A model generated the notes under the pieces. The model was not told the DNA's origin and made no database searches. It saw only the letters and a program-made list of their open reading frames with translations. The position numbers were made by a program, and so were the translations under genes. Positions 1 to 64,000 of a DNA stretch of 64,000 nt are shown here, piece by piece (the stretch's first letter is position 1; every line of letters starts with the position of its first letter). Source of the DNA: Akkermansia muciniphila (GTDB lineage: Bacteria > Verrucomicrobiota > Verrucomicrobiia > Verrucomicrobiales > DEV007); contig CAMCXS010000003.1 of NCBI GenBank assembly GCA_945883495.1, forward strand, positions 62,001-126,000. The letters are read 5' to 3'.

Positions 1-567
1 CTCGCCGCCTTGGTAGCAGGACCATGTCTGGGCGAAATCGACCTTCAGTTGGAGCCCTCGTGCGACGATTTCCTCTTTGCGCCAGTCAATGAACGGGCGC
101 AGCACCTGAATCCCGGCGTAAGTTCCTTGCGCAATCGCCGCAGCCATTGGGGCCATGAACGTTTCCCGGCAATCGGGATAAATGGCATGATCTCCGGCAT
201 GGGCGGCGATCACCAAGCCTTGGGCGCCGACGCTTTCCGCGTAACCGGCGGCGATAGCCAGAAAGATCCCGTTGCGGAAGGGGACTACCGTCGATTTCAT
301 GGTCACTTCCTCGTAGTGGCCCTCGGGGATTGCGCCACCAGATTTCAAGAGGTCTGAGTCGAAGAGATGGCCGATGAAGCCAAGGTCGATGACTTGATGT
401 GGCACGGTGGTCAGTGCGGTCTGCCACCGGGCGAACGGAATCTCCCGGTGATTGTGCTTGGAGCCGTAGTCGAAACTCAGTGCGCCCACCACCTCATGGG
501 TGCGCAAGGCGTCGTGGAAGGCGACCACGGAATCCATCCCGCCGCTGATGAGGCAAACCACTTTCAT
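1..567 (-). CDS. queC: 7-cyano-7-deazaguanine synthase QueC (3' end outside window)
   Basis: QueC makes preQ0 from 7-carboxy-7-deazaguanine, ATP and ammonia in queuosine biosynthesis. Translating the reverse strand from the ATG at 567 gives 189 residues that open with the PP-loop ATP-pyrophosphatase motif SGGMDS at residues 7-12. A conserved middle follows (KSTVVPFRNGIFL, then AAHAGDHAIYPDCRETF). The frame is still open at base 1, where it reads TWSCYQGGE. That Cys is the first of the four C-terminal zinc ligands of the family; the other three lie beyond the window. No strong ribosome site precedes the ATG, and no in-frame start lies close upstream. The 120 bp to the divergent gene at 688 must hold both promoters. 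Identification is very secure. Confidence 0.96.
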   Translation of the reverse strand, partial: MKVVCLISGGMDSVVAFHDALRTHEVVGALSFDYGSKHNHREIPFARWQTALTTVPHQVIDLGFIGHLFDSDLLKSGGAIPEGHYEEVTMKSTVVPFRNGIFLAIAAGYAESVGAQGLVIAAHAGDHAIYPDCRETFMAPMAAAIAQGTYAGIQVLRPFIDWRKEEIVARGLQLKVDFAQTWSCYQGGE

Positions 568-687
568 AGAGGAGTGATGGTCCGGGATCGGGGGGGCGTC
601 GATCAGAAAGATTCCCTCGAAATTTTGTTGAGACAAATGATCAAGAGCTGCTAATCTCCTTCAGAACCTAACATTACGCTCAATAGG

Positions 688-1470
688 ATGCCCGGATTCA
701 CCACACATGTCACCGCAAGCGCCACTCTCGGAGTCGGCGCAGGAATCGCCGGTTACTCCGCCGGATTGCCACTCACTACCTGCGCCGTTGGGGCGGGGCT
801 CTGCACGATTGGCGGAATGCTTCCGGACTTGGATGGGGACACTGGCGTGCCCGTCCGCGAGACGGTGCACCTAATCGCTGCGGTCGTTCCTGCTCTTATG
901 CTCGGGTCCTTGCAGGCGGCGGGATTCGACCGGGAGTCGGTGGTGCTAGCGATGGCCGGGATGTATGTGTTGATCCGTTTTGGTCTGGGAGAGTGGTTCA
1001 AGCGGATCACGGTGCATCGCGGGATGTGGCACAGCATCCCCGCTGCGCTAAACATGGGTTTGATCGCGCTGCTCATCTGTTCCGGGGAAGATATCGTCCC
1101 GCGTGCGTTCAAGGCTGCGGCCGTGGTGGTCGGCTTCCTGTCCCACCTGGTTCTTGACGAAATTGCCTCGCTCGACGTTTTTCGCCTACGGGTGAAGGAG
1201 TCGAGCGGAACGGCCCTGAAGCTTTGGACGACGCACCACTGGTGGCCAAACGTTTTGACCTACAGCTTGCTCCTCGGACTCTTGGTTTGCGCGTATCAAC
1301 ACCCTGTGATTCGGGATGGCTATACGGCTTGGCGCGTCCAGGCGGATCAGAGGGCAGCCATGGAACTCGCGGAGCCAGCGGAGGTGGGGATTGAGCCGGC
1401 CAGTCCCTTGATTCCCGTCACCGGCAAGAGCCTGGAGTTTGGAGCAACGACTGGCGCGCCGTCTCGCTGA
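688..1470 (+). CDS. DUF457 / YdjM-type membrane-bound metal-dependent hydrolase
   Basis: 260 residues, predicted integral membrane protein. The conserved family motifs are present in order: FTTHVTASATLG near the N-terminus, GGMLPDLDGDTG (residues about 42-53) with the metal-binding Asp residues, HRGMWHSIPAAL (about 110-121) with paired His, and FLSHLVLDEI (about 150-159). These match the LexA-regulated YdjM/DUF457 family, usually annotated as a predicted membrane-bound metal-dependent hydrolase; the substrate is unknown. Hydrophobic segments alternate with these motifs. The C-terminal 45 residues are polar and probably cytoplasmic. The last 53 bp overlap the 3' end of the convergent methyltransferase gene. 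The ATG at 688 fits the first motif, which begins only four residues in. Confidence 0.82.
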   Translation: MPGFTTHVTASATLGVGAGIAGYSAGLPLTTCAVGAGLCTIGGMLPDLDGDTGVPVRETVHLIAAVVPALMLGSLQAAGFDRESVVLAMAGMYVLIRFGLGEWFKRITVHRGMWHSIPAALNMGLIALLICSGEDIVPRAFKAAAVVVGFLSHLVLDEIASLDVFRLRVKESSGTALKLWTTHHWWPNVLTYSLLLGLLVCAYQHPVIRDGYTAWRVQADQRAAMELAEPAEVGIEPASPLIPVTGKSLEFGATTGAPSR

Positions 1471-2554
1471 ACTGGAAGCCATCGAGCTTGAGGTCTTCCG
1501 GAAAGCCTCGTCCCAATGCCATGACCCGGAACCTCCTCCCCATGAAGCCCGGGTGGATCAGCGTGTGGAATTGGCGACGGAGGGACGCGGGAAATTGCTC
1601 GGGATCGGGAAAACCGGCGGCGATTCCAGTCAAGAATTGGGCTTGATCGGCGAATCCGATGAGATTCCAACCCCGATCCTTGGCCTCAAGCCAGACGTGA
1701 GTGAAATTCACGTCCGCCGTGAGATCGACTTGGCCGGGGCTTTCTAGTGGATCCTGGACTCGGCGGTGTTCCCGATATCCCCGGACGCTTCCGTCGGCGC
1801 GTTCGGGAAGCAGGCTTTCAGCTGCGGTGCCGCCATAATCGATCATCAGGGCGACTCCCCGGGGCATGGCGGCGGTGAGTTCATCAAGCCACGGACCGAT
1901 CTCTTCGCAAACTTCGGTCTCAAAACCGGGTGTTGCCTCGATGGGAAGCCAGGTCCAGCGACCGGTTGCCGGGAACGGGAGATCGAACGTGGCTTCGGAG
2001 AGGCGGCCGCTCGCCGCAACGACCCGGATCTCACGCCATCGGCCCTTCTCAAATCGGAGGCGTCGCACTGGGAAGGCATCCAGGAGTTCATTGCAGAGAA
2101 ACACGCCTTGGAGCGGACTCGTATCCGCCAGGCTGGGCACAATTCGGGCCGATTCGCCCAAGCGAGCGGATTGCACCTCGCGGAAGCGTGGATTGGGCTC
2201 GACGATGTGGTGGCTCCATGCGGCGGGCGGGCTGGTTTGAGTGAGGAGATCGGCGGAGAGTTGCCCGTCATGCGCGCCTTGCTCGACCACATCCATCGAG
2301 GTGTCCGGGAACAGCGCGGCTCGGATGTTCAGAATGTGCCGGGCTAAGAGAAAGGCGAAGCACGGGCCGACGGAAACGCTGGTGAAAAAATCTCCGCCTC
2401 TGCCGATCGGTTTCGGGGCCGCGTAGTAGCCTTCTTCCGGGTGATACAGCGCCGAGCGCATGAATTCGGCGAAAGAAATGCCAGTCTCATGGCGGGAGGC
2501 GAGGGTGAGAAGATCTTGATGCAGACCCATGGAATACGGGGACAATCGGGGCAA
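1418..2554 (-). CDS. MidA/NDUFAF7-family (DUF185) SAM-dependent methyltransferase
   Basis: 378 residues of the class I methyltransferase family that includes NDUFAF7, a protein-arginine methyltransferase that helps assemble respiratory complex I in mitochondria. The family start pattern is visible: a short helical N-terminus, then GYYAAPKPIGRGGDFFTS (about residues 42-59). The SAM-binding region VEQGAHDGQLSADLL replaces the more usual ELGPGxG form. A later FLCNELLDAFPV (about residues 151-162) corresponds to the conserved S/CNE(L/F)xDAxPV motif. Bacterial targets are not known. A second in-frame ATG lies at 2530 and could be the real start. The gene overlaps the convergent DUF457 gene by 53 bp and diverges from the PBP gene at 2652, leaving about 97 bp for both promoters. 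Confidence 0.82.
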   Translation of the reverse strand: MPRLSPYSMGLHQDLLTLASRHETGISFAEFMRSALYHPEEGYYAAPKPIGRGGDFFTSVSVGPCFAFLLARHILNIRAALFPDTSMDVVEQGAHDGQLSADLLTQTSPPAAWSHHIVEPNPRFREVQSARLGESARIVPSLADTSPLQGVFLCNELLDAFPVRRLRFEKGRWREIRVVAASGRLSEATFDLPFPATGRWTWLPIEATPGFETEVCEEIGPWLDELTAAMPRGVALMIDYGGTAAESLLPERADGSVRGYREHRRVQDPLESPGQVDLTADVNFTHVWLEAKDRGWNLIGFADQAQFLTGIAAGFPDPEQFPASLRRQFHTLIHPGFMGRRFRVMALGRGFPEDLKLDGFQFSETARQSLLQTPGSCR

Positions 2555-2651
2555 CCTGACAGTTTCCTCCAGGCGACTTGCCGGGAGGCGGAACTCAGTC
2601 CATACTCGAATCTAAGCGCCTAGTGCGCAATCGGGAGTCTTCCGACGATAC

Positions 2652-5369
2652 ATGCCGAGGTACGAATCAGCCTACCGCTACAAGCCACCGATCATTTTTC
2701 GGAAGTGGTTTCAATTTCTCGTGCTCCTCGTTCTGAGCGGGGTGGTCGCGGTCTGCGTTTTCGTGTATTTGCACGTGCAGCCGTTTTACCTGAAGGCACA
2801 GGAGTTCGACCTGGACGCCATCAGCAAGTTGGAGAAAGCCAGCATTATCTATGACCGGAACAGGCAGGAGATTGGACGAATCTTCGTCTTGAACCGGGAT
2901 CCAGTTCCCCTGGAACGAATCCCTCGGCACATGACGGACGCGGTCGTGGCTACGGAGGACTCCCGCTTTTACGATCACGATGGAGTGGACCGGATGGGGA
3001 TCCTACGGGCGGTTTTGCGGAACCTGAAAGATCGGTCCAACACGCAGGGCGCGAGCACGATCACCCAGCAATTGGCTCGAAATTCGTTCCCGAACATGCT
3101 GGAAAAGTCCTACAAGCGCAAGCTCGTGGAAGCCTTCCTGGCGATGCGGATTGAGGAGGATTTCTCCAAATCCGAGATCATGGAAATGTACCTCAACCGG
3201 ATTTATTTCGGAAGCGGCTATTACGGCGTCAACGCGGCCTCCAAGGGATACTTCGGGAAAGACGTCAGCGAGATCGGGGTCGATGAAGCGGCCATTCTGG
3301 CTGGATTGATCAGGAGTCCGGAGAACATCTCGCCATTCAAGAATCCAAAGGCGGCGGAGAAGGCGCGCAACCACGTGATTGGCCGGATGGTCGAGGAGGG
3401 GATGATCACGGCGGAAACCGCCAAACAGTTCACGTCGCTCCCCGTGAAGACCCGGGAAAGAGGCCGGGACCGGAAGCGAGCCTTCGAGTATGCCTTTGAG
3501 CGAGTCCGGATCAAAACGGTGGAGCTCGTGGGGCAGGATGAAGCGTACGAGGGCGGATTCCGGATCTACACCACCATCGACTCCGCTCTTCAGGAGAGCG
3601 CCTACCAAAGTCTTGCCAAGCAGCTGAACAGGATTGAGGACAACCCGACCTTCGAAGGCCAGACCTACGCCCAGTACGAGAAGATCCTCGAAAAGTGGGA
3701 GAAGCAAAACGTCAGTGAAGACGAAGATCAACAGCAAGAGCGGAGGCAACCTGCCCCCGACTACCTGCAGGGTGCGGTGATCGCGATTGACAACAAGACC
3801 GGCGGAATTCGTGCTCTGATTGGTGGAAGGGATTACGCTCACAGCCGCTTTGACCGCGCGGTTCAGGCGCGGCGGAAGCCGGGCACCGCGTTCACTCCGT
3901 TTGTATTTGCCGCCGGATACGCGCAACGACCGGCTCATCATTATCCTGGCTCACGCGTCGAGGACAGCCCGATGGATGAACGCAAAGTGATGATCGGAGC
4001 CACGTCCGGGATTCTGGGAGAATGGGGCGTTGAGAGTCCCGCGAACGAACAAGAGGGCTTAATCACGGCGCGGAGGGCGCTGGTCTTCGGGAAGAATGCG
4101 GCGACGGTGCGATTCGGTGAGGAGGTTGGCCTGTCCAAGGTGGTTGATCTCGCGAAGCGGGCGGGAATTACCTTTGAAGGTGATATCCAAAACTACAACT
4201 CCACCATGCTCGGGAACAGCGAGGCCGGAATTAGCGAGATGGCCTTAGCGTATACGGCGTTTCCCAACCAGGGCCGGAGACCCAGAGAGGTCCACATCAT
4301 CTCGGCAATCTACGACGAAGAAGGGAAAAAGAAATTCCAGCACGACGTAAGGGACGCCGGCGTTGAGGTTTGCGATCCCTACACCGCCTTCCAAATACAT
4401 GGGGCTCTTCAGGATGTCCTGCGCGAGGGCACAGGCAAGATCGCCTACGATAGTCACGGACTTGGGGATTACCCAGTCGCCGGCAAGACGGGAACGGCTT
4501 ACGGGTTCAAAGACGAGTGGTTCGTTGGCTACACGGATCAGATCACTTGTGCGGTTTGGGCGGGTTTCGACAAGGCAAAAACCATTTATCCAGGGGCTTT
4601 CAGCAATCGCACCGTGCTGCCCGCTTGGGTGGAGGTGATGAATAAGGCGAACACTATTTTTCCTGCCTCCGCCCTGCAACCGCCGATCGGGGCACAGAAG
4701 GTGACGCTTTGTCGAGTGTCGGGGGAGCCCGCCACCGAGCGCTGTTTCCATTACGAGGAAATCGAAGGGGAAAAGCGGAAGATCGACGATACGTTCGACG
4801 AGTATTTGTCTCCGGGGCTCCTCATCAAGCAGGAGTGTGTCGTCCATGGTCTCGATGGCCAGATCGATCGCACCCGCTTGGTGCCCTCCACGGACCAGCT
4901 TCTTACGAACATTCTGCCGGACAACCGTCCTCGCAGACTGGGGAACTATGGACGATCGTTGAAACCCGTTGTCTTGCAGGGGCGGACCGTGATCAACTAT
5001 GATCCTTACGCGTCACTGCAACCTCCACCGCGCAAGGCGACGCCACTTAAGGCAAGGGTCATTGGGGCGTCTCCGGATGCGTCTGGAAGTGAAGCGGTGG
5101 GACAGTCTGCGACCGCTTCATCGCCGATCCGAGCCGTGCCGATTGGTCAAGGTTCGGTCCCGTCCCAACCTCAGGCTTCAGCATCGGTCACCGCAGGCGA
5201 TCCAGCGGATAGCTCCGTGATCGAGAACAACCTGGCCGGGACGATGACTCAGCCTGAAGCAGCTGCCTTGCCTGCGACGGAGGACGGGCTCCCCTCCATT
5301 CTGGAAAATGCTCCCAAACTACCACAGGCGGCTCCGGCACCAGCAGCGGCAAGCATACTCTTCGATTGA
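2652..5369 (+). CDS. Class A penicillin-binding protein (PBP1A-like) with degenerate transpeptidase site
   Basis: 905 residues. A membrane anchor lies at about residues 20-40. The GT51 glycan polymerase domain is intact: EDSRFYDHDG with the catalytic Glu, QGASTITQQLARN, and KSEIMEMYLNRIYFG. A transpeptidase domain follows at about residues 370-680, but its active site is unusual. The expected SxxK is TAFT at 412-415, inside an otherwise normal GTAFTPFVF block. The SxN position is GKN at 480-482. Only KTGT at 612-615 is canonical. What I see therefore predicts an active glycosyltransferase fused to a probably inactive transpeptidase. The last 130 residues are Pro/Ala/Ser-rich and low in complexity. 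The gene stands alone. A cross-linking partner elsewhere seems required; an L,D-transpeptidase and a D,D-carboxypeptidase lie at 36-38 kb. Confidence 0.93.
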   Translation: MPRYESAYRYKPPIIFRKWFQFLVLLVLSGVVAVCVFVYLHVQPFYLKAQEFDLDAISKLEKASIIYDRNRQEIGRIFVLNRDPVPLERIPRHMTDAVVATEDSRFYDHDGVDRMGILRAVLRNLKDRSNTQGASTITQQLARNSFPNMLEKSYKRKLVEAFLAMRIEEDFSKSEIMEMYLNRIYFGSGYYGVNAASKGYFGKDVSEIGVDEAAILAGLIRSPENISPFKNPKAAEKARNHVIGRMVEEGMITAETAKQFTSLPVKTRERGRDRKRAFEYAFERVRIKTVELVGQDEAYEGGFRIYTTIDSALQESAYQSLAKQLNRIEDNPTFEGQTYAQYEKILEKWEKQNVSEDEDQQQERRQPAPDYLQGAVIAIDNKTGGIRALIGGRDYAHSRFDRAVQARRKPGTAFTPFVFAAGYAQRPAHHYPGSRVEDSPMDERKVMIGATSGILGEWGVESPANEQEGLITARRALVFGKNAATVRFGEEVGLSKVVDLAKRAGITFEGDIQNYNSTMLGNSEAGISEMALAYTAFPNQGRRPREVHIISAIYDEEGKKKFQHDVRDAGVEVCDPYTAFQIHGALQDVLREGTGKIAYDSHGLGDYPVAGKTGTAYGFKDEWFVGYTDQITCAVWAGFDKAKTIYPGAFSNRTVLPAWVEVMNKANTIFPASALQPPIGAQKVTLCRVSGEPATERCFHYEEIEGEKRKIDDTFDEYLSPGLLIKQECVVHGLDGQIDRTRLVPSTDQLLTNILPDNRPRRLGNYGRSLKPVVLQGRTVINYDPYASLQPPPRKATPLKARVIGASPDASGSEAVGQSATASSPIRAVPIGQGSVPSQPQASASVTAGDPADSSVIENNLAGTMTQPEAAALPATEDGLPSILENAPKLPQAAPAPAAASILFD

Positions 5370-5394
5370 AGAGGTAGGTCGGCTTGCCTGTATG

Positions 5395-6237
5395 TCACTT
5401 TAGGACTGATTCTGCCCAAGTCAGAATCTGTCCGGCAGAAATCGCGTCCTCCGCCTGTTTGGCTGCCTCGAGGGCATCGTGCGCTTGCTTGAACTGGCGC
5501 AGGGTGGCAAGGCTTTCGACGGTTTGTACTTTTGCTTCCACAGCCTGGAACCGCCGCTCAAGTGCCCCGAGATCGATATCGCCTGGCGCGAATTCCGTGA
5601 AGTCGATGACTGGGACGGGCTGCTGCATCTCAGCGATCCCGAGATCGACCATGGCGGCCTCGAGGGCGAGATTGGCGGCGTCAATCTCCCCGTTGGCCAA
5701 AAGGTGTTCGATCGATTGTCCTCGCCTCTTGATTGCCTCACTGGGGTCGAATCCGAGGCTCTCCACGGCCTCGCGGAGCTTGGCGATCTTGGCTTCGATG
5801 ATGGGCTGGGACTCCGCATCCTTTCGGCTCAGAGCCAGCACGTTGGCGCGTTGAGCTGCGTCCAGGGCTTGATTCATTCCCAAGATGGTGCGCAGTTGCA
5901 GGCGCTTGATCTCAGCTTCGATTTGCAACAGTTCGTTGAGGGCTTTCTCCGCATCGGCGATGGACCCGGTGGCTTCATTGAGCAGGCTTTCAAGAATGGG
6001 CCGTTGTGTTGTGAGCTGGGATTCGAGGGTGGCGCTGTGCGTTTTGGCGGTCTCATAGAGCTCCTTGAGCTTCGCTTCCTGGTCTGGAAGTAAATTCAGA
6101 TTCTTACTGTGCCGGACGATGGCGTCGGGTGGCGTGAGTCCGAGCCGTAGGAGATCGCTCGGGGGAATGGAAGGCTGGGTCGAGGCAACGGCCAGCGTGG
6201 CCAAATAGGACGCAGCGATGGCGAGAGAGGTCTTCAT
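5395..6237 (-). CDS. Exported helical Spy/CpxP-like protein
   Basis: 280 residues with an N-terminal signal peptide (hydrophobic residues 4-18, likely cleaved after AVAS). The rest is almost entirely alpha-helical and Gln/Glu/Lys/Ala-rich. A segment near residues 45-75 (LNLLPDQEAKLKELYETAK) resembles the LTxxQ-type repeats of periplasmic Spy/CpxP/ZraP chaperones, followed by predicted coiled coil. The start codon overlaps the stop of the anti-sigma gene (ATGA, 6234-6237), so it is translated as the third gene of a sigma/anti-sigma operon. An envelope-stress or metal-stress chaperone is the natural reading. The family assignment rests on pattern and context rather than a clear signature. Confidence 0.62.
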   Translation of the reverse strand: MKTSLAIAASYLATLAVASTQPSIPPSDLLRLGLTPPDAIVRHSKNLNLLPDQEAKLKELYETAKTHSATLESQLTTQRPILESLLNEATGSIADAEKALNELLQIEAEIKRLQLRTILGMNQALDAAQRANVLALSRKDAESQPIIEAKIAKLREAVESLGFDPSEAIKRRGQSIEHLLANGEIDAANLALEAAMVDLGIAEMQQPVPVIDFTEFAPGDIDLGALERRFQAVEAKVQTVESLATLRQFKQAHDALEAAKQAEDAISAGQILTWAESVLK

Positions 6238-6635
6238 TGGATGTATAACAAGTGTTCGGGTTTGGATTGAGGAAGGAGAAAATCGCTAGGTGCTGGGATA
6301 TGCCGCCAACAAGTGATGGGCGTATGGAGGAAATCGCCGGGAGAGGCTGGTCTTAGCAGTGGCTGCGGCAGAGCCCTCACCAGGGAGTCGGCGGGCTTTG
6401 TAGGCATGAAGAAGCGTGCGATTCCCAGAGCGGCGATGAGGCTAAGGGCGAACGCAACCACGAGCGCCGCCGGCCGGAGTCGGTGAGACGGGACTGCCCG
6501 CCAGCGCAGGGTAGGGGTTGGAGGGGAAAACACCGGCGCGGCTTCGCGTTCTTGCCATCTCAAGTGCTGGAAGGCAGCTCGCAGATCCTCATCGCCTTCA
6601 GGGCCGGCCGGGTCAGGAAGATGAGATCGTTTCAT
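6234..6635 (-). CDS. Single-pass membrane protein, probable anti-sigma factor
   Basis: 133 residues. The N-terminal 55 are polar (DPAGPEGDEDLRAAFQHLR...), followed by one transmembrane helix at about residues 57-76 (ALVVAFALSLIAALGIARFF) and a short Pro-rich C-terminal tail. There is no cysteine pair of a zinc-binding anti-sigma domain. The call rests on topology and position: it starts 23 bp inside the 3' end of the ECF sigma gene and ends in a 4-bp overlap with the exported Spy-like gene. Verrucomicrobial ECF operons commonly carry such small membrane proteins. Function is inferred. Confidence 0.6.
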   Translation of the reverse strand: MKRSHLPDPAGPEGDEDLRAAFQHLRWQEREAAPVFSPPTPTLRWRAVPSHRLRPAALVVAFALSLIAALGIARFFMPTKPADSLVRALPQPLLRPASPGDFLHTPITCWRHIPAPSDFLLPQSKPEHLLYIQ

Positions 6636-7137
6636 GGCTTGGGAGGAGTTCTCGAAGTCTGTTTTTGCCGCGATCGTAGTGCTGCCGCACGGAGCCGATG
6701 GAGATGCCGAGGACCTCCGCCGCCGCGGAGAGAGAAAGATCCTGGTAAAAGACGAGGTGAAGCACTTCCGCTTGGCGCTGGGGGAGCCGATTCAACGCTG
6801 TACGGAGCAGCGTCGCTTGCTCGTCCACTTCCAACTGCCGGGCAGGCGAGGCGGGATCGGGCGCAGGCGACACGGCCTGAAACAGCAAGCGAAGGTGAAG
6901 TTTGTCCCGGACCAGGATTCGGCGCAGTTCTTCCCGAGCGGTGAAGCGGATGACGCCAAACCACCAAGTCTTGAGGCTGGAGCGTCCGCTGAACTGGGCC
7001 CGGCCTTGAACCACTTTGAGATACGCGTTCTGCAGCACGTCCTCTGCGCGGGGAACATCTCCGCCACAGCAATGCAGGCTCCAGCCGAAGGCATCCGGAT
7101 GCAAGGCTTCCAGCTGAGACGCGAGTTCGAGTTTCAT
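6613..7137 (-). CDS. ECF-type RNA polymerase sigma factor
   Basis: 174 residues with the two-domain layout of ECF sigma-70 factors. Region 2 runs from about 10 to 75 and includes EDVLQNAYLKVVQ, where the acidic residues contact core polymerase, and FSGRSSLKTWWFGVIR. Region 4 occupies about 112-165 and carries LPQRQAEVLHLVFYQDLS and a helix-turn-helix (AAAEVLGISIGSVRQHYDRG) that reads the -35 element. It heads a three-gene operon with the membrane protein and the exported helical protein, which suggests an envelope signal relayed by an anti-sigma factor. The upstream 320 bp are gene-free and may carry an autoregulated promoter, although I could not define its elements. Confidence 0.9.
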   Translation of the reverse strand: MKLELASQLEALHPDAFGWSLHCCGGDVPRAEDVLQNAYLKVVQGRAQFSGRSSLKTWWFGVIRFTAREELRRILVRDKLHLRLLFQAVSPAPDPASPARQLEVDEQATLLRTALNRLPQRQAEVLHLVFYQDLSLSAAAEVLGISIGSVRQHYDRGKNRLRELLPSHETISSS

Positions 7138-7230
7138 CCATTCGTCATCAGTGGGATGGCCGAATGAATTGTATGACTGGTGCCAGCGGAAAAGCGCCGA
7201 AATTCTGCTTTGTTACGGCCCCGAGGGGGG

Positions 7231-7248
7231 GGCAGGAAATTCCCTGCC
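7231..7248. promoter_or_regulatory. Interrupted palindrome GGCAGG-N6-CCTGCC, possible operator
   Basis: Six-base arms flank AAATTC, about 95 bp upstream of the ECF sigma start. The symmetry would suit a dimeric DNA-binding protein. No partner regulator is known, so this is only a structural observation. Confidence 0.25.
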
Positions 7249-7298
7249 TACCCGCCCTTCGGCGTCCGCCAAAGTCAACTTTCACGCCTGTTTGGGCA

Positions 7299-7308
7299 TT
7301 TGTACAAA
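7299..7308. promoter_or_regulatory. Perfect palindrome TTTGTACAAA
   Basis: A self-complementary AT-rich decamer in otherwise GC-rich DNA, in the same gene-free stretch, about 160 bp upstream of the sigma gene. It could be a regulator site. A palindrome this short can also arise by chance. Confidence 0.2.
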
Positions 7309-7459
7309 CACAAAATCGCACATGGAAGATGTTTTCTCCCATTTCCGTCCGATGACTCGCACGCTCGAGAATGGGCGCCCGGATGGCCAAATCGGCCGCC
7401 CCGGTTGGATTTGCATCATCGGGATCATCTCGATTCCCTGCGGCTAAGGATGTCTGGGC

Positions 7460-8803
7460 CTATTTCTGGCTCGGCGCGGCCGGGCGATCCAAGGTCGGGT
7501 AAGTGCCGCGAGCACGGGCGGCGAGGTAACGTTGGAAAAGCCAGATCGGCATTTCCAGGTGGCTGAGCCTTCCGCGTTGATAGCCTTTGGCGTAGAATCC
7601 CCGTTGCACGGCGGTGCAGACTTCCATGTCCTCGAGGTGAAAGGCGATCATCTGCGTCTCCGCCATCGCCAACTTTTTCTCGAATTCCGGGTCGGCCAAG
7701 GCGGATTCGCTCAAGAGACAGGTCGTCAAGAGACGGCTGCGGTCGGGGGAGATGGGATCGATGCGATACCAAAAGAGGCGGTCTGGCCCGTTGAAGAGGA
7801 GAAAACTGGGCTGACCCAGATAAACCGCCATTTGGTGCAATTGATCCGGAGGAAGAGTTGAGATGGTGGCGAAGTCGACTTCGGGGTCGGCCGTGACACT
7901 GTCTTTATACGGAAGGTTCACCCGCATCGAATGAGCGCGTTCGGCTTCCGTCCAGGTGTTCTTGGCGGGCATGAAGACTTGGAGCGTTTTGCAGTGGGCG
8001 CCAAGGTGGTGGTACCCTTCCATGAAGTTTTCCACGAGCACTTTCCAATTGAACGGACAGTCCCATTCCTTGGCGATGACTACCGTAAGGTTCGCCGGAT
8101 CCCAACCTGCAATGTCTTTGCCGAGTTCGGCGTATTGTTCGGCGACCGGCGTGGCATCGCCAGAAAGATTGAGAAAAACGAAGCCGTTCCAGACTTCGGA
8201 GCGGAAGCTTTTCAATCCGGTTTCATCGCGGCAAAATCCCTCGGCTTTTTGCATCTCCGGACAACCCTTCAACGAGCCGTCGAGCTCGAAGCTCCAGTGG
8301 TGATAGGGACAGAGGAAAAGCCGGGTATGCCCGCACCCGGGGCTGCCTTCGCGGGGATCGGCCGGGCCGTAGCCGTCGTAGCCAAACCCGGGTGGCATGA
8401 TGTCCATGGCGCGGTGCGGGCAGACGCGGGATAGCACGCGGATCTGGCCGTCCTTGCCATGAACGACGATGAGCGGTTCTCCCAAAACGTCGAGGTTGAT
8501 GAAATCTCCCGGCTTTGGAACTTGGGAGATGTGGGCTAGGCAAATCCAGTTTGCCCCGAGCACGTGCTCGACCTCCCAATCGAGCAGCTCTGCGCTCGTG
8601 TAGGCCTCGGCGGGAAAGGTCTTGCCACGTTCAAGCGGGAGATCGGCCACGGCTTGAATTTCCGTGAGCAGCTCGTCGAGCGAGATTGCGGGGCGCGGGT
8701 AGCGGTAATTGGCGCCCAGTCCGCCGAGTCCGTGCCGGCCGGTGACGGGCGAGCTTCCATCCTTGACGGTCGCGTCGTGAAAGAAGGTGTCGGATGTGTC
8801 CAT
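7460..8803 (-). CDS. Rieske-type aromatic-ring-hydroxylating oxygenase alpha subunit
   Basis: 447 residues. The Rieske [2Fe-2S] ligands are CPH (C128, H130) and CPYH (C165, H168). The mononuclear iron motif NFMEGYHHLGAH begins at N259, with H265 and H270 as metal ligands and the usual C-terminal Asp to be expected near residues 390-400. Such enzymes hydroxylate aromatic rings or demethylate quaternary amines using electrons from a separate reductase, which is not encoded nearby. Oddly, 34 residues separate H130 and C165, about twice the normal 15-17; the insertion is Gly/Pro-rich and contains a further Cys-Gly-His. The gene is the last of a probable leftward operon with an NMT1-type binding protein and permease, so the transported compound is a plausible substrate. 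Confidence 0.9.
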   Translation of the reverse strand: MDTSDTFFHDATVKDGSSPVTGRHGLGGLGANYRYPRPAISLDELLTEIQAVADLPLERGKTFPAEAYTSAELLDWEVEHVLGANWICLAHISQVPKPGDFINLDVLGEPLIVVHGKDGQIRVLSRVCPHRAMDIMPPGFGYDGYGPADPREGSPGCGHTRLFLCPYHHWSFELDGSLKGCPEMQKAEGFCRDETGLKSFRSEVWNGFVFLNLSGDATPVAEQYAELGKDIAGWDPANLTVVIAKEWDCPFNWKVLVENFMEGYHHLGAHCKTLQVFMPAKNTWTEAERAHSMRVNLPYKDSVTADPEVDFATISTLPPDQLHQMAVYLGQPSFLLFNGPDRLFWYRIDPISPDRSRLLTTCLLSESALADPEFEKKLAMAETQMIAFHLEDMEVCTAVQRGFYAKGYQRGRLSHLEMPIWLFQRYLAARARGTYPTLDRPAAPSQK

Positions 8804-8810
8804 GGGCGCG

Positions 8811-9842
8811 TTACTGGGCGGTGGCCAAGCTTTTGAGCGGTTCCAAGCTGATTCCGGCTTCGAGCGGATGTGTTTTTTGCGTCAGTCCGAACTTCAGCCA
8901 CCAGTCGCTCGTGATTTTCCAATGTTCGTTAATCTGTCCATTGGCCATTCCGAGCGGCGGTTCGCCGGGCATGACACCCATAAATTTGGCCGCTTCGGAC
9001 AGATCGAAAACGTGAATCCCGGCTCTCGTGCCTTTGCCAATCACATCTTCGACGTCGGCGACCTCGAACTGGATCGCTTTGGCGATGATCTGATTGCCCT
9101 CTTCGGGGTTCATTTTCCACCAAGCGACTGCATCCCAATACGCCTTCATCGTCTTGCGGGCGATCTCGGGCTTTTTCTCCAGGAACGCCGTGGCCATGTA
9201 CATGCCATCTCCCAGCAATCCGGTCTTCAGCCACTCAGGCTCGGCGGAGGTGGCCAGGACGCGCGAGCCTTTGAGGGACTTGAGGACTTGGCCGCCGAAT
9301 GGCTCCCAATACTCTGCGGCGGCGACCTTGCCGCTCACCATGGCGGCCACGGCGTCGTCCATGACGACATTGACATACTGGACCTCGTTGAATTTCACGC
9401 CGTTCTTCTCCAACCACATGGCCATGAAAATCTGCGTGAGGCCGCCTTCGAGGACCGCGACTTGCTTGCCCTTGAGGCCGGCGACGTCCGCGACGCCGGG
9501 CGCGACGATGATCTTGTCGGTCCCGGTGGATGGGTTGGTATAACTGACGAGCTTGACGCCGGTTGCGGCGTCGGCGGCGATGGGGCCGTATTCCGAGGTG
9601 CTCGATGTAACGTCAAGTTTGCCGGCGGTCATCTGCGCATAGCTCTCATACGGATCCTCAATGATTTGAATATCGAACGTGAGGTCCGGCGCGAGATTCT
9701 TCTCCTTGGCGATGAACCAGAAGCCATATCCCGGCCAGGAAAACAGCGAGACGCGAACGGTGGGGATGTCCGCGGCTTGGAGCAGCGGGGTGAAAACGCC
9801 GAACAAGGCGGCGGTTAGAGCGACGAGTCGTTTGGATTTCAT
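8811..9842 (-). CDS. NMT1/SsuA-type ABC transporter substrate-binding protein
   Basis: 343 residues with a Sec signal peptide (residues 1-23, ending LLQAA before DIP). The mature part has the NitT/TauT/SsuA-like fold: a first strand [20 protein letters not shown], then [12 protein letters not shown] in the first lobe, and a second lobe with [11 protein letters not shown]. Relatives bind taurine, alkanesulfonates, nitrate or thiamine-pyrimidine precursors; the ligand here cannot be read from sequence. Its ATG overlaps the stop of the permease gene (ATGA at 9839-9842), and it is followed after 7 bp by the Rieske oxygenase gene. That arrangement points to import of the oxygenase substrate. Confidence 0.88.
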
Positions 9843-10708
9843 GAGAGATTGCCTGGCCGCGCCACCCTGAGGTAGGGGAATGCCACCCAGCGAAGGGAGC
9901 GGAGGAGGGCGTCCGAGACGAGCCCGAGCGCACCGATGGTAAGAATGCAGGCCAAAATGATATCCATGCGTACGAGCCGCCGGGCCCGCATCATGACGGC
10001 GCCAATGCCGTCTGTAGCCGCGACGATTTCCGCGATCACGAGATAGGTCCAGCTGACTGCGAGCATTTGCCGCATCGTGTCGAGGAAATAGGGAAGAGCA
10101 GCGGGGAGGATAACGGAGAGAAGCACCTGGGGGCGGCGTGCCCCCAGCGTCCGGGAAGCCTCGATGAGGTCCCTGGATACTCGTTTGGTATCGTCCGTGA
10201 TCAGACTGATCAAGAACCAGACGACGCCGATGACGAGAAGAGCGATTTTCTGTTCATTACCGGTGCCCAGGAGCGCGAGCAGCAGGGGAATGAAGGATGG
10301 CGCCGGGAGGTAGCGTAGCGGGGAGACGAGAGGATTAAAGAACGCTTCGACGACCGGGAAAGCGCCCATGAGGACACCCAGAGGCAGGGCGATGGCGGCC
10401 GCGATTCCGAAGCTCACCAAAATGCGATGGAGGCTGGCGGCGACGTCGCTCGTGAAGTCCTTCTCAGCGAGCAAGATAGCGATGGTTCTGGCGACGTTCA
10501 CGGGGGTGGGAAGCAGCGCCTCCATGGATTCGGGTCGAGGGGCGAACTGCCAAGCGCCAAGGCACAACGACCAGGCCGCGATGGCCAAAGGGGCCTTCGC
10601 GGCCAGAGGCAACATGGCCTGAAACTCGAACAGCCGCGCCCCCAAGCGCCTGACGTTTCCGCGTCCTCGCTTCACGGCCCCCAGCTTCGGACGGGGACCG
10701 GATTTCAC
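9839..10708 (-). CDS. ABC transporter permease, SsuC/TauC-like
   Basis: 289 residues with about six transmembrane segments and the BPD_transp_1 EAA loop EASRTLGARRPQVLLSVILP at about residues 181-200, which docks the ATPase. The N-terminal 30 residues are basic and cytoplasmic. The gene starts 27 bp after the LuxR-type regulator gene and overlaps the binding protein gene by 4 bp. No ATP-binding subunit is encoded here, although NitT/TauT systems normally carry one alongside. The ATPase must be elsewhere or shared with another transporter. Confidence 0.88.
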   Translation of the reverse strand: MKSGPRPKLGAVKRGRGNVRRLGARLFEFQAMLPLAAKAPLAIAAWSLCLGAWQFAPRPESMEALLPTPVNVARTIAILLAEKDFTSDVAASLHRILVSFGIAAAIALPLGVLMGAFPVVEAFFNPLVSPLRYLPAPSFIPLLLALLGTGNEQKIALLVIGVVWFLISLITDDTKRVSRDLIEASRTLGARRPQVLLSVILPAALPYFLDTMRQMLAVSWTYLVIAEIVAATDGIGAVMMRARRLVRMDIILACILTIGALGLVSDALLRSLRWVAFPYLRVARPGNLS

Positions 10709-10735
10709 AATAGGAAGACCTTCCTATCCGGCGAC

Positions 10736-11593
10736 TCAGGTCTCCACTTGAATGGCCTCAAAGCGGTTGTGAACGCCGAGCTTTTGGAAGATGCGCTCCA
10801 AGTGATTCTTCACGGTGTGATGGCTGATGCCGAGGATGATCCCGATTTCTTCGTTAGACTTGCCTAGACTGAGCCAGTGGTGGACTTCGCGTTCGCGGGC
10901 GGAGAGGGGCGCTAGGCGTGTGGCGTGGAGTGGGGTGGCGTGCACCGGACGTTTGGTGGAATCAGGCGCGCAGGCCCGGCTCTTGGAGGGGTGGGCCGGA
11001 CAGTCGATCCCAACGGCGCCGATGAAGCGGCCATTCTCGATGATCGGCGCGACTTGGCTGGTCAGCCACACCCAGCATCCACCGAGCGGATACAAGATCG
11101 GCTCGACATGGCAACTAAGGATATGGCGTTTCGGGAACCAGTACCAATCGCCGGTCCCTGGTTTCTCATACCCGGTGACGGGCTCGAGCTTGGGTTCACC
11201 AGTGGCGCGGTGCCAGCAAGAGACGAACCGTCCGCTGGCATCGTGCCCGGGAGCGTTGCGGAAGGCGGCGTCCCGGCCATCGAGTGCATTCGGCTCCCAG
11301 ACGGTCCAGGCGGATAGAATGGCTGGCTGCGCTTCGAGCGTTTGGCGGAGCAACCCGGTGAGGGTGGATCGATCACGGACGCCGAGGGCGAGGAGGGAAG
11401 CAAAGGTGGAGGAGAGGAGCTCAACGGGGCAAGTGGCCCTGGATTTGCGGCAACATGCTGAAGGGCTCGCGCAAAGACTCACCCGGAGCGTTGCCGCGGT
11501 GGGCGGGCTCTGGGGCTCGCTCTTGCAGGGGCTTTGAACATTTCTTTCATTCCCCGGGGTTCCGTCGTTGAACCTTGGCGGGGATGCGGGCAT
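10736..11593 (-). CDS. LuxR-type transcription factor with soluble Cache/PAS-like sensor domain
   Basis: The C-terminal 60 residues are a GerE/LuxR helix-turn-helix (LSAREREVHHWLSLGKSN, then HHTVKNHLERIFQKLGV). Upstream lies a sensor region with WEPNALDGRDAAFRN, DWYWFPKRHI and FIGAVGIDC, a pattern seen in Cache ligand-binding domains that normally sit outside the membrane. I find no transmembrane helix, so the sensor would be cytoplasmic. The frame stays open to an ATG at 11644, which would overlap guaA on the other strand. I prefer the ATG at 11593 (MPASPPRFN). A start further in is also possible, because the first 50 residues are low in structure. Position ahead of permease, binding protein and oxygenase suggests it controls that operon. 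Confidence 0.78.
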   Translation of the reverse strand: MPASPPRFNDGTPGNERNVQSPCKSEPQSPPTAATLRVSLCASPSACCRKSRATCPVELLSSTFASLLALGVRDRSTLTGLLRQTLEAQPAILSAWTVWEPNALDGRDAAFRNAPGHDASGRFVSCWHRATGEPKLEPVTGYEKPGTGDWYWFPKRHILSCHVEPILYPLGGCWVWLTSQVAPIIENGRFIGAVGIDCPAHPSKSRACAPDSTKRPVHATPLHATRLAPLSAREREVHHWLSLGKSNEEIGIILGISHHTVKNHLERIFQKLGVHNRFEAIQVET

Positions 11594-11629
11594 GTTGCGC
11601 GCTTCATCGCTCCGAATCCATCCTGACCC

Positions 11630-13153
11630 GTGTCCTTTTCCCATTTCGATCGCGCTATCGCCGTTTTTGACTTCGGCTCCCAGTATTCCCAGCTCATTGT
11701 GCGCCGGATCCGGGAGCTAGGGTTCCAGGCGCTGCTGCATCAACCGGGCCAAGTTGGCGAGATCGGGCGCCCTTCGGCGATTATTCTCTCCGGCGGTCCG
11801 CGCAGCACATCGGAACCGGACGCTCCGGACATCGATTTTGACCGGTTGATGGAGTACGGCGTGCCGGTCCTGGGGATTTGCTACGGGATGCAGTTGTTAA
11901 ACTTAAAGTGCGGCGGCCGGATCCATCCAGGGACAACGCGGGAGTACGGGCCGGCGTTGCTACGTCCGGCGGTGGCGGATGGCTTGATGGCCGGGATTAC
12001 GGATTCCCAGGTTTGGATGAGCCACTCGGACACTTGTGAACGGCCGGAATCGGCGCGGGTCCTGGCGGAGAATCAAGACGGCATTCCAGTGGCCTTGCAG
12101 TGGGACGACCGGATGTTCGGCATTCAGTTTCACCCGGAAGTGAGCCACTCCCAACAAGGCGGCCGGATGCTGGCGAATTTTTTGGCGATGGCGAAGGATC
12201 CCGCCAAGTTTGAGATCGGCGCCTTCAAGGATCGATTGGTGGCGGAGACGAGGGAGATCGTGGCGGGGCGGCCGGTGGTGTGCGGGGTTTCCGGCGGAGT
12301 GGATTCGACGGTGCTGGCGGCCTTGTTGCACGAAGCTGGCGTGGACGTTCGTTGTCTGTTTGTCGACAACGGCCTGCTGCGCAAGAACGAGGTGCAGGAC
12401 GTGGTGGCCCAATTTGAGGAGATCGGCATTCAGATTGAGGTGATCCACGCGGCGGACCGGTTTTTGACTGCCCTGGCCGGGGTGGAAGATCCTGAAGAGA
12501 AGCGCCGGATCATCGGCAAGTTGTTCGTCGATGTGTTTTTCTCCGCGGCGGGCGATATCCAGCTACTGGCGCAGGGAACGCTTTTCCCGGATGTGATCGA
12601 GAGTGCGACGAGCGGGTCGATCGCTTCGACCATCAAGACCCATCACAACCGGGTGTCGCAGATCATGGAGCTGGCGCGGCAGGGCAAGGTGTTGGAGCCG
12701 TTGTCGGATTTGTTTAAAGACGAGGTGAGGGCGCTGGGCCGGGCAATGGGGCTGAATCCCCGGGTCTTGGGCCGTCATCCGTTTCCTGGGCCGGGATTGG
12801 CGGTGCGGTGTCCGGGAGCGATCACGGAGGAACGGCTGGAAATCATCCGGGAAGCGGACGAAATCTTTATCGATGCGTTGCGGCGGCACGGGCTTTACGA
12901 CTCCGTTTGGCAGGCGTATGCGGCGGTTTTGCCTTGCAAGACGGTGGGCGTGAAAGGGGATGAACGGGTGCATGAGGCGCCAGTCGTCTTGAGGGCGGTG
13001 GCCAGCCAGGACGCGATGACGGCGGAATGGGTCCGCTTGCCCGGTGAATTTCTGGCGGAGGTCTCGAACCGGATTCTGAATGGGGTGCCCGGGGTGAGCC
13101 GTGTGCTCTATGACATCTCGACCAAGCCGCCGGCGAGTATTGAGTGGGAATAG
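11630..13153 (+). CDS. guaA: GMP synthase (glutamine-hydrolysing)
   Basis: 507 residues. GuaA converts XMP to GMP using glutamine and ATP. The class I amidotransferase domain has the nucleophile Cys84 in GICYGMQLL and His168/Glu170 in FHPEVSHSQQG. The ATP-pyrophosphatase P-loop GVSGGVDSTV is near residue 220. The dimerisation domain ends with the conserved KPPASIEWE, so the protein is full length. The start is GTG (SFSHFDRAIAVFDFGSQYSQ), placed just before the first strand of the amidotransferase domain. It is divergent from the LuxR-type gene with very little room between starts. Confidence 0.98.
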   Translation: MSFSHFDRAIAVFDFGSQYSQLIVRRIRELGFQALLHQPGQVGEIGRPSAIILSGGPRSTSEPDAPDIDFDRLMEYGVPVLGICYGMQLLNLKCGGRIHPGTTREYGPALLRPAVADGLMAGITDSQVWMSHSDTCERPESARVLAENQDGIPVALQWDDRMFGIQFHPEVSHSQQGGRMLANFLAMAKDPAKFEIGAFKDRLVAETREIVAGRPVVCGVSGGVDSTVLAALLHEAGVDVRCLFVDNGLLRKNEVQDVVAQFEEIGIQIEVIHAADRFLTALAGVEDPEEKRRIIGKLFVDVFFSAAGDIQLLAQGTLFPDVIESATSGSIASTIKTHHNRVSQIMELARQGKVLEPLSDLFKDEVRALGRAMGLNPRVLGRHPFPGPGLAVRCPGAITEERLEIIREADEIFIDALRRHGLYDSVWQAYAAVLPCKTVGVKGDERVHEAPVVLRAVASQDAMTAEWVRLPGEFLAEVSNRILNGVPGVSRVLYDISTKPPASIEWE

Positions 13154-13242
13154 TTAACGGGACTTAAATTTGCCTTGCGAATCTCATACCATGGTCTCTT
13201 TTCTGTTGAACCTTTGCAGATAGGAAATTCCGCAGGGGCAGC

Positions 13243-15015
13243 ATGCCGATGAAACTCTTCGTTGCGATTACGTTCTTTTTCGTCGTGTTGATCCTCTCGA
13301 TCGTCACCTGCCAGAGACCTGATTTGCTGATCGAGTTGGCTAAGCTGGAAGGGGAGGCCAAGTCGATTCTGGAACATCCGGATCACCTAGGGATGTTTGA
13401 CGGGCTGTCGATCGAGACCAATCAACTCGATGTGATCGTGACTGGCACGGTGGACCGGGAAGTCCGGGACCGTGCCATCAAGCTTTTGCACTACGGTCAG
13501 GGAAGGCGGATTCCTGGGCTGCGGGCCGGCGTGATTGTCGACCGGGTGATGGTGGGGAATCCGGAACCGCCGGAATTGCAAGTGGAGGCGCGGGATCTGC
13601 TGTTGAGTTTCTCGGGGCGCATCCCGGAAGGGGATTTTCGGGACCGGTTGGTGGCGGTGGCCAAGGAGTTCCCTGTGACTCCGACATTGAGCTCGTTGAA
13701 GTCCAGCCGCGAGGTGGGTGGGGCGGAGTGGTTCGGAGACATGCCGGGTTTTGTCCGGAGGTTTTTGACTGGGGCGGAATCCGCCAGCCTGATCCTCAGC
13801 GCGGATCGCTTAATTCTGGACAGGATGGTGGCGGACGATCAGGCGCGAGACGAATTGATCAAGGCGGCTCATGCGATGGTGCCGGCGGGGATGACGGTGG
13901 ACGATACGCGACTGCGGGTGGCGCCGGGCTTGCAGATCCGCCGGGAAGGGGACGCCTGGACGGTCAGCGGGATGATGCCGGATGAGGCTTCCATGCTGTT
14001 CGTGCGGCAGACGCTGGAAGCCGCGGATCCCGCAAGTGCAGGGAAGAACGACTTTACGGGTTTATCGATCCGTCCCGGCATGGTGGCGCCGGTTTGGCTC
14101 AGGCGGCTGTCAGGTTTTCTTCCGACATTCGTGGCCGGCGTCCACTCTGGCGCGGAGTTGACGGTGACGGGCAGCGACGTGGTTCTGCGGGGGGACGTGA
14201 CGGATTTGGCGGTCGCTTCGCGGCTGGAGACGGCCGCGCAAAACACATTTGGCGCGACGATGGCGGTGGTCTCGCGGATGGTCAACGCCAACAATACGCT
14301 CCGGAGGCTCTCGTTCGATTTCGGGAAGGGTGGAGCGGACAAAATCATTGTGACGGGAGGCAGTCCAAGTTCGGAGGTATCGAAGATGATCGAAGACGCG
14401 GTGCGGCAGGCATTCCCCTCGCGACCGATCGATGCCAGTGGCTTGAAGATTGAAGCCGTCGCGCAATATGAGGACTGGGTGGACAAGCCGTTGGCGCGGT
14501 TTTTGTCTGAGTTTGCCCGACGGTCGCTGGGGGACGGCGTGTTGAAGCTGGAGGTCCGGGAAGCAAGTTTGCTGGGCACTGTACCCAACGAAATGACCCG
14601 GGATGCATTGGGGCTTTATTTGGGCTGGGCGCTTGGGGCGTCCTTTTCCGTCAATAACGTGTTGTCCGTGGAACTGAAAGCCAAAGTTCCGGCTCCTTAC
14701 GAGGGGGCCCAGGTGCTGTTTGCTGAAGGAAGCGCTTTGATCGGTCCGAAAGAGCAAACGAAAATCAATACGTTCGCCGCAAGGCTGACCCAAGGCGGTG
14801 AAGGGGTGGTGCTGTTGAAGGCTTTTTCGAGCAAATCGGGCACGCTGGCCGCGAATTTGGCGATCGGAGCCAAGCGGGCCGATGCGGTGCGGGCGGAATT
14901 GGTGCGGTTGGGGATTGCGGAGGATCGGATGCAAGTGCAGCCGACCGGTAAGCCCGGAAGTGGAGGGCGGGGCGATGCGAGCGACCGCCGGGTGGAACTA
15001 ATCATCCTAGAGTAG
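13243..15015 (+). CDS. BON- and OmpA-like domain envelope protein
   Basis: 590 residues. An uncleaved signal or anchor helix covers residues 4-22 (LFVAITFFFVVLILSIVTC), with a Cys at its end that is not a classical lipobox. The middle holds several BON-like units, seen as recurring strand-helix blocks of about 70 residues such as LDVIVTGTVDREVRDRAIKLL and ELTVTGSDVVLRGDVTDLAV. The C-terminal 110 residues are an OmpA/MotB-like domain: VLFAEGSALIGPKEQTKIN, then AIGAKRADAVRAELVRLGI, ending SDRRVELIILE, as in peptidoglycan-binding relatives. The layout recalls mycobacterial OmpATb/ArfA. It is followed after 8 bp by a small membrane protein gene and then the giant hairpin-repeat gene, almost certainly one operon. 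A second ATG lies at 13249. Confidence 0.8.
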   Translation: MPMKLFVAITFFFVVLILSIVTCQRPDLLIELAKLEGEAKSILEHPDHLGMFDGLSIETNQLDVIVTGTVDREVRDRAIKLLHYGQGRRIPGLRAGVIVDRVMVGNPEPPELQVEARDLLLSFSGRIPEGDFRDRLVAVAKEFPVTPTLSSLKSSREVGGAEWFGDMPGFVRRFLTGAESASLILSADRLILDRMVADDQARDELIKAAHAMVPAGMTVDDTRLRVAPGLQIRREGDAWTVSGMMPDEASMLFVRQTLEAADPASAGKNDFTGLSIRPGMVAPVWLRRLSGFLPTFVAGVHSGAELTVTGSDVVLRGDVTDLAVASRLETAAQNTFGATMAVVSRMVNANNTLRRLSFDFGKGGADKIIVTGGSPSSEVSKMIEDAVRQAFPSRPIDASGLKIEAVAQYEDWVDKPLARFLSEFARRSLGDGVLKLEVREASLLGTVPNEMTRDALGLYLGWALGASFSVNNVLSVELKAKVPAPYEGAQVLFAEGSALIGPKEQTKINTFAARLTQGGEGVVLLKAFSSKSGTLAANLAIGAKRADAVRAELVRLGIAEDRMQVQPTGKPGSGGRGDASDRRVELIILE

Positions 15016-15023
15016 GCAAGATC

Positions 15024-15224
15024 ATGAGCAGCAGCGTCTGGTATTACACCTTTCTGGCTTGGCTGAGCTACGGTTCGCTTTTTGCTGGGCTGGGGATGAT
15101 GATTGCCCGCGTGGTCTGGAGCGAAGACCAGCAACGAGTGCGCGAGATCGAACGAGAGAACGATCGGTTGCGTCAGGAACGATACGATTTGCAGCGAAAA
15201 CTGAGAACGGGGCGCGAGCTCTGA
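15024..15224 (+). CDS. Small membrane protein with C-terminal coiled coil
   Basis: 66 residues: a transmembrane helix at about 8-29 (TFLAWLSYGSLFAGLGMMIARV), then a highly charged heptad-like helix (IERENDRLRQERYDLQRKL). No named family is recognised. It lies 8 bp after the OmpA-like gene and 27 bp before the giant repeat gene. The giant protein begins with the same plan, one membrane helix followed by a short coiled coil, so the two could pair in the membrane. That pairing is inference from layout. Confidence 0.68.
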   Translation: MSSSVWYYTFLAWLSYGSLFAGLGMMIARVVWSEDQQRVREIERENDRLRQERYDLQRKLRTGREL

Positions 15225-15251
15225 CAGCAACCTTTGCCGCGAAAGCAAGCC

Positions 15252-18200
15252 ATGGTTCAGATGCTTAAGAATATCATCTTCCTCCTGGCGCCCGTGCCGT
15301 GGGTCTTCAAGCTCATGGCGGCGGCGATCTTCACGGGGCTCGGATTCTGGATGGGGTATCTCATTTGGAAAGTGACGGGCGTGGAAAACGAGCGACTGGT
15401 GAAACTGCAAAGTCGGCTTCGGGACGAAGTGGCGGCGTTGAAAGCAAAACTGGAGTCCAGGGGAAGCCAGGCGGCAGTCGCTCAGACCGAAGCGAAGTCC
15501 GGCAAGGCCGATGATTTGACTCGTTTGATTGGAATCACGGCGGAGATTGCGGCGAAGCTCAATGAATCAGGGATCCGGACCTATGAGCAGCTGGCGGAAC
15601 TAGAAGTTCTTTCCGAGCAGGAGCGGAGGCAGTTCGCCGCAACATTTGGCTTGCCCGAGATTAACTTGGATCGTTGGCGTTGGGCCTGGGCGGAGAAAGG
15701 GACCCAGTCCGCGGGGAACAACCCGCCCTCGGCGGCTCTGGAGCCGGTGGATGATCTTACCGCAATCCGCGGAATCACCCCGGAGTTGGCGAGTCGGATG
15801 AATCGCCAAGGCATTCGCCGGTTTGCCCAAATCGCGGCGTGGACAGAGGAAGACGCGCGCCAGTATTCGGTCCGGTTGGGGGTGGGGCGTCAGATCATTG
15901 ACGAGCGATGGGTGGAGCAATGCCGCCGGATTCTCAACTTGCCAGAGCCAGCCGTCGAGACCTTGGACCCGGCGATTCTGGATCAGCTGTTTGTCGGTGA
16001 ACCTGTGCGGTTGGACTCGCGTTTGGGCGTGGTGTATACCCGACGTCCCGAGTTGATGGATGACTTGCAACGCATCGACGGGGTGGGGCCAATGCTGGAA
16101 CAGGAGCTGCACCGCCTCGGCGTGTTCCGGTTCAAGCAGGTCGCGCTTTGGACCCCTGAGCAGGTCAAGGAGTTCGGAGCCAGGCTCAGCTGTTTCCCGG
16201 ACCGGATGGAGCGGGACAAGTTGGTCGAGCAGGCCCGTCTGCTGCACGAGGAGTTCTACAAGCGGGATACGGCGTGGGATGTGGCCGAGCCTCCCCCATT
16301 TGCCTACCAGCAAGTGATCGACGAGGTCTTTGTCCACGAGCCGGTGTCTCATACGCCGCCGTTTGGAATCGTTTACAACACGCCACCAGTGCAGGCGGAT
16401 GACCTTGGACGCATTGAGGGACTTACTCCGGGTGCGGTCGCGGAATTAGGGCGGCTGGGCGTTTACCGTTACCAGCAAATCGCCTACTGGTCGGAAGCGG
16501 ATGTCGCGGGAGTCGCTTCTTGGTTGAGCATTCCGGCGGACCGGATTTACCGGGAAAAGTGGATTCCGCAGGCGCGTCGACTGGCCGAGGCGCAGGAGCG
16601 CGTGGCTGGCCCATCCACCGCCACGCCCACCGATCAGCGCGGCTTGGAGGTGTTGCCGGATCCAGAGCCCGTGGCGATGTCGACTTTGCGATCGATGCCG
16701 CCGGTTGCGGCGAACACGTTGCAAGCATCGAATCCATCGAGCGATCCGACGTTTGAAATCGTGCGCGAACCAGAGCCGATCGCGAGCAACCCCGAGGGGG
16801 CGGAGCTGGATTTGGTGATGGGCTACGTGTTTCGCGCTGGGCGTCCGGGGTTGATTGACGATTTGAAGTTGATCCGTGGGGTCGGTCCAGCGGAAGAGTC
16901 GAAATTGCAGGCAGCAGGCATTTTCCGCTTTTGGCAAATCGCGGGATGGACTCCGTCGCAATCGACCGCCGTGGCGGAACGCTGTCATTTGGGCACGAGG
17001 ATCGACCGGGAGAAGTGGATTTGGCAGGCGAGCAAGCTGGCGATCCTTTCAGACGCTTCGCAGAAGGATTTCTACCGGGCGCGGACCGATGTCGATGCCT
17101 TCGCCGTGGTGGCCCAGGAGTTTGTTGGGGAAGAAGTCCGGTTGGATCGAGATCTGGGGATTCTTTATCCCGAGGCCCCGCTCGTAGTGGATAGCTTGAC
17201 CTTGATTCAAGGGGTGGATCCGGCCTTGGAGGTGGCCCTGCAGCAGTGCGGGATCTACCGGTTCAAGCAGGTCGGCGCCTGGAGCGACGGGAATGTGGGG
17301 GCGGTCGCGGCGCGCCTTGGCGTCGAGAAATCAAGGATCGAACGAGAGAAGTGGGTTTCGCAGGCGGTGAACCTGCAACGCGTGATTTACGCAGCGAGCC
17401 CGGTTTGGGCGGAGGACGAGCCTTCACTGGAAGGATACGGTTACCGGGCGGCGGAGGTCTTCACTGGGGAGCCAGTGCATCTCTCGGAGGACTTGGGAAT
17501 TCTGTATGCGAAGCGTCCGAGCCAAGTCGATGCCCTGTCAAAGATCCGCGGAGTTGACGATGCGTTGGAGGCTCGATTGCATGCCAGCGGAGTGTACCGA
17601 TTCCGTCAAATCGCGAATTGGTCCGCCCGCAACGTAGTTGCCTTTGCTGAATGGTTTGGCTGTCCTCCGGATCGTATTTATCGGGACCGCTGGATTGCGC
17701 AGGCGGCGGAATTGGACCGCACGCTGGTGCCAGAAGCTCCCGTCCCGGCTCCGGTTCAAGAGCCTAGCGAGCCGGAAGTGGATCCGTTTGAGATCTTGGC
17801 CAACTACTTCGCTGGGGAGGCGGACGTGCGAGTGGATCGACGGGCGGGCGTCGTTTATGGGGATCGGCCAGAGATCGTTGATGACTTGACCCTGATTTCC
17901 GGAGTCACACCGGAGTTGCAAGCCCAGTTGAATGAGACTGGGATCTACCGATTTAAGCAGATCAGGCACTGGAGCCCGCGCAACAGCCGTGAGGTGGCTG
18001 GGTTTGCCGGGATCGACCCCTACCGGGTGGGAGCCGAACAGTGGGTGGAACAGGCGGGGCGGCTGGAGAAAGAATTCTACTCCGCGAGCCCAACTTGGTC
18101 GATGCCGCGGCCTTCGCTGGCCGACTATGAGCGGAGAATGCACGAGGCCTACGCGGACGACGCCGTGGGCGCGGATGAGGAGTTGGGGATTCTTTATGCT

Positions 18201-21200
18201 GGGGTGCCGGCCTTGTATGATGACCTGAAGAAGGTCCATGGAATCAGTGAAGAACTAGAGGGGCGCTTAAACGCGACGGGCGTTTATCGTTACAAGCAAA
18301 TCGCCGATTGGGCCGACGCAAACGTGAAGGCCTTTGGGGCGTGGCTGGGAATCCCATCGCACCGCATTTACCAGCAACGCTGGATTGGGCAGGCTGCTCA
18401 GTTGGTCCACAGTCAGCCTTTGGTGCGTTTGGAGGCTAGGGCGCCGATCGTTCTGCATCCTTTGGCGGAAGTGCAGTTTGAGGCGCTGGCCCGGGAGTTT
18501 GGGGATGAGCCAGGGGCGCGCATCGATCGCCAGTTTGGCATTGTGTATGACGATGCACCGTTGATGCAGGATGATTTGAAGCGGTTGCCCGGAGTGACGG
18601 CGGGGATGGAGGAGGTGTTCCACCATCATGGAGTGTTCCGCTTCAAGCAGGTGGCCGCTTGGACGCCAGGGAATGAGGTGGAGTTCGCGCGGGTGCTCGG
18701 AATGTCGCCGGAGCAGTTTCGAGCGGCGCGCTGGCCGGAGCATGCCCGGGGAATGCACGAACAAACGTATCGTAGCAGCGGAGCGTGGACCGTGCGGCGA
18801 CCGGCTCTGGAGGCTTACCAACAGCGGATCGCGGAGCAATTCCCCAACGAGCCGGTTCGGGCGGACGAGGAGCTGGGCATTCTGTATGTGCGACGCCCGG
18901 TGATTGTTGATGATTTGACCCGGATTCAGGGGATCGAACCCGTTTCAGCGGCCCGTCTTCATGCTTCGGGGGTTTATCGGTTCAAGCAGGTGGCAAACTG
19001 GTCTGACACGAATGTCGAGACGTTCGCTCGCTGGATTGGCGTGCCGGTGGAGCGGGTTGCCCACGAGGATTGGGTGGGGCAGTCCGCGGAGCTAGCCAAA
19101 CAGGCTGCCGAGGTCAAGCCGCTCGTCGAGGTCACGGCCGATCCGTTGGCGACGCACTACGCCCAGGAGGCAGGAGTGAGCCGGCGGGAAGATCTGGGCC
19201 ATGTCTACCAGGAAGCTCCGAAGGTGCAGGATGATTTGACGCGGATTCACGGGATCGACAGTGATCTCGCACAAATCTTGCGCCGCAATGGCATTTACCG
19301 GTTTTGGCAAATCGCTCTTTGGTCCACGGACGTGGTGGACATCGTTTCCGGGACCCTGGACTTGGGTAACCGGATCAAGAGGGAGCGGTGGCGTCCGCAG
19401 GCGCGCGTCCTCGCGACTTTGGGATTTGCCGATGAAGAGGGGAGATTTGTGGCTGGGGAGGCCGATCACTTTGCAATCATCGAAAAAGAGTATACGGGAG
19501 AGAGCGGCGTCCGCGCGGATCCACGGTTCGGGATCGTTTATGACCAACGTCCCGTGGTGGTGGACGACCTGTGCAAGATCAGCGGGATCACGTTTGCGAT
19601 CGAAGAGGAGTTGCACCGGCACGGAGTCTACCGGTTCAAGCAAATCGGGCATTGGTCGGATGCGAACGTGGCGGCATTTGCGGAGGCGTGCGGATTGCGC
19701 AAGGAAGAAATCGAGACGGGAAAATGGATTCCGCAGGCGCGATGGCAGCATTTGCGGGTTTACGGCCAAGCCACCAAATGGGCTGAGCCCAAACCGTCGG
19801 TGGATCGCTTCGAGGAGTTGCTCGGTGAGTTGTTCCCAGGGGAAAGCGTCCGCGTGGATGAGAAGTTCGGCTTTGTGTATATCGGCCGGCCCCGGTACAG
19901 AGATGACTTGAGCCAGATCCGTGGCGTTACGGAGGCGTTGGCCCGCCGTTTGACCGCGAGTGGCATTCACAGTTTCCGCCAGGTGGCTTGGTGGTCGGAT
20001 GCGAACGTCCGCTCCATCGGCAAGAAGCTGGGCTTCCAGGCGGAACAAGTGTATCGCGGATCCTGGATCGCTCAGGCGGCCAAGCTGGACGAGGAACGGC
20101 CCGAAGAAGAGCCGGAGGTGGTCGCCGTCAGCGAGGATCCGGAAACCCCAGGTTTTGAGCACGGCTTGGTGACGCATCCTGAGTTGGGCTTGGTGTACAC
20201 CGAGCGACCGGCGATTATCGATGATCTGAAGGTCATCAGTGGCGTCGGGCCGAAGCTGGAGCGGATGCTCAATGGACTTGGCATCTACCGGTTCACGCAG
20301 GTGGCGAGTTGGGACGAGGCCCAGGTGGCGGCGGTTTCCTCCCGGATGCATTTCCGCGAGCGCATTCAGCGCGAACGCTGGGTGGAGCAGGCCAGGGAAT
20401 TGGCCGCTTGGCGCCAGGCGGAGCATCAGGAGAGTTTCTTCGCGCCAGCGCAGTTGGACCAAATTGCAATTGTTGAGCGCGAGTTGCACGACGAGCCGGG
20501 GGCGCGTGTCGATCCATACGTGGGAATTGTCTTCGATCAGGCTCCGCTGGTGGCGGACGATCTGACCGCGATCGATGGCATCGGCAAGCGGATGGAGCGA
20601 GAGCTTCAGGAAAGCGGGATCTACCGTTACGTGCAGCTCGCGAACTGGACGGACGGCAACGTGGCCCACATCGCGGAGAACCTGTCTTGCTTGAAGGACC
20701 GGATCGAACGGGACAAGTGGATTCCGCAGGCGCGCCGGTTGCACCGGGAGACCTACTCCGCGAGTCGGGCGTGGGGCGTGGAACGGCCCTCGTTGGCCGA
20801 TTACCAAGCACGCATCGAGGAAGAGTTTCCTGGGGAAGCGGTGCGTCCGGACGGCGAGCTTGGCATCCTGTACTCCGGATGGCCGAGCCACGTGGATGAT
20901 CTCAAGGAGATCTCCGGCGTGGACGTGAAGTTGGAGCGGGCCCTCAATCAGATGGGGGTTTACTGCGTGAAACAGATCGCCAACTGGTCGGTGGCCAACG
21001 TCGATGCCTTTGCCAAGCAATTGGGGACCTCGCCGCAACGGATTTACCGGGACCGATGGATCTTGCAGGCGTCGAATCTGCCGTGCAAGGAACCGCTGCC
21101 GGTGCAGCCGGTGTATGAAGGGGTCGACATTGACTTGCGACGGGTGCTCTCGGTTCAGCCTGGGCTTGAGCCGGATGAACGGCTCGGTTTTGTCTACACG

Positions 21201-23651
21201 GAGCGGCCGGTGGATGTCGATGCGTTGCATCTGATCAAGGGCTTGGGCTATCGCTTGGAGCAGCAGATCAACAAGCTGGGGGTCTATCGTTTCCGGCAAA
21301 TCGCGAGTTGGTCGGATCCTCAGGTGGAGGAGTTTGGAAGTCGTCTGAAGATCGGGAATCGGATTCGCTCTGCAAATTGGGTGGGACAAGCCCGGGAATG
21401 GGCGGCGCTGAGCGAGGAGGAACGGAGATTTTCGTTCGTGGCCCCCTCGGTGGTGGATCAGGACGCGGCCTTGGAGATCGAGTTCTCCGGGGATGCGGGC
21501 GTGCGGATCGATGAGTTCCTAGGAATCGTTTATGATCGGGTGCCGCCGGTATTGGATGACCTGAACTTGATCAACGGGATCGGGGCCCAAATGGAGCGGG
21601 AGCTGAACGAACTGGGGGTCTACCGGTTCAAGCAAATCGCCCGCTGGTCGGATGCGAACGTCGCGGAATTTGCGCGTCGGCTCTTCTGCCAAAAAGAGCG
21701 GATTGAGCGGGACAAGTGGATCCCACAGGCCAAGCGACTTCTCAAAGTGGTGTATGCGGCTTCCCTGGAATGGGGCGTGAGCAGGCCCGGCGTCGATGAA
21801 CTGGACGGTGTCATCCGCGCGGAGTTCAGCGGGCAGCGTGTCCGGGCGGATAAAGATCACGGCATCGTCTACACGGAACGCCCCTCACGCGGGGATGACC
21901 TCAAGGAAATCCCGGGGATCAGTAGCAAGATCGAGCAGGATCTCAATGCTGCTGGGGTATGGAGATTTCTTCAAATTGCTCGCTGGGCGCCGAGTCATGT
22001 CGAGTCATTCGCCGGGCGCCTGCAAATTCCGGCGGACCGGATTTATCGCGACCGGTGGATACCGAATGCGCAGCAGTTGGCGGGATCGGCCCCGGCCCCG
22101 GCTCCAGTTGCAGCTGCGGCTCCGGCACCCGCTCCCACTCCTGTCCCGGTTGTCCCCGCTTCCGTGAGTGTCGTCGAGAAGCCAGTGGCCCCGGTGGCAC
22201 CGAGTCGAGCGGCAGCGCCTTCGGTCGTGGCCGCTGAACCGGCTGTGGTGGCTCCGCCCGTCTCAGAGCGCGCGACGAATGGAAACGGCAGCAAGGGGCC
22301 GGTTCGGTCTGGTCATGGAGAGACGCGGGGGAGCGTGCTCGATCCGGCGTTGGTAATTGATCCTGACCTTGGTCCGGTGTATCGCGACCGGCCCTCGAAG
22401 ATTGACGATTTGCAGCTCATCGTTGGCGTGGGCCCGGTTTTGGAGCGGCGCCTGCACGCTTGTGGGGTGTATCGCTACCGCCAGATCGCGGACTGGACGC
22501 CTGAGAACGTGGAGAATTACGCGCTGCGCCTCGATGTGGGCGAGCGAATTCAGCGTGAGGAGTGGGTGAAGCAATCCGTGGAACTCGCGGAGTTGGTCGA
22601 GGCCGAAGAGTCCGACGAACTCTTCGTGGCGCCCGCCTGGGTGGATTATAACGCGGTCGTGCGGCAGCACTTTGCCGGGGAAACGGGCCTTCGGGTGGAT
22701 AATCGCTGGGGCATTGTCTACGATCAGAAGCCGGATTGGTTGGATGACCTGAAACAGATTGATGGGATCGGGCCCAAGCTGGAGCGGGTTTTGAACCGGC
22801 ATGGCGTGTACCAGTTCCGGCAGATCTCGCATTGGTCGGACGCGACGGTCTCGGTCTTCGCGGAGGCTCTCGGAGTGTCCAAGGATCGGATCGATCGCGG
22901 GAAATGGGTGCCGCAAGCGCGGCGATTGGAACGGGAGACGGCTCCGGTGGAAACGGAGTGGGGGGATCGCCAGCCGGGGCTCGCGGAATTACAGGAGCGC
23001 GCCGCTCGGGAGTTTACCGGAGAAGACATCGAAGTGGATGAAAGCTATGGGATCGTCTACGTGATCCGGCCGGATGAGGTGGACAACATCAAGCTGGTCA
23101 AAGGCATCGGAGCTACGTTCGCGGAACGATTGCACAGCGTGGGCGTGTATCGCTTCAAGCAGATTGCCCTCTGGGGCGATGGGAACGTCGAAGCATTTGC
23201 CCGCCTCTTGGGCACGCACCGGCACCGGATTTACCGGGAAGGCTGGATCCGCCAGGCGCGGGAGATGGCCAGCGCGAACGCGAGCGGGCCGCGGCGAGCG
23301 GAGCCCGCTCCAGTTGAGCGACCTTTCCGCGGCGAGAGCCGCTTGGAAGATGTGCTGCGCCGTGACTTGCGGGGTGAAGATGCGGTGGTGAATCCCGAGC
23401 TAGGGATCATTTTCCGGACGCCGCCGCGGGAGGTGGATGACCTCAAGAAGATCCGCGGGATCGGCCAGAAACTAGAGAACAGTCTCAACGACCACGGCGT
23501 TTACCAGTTCCGGCAAATCGCGCTTTGGAGCCGGGCCAATGCCGAGGAGTTTTCCCGGCGGTTGGAGTGCTTCGCGGATCGTATGTTCCGGGACCAATGG
23601 ATCGAACAAGCACGTCGCCTGCACTTCGATAAGTATGGGTTGGAAGTTTGA
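15252..23651 (+). CDS. Giant membrane-anchored protein with 24 helix-hairpin-helix (H3TH-like) repeats
   Basis: About 2799 residues. A membrane helix lies at 21-39 (LMAAAIFTGLGFWMGYLIW) and a short coiled coil at about 46-70. Then come 24 units with the core DDLxxIxGIxxxLExxL, GVYRFKQIAxWS and RIxRDxWIxQAxxL. This core matches the flap-endonuclease-like hairpin (COG3743) found singly as a C-terminal extension on some NuoE and L21 proteins. Each unit is introduced by a strand-like G-(I/V)-(V/L)-Y-xx-RP element. The hairpin DNA-binding signature GIGP is kept in only some units. A Pro/Ala-rich linker lies between units 20 and 21. I start at ATG 15252; an upstream in-frame TTG at 15234 is less likely. 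Membrane orientation is unclear. Function is unknown, but the operon with a BON/OmpA protein suggests an envelope scaffold. Confidence 0.85.
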   Translation: MVQMLKNIIFLLAPVPWVFKLMAAAIFTGLGFWMGYLIWKVTGVENERLVKLQSRLRDEVAALKAKLESRGSQAAVAQTEAKSGKADDLTRLIGITAEIAAKLNESGIRTYEQLAELEVLSEQERRQFAATFGLPEINLDRWRWAWAEKGTQSAGNNPPSAALEPVDDLTAIRGITPELASRMNRQGIRRFAQIAAWTEEDARQYSVRLGVGRQIIDERWVEQCRRILNLPEPAVETLDPAILDQLFVGEPVRLDSRLGVVYTRRPELMDDLQRIDGVGPMLEQELHRLGVFRFKQVALWTPEQVKEFGARLSCFPDRMERDKLVEQARLLHEEFYKRDTAWDVAEPPPFAYQQVIDEVFVHEPVSHTPPFGIVYNTPPVQADDLGRIEGLTPGAVAELGRLGVYRYQQIAYWSEADVAGVASWLSIPADRIYREKWIPQARRLAEAQERVAGPSTATPTDQRGLEVLPDPEPVAMSTLRSMPPVAANTLQASNPSSDPTFEIVREPEPIASNPEGAELDLVMGYVFRAGRPGLIDDLKLIRGVGPAEESKLQAAGIFRFWQIAGWTPSQSTAVAERCHLGTRIDREKWIWQASKLAILSDASQKDFYRARTDVDAFAVVAQEFVGEEVRLDRDLGILYPEAPLVVDSLTLIQGVDPALEVALQQCGIYRFKQVGAWSDGNVGAVAARLGVEKSRIEREKWVSQAVNLQRVIYAASPVWAEDEPSLEGYGYRAAEVFTGEPVHLSEDLGILYAKRPSQVDALSKIRGVDDALEARLHASGVYRFRQIANWSARNVVAFAEWFGCPPDRIYRDRWIAQAAELDRTLVPEAPVPAPVQEPSEPEVDPFEILANYFAGEADVRVDRRAGVVYGDRPEIVDDLTLISGVTPELQAQLNETGIYRFKQIRHWSPRNSREVAGFAGIDPYRVGAEQWVEQAGRLEKEFYSASPTWSMPRPSLADYERRMHEAYADDAVGADEELGILYAGVPALYDDLKKVHGISEELEGRLNATGVYRYKQIADWADANVKAFGAWLGIPSHRIYQQRWIGQAAQLVHSQPLVRLEARAPIVLHPLAEVQFEALAREFGDEPGARIDRQFGIVYDDAPLMQDDLKRLPGVTAGMEEVFHHHGVFRFKQVAAWTPGNEVEFARVLGMSPEQFRAARWPEHARGMHEQTYRSSGAWTVRRPALEAYQQRIAEQFPNEPVRADEELGILYVRRPVIVDDLTRIQGIEPVSAARLHASGVYRFKQVANWSDTNVETFARWIGVPVERVAHEDWVGQSAELAKQAAEVKPLVEVTADPLATHYAQEAGVSRREDLGHVYQEAPKVQDDLTRIHGIDSDLAQILRRNGIYRFWQIALWSTDVVDIVSGTLDLGNRIKRERWRPQARVLATLGFADEEGRFVAGEADHFAIIEKEYTGESGVRADPRFGIVYDQRPVVVDDLCKISGITFAIEEELHRHGVYRFKQIGHWSDANVAAFAEACGLRKEEIETGKWIPQARWQHLRVYGQATKWAEPKPSVDRFEELLGELFPGESVRVDEKFGFVYIGRPRYRDDLSQIRGVTEALARRLTASGIHSFRQVAWWSDANVRSIGKKLGFQAEQVYRGSWIAQAAKLDEERPEEEPEVVAVSEDPETPGFEHGLVTHPELGLVYTERPAIIDDLKVISGVGPKLERMLNGLGIYRFTQVASWDEAQVAAVSSRMHFRERIQRERWVEQARELAAWRQAEHQESFFAPAQLDQIAIVERELHDEPGARVDPYVGIVFDQAPLVADDLTAIDGIGKRMERELQESGIYRYVQLANWTDGNVAHIAENLSCLKDRIERDKWIPQARRLHRETYSASRAWGVERPSLADYQARIEEEFPGEAVRPDGELGILYSGWPSHVDDLKEISGVDVKLERALNQMGVYCVKQIANWSVANVDAFAKQLGTSPQRIYRDRWILQASNLPCKEPLPVQPVYEGVDIDLRRVLSVQPGLEPDERLGFVYTERPVDVDALHLIKGLGYRLEQQINKLGVYRFRQIASWSDPQVEEFGSRLKIGNRIRSANWVGQAREWAALSEEERRFSFVAPSVVDQDAALEIEFSGDAGVRIDEFLGIVYDRVPPVLDDLNLINGIGAQMERELNELGVYRFKQIARWSDANVAEFARRLFCQKERIERDKWIPQAKRLLKVVYAASLEWGVSRPGVDELDGVIRAEFSGQRVRADKDHGIVYTERPSRGDDLKEIPGISSKIEQDLNAAGVWRFLQIARWAPSHVESFAGRLQIPADRIYRDRWIPNAQQLAGSAPAPAPVAAAAPAPAPTPVPVVPASVSVVEKPVAPVAPSRAAAPSVVAAEPAVVAPPVSERATNGNGSKGPVRSGHGETRGSVLDPALVIDPDLGPVYRDRPSKIDDLQLIVGVGPVLERRLHACGVYRYRQIADWTPENVENYALRLDVGERIQREEWVKQSVELAELVEAEESDELFVAPAWVDYNAVVRQHFAGETGLRVDNRWGIVYDQKPDWLDDLKQIDGIGPKLERVLNRHGVYQFRQISHWSDATVSVFAEALGVSKDRIDRGKWVPQARRLERETAPVETEWGDRQPGLAELQERAAREFTGEDIEVDESYGIVYVIRPDEVDNIKLVKGIGATFAERLHSVGVYRFKQIALWGDGNVEAFARLLGTHRHRIYREGWIRQAREMASANASGPRRAEPAPVERPFRGESRLEDVLRRDLRGEDAVVNPELGIIFRTPPREVDDLKKIRGIGQKLENSLNDHGVYQFRQIALWSRANAEEFSRRLECFADRMFRDQWIEQARRLHFDKYGLEV
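15510..23620 (+). repeat. 24 protein-level tandem repeats of about 340 bp in the giant gene
   Basis: The first codon of each DDL-like core lies at 15510, 15750, 16059, 16398, 16857, 17190, 17529, 17880, 18219, 18570, 18909, 19230, 19563, 19902, 20220, 20556, 20895, 21219, 21555, 21894, 22404, 22743, 23082 and 23436. Mean spacing is about 345 bp. The copies are diverged at DNA level but strongly alike as protein. Three unit types (A, B, C) recur. Every B-to-C step (16059-16398, 17190-17529, 17880-18219, 18570-18909, 19563-19902, 20556-20895, 21555-21894, 22743-23082) is exactly 339 bp. Steps out of C units vary most, from 318 to 510 bp, because linkers sit there. Confidence 0.9.
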
Positions 23652-23783
23652 GGGAGCGGATTCGCTTCATCAAACGCGAGAAAAAGGTTGCGCGAGCGAG
23701 GTCGTCGTCTACGTTCCTGGCCCGCTATTGAGGGGAGGCGGCGTAGTTGGCTTCCCACATGAGCGGGGCAACACCGAGTCATC

Positions 23784-24020
23784 ATGAGGGCTGAGATCCA
23801 TCCAAAATACCAAGAGACGGCGATTCTCTGCACGTGCGGCGTCTCCTATGACACCCGCTCGACAGTGAAGGACTTGCGGATCGGTATCTGCGCGGCCTGC
23901 CATCCGTTTTTCACTGGAGAACAACGCTTTATCGACACCGCTGGCCGGGTTGAGAAGTTCCAGCAACGCTACGGCGTGCAGCGTGAGAAGCGGAAGGCTC
24001 CCAAGCCGACGGATCTCTAA
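23784..24020 (+). CDS. rpmE: 50S ribosomal protein L31, zinc-binding form
   Basis: 78 residues. L31 sits at the central protuberance of the large subunit. The sequence begins with MRAEIHPKYQ and carries four Cys in the C-x-C and C-x-x-C arrangement (C16, C18, C36, C39; CTCG and CAACHPFFTG), as in the zinc-containing type, followed by the basic tail. It lies 132 bp after the giant repeat gene and 83 bp before prfA. rpmE next to prfA and prmC is a common arrangement. Confidence 0.96.
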   Translation: MRAEIHPKYQETAILCTCGVSYDTRSTVKDLRIGICAACHPFFTGEQRFIDTAGRVEKFQQRYGVQREKRKAPKPTDL

Positions 24021-24103
24021 GAGTCAGCCTTCGCGAGGTTTTCGCTTGATTAGGGCGTTCCTCAAAGGGGATGTTCCGTATCGTCCGGTTTCTCAGAGCG
24101 GAT

Positions 24104-25186
24104 ATGGATTATAGTGCCCTGATCGAGAAAAAGCGCGCCCGCTGGGTGGAATTGGAGCGGCTCATGGCCGAGCCGGATTTTTTCCAGGACGCGCGCCGGG
24201 CGGGGGAGTTGCTTCAGGAGCACAAGCGTTGCGCCAAGCTTCTCGATGGTTGGAAAGAGCTGCAGAGCGTCAGCCAGCAAATCCGCGAAAACGAGGTGAT
24301 CGCGGCGAGCGGCGATGAGGAGATGGCCCTGCTGGCGACCGAAGAACTTCCGGGGTTGCAAAACCGGCTGGTCGAGCTGGAGTCAGCGGTGCAATACGCC
24401 TTGCTGCCGCGCGACGAGACCGAAGACCGCGATGCGCTGGTGGAAATCCGTGCGGGCACGGGCGGGGACGAAGCCTCGCTGTTCGCCGGGGACTTGACCC
24501 GGATGTACCAGAGGTTCGCCGAGGAAAAAGGCTGGAAAGTGGAGCTGATGGAAACCAGTCCTTCTGAGGTGGGCGGATTTCGTGAGGTCGTCTTTCGCGT
24601 CTCCGGAGAGGAGGTTTTTCGCGCGTTGAAGTACGAAAGCGGAGTGCACCGGGTGCAACGTGTTCCCTCCACGGAGACCCAGGGGCGGATTCACACTTCT
24701 ACGGCGACTGTAGCCGTGATGCCCGAAGCAGAGGAGGTCGATGTCGAACTGCGAGCCGAGGATCTCCATATTCAAGCGACCCGTTCGGGAGGTCCGGGTG
24801 GGCAGCACGTGAATACCACGGACTCCGCAGTCCAAGTGACGCACTTGCCGACTGGGATCATGGTGAAGTGCCAAGACGGTCGCAGTCAGCATAAGAACAA
24901 GGAGAAGGCGCTGACGATTTTGCGTTCCAAGCTCCTTGAGGCGCGGCAGCGGGAGGAGGCGCAGAAATATTCCGAGCACCGGCGGAGCTTGATCGGCAGC
25001 GGAGGGCGCGAGGAGAAAATCCGGACCTACAATTTTCCCCAAAACCGGGTTACGGACCATCGGGTGGGGCTGACTTCCCACTTTTTAGAGGGAGTCATGA
25101 ACGGAAAACTCGATGAATTTGTGGCCGAGTTGCAGAAGGCGGATATGGAGGAACGGCTCAAGGAAGCCGGACTCAAGGAGGGATGA
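24104..25186 (+). CDS. prfA: Peptide chain release factor 1
   Basis: 360 residues from the ATG at 24104, the usual RF1 length. RF1 ends translation at UAA and UAG. The catalytic GGQ is at residues 232-234 within SGGPGGQHVNTTDSAVQVTH, which is the target of PrmC methylation. The codon-recognition region VHRVQRVPSTETQGRIHTS and the conserved C-terminal NFPQNRVTDHRVG are present. An in-frame ATG at 24071 would add 11 residues absent from relatives and has no properly spaced ribosome site, so 24104 is preferred. The stop overlaps prmC by 4 bp. Confidence 0.97.
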   Translation: MDYSALIEKKRARWVELERLMAEPDFFQDARRAGELLQEHKRCAKLLDGWKELQSVSQQIRENEVIAASGDEEMALLATEELPGLQNRLVELESAVQYALLPRDETEDRDALVEIRAGTGGDEASLFAGDLTRMYQRFAEEKGWKVELMETSPSEVGGFREVVFRVSGEEVFRALKYESGVHRVQRVPSTETQGRIHTSTATVAVMPEAEEVDVELRAEDLHIQATRSGGPGGQHVNTTDSAVQVTHLPTGIMVKCQDGRSQHKNKEKALTILRSKLLEARQREEAQKYSEHRRSLIGSGGREEKIRTYNFPQNRVTDHRVGLTSHFLEGVMNGKLDEFVAELQKADMEERLKEAGLKEG

Positions 25187-26037
25187 CCACGATTCTCGAC
25201 GCGCTGCAAAAGGGCACGGGCTATTTGGAAAAGCACGGGGTGGAGAGCGCCCGGCTGAATATGCAGCATCTGCTGGCGACCGTGCTGGGTTGCCGGCGCA
25301 TGGAGCTCTACGTGAACTTCGACAAGGTCTTGGATGAGGTCCGCCTGGAACGGTTGCGCGATCTGATGAGACGCCGGGCTCAGGGCGTGCCTCTGCAGCA
25401 CTTGGCAGGCTCGGTTGAGTTTTACGGGCACGAGTTTTTATGTGATGAGCGTGGGCTGATTCCCCGGCCGGAGACCGAGGAGTTAGTGGCGCTGCTCTCA
25501 AAGCGTTCGTGGGGCGAGAAGCCGCGTTTACTCGATGTCGGCTGCGGCAGTGGCGTGATCGGTCTATCATTGGCGGCGCAAATGGCCGGTGCCGGCGTAG
25601 AGGTGGTGCTCGTGGACGTTTCTACGTTAGCCCTCGACTTGGCCCAGGAAAATGCGGGCCGGCTCACGGAGAAGTTGGAAGGGGCCGATGTGCGATTCCT
25701 GGAGAGCGATTTGTTTGCGGCGGTTTCAGGGCAGTTCGCCTTGATTGTGGCCAACCTGCCGTATCTCTCGGTGGCGGACTTGGCGGAAGTGAGCCGTGAG
25801 GTCCGGCATGATCCGGAACTGGCGCTTCTCGGGGGCGAGCGTGGAACGGAATTGATGGAGCGTTTTCTCAAAGAGTGCCCGGCGTATTTGATTCCTGGTG
25901 GGACGGTGGCTATGGAATTTGGCGCCGGTCAGGAAGAATTGCTTCACGAAGTTGCTCTTTCCGCGGGATTGCGCGAAATCTCGATCGTGCGTGATCTGCA
26001 AGGGATTCCGCGCTTTCTGTTGGCATCCGCTCCCTGA
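25183..26037 (+). CDS. prmC: Release factor glutamine methyltransferase PrmC/HemK
   Basis: 284 residues. PrmC methylates the GGQ glutamine of RF1 and RF2. The helical N-terminal domain (about 1-75) is followed by HLAGSVEFYGHEF and LIPRPETEELV, both typical, then the SAM-binding LLDVGCGSGVIGLSLA. The glutamine-binding NPPY motif reads NLPY here (ANLPYLSV, about residues 191-194). NLPY is tolerated in the wider (N/D)PP(Y/F) methyltransferase group, so activity is still expected. Translation is coupled to prfA by the ATGA overlap, and a Shine-Dalgarno AAGGAGGG sits unusually close to the start. Confidence 0.95.
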   Translation: MTTILDALQKGTGYLEKHGVESARLNMQHLLATVLGCRRMELYVNFDKVLDEVRLERLRDLMRRRAQGVPLQHLAGSVEFYGHEFLCDERGLIPRPETEELVALLSKRSWGEKPRLLDVGCGSGVIGLSLAAQMAGAGVEVVLVDVSTLALDLAQENAGRLTEKLEGADVRFLESDLFAAVSGQFALIVANLPYLSVADLAEVSREVRHDPELALLGGERGTELMERFLKECPAYLIPGGTVAMEFGAGQEELLHEVALSAGLREISIVRDLQGIPRFLLASAP

Positions 26038-26063
26038 TTTGGGGGCCGTTCTGTTCGAGCATC

Positions 26064-27335
26064 ATGATGGAGAAACTGATTATTGAGGGTGGAAGTCCGT
26101 TGAGCGGCCGTGTGGGCATCAGCGGGTCCAAGAATTCATCTCTGCCAATCTTGGCGGCTACCCTGTTGACCGAGGAACAGTGCGTCATCCGGCGCGTTCC
26201 AGATGTGAGCGACACGCACCACATGCTCGGCATTCTGCGAGCCATGGGAGCGGCGGTGGATCGCGCGAGCGGAACGGTCACGGTGAAAGCCGAGTCGTTG
26301 ACTTCCTCGGAAGCTCCGTATGATTTGGTCCGCAAGATGCGGGCTTCGGTTTGCGTCCTCGGTCCGCTCATCGCACGACTGCGGCAGGCCACCGTTTCCC
26401 TGCCGGGCGGCTGCGTCATTGGCGACCGGCCGATTGATCTGCATTTGCGTGGCTTTGAACGGCTGGGCGCGGCGATCCGGGTCGAGGGAGGGAATGTGAT
26501 CGTCGAGGCTCCGGAGTTGACGGGCCGGGAGGTGAACCTTCGTGGCAAGCATGGGTCGACCGTTTTGGGGACCGACAACATCATGATGGCGGCGACCCTG
26601 GCGGAAGGGACCACGATCATTGATGGTGCGGCGGCGGAGCCGGAGGTCGTGGATCTGGCCGAGTTCCTTATCAAAATGGGGGCCAAGATCGAAGGCGCTG
26701 GGACCCCGCGGATTGTGATTCACGGAGTCAAGAAACTGGGGGGTGCGGACCACACGGTGATTCCGGACCGAATCGAGGCAGGCACGTTTTTGGTGATCGG
26801 CGCCATCGCGGGGGATGAGAAGGGAATCGTGCTGAAGCGGACTCGACCAGATCATTTGGAGTGCGTGATCGGAGTGTTGCAGCGTTGCGGTCATGAGATC
26901 GAGGTTTCCGGGGAAGAAATGCTGGTCCGTCCGGGGAAAACGATTCGCGGCAGCAACATCGAGACCGAGGCGTATCCCGGCTTTCCGACGGACATGCAAG
27001 CGCAGATGGCGGCGCTCTTCTGTCTGACGCCTGGGATCAGTGTGATCACGGAAACAATCTTTCCACAGCGGTTCATGTACGCGGCGGAGTTGAACCGGAT
27101 GGGGGCGGATATCCGGTTGGAAGGAGCTACGGCGGTGGTCCAGGGAGTGGAGCGGCTCAGCGGGGCTCCAGTGATGGCGAGCGATTTGCGGGCTTCGGCG
27201 GCGTTGGTCTTGGCAGCGTTACGGGCGCGAGGGAAGACCGAGATCAACCGGGTGTATCACATTGACCGCGGGTATGAGATGCTCGACGACAAGCTGATGG
27301 AGCTGGGTGCTCAGATCGAGCGCCGACAGGCGTAG
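26064..27335 (+). CDS. murA: UDP-N-acetylglucosamine 1-carboxyvinyltransferase
   Basis: 423 residues. MurA adds enolpyruvate from PEP to UDP-GlcNAc, the first committed step of peptidoglycan synthesis. The PEP-binding Lys lies in SGSKNSSLPIL near residue 20. The catalytic loop Cys is present at residue 117 in SLPGGCVIGDRPIDLH; this is the residue attacked by fosfomycin and is replaced by Asp in some PVC bacteria such as chlamydiae, so its presence is informative. The fold of six repeats is complete to the C-terminal RGYEMLDDKLMELGA. ATGATG allows a start at 26064 or 26067. It follows prmC after 26 bp. Confidence 0.97.
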   Translation: MMEKLIIEGGSPLSGRVGISGSKNSSLPILAATLLTEEQCVIRRVPDVSDTHHMLGILRAMGAAVDRASGTVTVKAESLTSSEAPYDLVRKMRASVCVLGPLIARLRQATVSLPGGCVIGDRPIDLHLRGFERLGAAIRVEGGNVIVEAPELTGREVNLRGKHGSTVLGTDNIMMAATLAEGTTIIDGAAAEPEVVDLAEFLIKMGAKIEGAGTPRIVIHGVKKLGGADHTVIPDRIEAGTFLVIGAIAGDEKGIVLKRTRPDHLECVIGVLQRCGHEIEVSGEEMLVRPGKTIRGSNIETEAYPGFPTDMQAQMAALFCLTPGISVITETIFPQRFMYAAELNRMGADIRLEGATAVVQGVERLSGAPVMASDLRASAALVLAALRARGKTEINRVYHIDRGYEMLDDKLMELGAQIERRQA

Positions 27336-27395
27336 GACGCGGAAAAATACAGAAAATCCTCAAGAGGTCTGAAGAATCGGCGTCTGCATGCTTCT

Positions 27396-27421
27396 AACAG
27401 GTGTAGCAAAAACACCTTGTT
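27396..27421 (+). promoter_or_regulatory. Inverted repeat / hairpin in murA-downstream leader
   Basis: AACAGGTGT and ACACCTTGTT can pair, with one bulged base, around an AGCAAAA loop. It lies 61 bp after murA and ends 12 bp before the likely start of the next small gene. It has no T-tract, so it is not a clear terminator; it could shape the small gene's leader or protect the murA message. Confidence 0.35.
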
Positions 27422-27432
27422 GCATCAGACCT

Positions 27433-27714
27433 ATGATTGCCTTGCCATCAAACCTCGACCTCAATGCCAGCCAAGCGGCTTTGGAGGCCAAAATCGCCCG
27501 CGAGCGTTTGGATCAGCGCGGGGAAATCCTCCTCCGCTACCTGAATCAGATCCGGGCTGCCCACGAGTTGGGGGAAAACACCTTGACCACGACCTGCTTG
27601 ACCCACGAGATCGATTGGATTTCGCGGGAACTTCGCGAACGTGGTTTTGAAGTGGCTTCAGAAGTCCATTTGATGCATGGTCAACTCGCGATCAGATGGC
27701 CGGAGCGCTCGTAA
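27433..27714 (+). CDS. Small protein of unknown function
   Basis: 93 residues from the ATG at 27433 (MIALPSNLDLNASQAALEAK). It is mostly helical and charged with a mixed alpha/beta C-terminus (ELRERGFEVASEVHLMHGQL). There is no signal peptide, membrane helix or motif I recognise. The frame extends upstream to an ATG at 27388, but the extra 15 residues would be translated through a hairpin and look unlike protein. It lies between murA and the kinase gene on the same strand and may have its own promoter. Confidence 0.55.
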   Translation: MIALPSNLDLNASQAALEAKIARERLDQRGEILLRYLNQIRAAHELGENTLTTTCLTHEIDWISRELRERGFEVASEVHLMHGQLAIRWPERS

Positions 27715-27794
27715 GGACGAGTGGGGCTTTCTGAGCACTTTTGTATCATTGATCGAACAGAGGTGCACGTGAGGCACTCTGTAATGTGTAGCGG

Positions 27795-30700
27795 ATGGGA
27801 GGACAGGAAGATCAGAACCAGAAGGGGCCCGTCCCCGGGATGCCGGCGGCGCAACCGGGATTTACTCCCCTGTTTGTCGCTCCTTCCCCGGCGGAATTGA
27901 ACCAACGCTTGCCGCAATTCGAGATCCTTGAGTTGCTGGGACAAGGCGGAATGGGCGCTGTCTACAAGGCGCGCCAGCCGCGATTGGATCGATTTGTCGC
28001 TATCAAGCTGCTCCCGCCTTTACCCGATGACGATGTTCACTCGTTCGGAGAGCGCTTTGAGCGGGAGGCGCGGGCCATGGCCCAGCTCAATCATCCGAAC
28101 ATCGTCACGGTGCATGATTTCGGGGAGACTGAGGATGGGCTGCGCTACTTCGTGATGGAATATGTGGATGGTACGGACCTCCACAAGGCGATCGCGTCCC
28201 GCCGGGTAACGGCTGCTCACGTCTTGGCTTGGGCGCCGCAAATCTGCGCCGGACTTAGTTACGCCCACAGCCAGAATCTGGTGCATCGAGACATCAAGCC
28301 GGCGAATATTCTGATCAGCAAGGAGGGCCAAGTCAAAGTCGGAGACTTCGGTTTGGCCAAGCTGATCGGCACGAGCAGGGACATGTCGCTCACGCAAAGC
28401 CAGGTCGCCATGGGCACGCCCGACTACGCGGCCCCTGAAGCGATGAGGGCGGGTGCTGACGTGGATCAGCGGGCTGATCTGTATTCGTTTGGAGTGGTGC
28501 TCTACGAGATGTTGACCGGCATCGTTCCGCGTGGCGCTTGGAAGGCTCCATCGGCTCTCGGTCCGGTCGATCCCCGGCTCGATCGAATCGTCATCAAGGC
28601 GATGCAGCCGGACCGAGAGCATCGGTATCAGCGGATGACGGAAATCGCGGAGGCGCTGGAGGAAGTGAAGCGGCTTCCGGAGCCGTCGGCGCCCGAACCG
28701 ATTTTGAAGGCCGTTCCCGTAGCGACGCCCGTGGTGACGCGCAAACGGATGCACCCCGCAGCCGTGGCGGTCATCGCGCTGACGAGTGTGGCGGCTGCCG
28801 TGACCGCAATCCTGTACGGGGCTGCCTATTACATGAAGACCACGGAGGGGGAGCCGCTGTTTCTGCTAGGCCCTCGTCCATCGTCCGTGGTGACCGCTCC
28901 CGCGATGCCCACGGTGACCGAACCGGCTCCGGTTGTGCCGAAAGTATCTGACCCGGGATCGAGGCCGGTGGCTCCTTCACCTCCACCGGAAAAGCAAAGG
29001 CCGCCGGACGTGAAGGATGGATGGGTCTCGATGCGTAGCGTCGATGGTCCCGGTGTGGAAGCGCCTGGACCGGGCTGGTCGATGTCGTTGGATGGATTGG
29101 TTTTTCATGGCAAAGGCAAAGATCGATCAGGAAGTCGGCTCTTCTTGGCGCCTCCGCTTCCCTCTGTGGATTACGAGTTTCGGATGGAAGTGGTGGAGGG
29201 CGGGCTTACCCATCCGCTGGCAGTTCGGCTGCCGGTGGGCAACGATAACGCCCATGCGGTCTTCGGGGCGAGTGCGCCTGGAGGTGGGCGGGAGCGTTTT
29301 GCGGGTTTGGCGCTTGTGGGCGCACCGGATCCGGCGGATCCGCGGAACCGCAGCCGCCATCAATTGGAGGAGCCGAAAGGGGAATCTTGCCGGATCGTGC
29401 TGCGCGTTCTCCGGAAAGGAGGAAAGACCGGGATTGAAGCTACGGTCAACGGGCAATTGGCCATCGCTTGGGCTGGCGACATCACGGAGCTCGCGGGAGT
29501 GGATTCGTTCCGTAGCGCCGGTTCCAAGAGGTTGATCGGGCTCGCGGCCAGCCATCCTATCAGTCTGCACGGGATCGATTGTAGGGCGGTCTCGGCGGGC
29601 ACTTGGTTGGTCTATGAGGAGGAGGTTGCTCCGCTGCCGCTCCTCGGGGGGGCGGCGCCGGTTTCCGTGACGTCGCGGCCCGCGACACCGTCGGTCTTAA
29701 TGCCGACTCCGGCTCCCGAAACGGCCCAGTCAAAGCTAGAGAGCCGCTTAGCCGAGTTGCGGGCTCGATACGAGGGGGTGGAGAATGAGGTGGCAAGGGC
29801 GGGATTTGACCGCAGCATGGGCAATCTCCGCGAGAGTTACCAAGCAGCCTTGAACCGGACAATCGCCGAGGCCGGAGGCAGTTTGGCGATTACCGCCGCG
29901 GCTCAGCGGGAGTTGATTCGGATCCGGGAGAAGGAACCATTAGAAGAGACCGATCCTCCTGAAATGCCCGAGTCCGTTCGCAAAATGCGGGAGGTGTACC
30001 GGAGCTCCGTGAAGGGATTTGAGTCTGAGCTGAAACTCGCTACGGCACCGATCGTCCGGGAGCATTTGGCGGCACTGCAAGCCTTGTCGTCGGACCCTGC
30101 TTGGAGTGAGTCGAACCTGCAGAAGCTCATTGTTGCGGAAACCTCTCGTGTTGAGAGTAGGCTTCGCGATGTCCTGGCGGTTTCCGCGCCCTCGTCCATC
30201 TCCGCCCAGCCAGCAGTCAGTGCTCCGGCTCCAGGTGCTCCGGGTTTGGTGCGTCCGCCATTTCCGCCGGCTAGGTCCCAGATCAAGGGGAGTCTCGTGG
30301 TGGTGCCACGTGGCCCTGAGGACCCGATCCATAAACTACTAATGGATGTCCCGGCTGGGCTGAAGGGGAGCGTGGTCGATGTTGCGGTGGGAGAATCCCT
30401 TGTCCTTGCCTTGAAGAGCAATGGACGTGTGTCCCTGTGGGGCGACGGGGCGACGAGCGAGATCCGCAAAGAGATCGAATCGATTGACCGGGTGTCCCGC
30501 GTTGCTCTGGCGCAGCGTGGCAAGTTCGGGCAGATCGCACTCCTCCTGGAGGATGGCAGAGTGAGAACGAAGGCTTTGGGCGTGGTTGCCTCCGGGCTGC
30601 CTGGACTGGAGGAAGAGACGGCGAAATTCACGAATGTCGTGGATGTAGCGGTCACTCCTTTGGGGGGAGTGGGGCTCGACAGGGATGGGAAGCTCTGCCC

Positions 30701-31148
30701 GTGGGGCGTTTTTGCCGCCTTTCCGGGAATGCCGGAGAAGGTGATGCAATTGCGTCCCGCAGGAGTGGGCATCGTCGCGCTCGGGGCTGGCGGTGTACCC
30801 GTCTACCTCACTGCATCGCCGCTTCCGCCGGGTCTGCCGGTCGGCCAACCAGTGGCTGATATTCAGTTCGGTGCCCAAGATGAGCCTGGCGCGATCTTCC
30901 GGACACCAGAAGGCCGCTGGCAGATGGGGGGCTCCTTTTCTGAATTCACGAAGGATCTTGACGGCCTAACGAAGACAGCTATCGTGCGCCGGGTCGATGC
31001 AGGAGATCAAGCGCTCGCCGTCCAAATCCAGGAGAACGTCTGGCGGTTTCTGGGGAGCGGTTTTGAGGCTGGAGCGGAAAAGAGCTTCGCGGGGTGCGTG
31101 CGCGTTTTGATCTCGAAATCATTCGTGGCTGGGTTGTTACCCGAATGA
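27795..31148 (+). CDS. Membrane Ser/Thr protein kinase with lectin-like and RCC1-like sensor regions
   Basis: 1117 residues. The PknB/Hanks kinase domain (about 40-300) has the Gly loop LLGQGGMGAVYKA, the VAIKLL lysine, HRDIKPANIL and DFGLAK. A transmembrane helix follows at about 320-345 (AVAVIALTSVAAAVTAILYGAAYYM). Outside the membrane there are a Pro-rich spacer, a jelly-roll-like region resembling DUF1080/laminin-G-like domains (about 400-620), a coiled coil (about 640-800), and at the end RCC1-like strand repeats (VVDVAVGESLVLALKSNGRV; later VDVAVTPLGGVGLDRDGKL). Kinases with RCC1-like C-termini are frequent in verrucomicrobia. It probably senses an external ligand and phosphorylates cytoplasmic proteins. 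The next genes encode exported DUF1549/DUF1501 proteins. Confidence 0.88.
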   Translation: MGGQEDQNQKGPVPGMPAAQPGFTPLFVAPSPAELNQRLPQFEILELLGQGGMGAVYKARQPRLDRFVAIKLLPPLPDDDVHSFGERFEREARAMAQLNHPNIVTVHDFGETEDGLRYFVMEYVDGTDLHKAIASRRVTAAHVLAWAPQICAGLSYAHSQNLVHRDIKPANILISKEGQVKVGDFGLAKLIGTSRDMSLTQSQVAMGTPDYAAPEAMRAGADVDQRADLYSFGVVLYEMLTGIVPRGAWKAPSALGPVDPRLDRIVIKAMQPDREHRYQRMTEIAEALEEVKRLPEPSAPEPILKAVPVATPVVTRKRMHPAAVAVIALTSVAAAVTAILYGAAYYMKTTEGEPLFLLGPRPSSVVTAPAMPTVTEPAPVVPKVSDPGSRPVAPSPPPEKQRPPDVKDGWVSMRSVDGPGVEAPGPGWSMSLDGLVFHGKGKDRSGSRLFLAPPLPSVDYEFRMEVVEGGLTHPLAVRLPVGNDNAHAVFGASAPGGGRERFAGLALVGAPDPADPRNRSRHQLEEPKGESCRIVLRVLRKGGKTGIEATVNGQLAIAWAGDITELAGVDSFRSAGSKRLIGLAASHPISLHGIDCRAVSAGTWLVYEEEVAPLPLLGGAAPVSVTSRPATPSVLMPTPAPETAQSKLESRLAELRARYEGVENEVARAGFDRSMGNLRESYQAALNRTIAEAGGSLAITAAAQRELIRIREKEPLEETDPPEMPESVRKMREVYRSSVKGFESELKLATAPIVREHLAALQALSSDPAWSESNLQKLIVAETSRVESRLRDVLAVSAPSSISAQPAVSAPAPGAPGLVRPPFPPARSQIKGSLVVVPRGPEDPIHKLLMDVPAGLKGSVVDVAVGESLVLALKSNGRVSLWGDGATSEIRKEIESIDRVSRVALAQRGKFGQIALLLEDGRVRTKALGVVASGLPGLEEETAKFTNVVDVAVTPLGGVGLDRDGKLCPWGVFAAFPGMPEKVMQLRPAGVGIVALGAGGVPVYLTASPLPPGLPVGQPVADIQFGAQDEPGAIFRTPEGRWQMGGSFSEFTKDLDGLTKTAIVRRVDAGDQALAVQIQENVWRFLGSGFEAGAEKSFAGCVRVLISKSFVAGLLPE

Positions 31149-31208
31149 CGCGGCTCGGTTGTCGATTAGGGAAAGAACCGTCCGGCGCCTAGCGTGTTGC
31201 CGGTTGAG

Positions 31209-33563
31209 ATGAAACCCCTTCAAATCGCACTGTGTTCGGCGCTGCTCGCAATCTTGCCCGCCGCTGCGGCTGCCGCCGGTTTGCAGTTCGATGCTTCCAA
31301 AGCCGCGGCCCGTCTGGATGGACTGGTCGATGCGAAGCTCAAAGAACAGAAGATCAAACCAAATGCGGAGATTGACGATGCGACCTTTGTGCGACGCATC
31401 TATCTCGATCTGATTGGACGGGTGCCTACCATTGAGGAGGCCGAGGAATTTCACCAGAGCTCGGGACCTGATCGCCGGGCGGCGCTCATTGACTGTTTGC
31501 TGCAGTCCGAAGGTTACGTTTCCCACTTCTATAATTATTGGGCGGACATCCTTCGCATCAATCAAAACCTAGGCACCGGTGCCACGGAGGCAGAAGCTGC
31601 GTATCAATTGTGGCTCAAGGACTCACTGCGCAAGAACGTGCGGTATGACGAGATGGCGCGGCAGCTGATCAGCGCGCGAGGACACATTTGGGAGAACGGC
31701 GCCGTGGGTTACTATCAGCGGGATCGGGGCATGCCCTTGGATAATATGTCGAACACGGTGCGAATCTTTCTCGGCACCAGATTGGAGTGCGCCCAATGCC
31801 ATAATCATCCGTTCGATAAGTGGACCCAAATGGACTTTTACCAAATGGCGGCCTTCAGCTACGCCATGAACGCCACGGAATACGCGAATCCGAACCGCCA
31901 CGCGATGCAGCAGAAGGTGCGGGAAGAGCGGATTCAGGCGTATCGGGATGCCGTCGGCGTTCCGAATTTTCCAGTTCTGTCCAAGCGGGAAGATGTCGAT
32001 CGCCAAATCGCTAAAGAGAGGGAGCGGGGGAGACTTGAGGTGCAGTTGGCCCGGTTGGGGATGACGGAAGAGCAGTTTCGCGATACGGCGGGACGCGGGA
32101 TCGCCGCCATTACTGCATTTGATCAGAAACTAGAACCGCTTCGCGAGGCGGAAAGCGAACTATTCCGTCCGATTCGCTATATATCTGCGGATGAGCGTCC
32201 TCGGGACCTCAAGCTGCCGCATGACTACCAATACTCGGACGCGAAGCCGTTGGCCAAAGTAGGGGCCAGAACCATGTTTGGAGAAACTTTGGAAGTTGGG
32301 GTGCCGAGTTCGGGTACCATCGATGCCTATGCCGAATGGCTGACGTCCTCCAGCAATCCAACGTTTACCCGGGTAATCGCCAACCGCATGTGGAAGAAGG
32401 TATTTGGCGCAGGGGTGTTCGAGCCGGTCGATGAGATTACGGATCAGATGTTGATATCCAATCCGGCGCTCGTTGCTGCACTTGAGGAGCTCATGAAAGA
32501 GGTCGATTACGATCTGAAAAAATTCCTTAGTGTGCTTTACCGGACGAGTGCCTATCAGCGTGCGGTGGATACCAATGAAATCCTGATGGGGGCACCGTAT
32601 TATTTTCAGGGGCCGTTACTGCGCCGGATGACGGCAGAGCAAATCTGGGACTCAATTGTCGGGTTGGCGCTTCCCGAGGCGGATAGCTATCGTCCGCGAT
32701 TGAAAGGCCAGCTCGCCGCCGTTGACCGTGTCCGGCTAATTTACGAGAGCCTGTCGGAGCGGAGTGAGGAGGAGTATGTCGCTCTGGTGAATGAGGTTTC
32801 CGATGTCATCCTGGAGTTCAGGCCGAAGCAAGAGGAAGTCCGGAAATCGATCGTCGCGGCGCGGGAGGCCAAAGACGAAGTTCAGTTCAAGCAACAGCGG
32901 CAAGAACTGAACAAGATCGAGCGCGAGTTGAACGCGGCGGTCGCGCGGATTGGATTCACTCGCTTGCAGCAACAGGCGAAACCGGAGCAGTTACTTGCGG
33001 CTCTCGGGATGAATGAAGTGAAGGGCGATGAGATGGCCATGCAAGACGGTAGTAGCGAAGAAGAGATGGTGTTGACTAGTCTTCCCAAACCGGAATTCCC
33101 CAAGGCTCCTGCGGGGCTGGACAAGATCGCCGAGAAGCAGTGGCGTTCGCGCATGAAGGAAGAATTTCAGACGTACAACCGCTTGGTGACTGGGATGGCT
33201 CGGGCTTCGGAGCTGACTTCACCTGCTCCTCGGGGCCATTTTATGAGGGAATTCGGACAGTCCGACCGGGAGGTAATTGAAAATGCGAATGCAGCGGCTT
33301 CGGTCCCTCAAGCGCTCAATCTCCTCAACGGTCCCACCGTGGAAGCTCTGGTCAATCCATTTGCTGTGTTCGGAAGCAGGCTGGCGCAAGCCTCGACTCC
33401 GGAAGCAGCGGCAGAACTCATTCTCCAAGCGATGCTGACCCGGAGGCCGACGAGCGAAGAAGTCGCCATGGTCAAAGCTGAACTCGAGCGTGATCCCAAG
33501 GACGGGACGGAGGGAGTGATCTGGGCTCTGCTCAATACCCGGCAGTTCTTGTTCATCCGCTGA
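31209..33563 (+). CDS. Exported DUF1549/DUF1553 protein
   Basis: About 784 residues with a signal peptide (MKPLQIALCSALLAILPAA, Ala-rich cleavage region). The DUF1549 domain includes FVRRIYLDLIGRVPT near the N-terminus and ECAQCHNHPFDKWTQ (about 198-212), a CxxCH motif that could bind haem or metal. The DUF1553 domain is C-terminal, with TFTRVIANRMWKKVFG and a late FMREFGQSDREV block. I start at ATG 31209 because it begins the signal peptide; an in-frame GTG at 31194 is less likely. These proteins abound in Planctomycetes and Verrucomicrobia and are nearly always paired with a DUF1501 gene, as here, 32 bp downstream. Their biochemical function is unknown; roles in complex polysaccharide use have been proposed. 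Confidence 0.9.
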   Translation: MKPLQIALCSALLAILPAAAAAAGLQFDASKAAARLDGLVDAKLKEQKIKPNAEIDDATFVRRIYLDLIGRVPTIEEAEEFHQSSGPDRRAALIDCLLQSEGYVSHFYNYWADILRINQNLGTGATEAEAAYQLWLKDSLRKNVRYDEMARQLISARGHIWENGAVGYYQRDRGMPLDNMSNTVRIFLGTRLECAQCHNHPFDKWTQMDFYQMAAFSYAMNATEYANPNRHAMQQKVREERIQAYRDAVGVPNFPVLSKREDVDRQIAKERERGRLEVQLARLGMTEEQFRDTAGRGIAAITAFDQKLEPLREAESELFRPIRYISADERPRDLKLPHDYQYSDAKPLAKVGARTMFGETLEVGVPSSGTIDAYAEWLTSSSNPTFTRVIANRMWKKVFGAGVFEPVDEITDQMLISNPALVAALEELMKEVDYDLKKFLSVLYRTSAYQRAVDTNEILMGAPYYFQGPLLRRMTAEQIWDSIVGLALPEADSYRPRLKGQLAAVDRVRLIYESLSERSEEEYVALVNEVSDVILEFRPKQEEVRKSIVAAREAKDEVQFKQQRQELNKIERELNAAVARIGFTRLQQQAKPEQLLAALGMNEVKGDEMAMQDGSSEEEMVLTSLPKPEFPKAPAGLDKIAEKQWRSRMKEEFQTYNRLVTGMARASELTSPAPRGHFMREFGQSDREVIENANAAASVPQALNLLNGPTVEALVNPFAVFGSRLAQASTPEAAAELILQAMLTRRPTSEEVAMVKAELERDPKDGTEGVIWALLNTRQFLFIR

Positions 33564-33595
33564 ACGGTCTCGATAACCCCCAAACATCCATCACC

Positions 33596-34900
33596 ATGAA
33601 TTCCATCCGCCGCCAAGACGAGCTCACTCGTCGCCGCTTTATGGAAGGCACCGCCAAAACCTTTCTTGGGGTTGGCGCCCTCGGTTTGACGCTTCGTCCC
33701 GGTTCGGCTCAAGCCGGGCTTGGACCGGGCATCCATATTCCCGGTCGTCTCGGCGCCGCCAAGCATGTTATCTACCTCTATATGGGCGGAGGGATGACCC
33801 ATCTTGATACGTTCGATCCGAAGCCGGGCCACGAGAACCAAGGGACCACTCGAGTCATCAATACCAACGTCGATGGCATCCGCATCTCAGAATATCTCCC
33901 ATCTTTAGCACAACACGCGGACAAGATGGCGATTGTCAACTCGTTGACTTCAACGGCAGGGGCACACCAGCCGGCGAATTACCTCATGCATACCAGCTAT
34001 GAGGAGCGAGCCACGATTCGTCACCCGGGAATTGGGGCTTGGCTTCTTAAGTTTAATGGTCGACTGAATCCAAATCTGCCAGGATCTGTCTTCATCGGCA
34101 GCGACAGCCGCAACAATGGAGGCGGGGGCTTCTTTGAGCCCGAGTACGAGCCTCTGGCGATCAATGACCCAAACGGTGGCCTGAAGAATTCAAGAATTCG
34201 CGGCATGAGTCCGGAGACGTTTTCCCACCGTCTGGATCTCGCGAGCCGTTTTGACGCTGAATTCCAACAGCAATATAATCTCCGCGAGGTGCGCGCGTAT
34301 ACGCAAATGTATGACGAGGCGGTGCGAATTATGGCGAGCCGTGATTTGGCTGCTTTCGATCTTTCCAAGGAATCCGATGCCATTCGTGAGGAATATGGTA
34401 AGGATGCATTTGGCCAAGGCTGCCTCTTGGCCCGTCGGTTGATCGAGCACGACGTTCGTGCCGTTGAGGTGAGTTTTGGCGGTTGGGACATGCACAACAA
34501 TGTTTTCGTGGCCGCTCCTGAACGTTGCGCCGTGCTCGACAAAGCCGTGGCAGCTTTGCTTTCGGACTTGCATGTTCGTGGCAAGCTCAACGAAACGCTC
34601 ATCGTTCTCACTACGGAATTCGGCCGCACGCCTCGAATCAATCAGAACGAAGGGCGCGACCACTATCCGAAGGCGTTCAGCTCCGTGCTCATGGGGGGCT
34701 GCGTCAAAACGGGGCTTGTGTATGGCAAAACCGACGCTGGCGGCGAGGAGGTCGTGGAGAACCCGGTGAGCATCGCAAACTTCAACGCCACGATCGCCCA
34801 CGCACTCGGATTGCCCCTGGATCACGTGCTCTACAGTCCGAGCAAGCGGCCCTTCACGGTTGCGGACAAGGGCAAACCGGTGTTGGATCTCCTGGCTTGA
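33596..34900 (+). CDS. Tat-exported DUF1501 (sulfatase-like fold) protein
   Basis: 434 residues. The N-terminus carries a twin-arginine signal (TRRRFMEGTAKTFLGVGAL). The body matches DUF1501, distantly related to alkaline-phosphatase/sulfatase-fold enzymes: HVIYLYMGGGMTHLDTFDPK early, VEVSFGGWDMHNN in the middle, and LTTEFGRTPRIN followed by GRDHYPKAFS late. Those Asp/His clusters are candidate metal sites. It is the standard partner of the preceding DUF1549/DUF1553 gene and probably acts with it outside the cytoplasm. It is complete in length for the family. Confidence 0.92.
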   Translation: MNSIRRQDELTRRRFMEGTAKTFLGVGALGLTLRPGSAQAGLGPGIHIPGRLGAAKHVIYLYMGGGMTHLDTFDPKPGHENQGTTRVINTNVDGIRISEYLPSLAQHADKMAIVNSLTSTAGAHQPANYLMHTSYEERATIRHPGIGAWLLKFNGRLNPNLPGSVFIGSDSRNNGGGGFFEPEYEPLAINDPNGGLKNSRIRGMSPETFSHRLDLASRFDAEFQQQYNLREVRAYTQMYDEAVRIMASRDLAAFDLSKESDAIREEYGKDAFGQGCLLARRLIEHDVRAVEVSFGGWDMHNNVFVAAPERCAVLDKAVAALLSDLHVRGKLNETLIVLTTEFGRTPRINQNEGRDHYPKAFSSVLMGGCVKTGLVYGKTDAGGEEVVENPVSIANFNATIAHALGLPLDHVLYSPSKRPFTVADKGKPVLDLLA

Positions 34901-34946
34901 CGCTTCCGGTTTGGTGTTCGGCGGTGGGCACGCCGTTCCACTCCGT

Positions 34947-35462
34947 ATGCCGCGCCCCAAAACTCCCAAACGCAAGAAAGCGCCCTTTCGTCCTCCGGCG
35001 AAGCGATACCGGACGCATGTTTTGAACGCGCAGCTCGACGAGGCTTATCGATCGTTTTGTGGCGAAGGGCTGACGGCGACCAAGCGGCGCCTCGAGGTCA
35101 ATCCATCGCCGTTGGCGCAGGCATTCCTCCTAGCGATCCGGATTGAGTGCGCGAATCGCCGGGCCAAACGTCGCAAAAACCGGGCGGAAGCGCAACTTTA
35201 CCGGGAAAAGCGGCAGCTCATCACGGCGTTTATCGAACACGGCCGGGCTCATGGGTTTGACCTGCGAAGAGCCGATTCTGCCGAACCGGGCCAACCTCAC
35301 GTGCTTTACGCCTATCTGCCCGGTTGTGAGCAGATCTCCTGGCATACTTCGCTAGGGGGGATCGAGCTGCCGCTGGAAGTTGGAGGATGGGACGGGAAGT
35401 CCTGCTCCACCTTAGCTAAGCTCGAGCGGGCCGTACAGCATGCCTTTCCCGGCTCGCGGTAG
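34947..35462 (+). CDS. Basic protein of unknown function
   Basis: 171 residues from the ATG at 34947. The N-terminal 25 residues are strongly basic and Pro-rich (MPRPKTPKRKKAPFRPPAKR), followed by a helical segment with CANRRAKRRKNRAEAQLYR and a mixed C-terminal part (LYAYLPGCEQISWHTSLGG). It could bind nucleic acid, but no named domain is recognised. The frame stays open upstream to 34860, where it would overlap the DUF1501 gene; the extension has no domain character. The convergent membrane protein gene ends 2 bp away. Confidence 0.6.
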   Translation: MPRPKTPKRKKAPFRPPAKRYRTHVLNAQLDEAYRSFCGEGLTATKRRLEVNPSPLAQAFLLAIRIECANRRAKRRKNRAEAQLYREKRQLITAFIEHGRAHGFDLRRADSAEPGQPHVLYAYLPGCEQISWHTSLGGIELPLEVGGWDGKSCSTLAKLERAVQHAFPGSR

Positions 35463-35464
35463 GT

Positions 35465-36004
35465 TTAATGGCGACCCGCCGCCTTTCGGTTTGGCCTTCG
35501 TTCGTCCTCAATGTCCACGGAAGTGCCGAGGGCAGCTTCGTAGGCTTGGTGGAGGCGGAACGTTTGTTGGGCCGCGAGTTTCTGTCCGACTTTCGCCATG
35601 AGGTAGAGGCCGAGCGCAATCCCAAGTGAGCCGCTGAAAACCCAGAGACCCCAGGCGGTCATGCCGAGCGAATGTTGGCAAACACCGAGGATCCCGGAGA
35701 AGAGGGCGATGGAGGTGATGATCAGGCCGGTGTAGAGGTAGAATGACCAAAATTCGGCATTGGGGCCATAGATTCCGTGGACGAGAGTTCCCCCGTTCGG
35801 GTTCGCTTCCAGGCTGAGGGTGAGCCGGGGTGACCAGAATTTTCGCTCGCTCTCGGGGATGCGGACGCAAATGAACTCGGGAAACAACTTCACTTCGAAG
35901 TTGGTGCCGGATTCGCGAATCTTGCGGATGAGCTGCGCCTGAATGGTGGGTTCGTCCATTGGAATGATTTGGCTGAAACGCGGGCGGACGAAAAAGCTGC
36001 TCAT
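35465..36004 (-). CDS. Two-helix membrane protein of unknown function
   Basis: 179 residues. A soluble N-terminal part (about 1-85) contains FEVKLFPEFICVRIPESERKF. Two transmembrane helices follow at about 87-110 (SFYLYTGLIITSIALFSGIL) and 118-140 (GMTAWGLWVFSGSLGIALGLYL). A charged C-terminal tail ends the protein. I do not recognise a family. The alternative start at residue 16 (MDEPTIQAQ) is possible. The 132 bp upstream are shared with the divergent L,D-transpeptidase gene. Confidence 0.6.
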   Translation of the reverse strand: MSSFFVRPRFSQIIPMDEPTIQAQLIRKIRESGTNFEVKLFPEFICVRIPESERKFWSPRLTLSLEANPNGGTLVHGIYGPNAEFWSFYLYTGLIITSIALFSGILGVCQHSLGMTAWGLWVFSGSLGIALGLYLMAKVGQKLAAQQTFRLHQAYEAALGTSVDIEDERRPNRKAAGRH

Positions 36005-36136
36005 GGTGGCCTCATTTCATAAATTCTGGAGCTCGCCGTCAATCCGGCATTCCGGTTTGGGGGATCGGTGCTCGTGCCCTGCAAGGGACGTGTGAAAAGT
36101 TGGTGACAGGTGGCAGACCGACTTTTTAAATGAACC

Positions 36137-36895
36137 GTGAAGCGATGGCGGCAGGCTTTGTTTGCCTGGTTGATTCTACTTGGCATGACGATCGGAGACA
36201 CGCAGGGCCAGGGGCTGTATCCCGGCGGAGGCAGTCCCGTCCCCAGCCAGGCACCGGATCGTGCGCAGCAAGCGCAGTCTCGCGTCCGGCCGCTGCTGGA
36301 ACCTGAGCTGATCCGTCTTGGCCTGAAATGGGGGGATCCCGTCTTTCTCCGGGCGTTCAAGGAGAGTGCGGAGATGGAGCTCTGGATGCAGCCGGAGCCG
36401 GATAAATTGTTCGTTCTGGTGCGGAACTACCGGGTAGCCGCCATGTCAGGAGAGCTCGGACCCAAACTCGCCGAAGGCGACGGGCAGACTCCAGAAGGGT
36501 TTTACGAAGTGAAGCCGCGCGGCCTCAATCCGAAGAGTCACTATCACCTCGCTTTCAACATCGGATATCCCAACTCTTACGATCTCGCCCACGGCCGCAC
36601 CGGGAGTTTCATTATGGTGCACGGCTCGCGGGTGTCGATCGGGTGTTTTGCGATGACGAACGACTCGATCGAGCAGATTTACTGTCTGGTGGAAGCCGCC
36701 TTGGAACGAGGGCAGGCCGCGGTGCCGATTCATTGTTTTCCGTTCCGAATGACGGCGGAGCGGATGGCTCTTGCCCTGGAATCGCCCTGGTTCGGGTTTT
36801 GGACGCAACTGCACGCGGGATACATCGCCTTTGAAGCCAAGCGGTTCCCACCGGTCATGGCAGTGCGCCGGAAGCGATACCTGATCCAACCGTAA
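36137..36895 (+). CDS. Secreted YafK-type L,D-transpeptidase
   Basis: 252 residues, GTG start, signal peptide at residues 1-25 (WRQALFAWLILLGMTIG). The YkuD/YafK catalytic motif is intact: His162 in IMVHGSRVSIG and the nucleophile Cys170 in SIGCFAMTND. The YafK-branch features DPVFLRAFKE and EGDGQTPEGFYEV are also present. These enzymes make 3-3 or protein cross-links in peptidoglycan, or cleave them as YafK/DpaA does. A role in cross-linking is of interest because the class A PBP at 2652 seems to have lost its transpeptidase residues. An ABM gene ends 13 bp downstream on the other strand. Confidence 0.9.
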   Translation: MKRWRQALFAWLILLGMTIGDTQGQGLYPGGGSPVPSQAPDRAQQAQSRVRPLLEPELIRLGLKWGDPVFLRAFKESAEMELWMQPEPDKLFVLVRNYRVAAMSGELGPKLAEGDGQTPEGFYEVKPRGLNPKSHYHLAFNIGYPNSYDLAHGRTGSFIMVHGSRVSIGCFAMTNDSIEQIYCLVEAALERGQAAVPIHCFPFRMTAERMALALESPWFGFWTQLHAGYIAFEAKRFPPVMAVRRKRYLIQP

Positions 36896-36908
36896 AATGG
36901 AGGTCGAC

Positions 36909-37190
36909 TCAGGGCAGCAGGTATCGTCCCGATTCCTTCTTCGCGATCAGGCTGTCCGAGGCCGCTTTCCAGGCGGCGAAGTGGGCGGTTTGCTTGTGGG
37001 CGGCGAAGGCGGCGTCGTCGTCGTAGAGTTCGCAGATCGCGAATTTGTCGGGATCATCGATGTGGCGGGACCACTCCCAGCGGTGACAGGTGGCCTCCTC
37101 GCGGGAGTGATGGGCGTTTGCTTCGAGGGCCGGGATCAGGTCTTGGCCCCGGCCGGGGTGGCATTCGATGAGGACGACTACGGCGAGCAC
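36909..37190 (-). CDS. Antibiotic-biosynthesis-monooxygenase (ABM) domain protein
   Basis: 93 residues forming one ferredoxin-like ABM unit: a first strand MLAVVVLIECHPGRGQDL, a helix, then HRWEWSRHIDDPDKFAICEL and the second helix HKQTAHFAAWKAA. Small ABM proteins include quinol monooxygenase YgiN and many with no defined reaction. It lies between the convergent L,D-transpeptidase gene and the divergent carboxypeptidase gene; a longer frame crosses it on the other strand but is not coding there. A second, different ABM gene occurs at 43783. Confidence 0.82.
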   Translation of the reverse strand: MLAVVVLIECHPGRGQDLIPALEANAHHSREEATCHRWEWSRHIDDPDKFAICELYDDDAAFAAHKQTAHFAAWKAASDSLIAKKESGRYLLP

Positions 37191-37292
37191 GAACGCACGT
37201 TGGCGTGGTTCCGGAGCTTGACAATCTCAAGCTGGGTTAAAATGTTAACGGGGGCCATTGGGCCTGCCTGTTCTTCGCTCATTGGGATGACC

Positions 37293-38447
37293 ATGAAACC
37301 GTTCGCGCGCCGTTTGTTCCGTTGTTTGCCGTTGTGGCTCTGGCTCTTGGCCCCGCTTGCGGCGGTGGAACCCGAGTCCTCCGCGGACGTCGGTCCTGGC
37401 GGAATCCCCATGCTGGTTCGTCCTGGCGTGCCGGTGACTCCGGCCAAGCAGGAGCCGATCGACCCGAAGGATCCGCTGGCGGCTGAGAAGACGAAGCTTC
37501 GTGAATGGGAGAAATCGCTGAATCTGACGGCGGATTCGCTGGCGGGACGGATCAAGGCGCTGGCGGAAAGGGAACAGTTGCTGCGCGAACAGGAACGGGC
37601 TTTGAAGAGCCGGGAGGAGTCCGTGGAGGCGCGGGAAGCGGCGGTTTCCGCACGGGAAGCCTTGTTGCGCAGCCGCGAAACGATGGCGCCGGCGAAGCCT
37701 TGGTCCGGGGGCTCGGCCCCGGCGGTGGTCGGCCGGCACGCGATCGTGATCGATGCGGAGAACGGCCGGATTTTGCATGAGAAGAATGCGCGCACGGCGG
37801 CGTCGGTGGCCAGCACGCAGAAACTGATGACGGCTTTGATCGTCGTGGAGGCGGGAGCACTGGACAAAATGGTGACGGTGGCGGAAGCGGACACCGATGT
37901 GGAACCGTCCGTGCTCGGGTTTCGTGCCGGGGAGAGCTACAAGCGGTTGGATCTGCTGAAATGGCTCCTGGTTCGATCCGGGAATGACGTGGCCAAGGCT
38001 TTGGCTCGGGATAACGCGGGTTCTGAGGCGGCCTTCGCGGACAAGATGAACGCCAAGGCGTTGGAGCTCGGGATGACGAATTCTCACTTCGTAAATCCGC
38101 ATGGCCTGACCGCGCCCGGCCAACATTCGTGCGCCCGGGACATGGCCTTGCTGGCGTGGGCCTGTTATCAGAACCCGATCATCCGGGAGTGCGTCTCTTT
38201 GAAGACGTTCTCGCTGAAACTCGATCATGGCCCGGTGCGGGAGGCGGTGAACACGAACCGCGTCTTGCGTCAATTTTCCGCCTGCAACGGGATGAAGACG
38301 GGATTTACGAACGCGGCCGGATCATGCCTGATCACGAGCGCAGAGAAGGACGGACGGAAGCGGATTTGCGTGATGCTCGGCAGCACCGGCAGTTGGTGTG
38401 CGAAGGACTCGGAGAAGCTGTTGGAGTGGGCGTTGGCGAACGATTGA
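37293..38447 (+). CDS. D-alanyl-D-alanine carboxypeptidase, peptidase S11 (DacA-like)
   Basis: 384 residues from the ATG at 37293; 37287 is an alternative ATG. A signal peptide (LFRCLPLWLWLLAPLAA) is followed by a coiled-coil spacer of about 80 residues rich in Arg/Glu, unusual for DacA proteins, and then the S11 domain. All three active-site motifs are present: STQK at 174-177, SGN at 229-231 and KTG at 335-337. The enzyme trims the terminal D-Ala from peptidoglycan stem peptides, producing the tetrapeptides used by L,D-transpeptidases, one of which is encoded just upstream. The frame stays open upstream to 36897, antisense to the ABM gene, and I reject that extension. Confidence 0.93.
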   Translation: MKPFARRLFRCLPLWLWLLAPLAAVEPESSADVGPGGIPMLVRPGVPVTPAKQEPIDPKDPLAAEKTKLREWEKSLNLTADSLAGRIKALAEREQLLREQERALKSREESVEAREAAVSAREALLRSRETMAPAKPWSGGSAPAVVGRHAIVIDAENGRILHEKNARTAASVASTQKLMTALIVVEAGALDKMVTVAEADTDVEPSVLGFRAGESYKRLDLLKWLLVRSGNDVAKALARDNAGSEAAFADKMNAKALELGMTNSHFVNPHGLTAPGQHSCARDMALLAWACYQNPIIRECVSLKTFSLKLDHGPVREAVNTNRVLRQFSACNGMKTGFTNAAGSCLITSAEKDGRKRICVMLGSTGSWCAKDSEKLLEWALAND

Positions 38448-38457
38448 GGGCTTCCGC

Positions 38458-39069
38458 TCAATCCACAAACGTTGGGTGAACGGAGAGCGCCCGTTCCAAA
38501 AGACGCATGTAGCGGGAGCGGGAGATGTCTTCGCAGCCGAACTGTTTCAAATGCGGCGTGCTCCATTGCGTGTCGAGCAGGGTGAACCCGCGATCCCTCA
38601 TCCGCTCCACCAAATGGACGAGGGCTACTTTGGACGCGTCCGCGACGCGGCTGAACATCGATTCGCCGAAAAAGGCTCCGCCGAGGGCGACGCCGTAGAG
38701 TCCGCCGACGAGCTGGCCGTCCTGCCAAGTCTCGACCGAGTGAGCGTAGCCCATTTCAAAGAGGCGATGATAGCTGCGGACGATCGCGCGATCGATCCAG
38801 GTGGAGGGCCGATCCGCGCAACCGGCCATGGTTTCGAGAAAAGCGTGGTTGATCCGGACCTCGAACGGATTTTTCTTGAGGATGCGTTTCAAACCGTGAG
38901 GCACGTGAAACGTATCGAGAGGGATGACGCCGCGCGGGTCGGGAGAAAACCAAGCGATCTCGCCGTCATGCATCGCCATCGGGAAGACGCCGAGCTGATA
39001 GGCCTTCAGGAGGAATTCCGGCTCGATCTCGTTGAATTCAGACTCGCAGCCTGGAAGTTTGGGTTCCAT
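38458..39069 (-). CDS. aat: Leucyl/phenylalanyl-tRNA-protein transferase
   Basis: 204 residues from the ATG at 39069. Aat adds Leu or Phe to proteins with basic N-termini, marking them for ClpSAP degradation. Conserved family blocks are present: FLLKAYQLGVFPM, WFSPDPRGVIPLD, VRINHAFLETM, YGVALGGAFFGESMFS and LLDTQWSTPHLKQFG. The frame continues upstream to 39333, but that part is antisense to yceD. aat and yceD thus start 36 bp apart on opposite strands and must share a compact promoter region. It converges with the carboxypeptidase gene, 10 bp apart. Confidence 0.95.
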   Translation of the reverse strand: MEPKLPGCESEFNEIEPEFLLKAYQLGVFPMAMHDGEIAWFSPDPRGVIPLDTFHVPHGLKRILKKNPFEVRINHAFLETMAGCADRPSTWIDRAIVRSYHRLFEMGYAHSVETWQDGQLVGGLYGVALGGAFFGESMFSRVADASKVALVHLVERMRDRGFTLLDTQWSTPHLKQFGCEDISRSRYMRLLERALSVHPTFVD

Positions 39070-39105
39070 GACAACTTTGACTGCAACACAGTCCCACAGC
39101 ATGCG

Positions 39106-39603
39106 ATGAGAATCAATCTTAGAGAGATCCCAGAAGAGGGGTTGGAACTGAGCGGAGAAATCGTTGAGGATATTTTCCAGCTCACGCCCGACCATCCGCA
39201 GCCGGCCGGGCCGGTGCGCTACGATTTGCACGTGGAGATCGTGGGAGAGACGGTGGTGGTGCGTGGCACGTTGGAGGCGGACTTTGAGATGACCTGCGTG
39301 CGCTGCCTGGACCCGTTCCGGTTCCGGGTCCACTTGCCGGACGCGCTCTTCGCCGAAGAGATTGAGGGACAGGAAACCATCGACTTGACGGAATCAGTAC
39401 GGGAGGATATTCTCCTCGCCCTTCCGGATCACCCTCATTGTGAGGAAGCTCATCCGCCGAGGAATTGTCCGGCGCAAGGCTTGTTCGAGGCGCCGGAGGA
39501 CCCGGCGGAAGGCAAACCAGGACACGGCTCAAGCGGCTCACAAGGCGGCCTACGCCCCTGGGCAGATCTGGAAGGATTTGAGCCCAATTCGCCCGGCGGT
39601 TGA
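39106..39603 (+). CDS. yceD: DUF177 / YceD-family protein
   Basis: 165 residues. YceD-type proteins are linked to 23S rRNA accumulation in bacteria and plants and almost always precede rpmF, as here (41 bp upstream). The family CxxC (CVRCLDPF, about residues 64-71) and a later Cys pair ([10 protein letters not shown]) are present, with the acidic tract [15 protein letters not shown] between. The start ATG at 39106 gives [12 protein letters not shown], matching the family N-terminus. The last 40 residues are Gly/Pro-rich and probably disordered. Confidence 0.87.
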
Positions 39604-39644
39604 ATCCGTCACTCCGCAAATCATCCTCAACCGAATCACCCGTC

Positions 39645-39830
39645 ATGGCAGTACCAAAGCGTCGAACCTCCAAGATGAAGAAGCGCATGCGCCGCGCCGC
39701 GAGCCGCTGGCGTGCCCCGAAGTTCCAATCTTGCCCTGAGTGCGGCAGTTCCAAGCCCGGTCACATCGCTTGTCCTTCTTGTGGTTACTACAAGGATCGC
39801 CAAGTGATCACGGTCGACTTGGAGGCCTGA
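39645..39830 (+). CDS. rpmF: 50S ribosomal protein L32
   Basis: 61 residues starting [19 protein letters not shown], the canonical N-terminus. The zinc-ribbon Cys pairs (CPECGSSK and CPSCGYY) are complete. An upstream in-frame ATG at 39600 would add residues absent from all L32 proteins. The gene sits in the standard yceD-rpmF-plsX-fabH order. Confidence 0.97.
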
Positions 39831-39877
39831 GCCGCCCAGCGGTTCCACTCCTCGGCAGCCACTTACCCACTCAAGCG

Positions 39878-40879
39878 GTGAAAATTGCGCTCGACGCCAT
39901 GGGCGGCGACTACGCGCCCGCAGTGACCATCACTGGGGCCAAGCTCGCCTTGGAACGATTTCCGTCGATCAGCCGCCTCTATTTGGTCGGCGACGAGGAT
40001 GCCATCAAAAAAGAGGTGGACGCCCAGCTCTTCGCCGATGCGCGGGTCGAGATTGTCCACGCGCCTGAGGTGGTGGAGATGGGTGAGTCTGGCCTGAAGT
40101 CGGTGAAGCAGAAAAAAAAGTCGTCCATCAATGTGATGGCGGACATGGTGAAAGGGGGCGACGCCCAGGCCATGGTCAGCGCCGGAAACACGGCGGCGAT
40201 GGTGGCTTCTTCCCGGGTGAAATTGCGCTGTCTCGAAGGCGTAGAGATGCCGGGGATCGCGTCGCCGCTCCCCAACGAGCACGGGCCCAACAACATTCTC
40301 GACGCGGGAGCCAACGTTCACGCGAAGCCTTTGCATCTACTTCATTACGCGATCATGGGCAGCGTCTACGCCCGGCACGTCCAGAAGGTGCGAGATCCGC
40401 TCGTCGGGCTGATGTCCGTGGGCGAGGAAGATGAGAAGGGGACGGACTTCACGCGCGAGGTCTTTGCCCTGTTGAAAGAGGCCAAGGGGATCAAATTTAT
40501 TGGTAACGTGGAGGGGCACGACCTGTTTGCCACTCCGTTGCACGTCACGGTTTGCGATGGCTTCACGGGGAACGTGGTGCTGAAATCGTGCGAGGCCACC
40601 GCCAAGATGGTGAGCAAGTATTTGAAGTCCGCCATGAAGGCCAATCCTGTCACGGCGATCGGCGGACTGGTGGCCAAACCGGCTTTCGACTCCGTAAAAC
40701 GGCGCACCAGTTACGACCAAGTCGGGGGCAGCCCCCTTCTGGGAGTGCGGGGCGTCTCGATCATCGGACACGGATCGAGCAACGAGATCGCGATCATGAA
40801 CGCGATTCGGGTTGCGGTGGAGTCAGTTCAGCATGAAGTGAATCCGCAAATCGAAGAGGCCATCGCGGCCTTGCGATAA
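39878..40879 (+). CDS. plsX: Phosphate acyltransferase PlsX
   Basis: 333 residues from the GTG at 39878 (VKIALDAMGGDYAP), the conserved PlsX start; the frame is open further upstream through rpmF but has no homology there. PlsX makes acyl-phosphate from acyl-ACP to begin phospholipid synthesis. Conserved blocks include MVSAGNTAAMVASS, GNVEGHDLF and VCDGFTGNVVLKSCE. It is followed 12 bp later by fabH, the usual pairing of fatty acid initiation and membrane lipid genes. Confidence 0.96.
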   Translation: MKIALDAMGGDYAPAVTITGAKLALERFPSISRLYLVGDEDAIKKEVDAQLFADARVEIVHAPEVVEMGESGLKSVKQKKKSSINVMADMVKGGDAQAMVSAGNTAAMVASSRVKLRCLEGVEMPGIASPLPNEHGPNNILDAGANVHAKPLHLLHYAIMGSVYARHVQKVRDPLVGLMSVGEEDEKGTDFTREVFALLKEAKGIKFIGNVEGHDLFATPLHVTVCDGFTGNVVLKSCEATAKMVSKYLKSAMKANPVTAIGGLVAKPAFDSVKRRTSYDQVGGSPLLGVRGVSIIGHGSSNEIAIMNAIRVAVESVQHEVNPQIEEAIAALR

Positions 40880-40891
40880 GCGATTTTCTTC

Positions 40892-41899
40892 ATGATCGAG
40901 AACGGAAAGTGCAGCGTGGCCATTGCGGGGACGGGGAGCTACACGCCCTCGCGAGTCCTTACGAACGCCGAGTTGGAGAAGATGGTCGATACGTCCGACG
41001 ACTGGATCACGACGCGGACTGGGATCAAAGAACGCCGGATCGCAGCTCCGGGCGAGGCGACGAGTGACATGGCGGTGCGGGCTGCGGAGGCCGCGCTAGA
41101 GGATGCCAAGGTCAAGCCCGAGGAGCTCGACATCATCATCGTGGCTACGGTTTCTCCCGATACCTTCTTCCCGGCCACGGCTTGTTATGTGCAAAGCCGG
41201 TTGGGAGCAAAGCGGGCGACGGCCTTTGACGTGTCCGCCGCCTGTTCGGGATTCCTCTACGCCCTCCAGATTTCCCGGAACTTCATCAACACGGGGCATT
41301 GCGACAAGGTCCTCATCATCGGCGCGGAGAAGCTGAGCAGCATGACCAACTGGGAAGACCGCAACACCTGCGTGCTTTTCGGGGACGGAGCTGGCGCCGC
41401 CGTGCTGGTTTCCAACAAGAATGAGTCGGATCGCGCCCGCCGCGTCCTTTCCACCGTGATGGGGAGCGATGGGGATCAGACCGACATCCTCGTCGTTCCA
41501 GGTGGCGGTTCGAAGTGCCCGATCACGCCGGTGAACGTAGATCAGCGTCTCAACACGATTTCGATGGTGGGACGCGACGTCTATAAATACGCGGTCAATG
41601 CGATGAAGCACGCTTGCGAGGAAGCGCTTTCCGCCGCGGGACTGACCGCAAAGGACGTCTCCATGGTGATCCCGCACCAGGCAAACATTCGCATCATTGA
41701 GGCGATTGTAGACCGGCTCGACATTCCGATGGAGCGGACGTTCATCAACCTGACCAAATATGGGAACACGTCCGCCGCCGCGATCGCGATCGCCCTGGAC
41801 GAGGCGAACCGCACGGGCGCGATCAATCGCGGAGACATCGTATTGCTGGTGGCCTTTGGCGCTGGCTTGACTTGGGCGGCTTCCGTCGTCGAGTGGTGA
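40892..41899 (+). CDS. fabH: Beta-ketoacyl-ACP synthase III
   Basis: 335 residues. FabH condenses acetyl-CoA with malonyl-ACP to start fatty acid synthesis. The catalytic triad is complete: Cys118 in SAACSGFLYAL, His262 in IPHQANIRI and Asn292 in KYGNTSAAA. The N-terminal block TPSRVLTNAELEKMVDTSDD and TGIKERRIA is typical. It lies in the plsX-fabH operon and is followed after 7 bp by a tatD gene. Confidence 0.97.
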   Translation: MIENGKCSVAIAGTGSYTPSRVLTNAELEKMVDTSDDWITTRTGIKERRIAAPGEATSDMAVRAAEAALEDAKVKPEELDIIIVATVSPDTFFPATACYVQSRLGAKRATAFDVSAACSGFLYALQISRNFINTGHCDKVLIIGAEKLSSMTNWEDRNTCVLFGDGAGAAVLVSNKNESDRARRVLSTVMGSDGDQTDILVVPGGGSKCPITPVNVDQRLNTISMVGRDVYKYAVNAMKHACEEALSAAGLTAKDVSMVIPHQANIRIIEAIVDRLDIPMERTFINLTKYGNTSAAAIAIALDEANRTGAINRGDIVLLVAFGAGLTWAASVVEW

Positions 41900-41906
41900 G
41901 CTGGGC

Positions 41907-42704
41907 ATGGACCTGATCGATACCCATGCGCATTTGGCTTCACGCCAATTGGTGGGGGAAACCGGCTCGTTGCTGCATCGCTGCCGGGAAGCTGGAGTGA
42001 CCCAGATCGTCTCGATCGGGACCGAACCGGAAGACAGTGCACGAAACGTCGAACTGGCGGCGGAGAACGAGTGCGTCTACGCCACGGTCGGAGTGCATCC
42101 GTGCTCGGTGCATGAGGTCGGCGAGGACTGGCTGGAGCGGCTCCGGCAGCTATCCCTGTCTCCGAAGGTGGTGGGCCTCGGCGAGATGGGGCTGGATTAC
42201 TATCATCCTCCGCAAGATGGGAGCGAGCCCGAGCAATGGCGCGCCTTGCAGGCAACGTTCTTTGAGGCGCAACTCGCGCTGGCGATCGAGCGGCAGTTGC
42301 CCGTGGTGATCCATCAGCGGGAATCATCGGCGGACGTCTTGGCCATCATGAAAGGGGTGGCCGGCCGGGTGAAAGCCGTGTTCCACTGTTTCGTTGGGAC
42401 CCGTGAGGAGGCGGAAGAGTTGATCGACTTGGGCTTTCACGTCTCCTTTACCGGCGTAGTCACCTACAAGAGCGCCGCGGCGCTGGCGGACTGTGCATCG
42501 GCACTGCCGCTGGAGCGGATCATGTTGGAAACGGATTCACCCTATTTGGCCCCGGTGCCGTTGCGTGGGACACGAAATGAACCCGCGAACGTCCGGCACA
42601 CCGCAGAATTTTTGGCAGCCCGGCGGGGGATGAGCGTGGAGGCGCTCGCGGCGGCGACATCAGCCACCGCTAGGTGTTTTTTTGAGATAAATTCCCTAGT
42701 CTGA
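41907..42704 (+). CDS. tatD: TatD-family metal-dependent hydrolase / deoxyribonuclease
   Basis: 265 residues. The amidohydrolase metal ligands are visible: DTHAHL at the N-terminus, GEMGLDYY near 90, VIHQRES near 130, FHCFVG near 150, and LETDSPYLAPVP near 210. TatD-type enzymes have 3'-5' exonuclease activity, and relatives remove D-amino acids from tRNA. It starts 7 bp after fabH, so it is probably co-transcribed. Full length for the family. Confidence 0.94.
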   Translation: MDLIDTHAHLASRQLVGETGSLLHRCREAGVTQIVSIGTEPEDSARNVELAAENECVYATVGVHPCSVHEVGEDWLERLRQLSLSPKVVGLGEMGLDYYHPPQDGSEPEQWRALQATFFEAQLALAIERQLPVVIHQRESSADVLAIMKGVAGRVKAVFHCFVGTREEAEELIDLGFHVSFTGVVTYKSAAALADCASALPLERIMLETDSPYLAPVPLRGTRNEPANVRHTAEFLAARRGMSVEALAAATSATARCFFEINSLV

Positions 42705-42820
42705 GTCAAAAATTTATTTGCGCCAAGGTTGGAATTCATGTGTGATTGGCCTTGCTGCGCGCAGGGCTCCACCCAGTCATCCTGCCCTCGTGGAGCGAGT
42801 CGCGTATTAGGAGCCACCGC

Positions 42821-43375
42821 ATGAAGCCGACCATCGTTTTGCTGGGCCTAGCCGCCTTGGCAGCCACCAGTTGCGTTGAGCAACAGAATCACTGGCGTCG
42901 TTCCCAGCGCCTCGGTTCCGAGGTTTCTCTTTGGCAGCTTCCCTCTGCCTATGTCGAAGCCCTTGGCGTCAGTGGACCTCCCGGCGCCAGCACGCCATTA
43001 ATTCCTACTTCCGGCTACTCAGCGGCGGGAGCTTACGAGACGGGGTTGGCCCCGATTTTCAACGTCTTCCGGGATGAATTGCCAAGTCAGACGGCACCCA
43101 TCAGTATGCCTCCAGCTTTTAACGTCGCGGATGCCGTGGCGAACGCTTCTTCGGGTCCGGGGTTCAAGCAAGAACGCGAGCTGCCTCGACAAGAACCGAT
43201 TGCCCAGGCAAGTTTTGACCATCTCCCCTACGCCGTGGCGGTGCCTGGCAGACCCGGCTTCGTGACCATCCCGGGACACGCAAATCTTGGGGAGATCGAT
43301 GTCGTTGGCATCTCTTCCGGAACTCCGGTGGAAGTTCCCGCTGGGGCCGGAAGCATTCAATTCCGAGTTCCATAA
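42821..43375 (+). CDS. Probable lipoprotein of unknown function
   Basis: 184 residues from the ATG at 42821. A lipoprotein signal precedes Cys18 (IVLLGLAALAATSC). The mature part is low in hydrophobic clusters and rich in Pro, Ser, Ala and Gly, with no recognised domain, ending in a strand-like VPAGAGSIQFRVP. An upstream start at 42746 would bury the signal peptide. The gene stands alone between tatD and a leftward gene group; the 116 bp before it are AT-richer than average and likely hold its promoter. Confidence 0.68.
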   Translation: MKPTIVLLGLAALAATSCVEQQNHWRRSQRLGSEVSLWQLPSAYVEALGVSGPPGASTPLIPTSGYSAAGAYETGLAPIFNVFRDELPSQTAPISMPPAFNVADAVANASSGPGFKQERELPRQEPIAQASFDHLPYAVAVPGRPGFVTIPGHANLGEIDVVGISSGTPVEVPAGAGSIQFRVP

Positions 43376-43418
43376 CCCGGCATTCTTTGGCTTCGGCGTG
43401 GTTGTGCTCGGCTTCGGC

Positions 43419-43448
43419 CGGTGGCGCCGAACCCTGGTTGCGCCACCG
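43419..43448 (+). terminator. Stem-loop CGGTGGCGC / GCGCCACCG, possible terminator
   Basis: A perfect 9-bp stem with a 12-base loop lies 43 bp after the lipoprotein gene, between convergent transcription units. The tail after the stem is not T-rich, so termination would be weak or Rho-assisted. Confidence 0.4.
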
Positions 43449-43505
43449 ACCCGTGCTAAGCAAGCGCCCGGACGTTATTTGTGGCGGGCGGTTTACCAGG
43501 AAATC

Positions 43506-43706
43506 TTACGCCTGAGCTTCTCCGTCCTCCCCGAATTGATCGAGTTGATTCAGGGTCTTTACGAAACCCTGAGCGCCCATCATTAGAAGAAATGGGAGGG
43601 CTTGGGTGACGGCGAGGACCTCAGAAATTTCGAGATCAAATTCCAGTTCCAGGCGGCGGCATTGTCCCACGAGTTCGTTGAGTGCCGCGATCTGATTCTC
43701 ATTCAT
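43506..43706 (-). CDS. Small protein of unknown function
   Basis: 66 residues (MNENQIAALNELVGQCRRLE, then an acidic C-terminus). It is helical, with a hydrophobic middle (VLAVTQALPFLLMMGAQGF) that is more like an amphipathic core than a clear membrane helix. No family is recognised. It is the last of a leftward group after the PfkB and ABM genes. Coding is supported by ordinary protein composition and by position, not by homology. Confidence 0.45.
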   Translation of the reverse strand: MNENQIAALNELVGQCRRLELEFDLEISEVLAVTQALPFLLMMGAQGFVKTLNQLDQFGEDGEAQA

Positions 43707-43782
43707 GGCCGCAAGGGGTTGTTACAGGATTCGACGCCAGAGACGCCAAATCGATTCACCCTCCGATACGGCTGCTGGGGCC

Positions 43783-44079
43783 TTAGCGGACGTCGATCTG
43801 TGTCAGCCGGCGGACCTCGGCGGACTCTAGCAGGCTTTCGATGACGGCAAGACAAGCCTTGATGTGGGGAGAATCGAGGTGGCGATCGAGGTCGGCGTGG
43901 CTGGTCCAGTTTTCGTGGAAGATAAAGAGGGAGGCGTCTTGCGGATCCTCGAATAGGTCGTAATTCAGGCAGCCCTGCTCCGCGCGAGTGGGTTCGAGGA
44001 GTTGAAGCAACTCGGTGCGCACGACGGCGGCGGCTTCCGCTTTGCAGCGGAGAATGGCGATGACGGTGACGGGCCTCAT
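43783..44079 (-). CDS. ABM-domain (YgiN-like) monooxygenase-family protein
   Basis: 98 residues with the dimeric ferredoxin-like ABM pattern: VTVIAILRCKAEAAAVVRTE, EQGCLNYDLFEDPQDA, FIFHENWTSHADLDRHLDS, then HIKACLAVIESLL. This is closer to YgiN (quinol monooxygenase) than the ABM gene at 36909. It starts 39 bp after the PfkB kinase gene on the same strand and may share its transcript. Confidence 0.87.
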   Translation of the reverse strand: MRPVTVIAILRCKAEAAAVVRTELLQLLEPTRAEQGCLNYDLFEDPQDASLFIFHENWTSHADLDRHLDSPHIKACLAVIESLLESAEVRRLTQIDVR

Positions 44080-44118
44080 GGTCCCACCCCTTGGCGGGAT
44101 CCGCAGTTTTGCAAGGAC

Positions 44119-45048
44119 TTATGAGGTTGGGTGAGCGAGCAAAAACTCTTCTACCTGGACCAGAGTAGGGAGTGCTCCTCGGCCGCCGAGGGCACGGCTG
44201 TTCATGGCGGCCGCCGCACTAGCGACCTTGGCGCAACGATCCAAAGGCCATGCCCAGGTCCAACCAGTGAGAAAAGCTCCGTGGTAAACATCCCCACAGC
44301 CAGTGGTGTCGATGGTGTCCGGAACCGCGAAGGCCGGCTGGTGGAATTGCGCGGAGTCGCTCAGGATCCAACTCCCGCGCAGCCCGGCCGTGACCACGAC
44401 GAGTTCCGGCCCGAAGTCTTTCACCGCGCGCGCCGCCTTTTCTGGATCTTCACTGCCTGAGCAGCGGGCCGCCCAGTCGAGCGAAACGATCGCGATATCG
44501 ATCCAAGGCAAAAACTCCCGAGTCTCCGGACGGAACCGGTGCGCGCCGCCATCGAACGAAACGGCGACGCCCGCGTCCCGAGCGCGCTTGGCGGCGGTGA
44601 ACCAGGCGGCTTCATGGCGTCCGTTGCTGTGGAGCACCCGGGCGGACTCGATCACCCCGGCAGGTAGATGCTCCGCTTGCATCGGGGAGACGGTCCCGGG
44701 TTCATAGCTGATGCAACGGGCGCCGTCGCACTCCCGCACCCAGACGGAGGCGAGGGCGCTGCTGGCTCCGGATTGTCGATGACACGAAGTGGTGTCCACG
44801 CCGAAGCTCGTTAGTTCAGAACGGATGCGCTCGCCGATCCAGTCATCGCCCTGCCGATCCAGCATCGCGGTTTTCGCGCCGAGTCGGGCGGCGGCCGCCA
44901 GCGCGGTGGCCACTGGGCCGCCACCTTGGAGACGGGTGCTTGAGGATCGTTGCACGGATTCTCCCGCCGGGAACTCGGGGACGCGCATCAGAAGATCCAA
45001 CGTGCAAACTCCGAGACCGGCGATGTCAAAACAGGTCGCGTGAGGCAT
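44119..45048 (-). CDS. PfkB-family (ribokinase-like) sugar kinase
   Basis: 309 residues. The N-terminal lid strand (FDIAGLGVCTLDLLMRVPE), the substrate-binding RLQGGGPVATALAAAARLGA, and the C-terminal signature DTTGCGDVYHGAFLTG with the catalytic Asp are present; the usual DTTGAGD reads DTTGCGD. Family members phosphorylate ribose, fructose, 2-keto-3-deoxygluconate and related sugars. It is divergent from the N-acetylneuraminate-lyase-like gene with 87 bp between starts, suggesting shared control and a sugar or keto-acid substrate from the same pathway. Confidence 0.9.
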   Translation of the reverse strand: MPHATCFDIAGLGVCTLDLLMRVPEFPAGESVQRSSSTRLQGGGPVATALAAAARLGAKTAMLDRQGDDWIGERIRSELTSFGVDTTSCHRQSGASSALASVWVRECDGARCISYEPGTVSPMQAEHLPAGVIESARVLHSNGRHEAAWFTAAKRARDAGVAVSFDGGAHRFRPETREFLPWIDIAIVSLDWAARCSGSEDPEKAARAVKDFGPELVVVTAGLRGSWILSDSAQFHQPAFAVPDTIDTTGCGDVYHGAFLTGWTWAWPLDRCAKVASAAAAMNSRALGGRGALPTLVQVEEFLLAHPTS

Positions 45049-45135
45049 CGGGTTGGGCTAGCACACCGGTGGTGGAGGCGCAAGCTAGGCGCGATGGTTG
45101 CTTTCTGCTGAGGTGGCGTTCATCTTGGTGTTCCC

Positions 45136-46071
45136 ATGACATTGACTCCATTGCGCGGGCTGATTGCCGCGCCGTTTACCCCTTTTCGCGCGTACGGATC
45201 CCTGGCCCTGGAGGTGATTCCGCAGCAGGCGGCGGCCCTGGCCGTGAATGGCGTTTCTGGCGCGTTTGTCTGTGGATCGACCGGTGAAGGGGCGTCATTG
45301 ACCATCGCGGAGCGGCAATCCGTGACGGCAGCATGGATTGCCGCCGCGCCGGCGGAGTTGCGGGTGGTGGTGCATGTCGGCCACACGTCGGTGGAAGAAT
45401 CACGAGGCTTGGCGCGACACGCGATGAAGGTGGGAGCCAGCGCGATTGCGGCGTATGCACCGACTTATTACAAACCGGCCACCGTGGCGGATCTTGTGGA
45501 GTGCTGCGCGCTGATCGCGTCGGAGGCGCCGGATTTGCCATTCTATTATTACCACATTCCGTCGATGACCGGGGTGAATCTGTCGTGCTCGGCTTTTCTT
45601 AGCGCCGCGCGGGACCGCATTCCGAATCTGGCGGGAATCAAATTCACGCACGAGAATCTCATGGAGTATTTGGCCTGCTTGCGCTTCGAGGGCGGGCGAT
45701 ACGACATCTTGTTTGGGCGGGATGAATGTTTGGTGGCCGCGCTGGCCTTGGGTGCGAAGGGCGCCATAGGGAGCACGTACAATTATATCGCGCCGGTGTT
45801 CCGGGAATTACTCGGCGCGTTTGCCTTGGGTGATCTGGCGCTGGCCACGGAACGGCAAGAGCAGGCGAATCGGCTCATTGAAGTGATGATCCAGCACGGG
45901 GGACAGAGTGCGGCCAAGGCCATCATGGGTATGACGGGGATCGACTGCGGTCCCTGCCGTCCGCCATTGTCTACCCTGAGCGAGGGCGCCATCGCCCGGC
46001 TTCGCGATGATTTGGCGAAGGGAGACTTTGCCGCTTGGGCCAACGTCACTCCGCCAGCCCTGTCACGCTGA
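45136..46071 (+). CDS. DapA-family aldolase, N-acetylneuraminate-lyase-like
   Basis: 311 residues. The class I aldolase barrel carries the keto-acid carboxylate site GSTGEG (about 49-54), YYYHIPSMTGV with the catalytic Tyr, and the Schiff-base Lys in AGIKFTHENLMEY (about residue 170). YYxHxPxxTG is typical of sialic acid lyases rather than dihydrodipicolinate synthases. Neighbours fit: PfkB kinase divergent, glycosidase-like exported protein convergent (26-bp overlap), then a sodium symporter. The natural reaction would be cleavage of a sugar acid to pyruvate plus an aldose, but the exact substrate is inferred. Confidence 0.85.
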   Translation: MTLTPLRGLIAAPFTPFRAYGSLALEVIPQQAAALAVNGVSGAFVCGSTGEGASLTIAERQSVTAAWIAAAPAELRVVVHVGHTSVEESRGLARHAMKVGASAIAAYAPTYYKPATVADLVECCALIASEAPDLPFYYYHIPSMTGVNLSCSAFLSAARDRIPNLAGIKFTHENLMEYLACLRFEGGRYDILFGRDECLVAALALGAKGAIGSTYNYIAPVFRELLGAFALGDLALATERQEQANRLIEVMIQHGGQSAAKAIMGMTGIDCGPCRPPLSTLSEGAIARLRDDLAKGDFAAWANVTPPALSR

Positions 46072-48007
46072 CTTCGTCGAGATCGAACGTCGATTGCGCG
46101 TTCGCGGCGACGGGAACGACGACGATTTTTCCGGCGTTTCGGATCGTCTCCGCCCAGGAAAAGGCGGCTGCGGAGGGCCGCCAACCTGCGGCTCTGGCTT
46201 CTTCGTCCGTCCAATCGTAGCGGAGCGTGGCGGCGATTTCTTGCCAATCGGGTCCGAAGATCGTCGGGGTGGCAAAGCTCCAGGGCGCAACGTCGGTGGC
46301 GAAAATTTCCAGTTGGGCGGCTCCTCCAGTTCGCGGGGCTCGCACCCAAGCGCTGATCTTTGCTCCACGCCCCCCGAAGCGCACCGGCCAATCCCCAGCG
46401 AGTGGGGCGTCCAGGGAAGGCGGAGAGTGCGCGATGGGGAGATTGCGGCCGAGGCGGCTCGCCGAAACGTAACCGGCCAACTTTCCGCCCGCGGCATGGT
46501 GGATGAGGGAATCAACGCCCTTCCAATCTTCGATGCTGTCGTCAAAGGAAACCCGGTGGGCTGCGACTGGACCAGGCGCGGGCATCGGATGGCGAAGCGA
46601 CGGCACCGTTTCGTCGACGAGAGAGGCTCCGGCAATCGCGAACAAGGTGGAATCTTGGAGGCGGAACCTTAGGCGGCAGGGCGAATGCGGCGGTGATCCT
46701 TTCCAGGTCACTGGAGTGTCGAGGAGCTGTCCGGTGAGCGGTTCCGATTCCGCTACGACCTGATCATCGGAATCGAGGGCAAGAACCGCGATGGAGCCAG
46801 CCGTTGCCGCCGCACTGAGGCGGAGGCCTTCGCCTTGCAAGTGCACGGGGCTGGTGGTGACGGTGGCGGGCTGGTCACCGAGGGCTTGGAATCCGCCAAA
46901 ATGGTCCAGCGGGAGCCTGGCCAGACAGGGCAGGCAGTGGCGTTTCCAGCCAGTGTGGGGAAAATCGTCCCCTCCGTAATAGATTAGGAGTTGCCCGTCT
47001 TGTTCCACCGGCGGCCCCGCCATGGCGTAGATGCATTCGCTGTCATACGTGCCTTTCGGACCTCGGGGGAGGAATGGAAGTCCGGGGAAAACGCGCCGCC
47101 AACGGAGGCCATCGGCGCTCCAGGCGAGCTCGCAATCGACGGCTCGGCCCTTGCCCGGATGATAGATCATGAGCCAGGCGAGATAGCAGTTGGCATACCG
47201 GAAGGCCGGCATGCAGTAGGTTTGGCTGGAGCGCCCTTCCGCGAGCGTGGATCGCAAAACGAGACCATTGTCCCTCCAGTGCAGAAAATCGTCACTCTCA
47301 TAGCGGGAGACGAGGCGTTCTCCGAGATAAAGTTTGGTGAACCAGAGATACTTCCCGGCGCGTTCGTCCCACAAGGCGTTGTTGTGGGTGTCCCCGTTGC
47401 GCGCTCCGAAGCCGAGCATTTCGACGGGATCGGTCCAGTGAATTCCGTCCGGGGAGAAGCGAGCGCGTAGTTTTCCCAGGCCGACGTCGTAGACCATCTT
47501 GTAGCGCCGGGAGGGATTGGGCTCGTGCAAATCCTTGAAAACGCCAACGTTCGGCGTGTCGCGTGTGACGATGTTCGTGTTGCGGTCGCCGTTGTAAGCA
47601 TGAAGGCCGAGGGAGGGCTTATCCCAGGTGAGGCCGTCTTTGGACGTGGCGTAGAGCAGGTACCACCCGACTTCATGGATGGTGCTTGGACCGTCCATCT
47701 TCGCGATGGCCTCGGGATCGGCCAACACGCATTTGTACCAGAGCTTGAAGACCGTCTCCTCCTCGTCCCAGAGGAGGTTCGGGTAGAGATTGTTCATGGA
47801 GTTCTCCCACGGCTTGTCCGCCTGGATCAGCGGATTGCGGCTCTCTTTGGTGATCGTTCCGGGCACCAACTTGGCGTTTTCAGCGCTTTTCACCACTCTT
47901 GGATCGAGCAGGAGCAGCTTGTGGGCATCAGGGGGAACCAAACGAGGTGCTCCCAGTGCCGGCGCAGCAAGCGCGACGAGGAAAAGGAAAAGCCTGAGCG
48001 AGCGCAT
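46046..48007 (-). CDS. Secreted glycosidase-like beta-propeller protein
   Basis: 653 residues with a signal peptide (LRLFLFLVALAAPALGA). Residues about 40-370 show repeated propeller blades like those of GH32/GH43/sialidase-type enzymes: NLLWDEEETVFKLWYKC, YLLYATSKDGLTWDKP, RRYKMVYDVG, RARFSPDGIHWTDPVE, YLWFTKLYLGERLVSRYES. The C-terminal 250 residues look like one or two beta-sandwich modules (RLSAAATAGSIAVLALDSDD; ISAWVRAPRTGGAAQLEIFA). Such proteins are common in Verrucomicrobia and Planctomycetes and probably release sugars outside the cell. It is divergent from the symporter gene, which may import the product. Family number cannot be assigned by eye. Confidence 0.78.
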   Translation of the reverse strand: MRSLRLFLFLVALAAPALGAPRLVPPDAHKLLLLDPRVVKSAENAKLVPGTITKESRNPLIQADKPWENSMNNLYPNLLWDEEETVFKLWYKCVLADPEAIAKMDGPSTIHEVGWYLLYATSKDGLTWDKPSLGLHAYNGDRNTNIVTRDTPNVGVFKDLHEPNPSRRYKMVYDVGLGKLRARFSPDGIHWTDPVEMLGFGARNGDTHNNALWDERAGKYLWFTKLYLGERLVSRYESDDFLHWRDNGLVLRSTLAEGRSSQTYCMPAFRYANCYLAWLMIYHPGKGRAVDCELAWSADGLRWRRVFPGLPFLPRGPKGTYDSECIYAMAGPPVEQDGQLLIYYGGDDFPHTGWKRHCLPCLARLPLDHFGGFQALGDQPATVTTSPVHLQGEGLRLSAAATAGSIAVLALDSDDQVVAESEPLTGQLLDTPVTWKGSPPHSPCRLRFRLQDSTLFAIAGASLVDETVPSLRHPMPAPGPVAAHRVSFDDSIEDWKGVDSLIHHAAGGKLAGYVSASRLGRNLPIAHSPPSLDAPLAGDWPVRFGGRGAKISAWVRAPRTGGAAQLEIFATDVAPWSFATPTIFGPDWQEIAATLRYDWTDEEARAAGWRPSAAAFSWAETIRNAGKIVVVPVAANAQSTFDLDEVSVTGLAE

Positions 48008-48144
48008 GGCGAACGAGCGTGCCTGGGGGGCGGCGAGGGGACAAGAAATTTATTCTCACGTGGGAGAGGCTCTCCGAGACGTCCAATGCGTCGCCTCCAT
48101 TCCGCCTTGCCCGTAGCGCTGGGTGGGACCATGATCACGATTGC

Positions 48145-49815
48145 ATGAGCCTTGCTTGGGACATTGTTGTCATTTTACTCTACTTCGCGCTGGTCTTCGG
48201 GATCGGCTTTTCGCAGCGCGCCAAGAGCGGGAGCATGGAGGGCTTCGCGTTGGGGAACCGTGAGATCGCGTGGTGGGCGGTGCTGGCCTCGATCCTGGCG
48301 GCGGAGATCAGTGCGGGGACATTCTTCGGGGCGCCCGGGGAGGGGTATGCGTTGCGCAACTTCACCTACATCCAGCTGATCATCGGCTACTTGCTGGCGC
48401 GGGTCGTGGTCAGCGCGGTCTTCATTCCGGCTTTTTATCAGCACAACGTGGTAAGTATTTATGAGTTTCTCGGGACTCGGTTTGGACCCCGGACCCGCCG
48501 GGTATCGAGCGGCGTCTTTCTGGTGACGCGGGTTCTCGCCAGTGGCAGCCGCCTCTGGGTGCCTTCGGTATTGCTGGTGCTCGTTTGGCAGCTTTCCAAC
48601 CAAGGGAAGACCTTGTCGTCCACGGAAGAGTTTTTGCTCACCGGCGGCGCGCTGATCTTGGTGACGCTGGCGACGGCGATTTATACTACCGTCGGAGGGA
48701 TCCGCGCGGTGATCTGGACCGATGTGCTTCAGATCGGTGTACTCTTGTGCGCTCTGAGTTTCTCGCTCTTTTATTTAGTGGGCCACATTCCGGGGGGATT
48801 CGCCGGTGCACGGCAAGCACTACAGGGGCCGGATGACTGGAAGATTTTCGATTTGGGGCTGAAGCCGGATTTAAGTTTTTGGGGCAACGTGAAGCACGTC
48901 CTGGAGCAGGAGTATACTGTTTGGGCGGCATTCATCGGGAGCACGTTTGTGACCTTGGCCACTCATGGGACTGATCAGGACATGGTGCAGCGGATGTTGA
49001 CGGCCAGAAACCAACGTCAGAGTGGTATGGCCACGATTCTGTCCGGCATTGCGGATGTGCCGATCACGATGGTGGTGTTGGCGATCGGGATTCTGCTTTA
49101 CGTCTACTACGACGCGAATCCGGATGCGCTTTTGCCTCGGAGTGCGGAGGGCGAGGTGCAGTCGAATAAAGTTTTCCCACATTTTATCCTTACGGTAATG
49201 CCCGGTGGATTGCGCGGGTTGGTCATTGCTGGCGTGTTGGCGACGACGATGGGATCGTTGGGGACGGCATTGAACTCACTGGCAACGAGCTATGTGCGGG
49301 ATTTTCACTTCCGTTGGTTTGGTGAACCGGCGGATGAGAAGGGCCGGGTGCGGGTGTTGCGTTTGGGGACGGTGCTTTTCGCGGCGTTGTTGATCAGCGT
49401 GGCGCTGGCGACCGCTTGGGTCAGCGTGAAGCATCCGGGGCTGCGCATCATTCCGATCATTCTAGGAATTTTCGGTTATACCTATGGCTCGCTACTCGGT
49501 GTCTTCATGGTGGGATTGTTCACCAAGAGTCGAGGAAGTGATTTTGGAAATCTGATCGCCATGGGGGCTGGCTTTCTCGCGGTGGCCTACTTGAGTGGGC
49601 TTGATCAGGGCTTGGCAGGGCTGGTGGGGGGCAGTGGATTCCCGCGGCCGGAATGGATGCCCGTGGTCGAGTTTCCGTGGCGGATTTTCTTTGGGACGGT
49701 GGTGACCTTCGCGGTGGCGGTAAGCTTCCGGGAGAAAACCCTCAGCGGGGCGATTCTAGAACGTGGGGCTCCGCATGCATCCGCTGCACCAAGCGGCGTT
49801 CCGCTCCCGCGCTGA
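48145..49815 (+). CDS. Sodium:solute symporter (SSS family)
   Basis: 556 residues from the ATG at 48145 (MSLAWDIVVILLYFALVFGI), which begins the first membrane helix; the longer open frame to 48019 adds only polar residues. About 13 transmembrane segments. Typical SSS features include FALGNREIAWWAVLASILAAEISAGTF cut by helix breaks (sodium and substrate site), YTTVGGIRAVIWTDVLQ, and GSLGTALNSLATSYVRDF near the second sodium site. Relatives import sialic acid, glucose or other sugars. Divergent from the glycosidase-like gene and next to the aldolase, it completes a degrade-import-cleave module. Its 3' end overlaps the convergent M50 gene by 74 bp. Confidence 0.92.
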   Translation: MSLAWDIVVILLYFALVFGIGFSQRAKSGSMEGFALGNREIAWWAVLASILAAEISAGTFFGAPGEGYALRNFTYIQLIIGYLLARVVVSAVFIPAFYQHNVVSIYEFLGTRFGPRTRRVSSGVFLVTRVLASGSRLWVPSVLLVLVWQLSNQGKTLSSTEEFLLTGGALILVTLATAIYTTVGGIRAVIWTDVLQIGVLLCALSFSLFYLVGHIPGGFAGARQALQGPDDWKIFDLGLKPDLSFWGNVKHVLEQEYTVWAAFIGSTFVTLATHGTDQDMVQRMLTARNQRQSGMATILSGIADVPITMVVLAIGILLYVYYDANPDALLPRSAEGEVQSNKVFPHFILTVMPGGLRGLVIAGVLATTMGSLGTALNSLATSYVRDFHFRWFGEPADEKGRVRVLRLGTVLFAALLISVALATAWVSVKHPGLRIIPIILGIFGYTYGSLLGVFMVGLFTKSRGSDFGNLIAMGAGFLAVAYLSGLDQGLAGLVGGSGFPRPEWMPVVEFPWRIFFGTVVTFAVAVSFREKTLSGAILERGAPHASAAPSGVPLPR

Positions 49816-50488
49816 AAAAGATGAACACGCCGATGATCATCAGAGTCGGCGTGAAAATCAAACCGGGCACCAGGGAACCCAGCGCCCCCGATCCGCAAAC
49901 GACGAAGAGGATGGCGAGGATCTGGCCGGTGCGCGCGGCGATAGTTGTGGCGCGAAGGTAGTTGCCCCGCAACGAGAGGAACGCCCGGAAGATCCTCCCG
50001 CCATCCATGGGAAAGGCTGGCAGCAGGTTGAAGATCACCATGGCCAAGTTGGCCACGAAGAGCGCGGCCGCCAGAGTGATCGGGCTGGGGGCCAAACCGC
50101 TTTCGTCACTAGCGGGCAGCTCGCCGAAGAGAATCACCGGAAAGAGCAACGCCGCCAGAACGACGTTCACGGCGGGGCCCGCAGCTGCGATGACGATTTC
50201 GTGCCACGGTTGGCGCGGAAACGCATCGAGACGGGCGACGCCGCCGATCGGGTAAAGAGTGATGGAGCGGGTGCTAATGCCGAAGTGCCGGGCGGCCAGG
50301 CAGTGGCCCAATTCGTGGAGCAGGACGCAGGCGAAGAGGGAGGTCAGCAAAGCGATCGCGAAGATCGCGGCGTCCCAACCGACCCGCTGGTACTCGACGG
50401 TTCCGGCCCAGGCGAGCAGCAGGCCGAACGTCCAATGCACCCGGGTTTCAATGCCGAAGGGGCGGCCCAACCGCAATGCATGGCCCAT
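49742..50488 (-). CDS. M50-family site-2-type membrane metalloprotease
   Basis: 248 residues from the ATG at 50488 (MGHALRLGRPFGIETRVHW). The zinc-binding HELGH lies at residues 58-62 inside a membrane helix, and the third ligand motif is NLLPAFPMDGGRIFRA. Strand SITLYPIGGVARLD is also conserved. There are six or so membrane helices and no CBS domains, unlike many soil-bacterial relatives. Such proteases cut membrane-spanning substrates, for instance anti-sigma factors. The frame extends upstream to 50719, but that stretch is antisense to the DUF2760 gene. It overlaps the symporter gene end by 74 bp. Confidence 0.9.
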   Translation of the reverse strand: MGHALRLGRPFGIETRVHWTFGLLLAWAGTVEYQRVGWDAAIFAIALLTSLFACVLLHELGHCLAARHFGISTRSITLYPIGGVARLDAFPRQPWHEIVIAAAGPAVNVVLAALLFPVILFGELPASDESGLAPSPITLAAALFVANLAMVIFNLLPAFPMDGGRIFRAFLSLRGNYLRATTIAARTGQILAILFVVCGSGALGSLVPGLIFTPTLMIIGVFIFFSAGAERRLVQRMHAEPHVLESPR

Positions 50489-50584
50489 TCCCGTCTGACG
50501 CCTCGATCGCCTAGAGTGTTCACGTAGGGAGGTGCCCGGGGATTTGCATTTCCTGGTATCCGGCCTAAGGGAAAAGGAGAGATC

Positions 50585-51175
50585 ATGAAACCGCTGGCCA
50601 TCGCCCTCACCGTTGTCATCGCGCTCACCGCCGCCCCGGTGCCGCCTACGATCCACACTGTTTTGGGCGTTTTGGCGATCCTTCTGGCGCTTGCTTTGAC
50701 CGTGATGCTTTTCCGGCAAGCTCCCGTGGCACAGGCTCCCGCTCCGGCGCCGATTGCTCCGGCTCCGTCCGTGGAAACTAAGGGCTCGGCCGATGTGGAG
50801 GTCATTGCCTTCCTCGGACTGCTACAGAAAAAAGGGCGCCTCATCGATTTCTTGATGGACGACATTTCCAAGCACGATGACGCGACCGTCGGTGCCGTCG
50901 CCCGGGTGGTTTACCAGGGCTGTCGCGAGGTGTTGCAGCAGCATTTGAAGATTGTGCCCTTGGCCGGCGCTCCAGAAGGCGGGTCGTTGACGCTCCCGGC
51001 TGGGTATCGGGCGGTCGATTACGAACTGAGTGGGAAGCTCGGTGGATCGGCGCCGTTCACCGGGACCGTTGAGCATCAGGGGTGGAAGGTGGAGTCGATC
51101 AAACTGCCGCACATCGTGCCGACGGGGGATGGCCAATTGCCTCCTCTGGCTCCCGCTCAACTGACCGTCCGCTAA
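50585..51175 (+). CDS. DUF2760 membrane protein
   Basis: 196 residues. The N-terminal 45 contain a hydrophobic hairpin (AIALTVVIALTAA; VLGVLAILLALALTVMLF), then a Pro/Ala spacer, then the conserved DUF2760 domain: ALxFLGLLQKKGRLIDFLMD-like at about 77-96, DDATVGAVARVVYQGCREVL, and SIKLPHIVP near the C-terminus. The start is firm: a strong Shine-Dalgarno AAGGAGAG is correctly spaced. DUF2760 genes are typically followed by an Hsp70-like gene, as here 16 bp downstream, so the pair probably works together. Confidence 0.88.
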   Translation: MKPLAIALTVVIALTAAPVPPTIHTVLGVLAILLALALTVMLFRQAPVAQAPAPAPIAPAPSVETKGSADVEVIAFLGLLQKKGRLIDFLMDDISKHDDATVGAVARVVYQGCREVLQQHLKIVPLAGAPEGGSLTLPAGYRAVDYELSGKLGGSAPFTGTVEHQGWKVESIKLPHIVPTGDGQLPPLAPAQLTVR

Positions 51176-51191
51176 CGCTCGCGCCTTTTTC

Positions 51192-53030
51192 GTGGAGAAG
51201 ACTTTCGCTATAGGAATCGACCTGGGCACCAGCAACAGCGCGGTGGCCTACCTGTCTCTGGACGAGGAGGTGACGCCCGCCGTGTTGGGAATCGCCCAAC
51301 TCACCGCCGCTAACGCCATTGGGGAATTGCCGGTTCTGGCCTCGGCCACCTACCTTCCGCATCCGGATGAATTCGGTGGCGGACTGCCTTCGTTGCCCTG
51401 GGATGAGGCGGGAGCGCGGGCGGTGCGTGGCCAGTTCGCCCGGGAACACGGAGCGATGCTGCCGGACCGGCTGGTGACCTCGGCCAAGTCGTGGTTGTCC
51501 AACTACCATGTCGATCCGCGGAGTCGCGTGCTTCCATGGGCTTCGGACCTAGCTTCCTCTGACAAGATTTCCGCGCTGGATGCCTCGGCGGGATACTTGC
51601 GGCATCTGAAGGGGGCATTCCTCGACTGCGCGGCGGCGCGTCAACATGGCTGGACAGCCGAATCCGGGGAGATCGTGGTCACCGTGCCGGCGTCGTTCGA
51701 CGAAGTGGCTCGACGCCTCACCCTGGAAGCGGCGAGCGAAGCGGGTTGGGGCGAGGTGGTCCTGCTGGAGGAGCCACAGGCCGCGTTTTACGCATGGACG
51801 GCCCAAGCCGGAGCCGGCTGGCGGCAACAGGTGAAGCCGGGTGATATCGTCCTGGTTTGTGACGTAGGGGGCGGCACGGCGGACTTCAGTTTGCTGGCAA
51901 TGACCGACCGCGACGGAGAGCTCGAGATCGAGCGGATCAGCGTCGGCGATCACCTGCTGCTGGGCGGCGACAACATGGACTTGGCGCTGGCTTACACGGT
52001 CAAGGCCCAGCTCTCGGAGGAAGGCAAGGAGATCGACAATTGGCAACTGCTGTCGCTGATTCAAAGCTGCCGCCGCGCCAAGGAGCAGCTGTTTGGGGAC
52101 GAGAGTTTGGACCAGGTGAATCTCTCCATCCCATCCCGAGGCTCGAGTTTGTTCGCGAAGACGATCGCGACGAAATTAGCGCGTGCGACGCTTGCCGCGG
52201 TGGTGCTGGACGGCTTCCTGCCCTTAACCGCCATTACGGATTTGCCGGTGGAGGGCGGGCAGTCGGGATTGGCGGAGTTTGGCTTGCCGTATGCGTCGGA
52301 TCCGGTGGTGAGCAAGCATTTGGCCCGTTTCCTCACCCGTAGTTTGGAGAACGTCCGGAGCGGCGGGGGCCCGGCTGGGCTGGTGGTGCCTGAGGGAGTC
52401 AATCACCTGATGCCCACGGCGGTGCTGTTTAACGGCGGTGTCTTCAAACCCGGTCCGGTGCGGCGGCGCATTCTCGATCTCCTCGCTTCGTGGAACGGGG
52501 GCAAAGCGCCTCGCGAGCTTGAGGGAGTCGAGCTCGACCTGGCGGTGGCGCGGGGTGCCGCCGTGTATGCCGCGAATCGCGCTTCCGGAAAAGGGTTGCG
52601 CATCAAGGCGGGGACGGCCCGTTCCTACTATATTGGGCTCGAAACCTCAATGCCCGCGATTCCCGGGTTCAAGCCGCCGTTGAAGGCGGTTTGCGTGGTC
52701 CCGCAAGGCATGGAGGAGGGGTCCGAACGCGTGCTCGCGGATCGTGAGTTTGGCTTGGTCACCGGCCGCGAGGCGACGTTCCGCTTCTTCTCCTCGGAAG
52801 TGCGTGGAGGCGATGAGCCGGGAGCTGTGGTTGGCGACGCTGTCAAAACCTTGGAGGAGACCGCATCGCTCACCGTGACGCTTCCGGCGCTGCCTGGAGC
52901 CACGGGTGGAGACATGGTGCCGGTGCGGCTTCAGGCGCTGGTCACGGAGTTAGGGAACTTGGAGTTGTGGATGCAGCACACGGCGTCCGCGCAGCGCTGG
53001 AAGCTCGACTTCAAGGTACGGACCCAGTGA
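51192..53030 (+). CDS. Hsp70-like chaperone paired with DUF2760
   Basis: 612 residues, GTG start. The actin-fold ATPase has IGIDLGTSNSAVAYLS (phosphate 1), VVTVPASFDEVARRLTLEAA, EEPQAAFYAW and LVCDVGGGTADFSLLAM (phosphate 2). The C-terminal third is short and unlike the DnaK substrate-binding domain, with FFSSEVRGGDEPG and LRLQALVTELGNLELWM-like strands. It is therefore a divergent Hsp70 not expected to use DnaJ/GrpE in the normal way. Co-occurrence with a membrane DUF2760 protein suggests a client in the membrane. No further partner gene follows. Confidence 0.9.
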   Translation: MEKTFAIGIDLGTSNSAVAYLSLDEEVTPAVLGIAQLTAANAIGELPVLASATYLPHPDEFGGGLPSLPWDEAGARAVRGQFAREHGAMLPDRLVTSAKSWLSNYHVDPRSRVLPWASDLASSDKISALDASAGYLRHLKGAFLDCAAARQHGWTAESGEIVVTVPASFDEVARRLTLEAASEAGWGEVVLLEEPQAAFYAWTAQAGAGWRQQVKPGDIVLVCDVGGGTADFSLLAMTDRDGELEIERISVGDHLLLGGDNMDLALAYTVKAQLSEEGKEIDNWQLLSLIQSCRRAKEQLFGDESLDQVNLSIPSRGSSLFAKTIATKLARATLAAVVLDGFLPLTAITDLPVEGGQSGLAEFGLPYASDPVVSKHLARFLTRSLENVRSGGGPAGLVVPEGVNHLMPTAVLFNGGVFKPGPVRRRILDLLASWNGGKAPRELEGVELDLAVARGAAVYAANRASGKGLRIKAGTARSYYIGLETSMPAIPGFKPPLKAVCVVPQGMEEGSERVLADREFGLVTGREATFRFFSSEVRGGDEPGAVVGDAVKTLEETASLTVTLPALPGATGGDMVPVRLQALVTELGNLELWMQHTASAQRWKLDFKVRTQ

Positions 53031-53087
53031 AATGATTGGGCGGCGGTCTTCGTGTTCCTCCTGTCCGCTGATGGCTGCGGAGCACCC

Positions 53088-54116
53088 GTGAAAGCGTTGC
53101 TGAATCTTGAAGATCTCGATGCGGAGCTGAGCCGTCCCACCGAGGGGGCTCTTGATGTGCTGCGCACGATCCCCGGCGACGTCATGGTCCTGGGCGCGGG
53201 CGGCAAAATGGGCCCTACGCTTTGCCGCATGTTGCGCAGAGGATTGGATGATTTGGGGCAGAAGGACCGCCGGGTGTTTGCGGTATCCAGGTTCGCCTCA
53301 GGGCTGTCCATCTCCGATTTCAAGCGCCAGGAGATCGACGCCATCGCCTGTGATTTGCTCAACCGGGAAGCCGTCGAGCGATTGCCCGATGCGCCAAATG
53401 TCATCTACATGGCCGGTCAGAAGTTTGGCACCAGCGACGCGCCGGAGCGGACTTGGGCGATGAACACGATCATGCCGGGGATTGTCGCGGAACGGTATGC
53501 GGACTCGCGGATCGTGGCTTTCTCCACGGGCTGCGTCTATCCGCTGGTTCCGGTGGATGGTCCAGGAGCCAACGAGGAATCTCCGCTCACGCCTCCGGGT
53601 GAGTATGCGAACTCGTGCGTGGGGCGCGAACGAGTGTTTCAGTTCTATGCAAAGGAGCATGGAACGCCGCTCCTGCTGCTTCGGCTCTGCTATGCCATCG
53701 ATCTGCGTTACGGCGTGCTCTCGGATATCGCGACAAAGGTCGCGAGGGGAGAGCCGGTCGATGTGAGTATGGGGTATGTGCACATCATTTGGCAACGGGA
53801 CGCGAATACCCGGGCGATTCAGTGCCTGGCGCGAGCCGGGAGTCCTCCGGTTGCGCTCAATGTAACCGGTTTGGCCCGGGTCTCGGTGCGCGAGTTGGCG
53901 GAGCGATTTGGGGCGGCGCTGGGCCGGAAGGCTGTGATTGCCGGGCGAGAACGAAGCACCGCTTGGTTGTGGGATGCCCAGCGCTCGTATGACTGGTTCG
54001 GCGAGCCGGAGACGAATCTTGACGAAATGATCGAGGCCACCGCACGCTGGGTGAGCTTGGGCGGGCCGAATCTCGGCAAACCGACACATTTCGAGGTGAC
54101 GGATGGAAGCTTTTAG
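53088..54116 (+). CDS. NAD(P)-dependent epimerase/dehydratase-family protein
   Basis: 342 residues from the GTG at 53088, which has a GGAG five bases upstream; an in-frame GTG at 53052 is the alternative. The Rossmann dinucleotide motif MVLGAGGKMGPTLCRML is preceded by about 30 residues, longer than normal. The later VIYMAGQKFG and ERVFQFYAKEHGTP match the extended SDR group, but the YxxxK catalytic pair is altered: the region reads EYANSCVGRERVF, with Arg in place of Lys. The substrate is probably a sugar or sugar acid, from its position before a DapA-like aldolase gene (14-bp overlap) and an esterase gene. Confidence 0.78.
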   Translation: MKALLNLEDLDAELSRPTEGALDVLRTIPGDVMVLGAGGKMGPTLCRMLRRGLDDLGQKDRRVFAVSRFASGLSISDFKRQEIDAIACDLLNREAVERLPDAPNVIYMAGQKFGTSDAPERTWAMNTIMPGIVAERYADSRIVAFSTGCVYPLVPVDGPGANEESPLTPPGEYANSCVGRERVFQFYAKEHGTPLLLLRLCYAIDLRYGVLSDIATKVARGEPVDVSMGYVHIIWQRDANTRAIQCLARAGSPPVALNVTGLARVSVRELAERFGAALGRKAVIAGRERSTAWLWDAQRSYDWFGEPETNLDEMIEATARWVSLGGPNLGKPTHFEVTDGSF

Positions 54117-55116
54117 GGCGGAGCTGCTTTCCGGATTGGTATTGCCGGCGCATCCACTCGCGCTGACGGTGGATCGGCGTCTAGATGAGCGCAGGCAACG
54201 TGCATTGTCGCGCTACTACCTCGCGGCCGGGGCTGGTGGGTTGGCGGTCGGCGTCCACACGACGCAGTTTGCGATTCGAGAGCCGCGAATCGGCCTCTAC
54301 CAACCGGTGCTAGAGTTAGCCGCCGAGGAGATGGATCGTGCCGCGCGCCCTCCGGTGCGCATCGCTGGTGTCTGTGGTGACACGAAGCAGGCAATGAGTG
54401 AGGCCGAGCTTGCGTTTGGGTTGAAGTATCATGCCGTTCTGCTCAGCCTCGCCGCTTTGGCGGAGGCGTCCGATGAGGCATTATTGGCGCACTGCAGACG
54501 AGTGGCGGAAGTGATCCCGGTCATTGGCTTTTACCTCCAGCCAAGCGTGGGTGGTCGCCGCTTAGCTCATGCGTTCTGGCGGGGCTTTGCGGAAATCGAA
54601 AATGTGGTGGCCGTCAAAATCGCTCCGTTCAATCGATACCAAACCCAAGATGTCGTTCGGGCGGTGATCGAGGCGGGACGGGACGACATCGCGCTTTACA
54701 CCGGCAATGATGATCAGATCGTCGGCGATCTGCTGACTCCATTCCGGTTTGGGGAGAAGGAACGGCGGATTTGTGGCGGCTTGTTGGGGCATTGGTCGGT
54801 TTGGACCCGATCGGCCGTCGAACTGCTGAATCGCTGTCGCTTCCAGGAGGCCACCTCTGCCTTGTTGCGCACAGGGGTGGAGATCACCGATTGCAACGCT
54901 GCGCTCTTCGATGCGGCCAATGGATTCCGCGGCTGCATCGCAGGATTGCACGAGGTGCTGCGGCGCCAGGGGCTGCTTGAGGGCGTCTGGTGCCTCGACG
55001 AGGAGGAAGGACTCAGCCCTGGACAGAAGGAGGAGATTGATCGCGTGTATCGAGCCTATCCGCACCTCCATGACGACGACTTCGTGGCGCAGCACCGGGA
55101 TGAGTGGCTCCGCTGA
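54103..55116 (+). CDS. DapA-family (dihydrodipicolinate synthase-like) aldolase/dehydratase
   Basis: 337 residues. The barrel has LAAGAGGLAVGVHTTQFA, where the GTTGE-type loop is replaced by GVHTTQ, then IGFYLQPSVGG with the Tyr, and the Schiff-base Lys in VAVKIAPFNRYQT (about residue 175). It is more divergent from DapA and NanA than the copy at 45136. Together with an oxidoreductase upstream (14-bp overlap) and an alpha/beta hydrolase downstream (17-bp overlap), it looks like part of a catabolic operon for a modified sugar or keto acid. The substrate is unknown. Confidence 0.8.
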   Translation: MEAFRAELLSGLVLPAHPLALTVDRRLDERRQRALSRYYLAAGAGGLAVGVHTTQFAIREPRIGLYQPVLELAAEEMDRAARPPVRIAGVCGDTKQAMSEAELAFGLKYHAVLLSLAALAEASDEALLAHCRRVAEVIPVIGFYLQPSVGGRRLAHAFWRGFAEIENVVAVKIAPFNRYQTQDVVRAVIEAGRDDIALYTGNDDQIVGDLLTPFRFGEKERRICGGLLGHWSVWTRSAVELLNRCRFQEATSALLRTGVEITDCNAALFDAANGFRGCIAGLHEVLRRQGLLEGVWCLDEEEGLSPGQKEEIDRVYRAYPHLHDDDFVAQHRDEWLR

Positions 55117-56218
55117 CCTTTGCGCAGGGTTGCTCTGGATGCTCCTCGGCGCGCTCAGCGTAGAGCTTTACGGAGGAGACGGCGGGCGCTTGCCGCGCGA
55201 GAACTTGATGGTTTGGCGCAGCGCAGAAGGAAGTATCGTTCCCGTGCGCGGGGTGGAAGACTGGGAGCAGCGGCGGAGGGAGATTCTCCGCGGGATGGAA
55301 ATCGTGATGGGGCCACTGCCCGGACCTGAACGGAGATGTGCCCTAGACTGGGAAGTATTGGAGCAAGTTGATTGTGGCAGCTACATCCGCCAGGCGATCA
55401 CCTACCAAGCGGAGCCAGGGCCGGGTGGTCGAGTGCCGGCCTATCTTTGTTTGCCCAAAGCGGTTTTGCCCGAGCAAACCAAGCATCCAGCCGTGCTCTG
55501 TTTGCACCCGACGGATGATGTAGTGGGGAGCGGCGTGGTGGTGGGCCTCGGAGGCAAAGCCAATCGCCAGTATGCCAGCGAACTGGCGGAGCGTGGCTAT
55601 GTCACGATCTCCCCCAGTTATCCTCTCCTGTCCAAGTATCAGCCGGACCTGAAGCGGCTTGGCTATGCGAGCGGAACCATGAAGGCGATCTGGGATAATA
55701 TGCGCGCGCTGGATTTGTTGGAGAGCTTGCCTATGGTGGAACGGCGTGCCATTGGAGCCATCGGGCACTCATTGGGCGGGCACAATGCGGTCTACACGGC
55801 GGTGATGGACTCGCGGATCCGGGTTGTGGTCTCGAGTTGTGGTCTCGATTCTTTTGTAGATTACTACGGAGGTAATCCAGAGGTTTGGAAGCCCGGGAAG
55901 GGGTGGTGCAGTGAGCGCTACATGCCGCGGCTCTTGAGTTATGCAGGCCAGTTAGAGGAGATCCCGTTTGATTTTGCCGAGTTGCTTGGTGCTCTTGCGC
56001 CGCGCCCCGTCTTCCTCAATGCCCCATTGGGGGACGGCAACTTTCAATGGCGCAGCGTGGACCGCATCGCCACCGTGGCGCGTCTGATCTATGAGTTTTA
56101 CGGCGGGCTAGCTGAAATTGAGGTGGAGCACCCGGACTCTGGGCACGACTTCCCCGACGCCATCCGGCTCAAGGCTTATCGGAGGCTCGACGGCGTTTTG
56201 CGGGCTCCGTGGCCTTGA
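55100..56218 (+). CDS. Exported alpha/beta hydrolase, acetyl-xylan-esterase-like
   Basis: 372 residues from the ATG at 55100. A weak signal peptide or anchor (LCAGLLWMLLGALSVELYGG) is followed by a hydrolase domain: VPAYLCLPKAV, HPAVLCLHPTDD (oxyanion region), nucleophile elbow AIGHSLGGHNAVY with Ser in GHSLGG, then LAPRPVFLNAPLGD and HPDSGHDFPD with the catalytic Asp/His. Relatives deacetylate polysaccharides or cleave sugar esters. It overlaps the aldolase gene by 17 bp and converges with the LysR gene with a 50-bp overlap. Confidence 0.85.
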   Translation: MSGSADLCAGLLWMLLGALSVELYGGDGGRLPRENLMVWRSAEGSIVPVRGVEDWEQRRREILRGMEIVMGPLPGPERRCALDWEVLEQVDCGSYIRQAITYQAEPGPGGRVPAYLCLPKAVLPEQTKHPAVLCLHPTDDVVGSGVVVGLGGKANRQYASELAERGYVTISPSYPLLSKYQPDLKRLGYASGTMKAIWDNMRALDLLESLPMVERRAIGAIGHSLGGHNAVYTAVMDSRIRVVVSSCGLDSFVDYYGGNPEVWKPGKGWCSERYMPRLLSYAGQLEEIPFDFAELLGALAPRPVFLNAPLGDGNFQWRSVDRIATVARLIYEFYGGLAEIEVEHPDSGHDFPDAIRLKAYRRLDGVLRAPWP

Positions 56219-57137
56219 GACTGGTGCCCTTTTTCGTCGCTGCCTTCGCCCGGCTGGCGATGGCCAAGATGGCTGGGTGAGTGAGTCGACGCTCCACTGT
56301 GATGGCGTAGAAGGAGGTTTCGATTTCCTTGGTTCGCCCGAACTCGACAAGTCCATGAGAATCAGAGGCTTCGGAGGCGATGGGGGTCGGAGCGACAATG
56401 AAGCCTAATCCTTTGGAGGCGACAATTTTTGTCAGTGCGCCATCCTCGAACTCGGCAACCACATTTGGGGTGACATCGATACTGCGGAACCAGCCTTCCA
56501 ATGATCGGCGCAGGGTGCAGTTCTGAGTGGGGAGAAGGGCTGGCGCGTTGTGCAGGTTCTGCGGGAAACGGCCCTTCAACTTCTCGATCACCTCAGGCTT
56601 GGCGCAAAAGCTGACACCGGAGGTTGTCAGAAGATGGTTGAACACCTTGCCGGATGTGCTGGGCGAGGCTGGTTCATCAGCCAGCACCACATCGATGCGG
56701 TGGGTGGTCAACTGGGCCAACAGGTCCGGAAGCTTGCCCTCCAGACAGGTGAGCTGGATCGGCGGCTGATGCTCGAAAATTGGTCTGAGAATCTCATAGC
56801 TCATCAACTTGGGGAAGGAGTCGACCACCCCGGCATTGAGCCGGATGGCTCGAGAGGTAGGCGCTTGGGTGGTGGCGCGGAGAATCTCGTTTCCAAGGGT
56901 GAAGATCTCGTCTGCGTAGCCAAAGATGAGACGGCCAAACTCGGTCAGGGCTAGCGAACGGCCGCTCGGACGGAAGAGATCTTCACCGAGGGCTATCTCT
57001 AACAATTGGATCTGGGTGCAAATGGACGGCTGCGATACGCTGAGCTTTTCCGCGGCGAGTCGCAGGCTTCCTTCTTTGGCCACCATCCAAAAGTAGCGGA
57101 GGTGGTGATAGTTGAGGAATTCGGATGGGGAGGACAT
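56169..57137 (-). CDS. LysR-family regulator, NhaR-like
   Basis: 322 residues. The winged helix-turn-helix is unusual in sequence: LNYHHLRYFWMVAKEGSLRL, then AAEKLSVSQPSICTQIQLLE and LFRPSGRSLALTEFGRLIF. The YHHLRYFW start and the GYADEIFTLGNEIL helix resemble NhaR rather than general LysR proteins. NhaR activates sodium/proton antiporter and biofilm genes in enterobacteria. The C-terminal region is an effector-binding fold (VVLADEPASPSTSG). It is divergent from the ceramidase-like gene (111 bp) and could control it. The 3' end overlaps the esterase gene by 50 bp. Confidence 0.88.
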   Translation of the reverse strand: MSSPSEFLNYHHLRYFWMVAKEGSLRLAAEKLSVSQPSICTQIQLLEIALGEDLFRPSGRSLALTEFGRLIFGYADEIFTLGNEILRATTQAPTSRAIRLNAGVVDSFPKLMSYEILRPIFEHQPPIQLTCLEGKLPDLLAQLTTHRIDVVLADEPASPSTSGKVFNHLLTTSGVSFCAKPEVIEKLKGRFPQNLHNAPALLPTQNCTLRRSLEGWFRSIDVTPNVVAEFEDGALTKIVASKGLGFIVAPTPIASEASDSHGLVEFGRTKEIETSFYAITVERRLTHPAILAIASRAKAATKKGTSLKATEPAKRRRASDKP

Positions 57138-57248
57138 TTCTAAAACATGGAACGTTTGTACCGGTTCTTTGAATTAGGCAAAAGATGATTTTCAGGATTG
57201 CGCTTTCCTGTAAGCTTTCCGGCGCGGTTCCCGTTCTTGTAGGCGTTC

Positions 57249-58631
57249 ATGAACGCTCCATGCCACCTGTTGGGCGCTATTTGCGCGAGTCTCCTTCTTG
57301 CTTCCAATCCGGGCTCGCTATTGGCTGAGAGCGTGCGGATCGCTACGTTTGATGTCGATGCCACCCCTCCTCTCGGAGCGGCGATGGCGTATGATACGGT
57401 CAAGCGGCTCGATGAACTGACGCTTCGCTGCCGGGGCATCGTGATCTTGGGAGCCGAGCTGCCGATCGTCCTTTGTGCGGTGGATTGGATTGGGATCGCC
57501 AACGAGGGGCACGACGCCTTCCGCAAGGAACTTGCCCAGGCGGCGGGCACGGATCCCGAGCGGGTCGCGGTCCATGCGTTGCACCAACACGACGCGCCCG
57601 GATGTGACTTCACTGCGGAGAAGATTATCCAAGAACTAGGGATTCAAGGATTCACCCGATTCGAAGGGACGTTTCACCGGCTGGTGTTGCAACGGGCGGC
57701 CGATGCGATTCGTAAGTCCCTTCCGAACGCCACTCCAGTTTCCCAATACAGTTACGGAGAAGCTGTGGTCAAGGAGGTGGCCAGCCAACGGCGCATCAAG
57801 GGGATCGATGGTCGAATTCGGTTTACGCGGACAAGTTCGACCAAGGATCCAGCGGTGCGGGCGGAACCGGAAGGCGTGATTGATCCGGTGGTGTCCCTGC
57901 TCGGATTCTGGGACGGAGAGAAACCGATCGCTCTTCTTAGCTTTTACGCTTGTCACCCGCAAAGCTACTATCGGCTGGGAATCCCGAGTCCAGATTTTCC
58001 AGGGATCGCTCGATTCATCCGGGGGCAGGATCTAAATATGGCGCTTCACGTCCATTTTAACGGCGCTGGCGGCAATGTGACCGCCGGAAAATACAACGAT
58101 GGCGCGCAAGCCAACCGGATGATCTTGGCAACGCGTTTGGCGAACGGGATGCGAGAGGCGTTTGAGAAGTCCAGCAAACACCCGCTTGATCCGGCGGATG
58201 TGGGTTGGGACCACATCCCGGTGGCGCTGCCGTTGGCTCCCCATCTTAACGAGGCTGATTTGATCTCCAAACTCAAGTCCGCACCGCCCAAGGGCTATAT
58301 CTCCTACGCGGATCAACTGGCGTGGGTCCGCCGGGTGAAGAGTGGGCATCGGATCGATGTGACCTGTCTCCAGATTGGCAAAGCTCGGATGCTCCATTTG
58401 CCGGGAGAGTTGTTCGTCGAATATCAATTGGCCGCGAAAGCGATGAGGCCAGACCTGCACGTCATGATGGCGGCTTACGGCGACTACGGTCCAGGCTATA
58501 TTGGCACCACCGTGTCCTATCCCGAAGGTGGGTATGAGACAGGTCCAACTTCTTCCAACGTGGCTCCGGAAGTCGAGCCTCTTCTCATTGATGCCATGAA
58601 AACCTTGCTCCAGGCCAAGCCAGGCTCTTGA
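57249..58631 (+). CDS. Secreted neutral-ceramidase-like protein
   Basis: 460 residues, signal peptide ([15 protein letters not shown]). The N-terminal part shows the neutral/alkaline ceramidase-type pattern found in planctomycetes and verrucomicrobia: [50 protein letters not shown] with candidate zinc His residues, [14 protein letters not shown] and [18 protein letters not shown]. The C-terminal half keeps [17 protein letters not shown] and [14 protein letters not shown]. Known members hydrolyse ceramide; most bacterial relatives are uncharacterised, and the short length argues for a different amide or lipid substrate. Its stop overlaps the next gene. Confidence 0.78.
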
Positions 58632-59347
58632 GTGGAGACGATTTGAGCCGGGCAACAAAAGCGGAAATCGAAGAACACATCGCCGCCGAGGTGGCGAGGA
58701 GGAGGAATCGCGGGGAGCCGATGATTCCCCTCCGCCTGGAGCGACCTCGCGGTCCGGTCGCGGCCACGTTTTGGGGCGCCGCCTGGTGCGAGCGGATGGA
58801 AGCCTGTGGAGATTACCGAGATCGGCTGCCGATCGGCCGTTCCCGGCTTCGGGCAGGTGCGGTCTACGATCTCACGATTACGACGGGAGAAGTGTTTGCC
58901 TATGTCGCGAGTGAAGACTTGCACGAGGTCTTGGTTCGGGTGCAACCAATCGATGCCGAACGGAGGGAGGCTTTGGTTCGCGCCTGCGGTGGGCGGGTCG
59001 GAAACGTGGTCGATCTGTTGGCCGGAAATCTCAGCGAGACCGTCGTGGCAGCCCTCGTTGACGCAGAGTATGGGCTGTTGCCAGCGCCGGACGAGATCCG
59101 ATTTCAGTGTGATTGCCCCGATCATGCCGGGCTCTGTGTCCATGGCGCGGCGGTTTTGTATGCCACTGGGCTCTGCCTCGATGCGGATCCGGCCCTGTTG
59201 TTCACGCTGCGGGGCGTCGATCAGGCCAGCCTGGTCTCTTGCGTGGTGAGCGCCGTTGGCCAATTGCCAAGCGGCGGCGAGGAGCTCTTGAAAGCGGATG
59301 ATCTCGGCGCGATGTTTGGAATTCAATTCGAGGAGGAGGATTCATGA
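58628..59347 (+). CDS. SWIM zinc-finger protein
   Basis: 239 residues. The SWIM motif is [20 protein letters not shown] (about residues 158-177), CxC...CxH zinc ligands. Upstream [20 protein letters not shown] and [13 protein letters not shown] are typical of the bacterial SWIM family that usually neighbours an SNF2-type helicase; none is visible here. The start is uncertain: TTG at 58628 overlaps the previous stop (TTGA), TTG at 58643 has a better spaced GGAG, and an ATG appears only at 58721. It overlaps the CoA-binding gene (TCATGA). Confidence 0.88.
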
Positions 59348-59712
59348 AGCACCAGCGAGTGGCGATTTTGGGGGCGAGCAATCATCCAGAGCGTTATGCC
59401 CATATGGCGTTTCGCCTACTGCGCGAGCATGGGCATGAGGTCCTGCCAGTGCATCCCGCGCTGGAGGACATCGATGGCGTGCGGGTGGTTCGGAGCCTTG
59501 CCGAATTGGCGGGCCCCGTTGATACGTTGACGCTTTACGTCCGCCCGGAGATTGCTGAAGGTGCGTTGCCACAGATTCTGGCTCTGCGCCCCGGGCTGGT
59601 GATTTTCAATCCAGGTACGGAATCGCCCAGTCTGCGGGAACTCCTCTCCCGGGAGGGCATCTCCAGCGTCGAGGCCTGCACATTGGTGCTGTTGCGAACC
59701 GGCCAGTTTTGA
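59344..59712 (+). CDS. CoA-binding domain protein (YccU-like)
   Basis: 122 residues of a single CoA_binding Rossmann-like domain: VAILGASNHPERYAHMAFRL at the N-terminus, HEVLPVHPALEDIDGV, YVRPEIAEGALPQI, and LVIFNPGTESPSLRELL. The start has a strong GGAGGAGG ribosome site. YccU-type proteins bind CoA and are of unknown role. It is translationally coupled to the SWIM gene and converges with the CNNM gene after 4 bp. Confidence 0.92.
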   Translation: MKHQRVAILGASNHPERYAHMAFRLLREHGHEVLPVHPALEDIDGVRVVRSLAELAGPVDTLTLYVRPEIAEGALPQILALRPGLVIFNPGTESPSLRELLSREGISSVEACTLVLLRTGQF

Positions 59713-59716
59713 GACG

Positions 59717-61039
59717 TCAATTCCCAGCACCGCTCGCCTCGGTGGCGAGCTCTTCTGGCAGCTTGCGGATCATGACTTTGTCGATTCGGTGACTGTCCAT
59801 GTCGACGATCTCGAACTCGTAACCGCGCTCGACGAAGGACTCGCCCTCCGTGGGAAGCCGGTTCATACGGTGCATGATGAAACCGCCCAAGGTTTGGAAT
59901 GGATCGTCCTCGGCTTCAACCAGGGTGAGCAGTCCGGGGATGGCATCCGTGACCACGTCGATTTCCAGGGCGGCATCGGCGAGCCAGGTGTCCGGGCCGG
60001 TTTGGCGGAAATTGGTTTCGTCCGTGGGAGGCAGTGTGTTCGTCAGATCGCCCACGACCTCTTCGATCACATCGCGGATCGTGACGAGTCCTCGGACCGT
60101 GCCAAATTCATCCACCACCAAAGCGGCGGAATGAGGCGCACGGCGCAAGGTTTCTAGCAACGAGAGCGCGGGCTGATTCTCGGGCACGAAAACTGCCGGC
60201 TTGGTCAGCTCGCGAAGTTTGGCTGAGGCGTTCGTGCATGCGTAGAGCTCACGAAGCGAAAGGCTACCCACCACTTCGTCGCGATTCTTCTCGATGACGG
60301 GGAAAACGTCTTGAGTGACTCCGAGCACGCCATCCCGGACGCTTCCCACGGTGTCTTCCGCGTGAAGAAAGGCGACCCGTGGCTTCGGTTGCATGACTTC
60401 CTCGGCGCGGAGAGAGCGGAGATCGAGCACGCCTTCGAGCATTTCGGATTCGTCTTCGTGAATCACGCCGGTGATGGAGCCTTCGCGGAGGAGGACATGA
60501 ACCTCTTCGCGGGTAGGACCAGAACTCACGACCTGACCCTTTCCGAATAGCCGCATTACGGTGCGGGTGCTGATGCCGAGGAACCAAACGGCGGGCCCGG
60601 CGATCTGCGCGAGTTTGTCCATCGGCCGCGAAACGATGCAGGCCAGTGCTTCGGGTTGACGCATCGCCAGGTTCTTGGGGACGAGTTCACCGATGACCAG
60701 CGAAAGGTAAGCAATGCCGGCGACCACGATGGCAAAAGCGATCTTGGATGCCATCAGTGGGGGAAGGCCGGGGATCAGGGAGAGGAGCTCGCTGACGGGG
60801 ACGGACAGCGAGGCGCCGCCGTAGGCACCCGCGAGAACTCCGATCAGGGTGATGCCGATTTGCACGGTGCTGAGGAGCCGCTCTGGTTCGCTGGCCAGCG
60901 TCAGCGCCGTGCGAGCCCCGGGGTTGCCCTGCTCTTCCAGGGCTTGCAGGCGGGGGCGACGGGCCGATACCAGAGCAATTTCCGCCATGGCAAAAAGCCC
61001 ATTGGCAACCAGCAACACCAGAATGATCAGCAATTCCAT
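59717..61039 (-). CDS. CNNM/CorC-family membrane transporter-like protein
   Basis: 440 residues. The CNNM (DUF21) membrane domain covers about 1-190 (LLIILVLLVANGLFAMAEIAL, then LAGAYGGASLSVPVSELL and LSLVIGELVPKNLAM). Two CBS domains follow (about 205-325; EVMQPKPRVAFLHAED, VVDEFGTVRGLVTIRD), and a CorC_HlyC domain ends the protein (GGFIMHRMNRLPTEGESFV). Relatives export magnesium or cobalt, or were named haemolysins. It is divergent from the stress-membrane operon; the 236 bp between them have no gene and presumably hold both promoters. Confidence 0.94.
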   Translation of the reverse strand: MELLIILVLLVANGLFAMAEIALVSARRPRLQALEEQGNPGARTALTLASEPERLLSTVQIGITLIGVLAGAYGGASLSVPVSELLSLIPGLPPLMASKIAFAIVVAGIAYLSLVIGELVPKNLAMRQPEALACIVSRPMDKLAQIAGPAVWFLGISTRTVMRLFGKGQVVSSGPTREEVHVLLREGSITGVIHEDESEMLEGVLDLRSLRAEEVMQPKPRVAFLHAEDTVGSVRDGVLGVTQDVFPVIEKNRDEVVGSLSLRELYACTNASAKLRELTKPAVFVPENQPALSLLETLRRAPHSAALVVDEFGTVRGLVTIRDVIEEVVGDLTNTLPPTDETNFRQTGPDTWLADAALEIDVVTDAIPGLLTLVEAEDDPFQTLGGFIMHRMNRLPTEGESFVERGYEFEIVDMDSHRIDKVMIRKLPEELATEASGAGN

Positions 61040-61275
61040 TTCCCCTTGGTGAACGTCACTCTAGCCGGGCTCGCAGGAAACACGACTGATTTTCTCTTTG
61101 CGCGGCTGCATTCCTTTTCCCGGCGGCCCGCGTTGCACTTTTCAGGGCGCGATGTGCGCCTTGCGGGGACGACCAAGGATTTCTGCAAAGGAGCCCAGAG
61201 AAGTGGGGCGTCGTCGTCGGGGAAGACCTCAAGGCATGCATCGTGCTCCCATGGAACAGAAGGATTAAGAAAGCG
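61040..61275. other. Intergenic region with two divergent promoters expected
   Basis: 236 bp between the CNNM gene and the membrane stress operon. I see no gene, repeat or terminator in it. An in-frame ATG at 61243 could lengthen the next protein by 11 residues. Confidence 0.5.
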
Positions 61276-61884
61276 ATGATTGAACGAATCGATATTGAGC
61301 CGCCCGCCGAATCGCCCCGCCCCGACGAGCCGAAGGAGCGGGCACGCCAGCAGCTCGGAGAGGTGGCGGGCAAAGCAAGGGAAGAAGGCCAAAACATCAT
61401 TCAGAATCAGAAGCAACGCGTGGCTGCTGAGCTGAAAGCGTATTCCTCGGCGGCACGTCGCGCGGCCAGTCGATTGGAGGAGGAAAGCGACCTTCACCTA
61501 TCCCGTTATGTAACAGGCGCGGCCGAACGGCTGGACACGTTGAGTCGTCATGTCGAAGAGCGCGATTTTGGAGAGATCTGGGATGGTCTCGAATCGATGG
61601 CGCGGCGGAGGCCCGAGCTTTGCTTCGGGGGGATGTTCGTTGCAGGCTTGGCGATGGCTCGCTTCCTGAAAGCCTCCCGGAGAAAGCGGATGCGGAGCCG
61701 CTTCGCGCGAGCCGCGGACGAGGACGCGGGAATGGAAATGGGAACGGGCGCTGCGCCAGCCTCGATCGCCATGCCGGTCCCCGGTTTTCCCAGCGGAGGC
61801 TCAGCGGAGTTTTCGGAAGTGAGTCCACCTGCCGTCGGACCGACCCACCCTTTCACTGAAAAACAGCAACCGTGCCATGGATGA
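61276..61884 (+). CDS. Membrane stress-type protein, first gene of a three-gene operon
   Basis: 202 residues from the ATG at 61276. A long amphipathic, Ala/Arg/Glu-rich helix (ERARQQLGEVAGKAREEGQN, then ELKAYSSAARRAASRLEEES) is followed by RRPELCFGGMFVAGLAMARF, a membrane helix. The Gly/Ala-rich end is disordered. Layout resembles the nutrient-deprivation-induced proteins found before Holin-X and DUF3618 genes in other phyla. The stop overlaps the next gene by 8 bp. No catalytic motif. Confidence 0.7.
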   Translation: MIERIDIEPPAESPRPDEPKERARQQLGEVAGKAREEGQNIIQNQKQRVAAELKAYSSAARRAASRLEEESDLHLSRYVTGAAERLDTLSRHVEERDFGEIWDGLESMARRRPELCFGGMFVAGLAMARFLKASRRKRMRSRFARAADEDAGMEMGTGAAPASIAMPVPGFPSGGSAEFSEVSPPAVGPTHPFTEKQQPCHG

Positions 61885-62323
61885 CCCAATCGAAAGCAGC
61901 GAAGGCGCTGGCCCAGTCAGTCGGCATGAGAGTATCCCAGGGCTTCTGAAGGATATCAGGGATCAGACGACGCATTTGATGCGACAAGAGGTCGCCTTGG
62001 CCCGGACCGAGGTGAGTGAGAAGATCAGCAAGATCGCCCGAAATTCAATCTACTTAATCGCTGGAGCTTTAGTGGCACTGGCCTCCTTGGTGATCTTGCT
62101 GCAGTCCCTGAGCTGGCTCGTCGATATGTGGTTGGAGAACACTCGTTGGGAACGGCATTCTACATGGCTGGCGTTTCTCCTCGTAGGACTGGTGGCCGCA
62201 ACCATCGGAGCGCTAACGGCCCGGAAGGGAGCCAAGACGATCAAGCGGGAAAATTTGGTTCCCGAGAAAACCATCGAATCACTAAAGGAGGATAAAGCAT
62301 GGATGCGTCGCAAAGTCAGCTAG
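61877..62323 (+). CDS. Phage-holin-family (Holin-X / YqjE-like) membrane protein
   Basis: 148 residues. The N-terminal amphipathic region (IPGLLKDIRDQTTHLMRQEV, ALARTEVSEKISKIARN) precedes two membrane helices (SIYLIAGALVALASLVILLQ; WLAFLLVGLVAATIGALTA). This is the pattern of superfamily III holin-like proteins, which are mostly chromosomal and not phage lysis proteins. It overlaps both neighbours, so the operon is tightly coupled. Confidence 0.85.
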   Translation: MDDPIESSEGAGPVSRHESIPGLLKDIRDQTTHLMRQEVALARTEVSEKISKIARNSIYLIAGALVALASLVILLQSLSWLVDMWLENTRWERHSTWLAFLLVGLVAATIGALTARKGAKTIKRENLVPEKTIESLKEDKAWMRRKVS

Positions 62324-63210
62324 GAAAAGGGAATCTGGAGCACGCCTCCAGCGATGAAATCCGCGACGAGATTCGTGGCACCCGTCGGGACATGAATGAC
62401 ACCCTGGAGGAGCTTGGGGATCGTCTTCACCCTCGACACCTGCTGGACGACGTCATTGATCTATTCCGGGGAAGTGACGTGGGCGGGCAATCACGGGAGC
62501 AGATCCTCCGCGCCTCGCAGAAAGTCAGCAAGGGTATCGCGGAACAGGTGCGGGTGCATCCCTTGCCAGCCTTGCTCGCCGGGGTCGCGCTCGCCCGTTG
62601 GATTTACGAGGCCGCGACCGAGCATGAAGAGGAGTCCGGTTTCGCGGGTGAAGCTGGATCGTATCCGCCGGCTGAGTGGGAGAGCGGATCTGGGATGGCG
62701 GAAAAGGCGCAGGGCATGGTTTCCGAGGCGGCGCATAAAGCACAGCACGCGGTTTCGGGAGTCGCCAAAAAAGCGACGAGTGCCGCGGGTGCGGTTGGAG
62801 AGCGGCTCCGGGAGCAAAGCCGGGCGATCGGACAATATTCGACGGCCGGAGGACAATGCATCGGTAAGGGAGCGCAAAAAATGCAACAACGCTTCCGGCA
62901 AGCCACGCAGGAGTATCCGCTCCCGATTGGGGCTGGGTTCTTGGTTGCAGGGCTTTTGGCGGGCTTGCTCCTGCCGAGGAGCGCCCCCGAGGACGAACTA
63001 CTCGGAGAGACGGCAGACAGGATGAAAGATCAAACCCGGGCGAAGGGCGAGGAGATGGTGGAGAAAGGAAGGAGCATGGCCGCCAGCACGGCGGCAACCA
63101 CCATGGAGAAGGCGCAGGCGAGCGGAGTCGGCCCTGTCCAACAACTGCTCGAGAAGGCGGCCGGTCTGGCAGGCCCGGAGCAAGAGACGCTCCCGCATCA
63201 GCCCAGTTGA
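62299..63210 (+). CDS. DUF3618 membrane-associated protein
   Basis: 303 residues. DUF3618 at the N-terminus: SSDEIRDEIRGTRRDMNDTL with LGDRLHPRHLLDDV. Two hydrophobic segments follow (PLPALLAGVALARWIY; PIGAGFLVAGLLAGLLLP), separated by an Ala/Glu/Lys-rich helical stretch. Start at 62299 is firm: a spaced AAAGGAGG lies upstream inside the previous gene. The trio resembles YqjD/ElaB-type inner-membrane proteins associated with stationary phase or stress. Its 3' end faces the manganese catalase gene across a strong hairpin terminator. Confidence 0.86.
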   Translation: MDASQSQLGKGNLEHASSDEIRDEIRGTRRDMNDTLEELGDRLHPRHLLDDVIDLFRGSDVGGQSREQILRASQKVSKGIAEQVRVHPLPALLAGVALARWIYEAATEHEEESGFAGEAGSYPPAEWESGSGMAEKAQGMVSEAAHKAQHAVSGVAKKATSAAGAVGERLREQSRAIGQYSTAGGQCIGKGAQKMQQRFRQATQEYPLPIGAGFLVAGLLAGLLLPRSAPEDELLGETADRMKDQTRAKGEEMVEKGRSMAASTAATTMEKAQASGVGPVQQLLEKAAGLAGPEQETLPHQPS

Positions 63211-63226
63211 AGGTTGCCCGCTGACC

Positions 63227-63263
63227 GCCGGGCTTGGTTTCGCGCGCGGAAACCAGGCCCGGC
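63227..63263. terminator. Strong bidirectional hairpin terminator
   Basis: GCCGGGCTTGGTTTC pairs with GAAACCAGGCCCGGC over 15 bp with a single G-U wobble, around a seven-base GCGCGCG loop. T-rich sequence follows on the right. It sits between the 3' ends of the DUF3618 and manganese catalase genes and can serve both. Confidence 0.82.
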
Positions 63264-63278
63264 CTCTCTCTTCTTGTC

Positions 63279-64000
63279 TCAGTCTTTGGCTTTTTGGTAA
63301 AGCTTCTGGGCGATCTCAAAGATTTCCTCGGGTGCGTAGTTGGGCGCAAAGGAGGAAGCAATTCCGGCGAGATGAGCCAGATCGCCGCCACTCGGCGGAG
63401 CATCGATAAATTGAAACTGATCGGTTGAACCGATTCCTTCCGTATATGCGGCGGGAGCGGTGCCACTCCAGAGCCCAGAACACTCGCGATAATCATCTGG
63501 AGAGAAGCGGTAGAGCTTTAGGTGGAGATCGCCTTCCATGAAACGCTTCGCCTCGGGGAAGATTTGATTTCCAACGTTGGGAATCGGAAGCATTTTGCTC
63601 ATCTCCACGCCGGTGAGTTCTTGGAGCGCCTTGGCGTAGGCCATCGCATGGACGCCGCCCCTTACGAAGAGATAACCGAGCATCATCCGCGCGGCGGGAT
63701 TGTCCGTCATCTGATACACCCGCAGCTTTTGGGTCCTGGCGCCGTTCTCCAGGAAGAAGTTGTGGAGGAGATCTAAAATGAGATTTCCCGAGGAGAAGAC
63801 ATAATCTCCGGTCCAGGGCATGCCTCTCGAGTCCAGGGGCAGCGCAGTTTGTGCCGAGGCGACATAATGCCCCGAGAAAGATCCTCCTGGAAGGTTTTGC
63901 CAGTGCGCGCTTTCGGGATCGTGGGCTGGGTCGAACTCGGTCCTCGGGCCATTGAGACAGGAATTAATCGCGGCGGAGACGATTTCAATGTGGCCGTTCT
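63279..64000 (-). CDS. Manganese catalase (5' end outside window)
   Basis: About 240 C-terminal residues are visible on the reverse strand. Reading from the window edge gives NGHIEIVSAAINSCLNG (family metal-site helix with the His and Glu ligands), LPLDSRGMPWTGDYVFSSGN, then NFFLENGARTQKLRVYQMTD, and RGGVHAMAYAKALQELTG with further Glu/His ligands, all typical of dinuclear manganese catalases. These detoxify hydrogen peroxide without haem. The C-terminus ends in EEIFEIAQKLYQKAKD. The N-terminal ligands lie beyond base 64000. It shares a terminator with the stress operon upstream. Confidence 0.95.
   Translation of the reverse strand, partial: NGHIEIVSAAINSCLNGPRTEFDPAHDPESAHWQNLPGGSFSGHYVASAQTALPLDSRGMPWTGDYVFSSGNLILDLLHNFFLENGARTQKLRVYQMTDNPAARMMLGYLFVRGGVHAMAYAKALQELTGVEMSKMLPIPNVGNQIFPEAKRFMEGDLHLKLYRFSPDDYRECSGLWSGTAPAAYTEGIGSTDQFQFIDAPPSGGDLAHLAGIASSFAPNYAPEEIFEIAQKLYQKAKD

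Follow-up and report, generated by a model that had tools for sequence, protein, structure and literature searches.

Helix-hairpin-helix (HHH) domains of the COG3743/H3TH-like type are found as tails of NuoE, L21, S2, and the phasin PhaH, and such tails on ribosomal proteins, complex I, phasins, and a photosynthetic reaction center mostly have no assigned role. OmpATb/ArfA (Rv0899) of Mycobacterium combines a BON-type domain with an OmpA domain, and its gene shares an operon with those of two small membrane proteins. In the RC-LH1 complex of Dinoroseobacter shibae, protein-O (PDB 8yy9_O) has an N-terminal membrane segment and a C-terminal HHH domain, to which no function is assigned and which is not resolved in the structure (PMC12079452). 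The longest HhH array found in the literature covered is that of topoisomerase V of Methanopyrus, with 12 (HhH)2 domains in tandem (PMC9489208). Finally, the acidic repeats of NusA have an HhH fold with acidic, non-GhG hairpins (GhG being the hairpin of DNA-binding HhH motifs).

The locus studied here lies in the window, the whole 64,000-nucleotide stretch of DNA that was analyzed, and is made of known kinds of parts, an HHH domain and a BON-OmpA partner. However, the arrangement differs from each of the systems above. The COG3743/H3TH-type tails share the domain by profile and PDB sequence matches but carry it once, normally at the C terminus according to NCBIfam, in agreement with the earlier note on this DNA, which had it as usually occurring once, as an extension of, e.g., NuoE or L21. 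The array protein, in contrast, is anchored in the membrane and has 24 copies with conserved beta-hairpin linkers. Protein-O has a two-helix membrane part and one HHH domain and is bound to a photosynthetic complex; its gene lies between nuoE and nuoF. Topoisomerase V is a DNA-wrapping enzyme with a catalytic domain, whereas the array has 24 domains, is membrane-anchored, and is acidic. NusA, which matches weakly in sequence and fold, is a soluble transcription factor and has only two repeats. Compared to OmpATb/ArfA, the partner in the window has about seven BON-like modules and an operon mate that carries HHH units. The literature covered, mainly open-access papers, contained no description of an HHH plus BON-OmpA operon or of a membrane-anchored HHH array of such size. 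The features are as follows (HHH units by motif scan and profile HMM, and units 15 to 17 also by model).

13243..15015, +, OmpA/BON partner (590 aa) with a membrane helix at the N terminus, about seven BON-like modules, and an OmpA domain at the C terminus (Pfam, NCBIfam, model, Foldseek)
15024..15224, +, 66-aa membrane protein with a single helix and a charged coiled-coil-like tail after it; starts 8 nt past the OmpA stop
15252..23651, +, giant membrane-anchored HHH array protein, 2,799 aa; begins 27 nt past the 66-aa gene (sequence)
15312..15374, +, membrane helix, residues ~21 to 41 (sequence; hydropathy of ortholog)
15384..15467, +, heptad-like (coiled-coil-like) stretch, residues ~45 to 72 (sequence, by eye)
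15510..15683, +, HHH unit 1
15750..15923, +, HHH unit 2
16059..16232, +, HHH unit 3
16398..16571, +, HHH unit 4
16857..17030, +, HHH unit 5
17190..17363, +, HHH unit 6
17529..17702, +, HHH unit 7
17880..18053, +, HHH unit 8
18219..18392, +, HHH unit 9
18570..18743, +, HHH unit 10
18909..19082, +, HHH unit 11
19230..19403, +, HHH unit 12
19563..19736, +, HHH unit 13
19902..20075, +, HHH unit 14
20220..20393, +, HHH unit 15, inside the AlphaFold module (20085-21086)
20556..20729, +, HHH unit 16, inside the same module
20895..21068, +, HHH unit 17, inside the same module
21219..21392, +, HHH unit 18
21555..21728, +, HHH unit 19
21894..22067, +, HHH unit 20
22404..22577, +, HHH unit 21, preceded by a 112-aa Ala/Pro-rich linker
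22743..22916, +, HHH unit 22
23082..23255, +, HHH unit 23
23436..23609, +, HHH unit 24

The earlier note had described one frame of about 2,800 residues with an N-terminal membrane helix, a short coiled coil, and 24 hairpin copies, next to an OmpA-like gene, and each of these elements was recovered. The open frame runs from the ATG at 15252 to the TGA at 23651, with a TTG 18 nt upstream of the ATG as an alternative opening, and encodes the membrane helix, the heptad-like stretch, and then exactly 24 HHH units. Pfam HHH_5 matched the protein at E 7e-41, and the NCBIfam models NF009040, NF008915, NF045508, and NF008966, built for known carriers of a single such domain, each matched 23 to 24 stretches of it; together with the PDB sequence matches and the model, this agrees with the H3TH-like COG3743 type that the note had named. 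The array gene comes third in its operon, after the OmpA/BON and 66-aa genes, and is followed on its 3′ side by rpmE, prfA, prmC, and murA. Promoter and terminator signals at the locus were not above those of shuffled sequences. The host genome is 6.46 Mb in 206 contigs, and the contig extends beyond the array gene on both sides.

The repeat itself is longer than the hairpin motif that the note had given. The linkers between most HHH units carry the conserved motif F.GE.VR.DE.LGIVY..RP (core VRxDExLGIVYxxRP), and the true repeat unit is therefore about 113 aa. Units recur as A-B-C triplets, with units 5 to 7, 12 to 14, 15 to 17, 18 to 20, and 21 to 23 aligning end to end, and this order is interrupted by two-unit steps at units 8-9 and 10-11. 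An AlphaFold2 model of units 15 to 17 (20085-21086), built on 22 sequences from the window and related loci, had a mean pLDDT of 88 and a pTM of 0.77. In this model, each HHH part forms about five helices, an all-helical HhH fold, and each linker folds into a beta-hairpin of two strands, so that hairpins and HHH domains are packed in series. A VIA-align comparison returned the NusA acidic repeats, RadA, and the HhH domains of DNA polymerase iota at Z 5 to 7, middling values that support only the general HhH fold. A Foldseek search of the three-unit module against the PDB gave no match under E 0.001.

The array is ordered and old within its genus. The sister genome REEB427 (G002, L029/L047) also has 24 units, and for 23 of the 24 window units the best match was the unit of the same number in REEB427. 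A second sister contig (G001, L028/L046) begins inside the array and has 19 units in register. Since the units are colinear orthologs, a homogenizing or recombining repeat was ruled out. The earlier note had allowed that the array might be an assembly artifact; this was ruled out by the matching units of the sister and by the low internal identity (longest exact internal repeat, 22 nt; ungapped DNA identity between any two HHH blocks, at most 66%), and collapse or expansion of the array in assembly is unlikely. The dN/dS ratio of the array gene against two sister genomes was ~0.14 to 0.18, and that of all three operon genes was 0.14 to 0.19, with dS partly saturated in both cases. Judged by these ratios, the array units are under purifying selection, and together with the 24 units of the sister they speak against a frame that is open by chance.

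At least one HHH unit was found in 58 of 75 genomes of the family, but at E 1e-10 in only 7 of 289 genomes of a phylum-wide sample. Proteins with at least 20 units were confined to the genus of the window in the data examined, and intermediate arrays of 10 to 12 units were found outside it (L031, L033, and L057); across the membrane-HHH loci, the unit number ranged from 1 to 24. The named relatives are Verrucomicrobia/Verrucomicrobiales, mostly metagenome-assembled genomes. A plasmid-borne trait was rejected, as tblastn searches of plasmids returned only alphaproteobacterial HHH matches.

The partnership with an OmpA gene recurs. Loci were retrieved by the HHH domain only, and not by the partner genes, and an OmpA-domain gene lay directly upstream of the membrane-HHH gene at 16 of them. 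Ten have the three-gene form (the window, L047, L032, L033, L052, L057, L063, L065, L066, and L069), with a middle ORF of 66 to 87 aa in which a single hydrophobic helix precedes basic and charged residues. The other six have OmpA and membrane-HHH genes only, nearly abutting or overlapping (L027, L037, L041, L042, L095, and L070). Among these, L027:1526-4690 is a second pair in the window's own genome (contig C22), with a one-unit HHH protein, and L070:6010-8672 is an OmpA/BON plus two-unit pair, 11 nt apart, on plasmid p_1 of Rhizobium lusitanum, an alphaproteobacterium and hence of another phylum; the BON and OmpA domains of its OmpA protein score above the Pfam cut-offs. In Rubritalea (L066:4097-10225), the third gene encodes a 2,042-aa, mostly coiled-coil-like protein with one terminal HHH unit, so length appears to be reached there by coil instead of units. 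No OmpA partner was found in the locus sequence examined for the HHH membrane proteins of L025, L030, L031, L038, L039, and L048 to L050, or for a further group whose helix is followed by an acidic segment. At L045:5821-6993, the small gene and a gene with one HHH unit are found close to rpmE, an arrangement shared with the window, but the OmpA gene is absent. The window's own genome also encodes large BON/OmpA proteins at G000:C54:24291-26864 and G000:C44:22245-24542 (L094:2291-4864 and L093:2246-4543), with no HHH gene found alongside.

In the AlphaFold model of the OmpA/BON partner, a membrane helix is followed by about seven BON-like modules and then the OmpA domain (mean pLDDT, 74; pTM, 0.39); because of the low pTM, the arrangement of the modules is not reliable. 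Its top Foldseek matches in the PDB were 2kgs, the OmpATb BON domain (TM 0.73 by target length), and 2l26, and Pal/MotB/OmpA domains were also among the best matches. Its NF051434 score was 60.1 bits, below the curated cut-off of 81 bits. The conserved peptidoglycan-pocket residues of OmpA domains are the Asp of the ..D..G motif and an Arg. The Arg (Arg545) is invariant; the Asp is present in most relatives and is Ser in the genus of the window. The partner thus lacks the full pair, and its wall binding may be weak.

Of 13 array proteins with a partner, 12 have more Lys and Arg in the 15 residues after the membrane helix than before it, and one is a tie; the small one-helix proteins showed the same bias by eye. 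By the positive-inside rule, this bias predicts that the array faces the cytoplasm and the OmpA/BON part the periplasm, as the family of the latter also suggests.

The explanation that we favor, at a probability of about 45%, is a docking scaffold for proteins that is linked to the envelope and faces the cytoplasm. The OmpA/BON protein would be anchored in the inner membrane and would expose its BON modules and OmpA domain to the periplasm, close to or at the peptidoglycan. The 66-aa and array proteins would both be single-pass proteins of the inner membrane with cytoplasmic tails, and would probably pair through their similar membrane helices and heptad-like segments. With 24 folded beta-hairpin and HHH units, distinct and kept in order, the array would act as an extended, multivalent platform to which cytoplasmic partners (proteins or complexes more likely than DNA) bind and are thereby kept at the envelope. 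Support comes from the OmpA partnership, the OmpATb/Pal/MotB-type folds of the partner, the Lys/Arg bias, and the colinear units under purifying selection. Against it count the Ser in the OmpA pocket, the reported DNA binding by PhaH, and the multi-unit loci without OmpA (L025, L030, L031, L038, and L039). The earlier note had proposed a scaffold or fiber rather than a DNA enzyme. A scaffold or fiber would fit; the enzyme was rejected, since Pfam and NCBIfam showed no catalytic or other enzyme domain in the array protein, and polymerization found no support. The folded linkers, the predicted cytoplasmic position of the array, the conservation of individual units, and the DNA binding reported for PhaH were not part of that note.

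The main rival, which we consider unlikely, is that units with good hairpins would bind DNA nonspecifically and thereby tie the chromosome to the wall through the OmpA/BON protein. It owes its standing to PhaH, the best-studied carrier of the domain: according to a review (PMC13052382), this Caulobacter phasin binds DNA nonspecifically through its HHH domain and places PHB granules on the nucleoid. The PhaH model matched all 24 units, via the HHH part only; the array protein falls outside the PhaH family as defined by the N-terminal phasin region and a curated 250 bits from one protein match, with no single array match above 53 bits and the best match in the genome (62 bits) at an L22 extension. 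Likewise, a COG3743 domain is found in one Halomonas PhaC2 protein and a histone-like domain in another (PMC8686332), only some of the 12 domains of topoisomerase V contact the DNA that it wraps (PMC9489208), and units 14, 18, and 23 carry a net positive charge (+3 to +5). However, GhG is not kept throughout the units. It is present in 10 of 24 in the window and missing from 14, and units without it carry G[IVL][TDSE] hairpins, as in the NusA repeats; the sister array has it in 9 of 24, and partnered arrays of other genera in 5 of 12, 1 of 10, and 0 of 9. The array protein has a net charge of about −72, and partnered arrays of relatives are more acidic (L057, −187 with GhG in 5 of 12; L032, −276 with GhG in 0 of 9). 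GhG is likewise absent from most partnered proteins of the order that have a single unit. As only 10 of the 24 units keep GhG and the array carries a net negative charge, protein ligands, and with them the docking scaffold, are favored over the nucleoid tether.

Improbable is a self-associating, cytoskeleton-like fiber, in which HHH units would bind between molecules to form a sheet or fiber under the inner membrane; the very long regular repeat, folded linkers, triplet order, and coiled-coil-like stretch would suit it, but many relatives' operons have between one and three units, not enough for a fiber. A docking site for HHH-tailed complexes (here the L22 extension; elsewhere NuoE, L21, S2, and PhaH) is very improbable, as HHH-HHH binding is not known, even though large complexes repeatedly carry the domain as a tail, as in protein-O (PMC12079452), and the window's own genome encodes such an L22. 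A PHB-granule tether may be a further reading, with a partial PhaC_N match in all three genomes of the genus.

More broadly, it is conceivable, with the odds somewhat against it, that these loci represent an undescribed trans-envelope system in two phyla, in which a periplasmic BON/OmpA anchor, a small membrane coiled-coil protein, and a cytoplasmic HHH array, with 1 to 24 units that are each conserved, would fasten the nucleoid or large cytoplasmic complexes to the wall. An operon with up to 24 HHH copies on a putative wall-linked anchor would give a genetic handle on the binding partner of this domain, and it suggests a bacterial way to organize the cytoplasm or chromosome from the envelope.

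Two other genes of the window's own genome touch on these families. An L22 ribosomal protein extended at its C terminus by an HHH domain is encoded at L026:4240-4905 (contig C34) and also occurs at L044, L096, and L097. A partial PhaC_N match lies in a 374-aa frame (G000:C50:10606-10782), a possible PHA synthase found in all three genomes of the genus.
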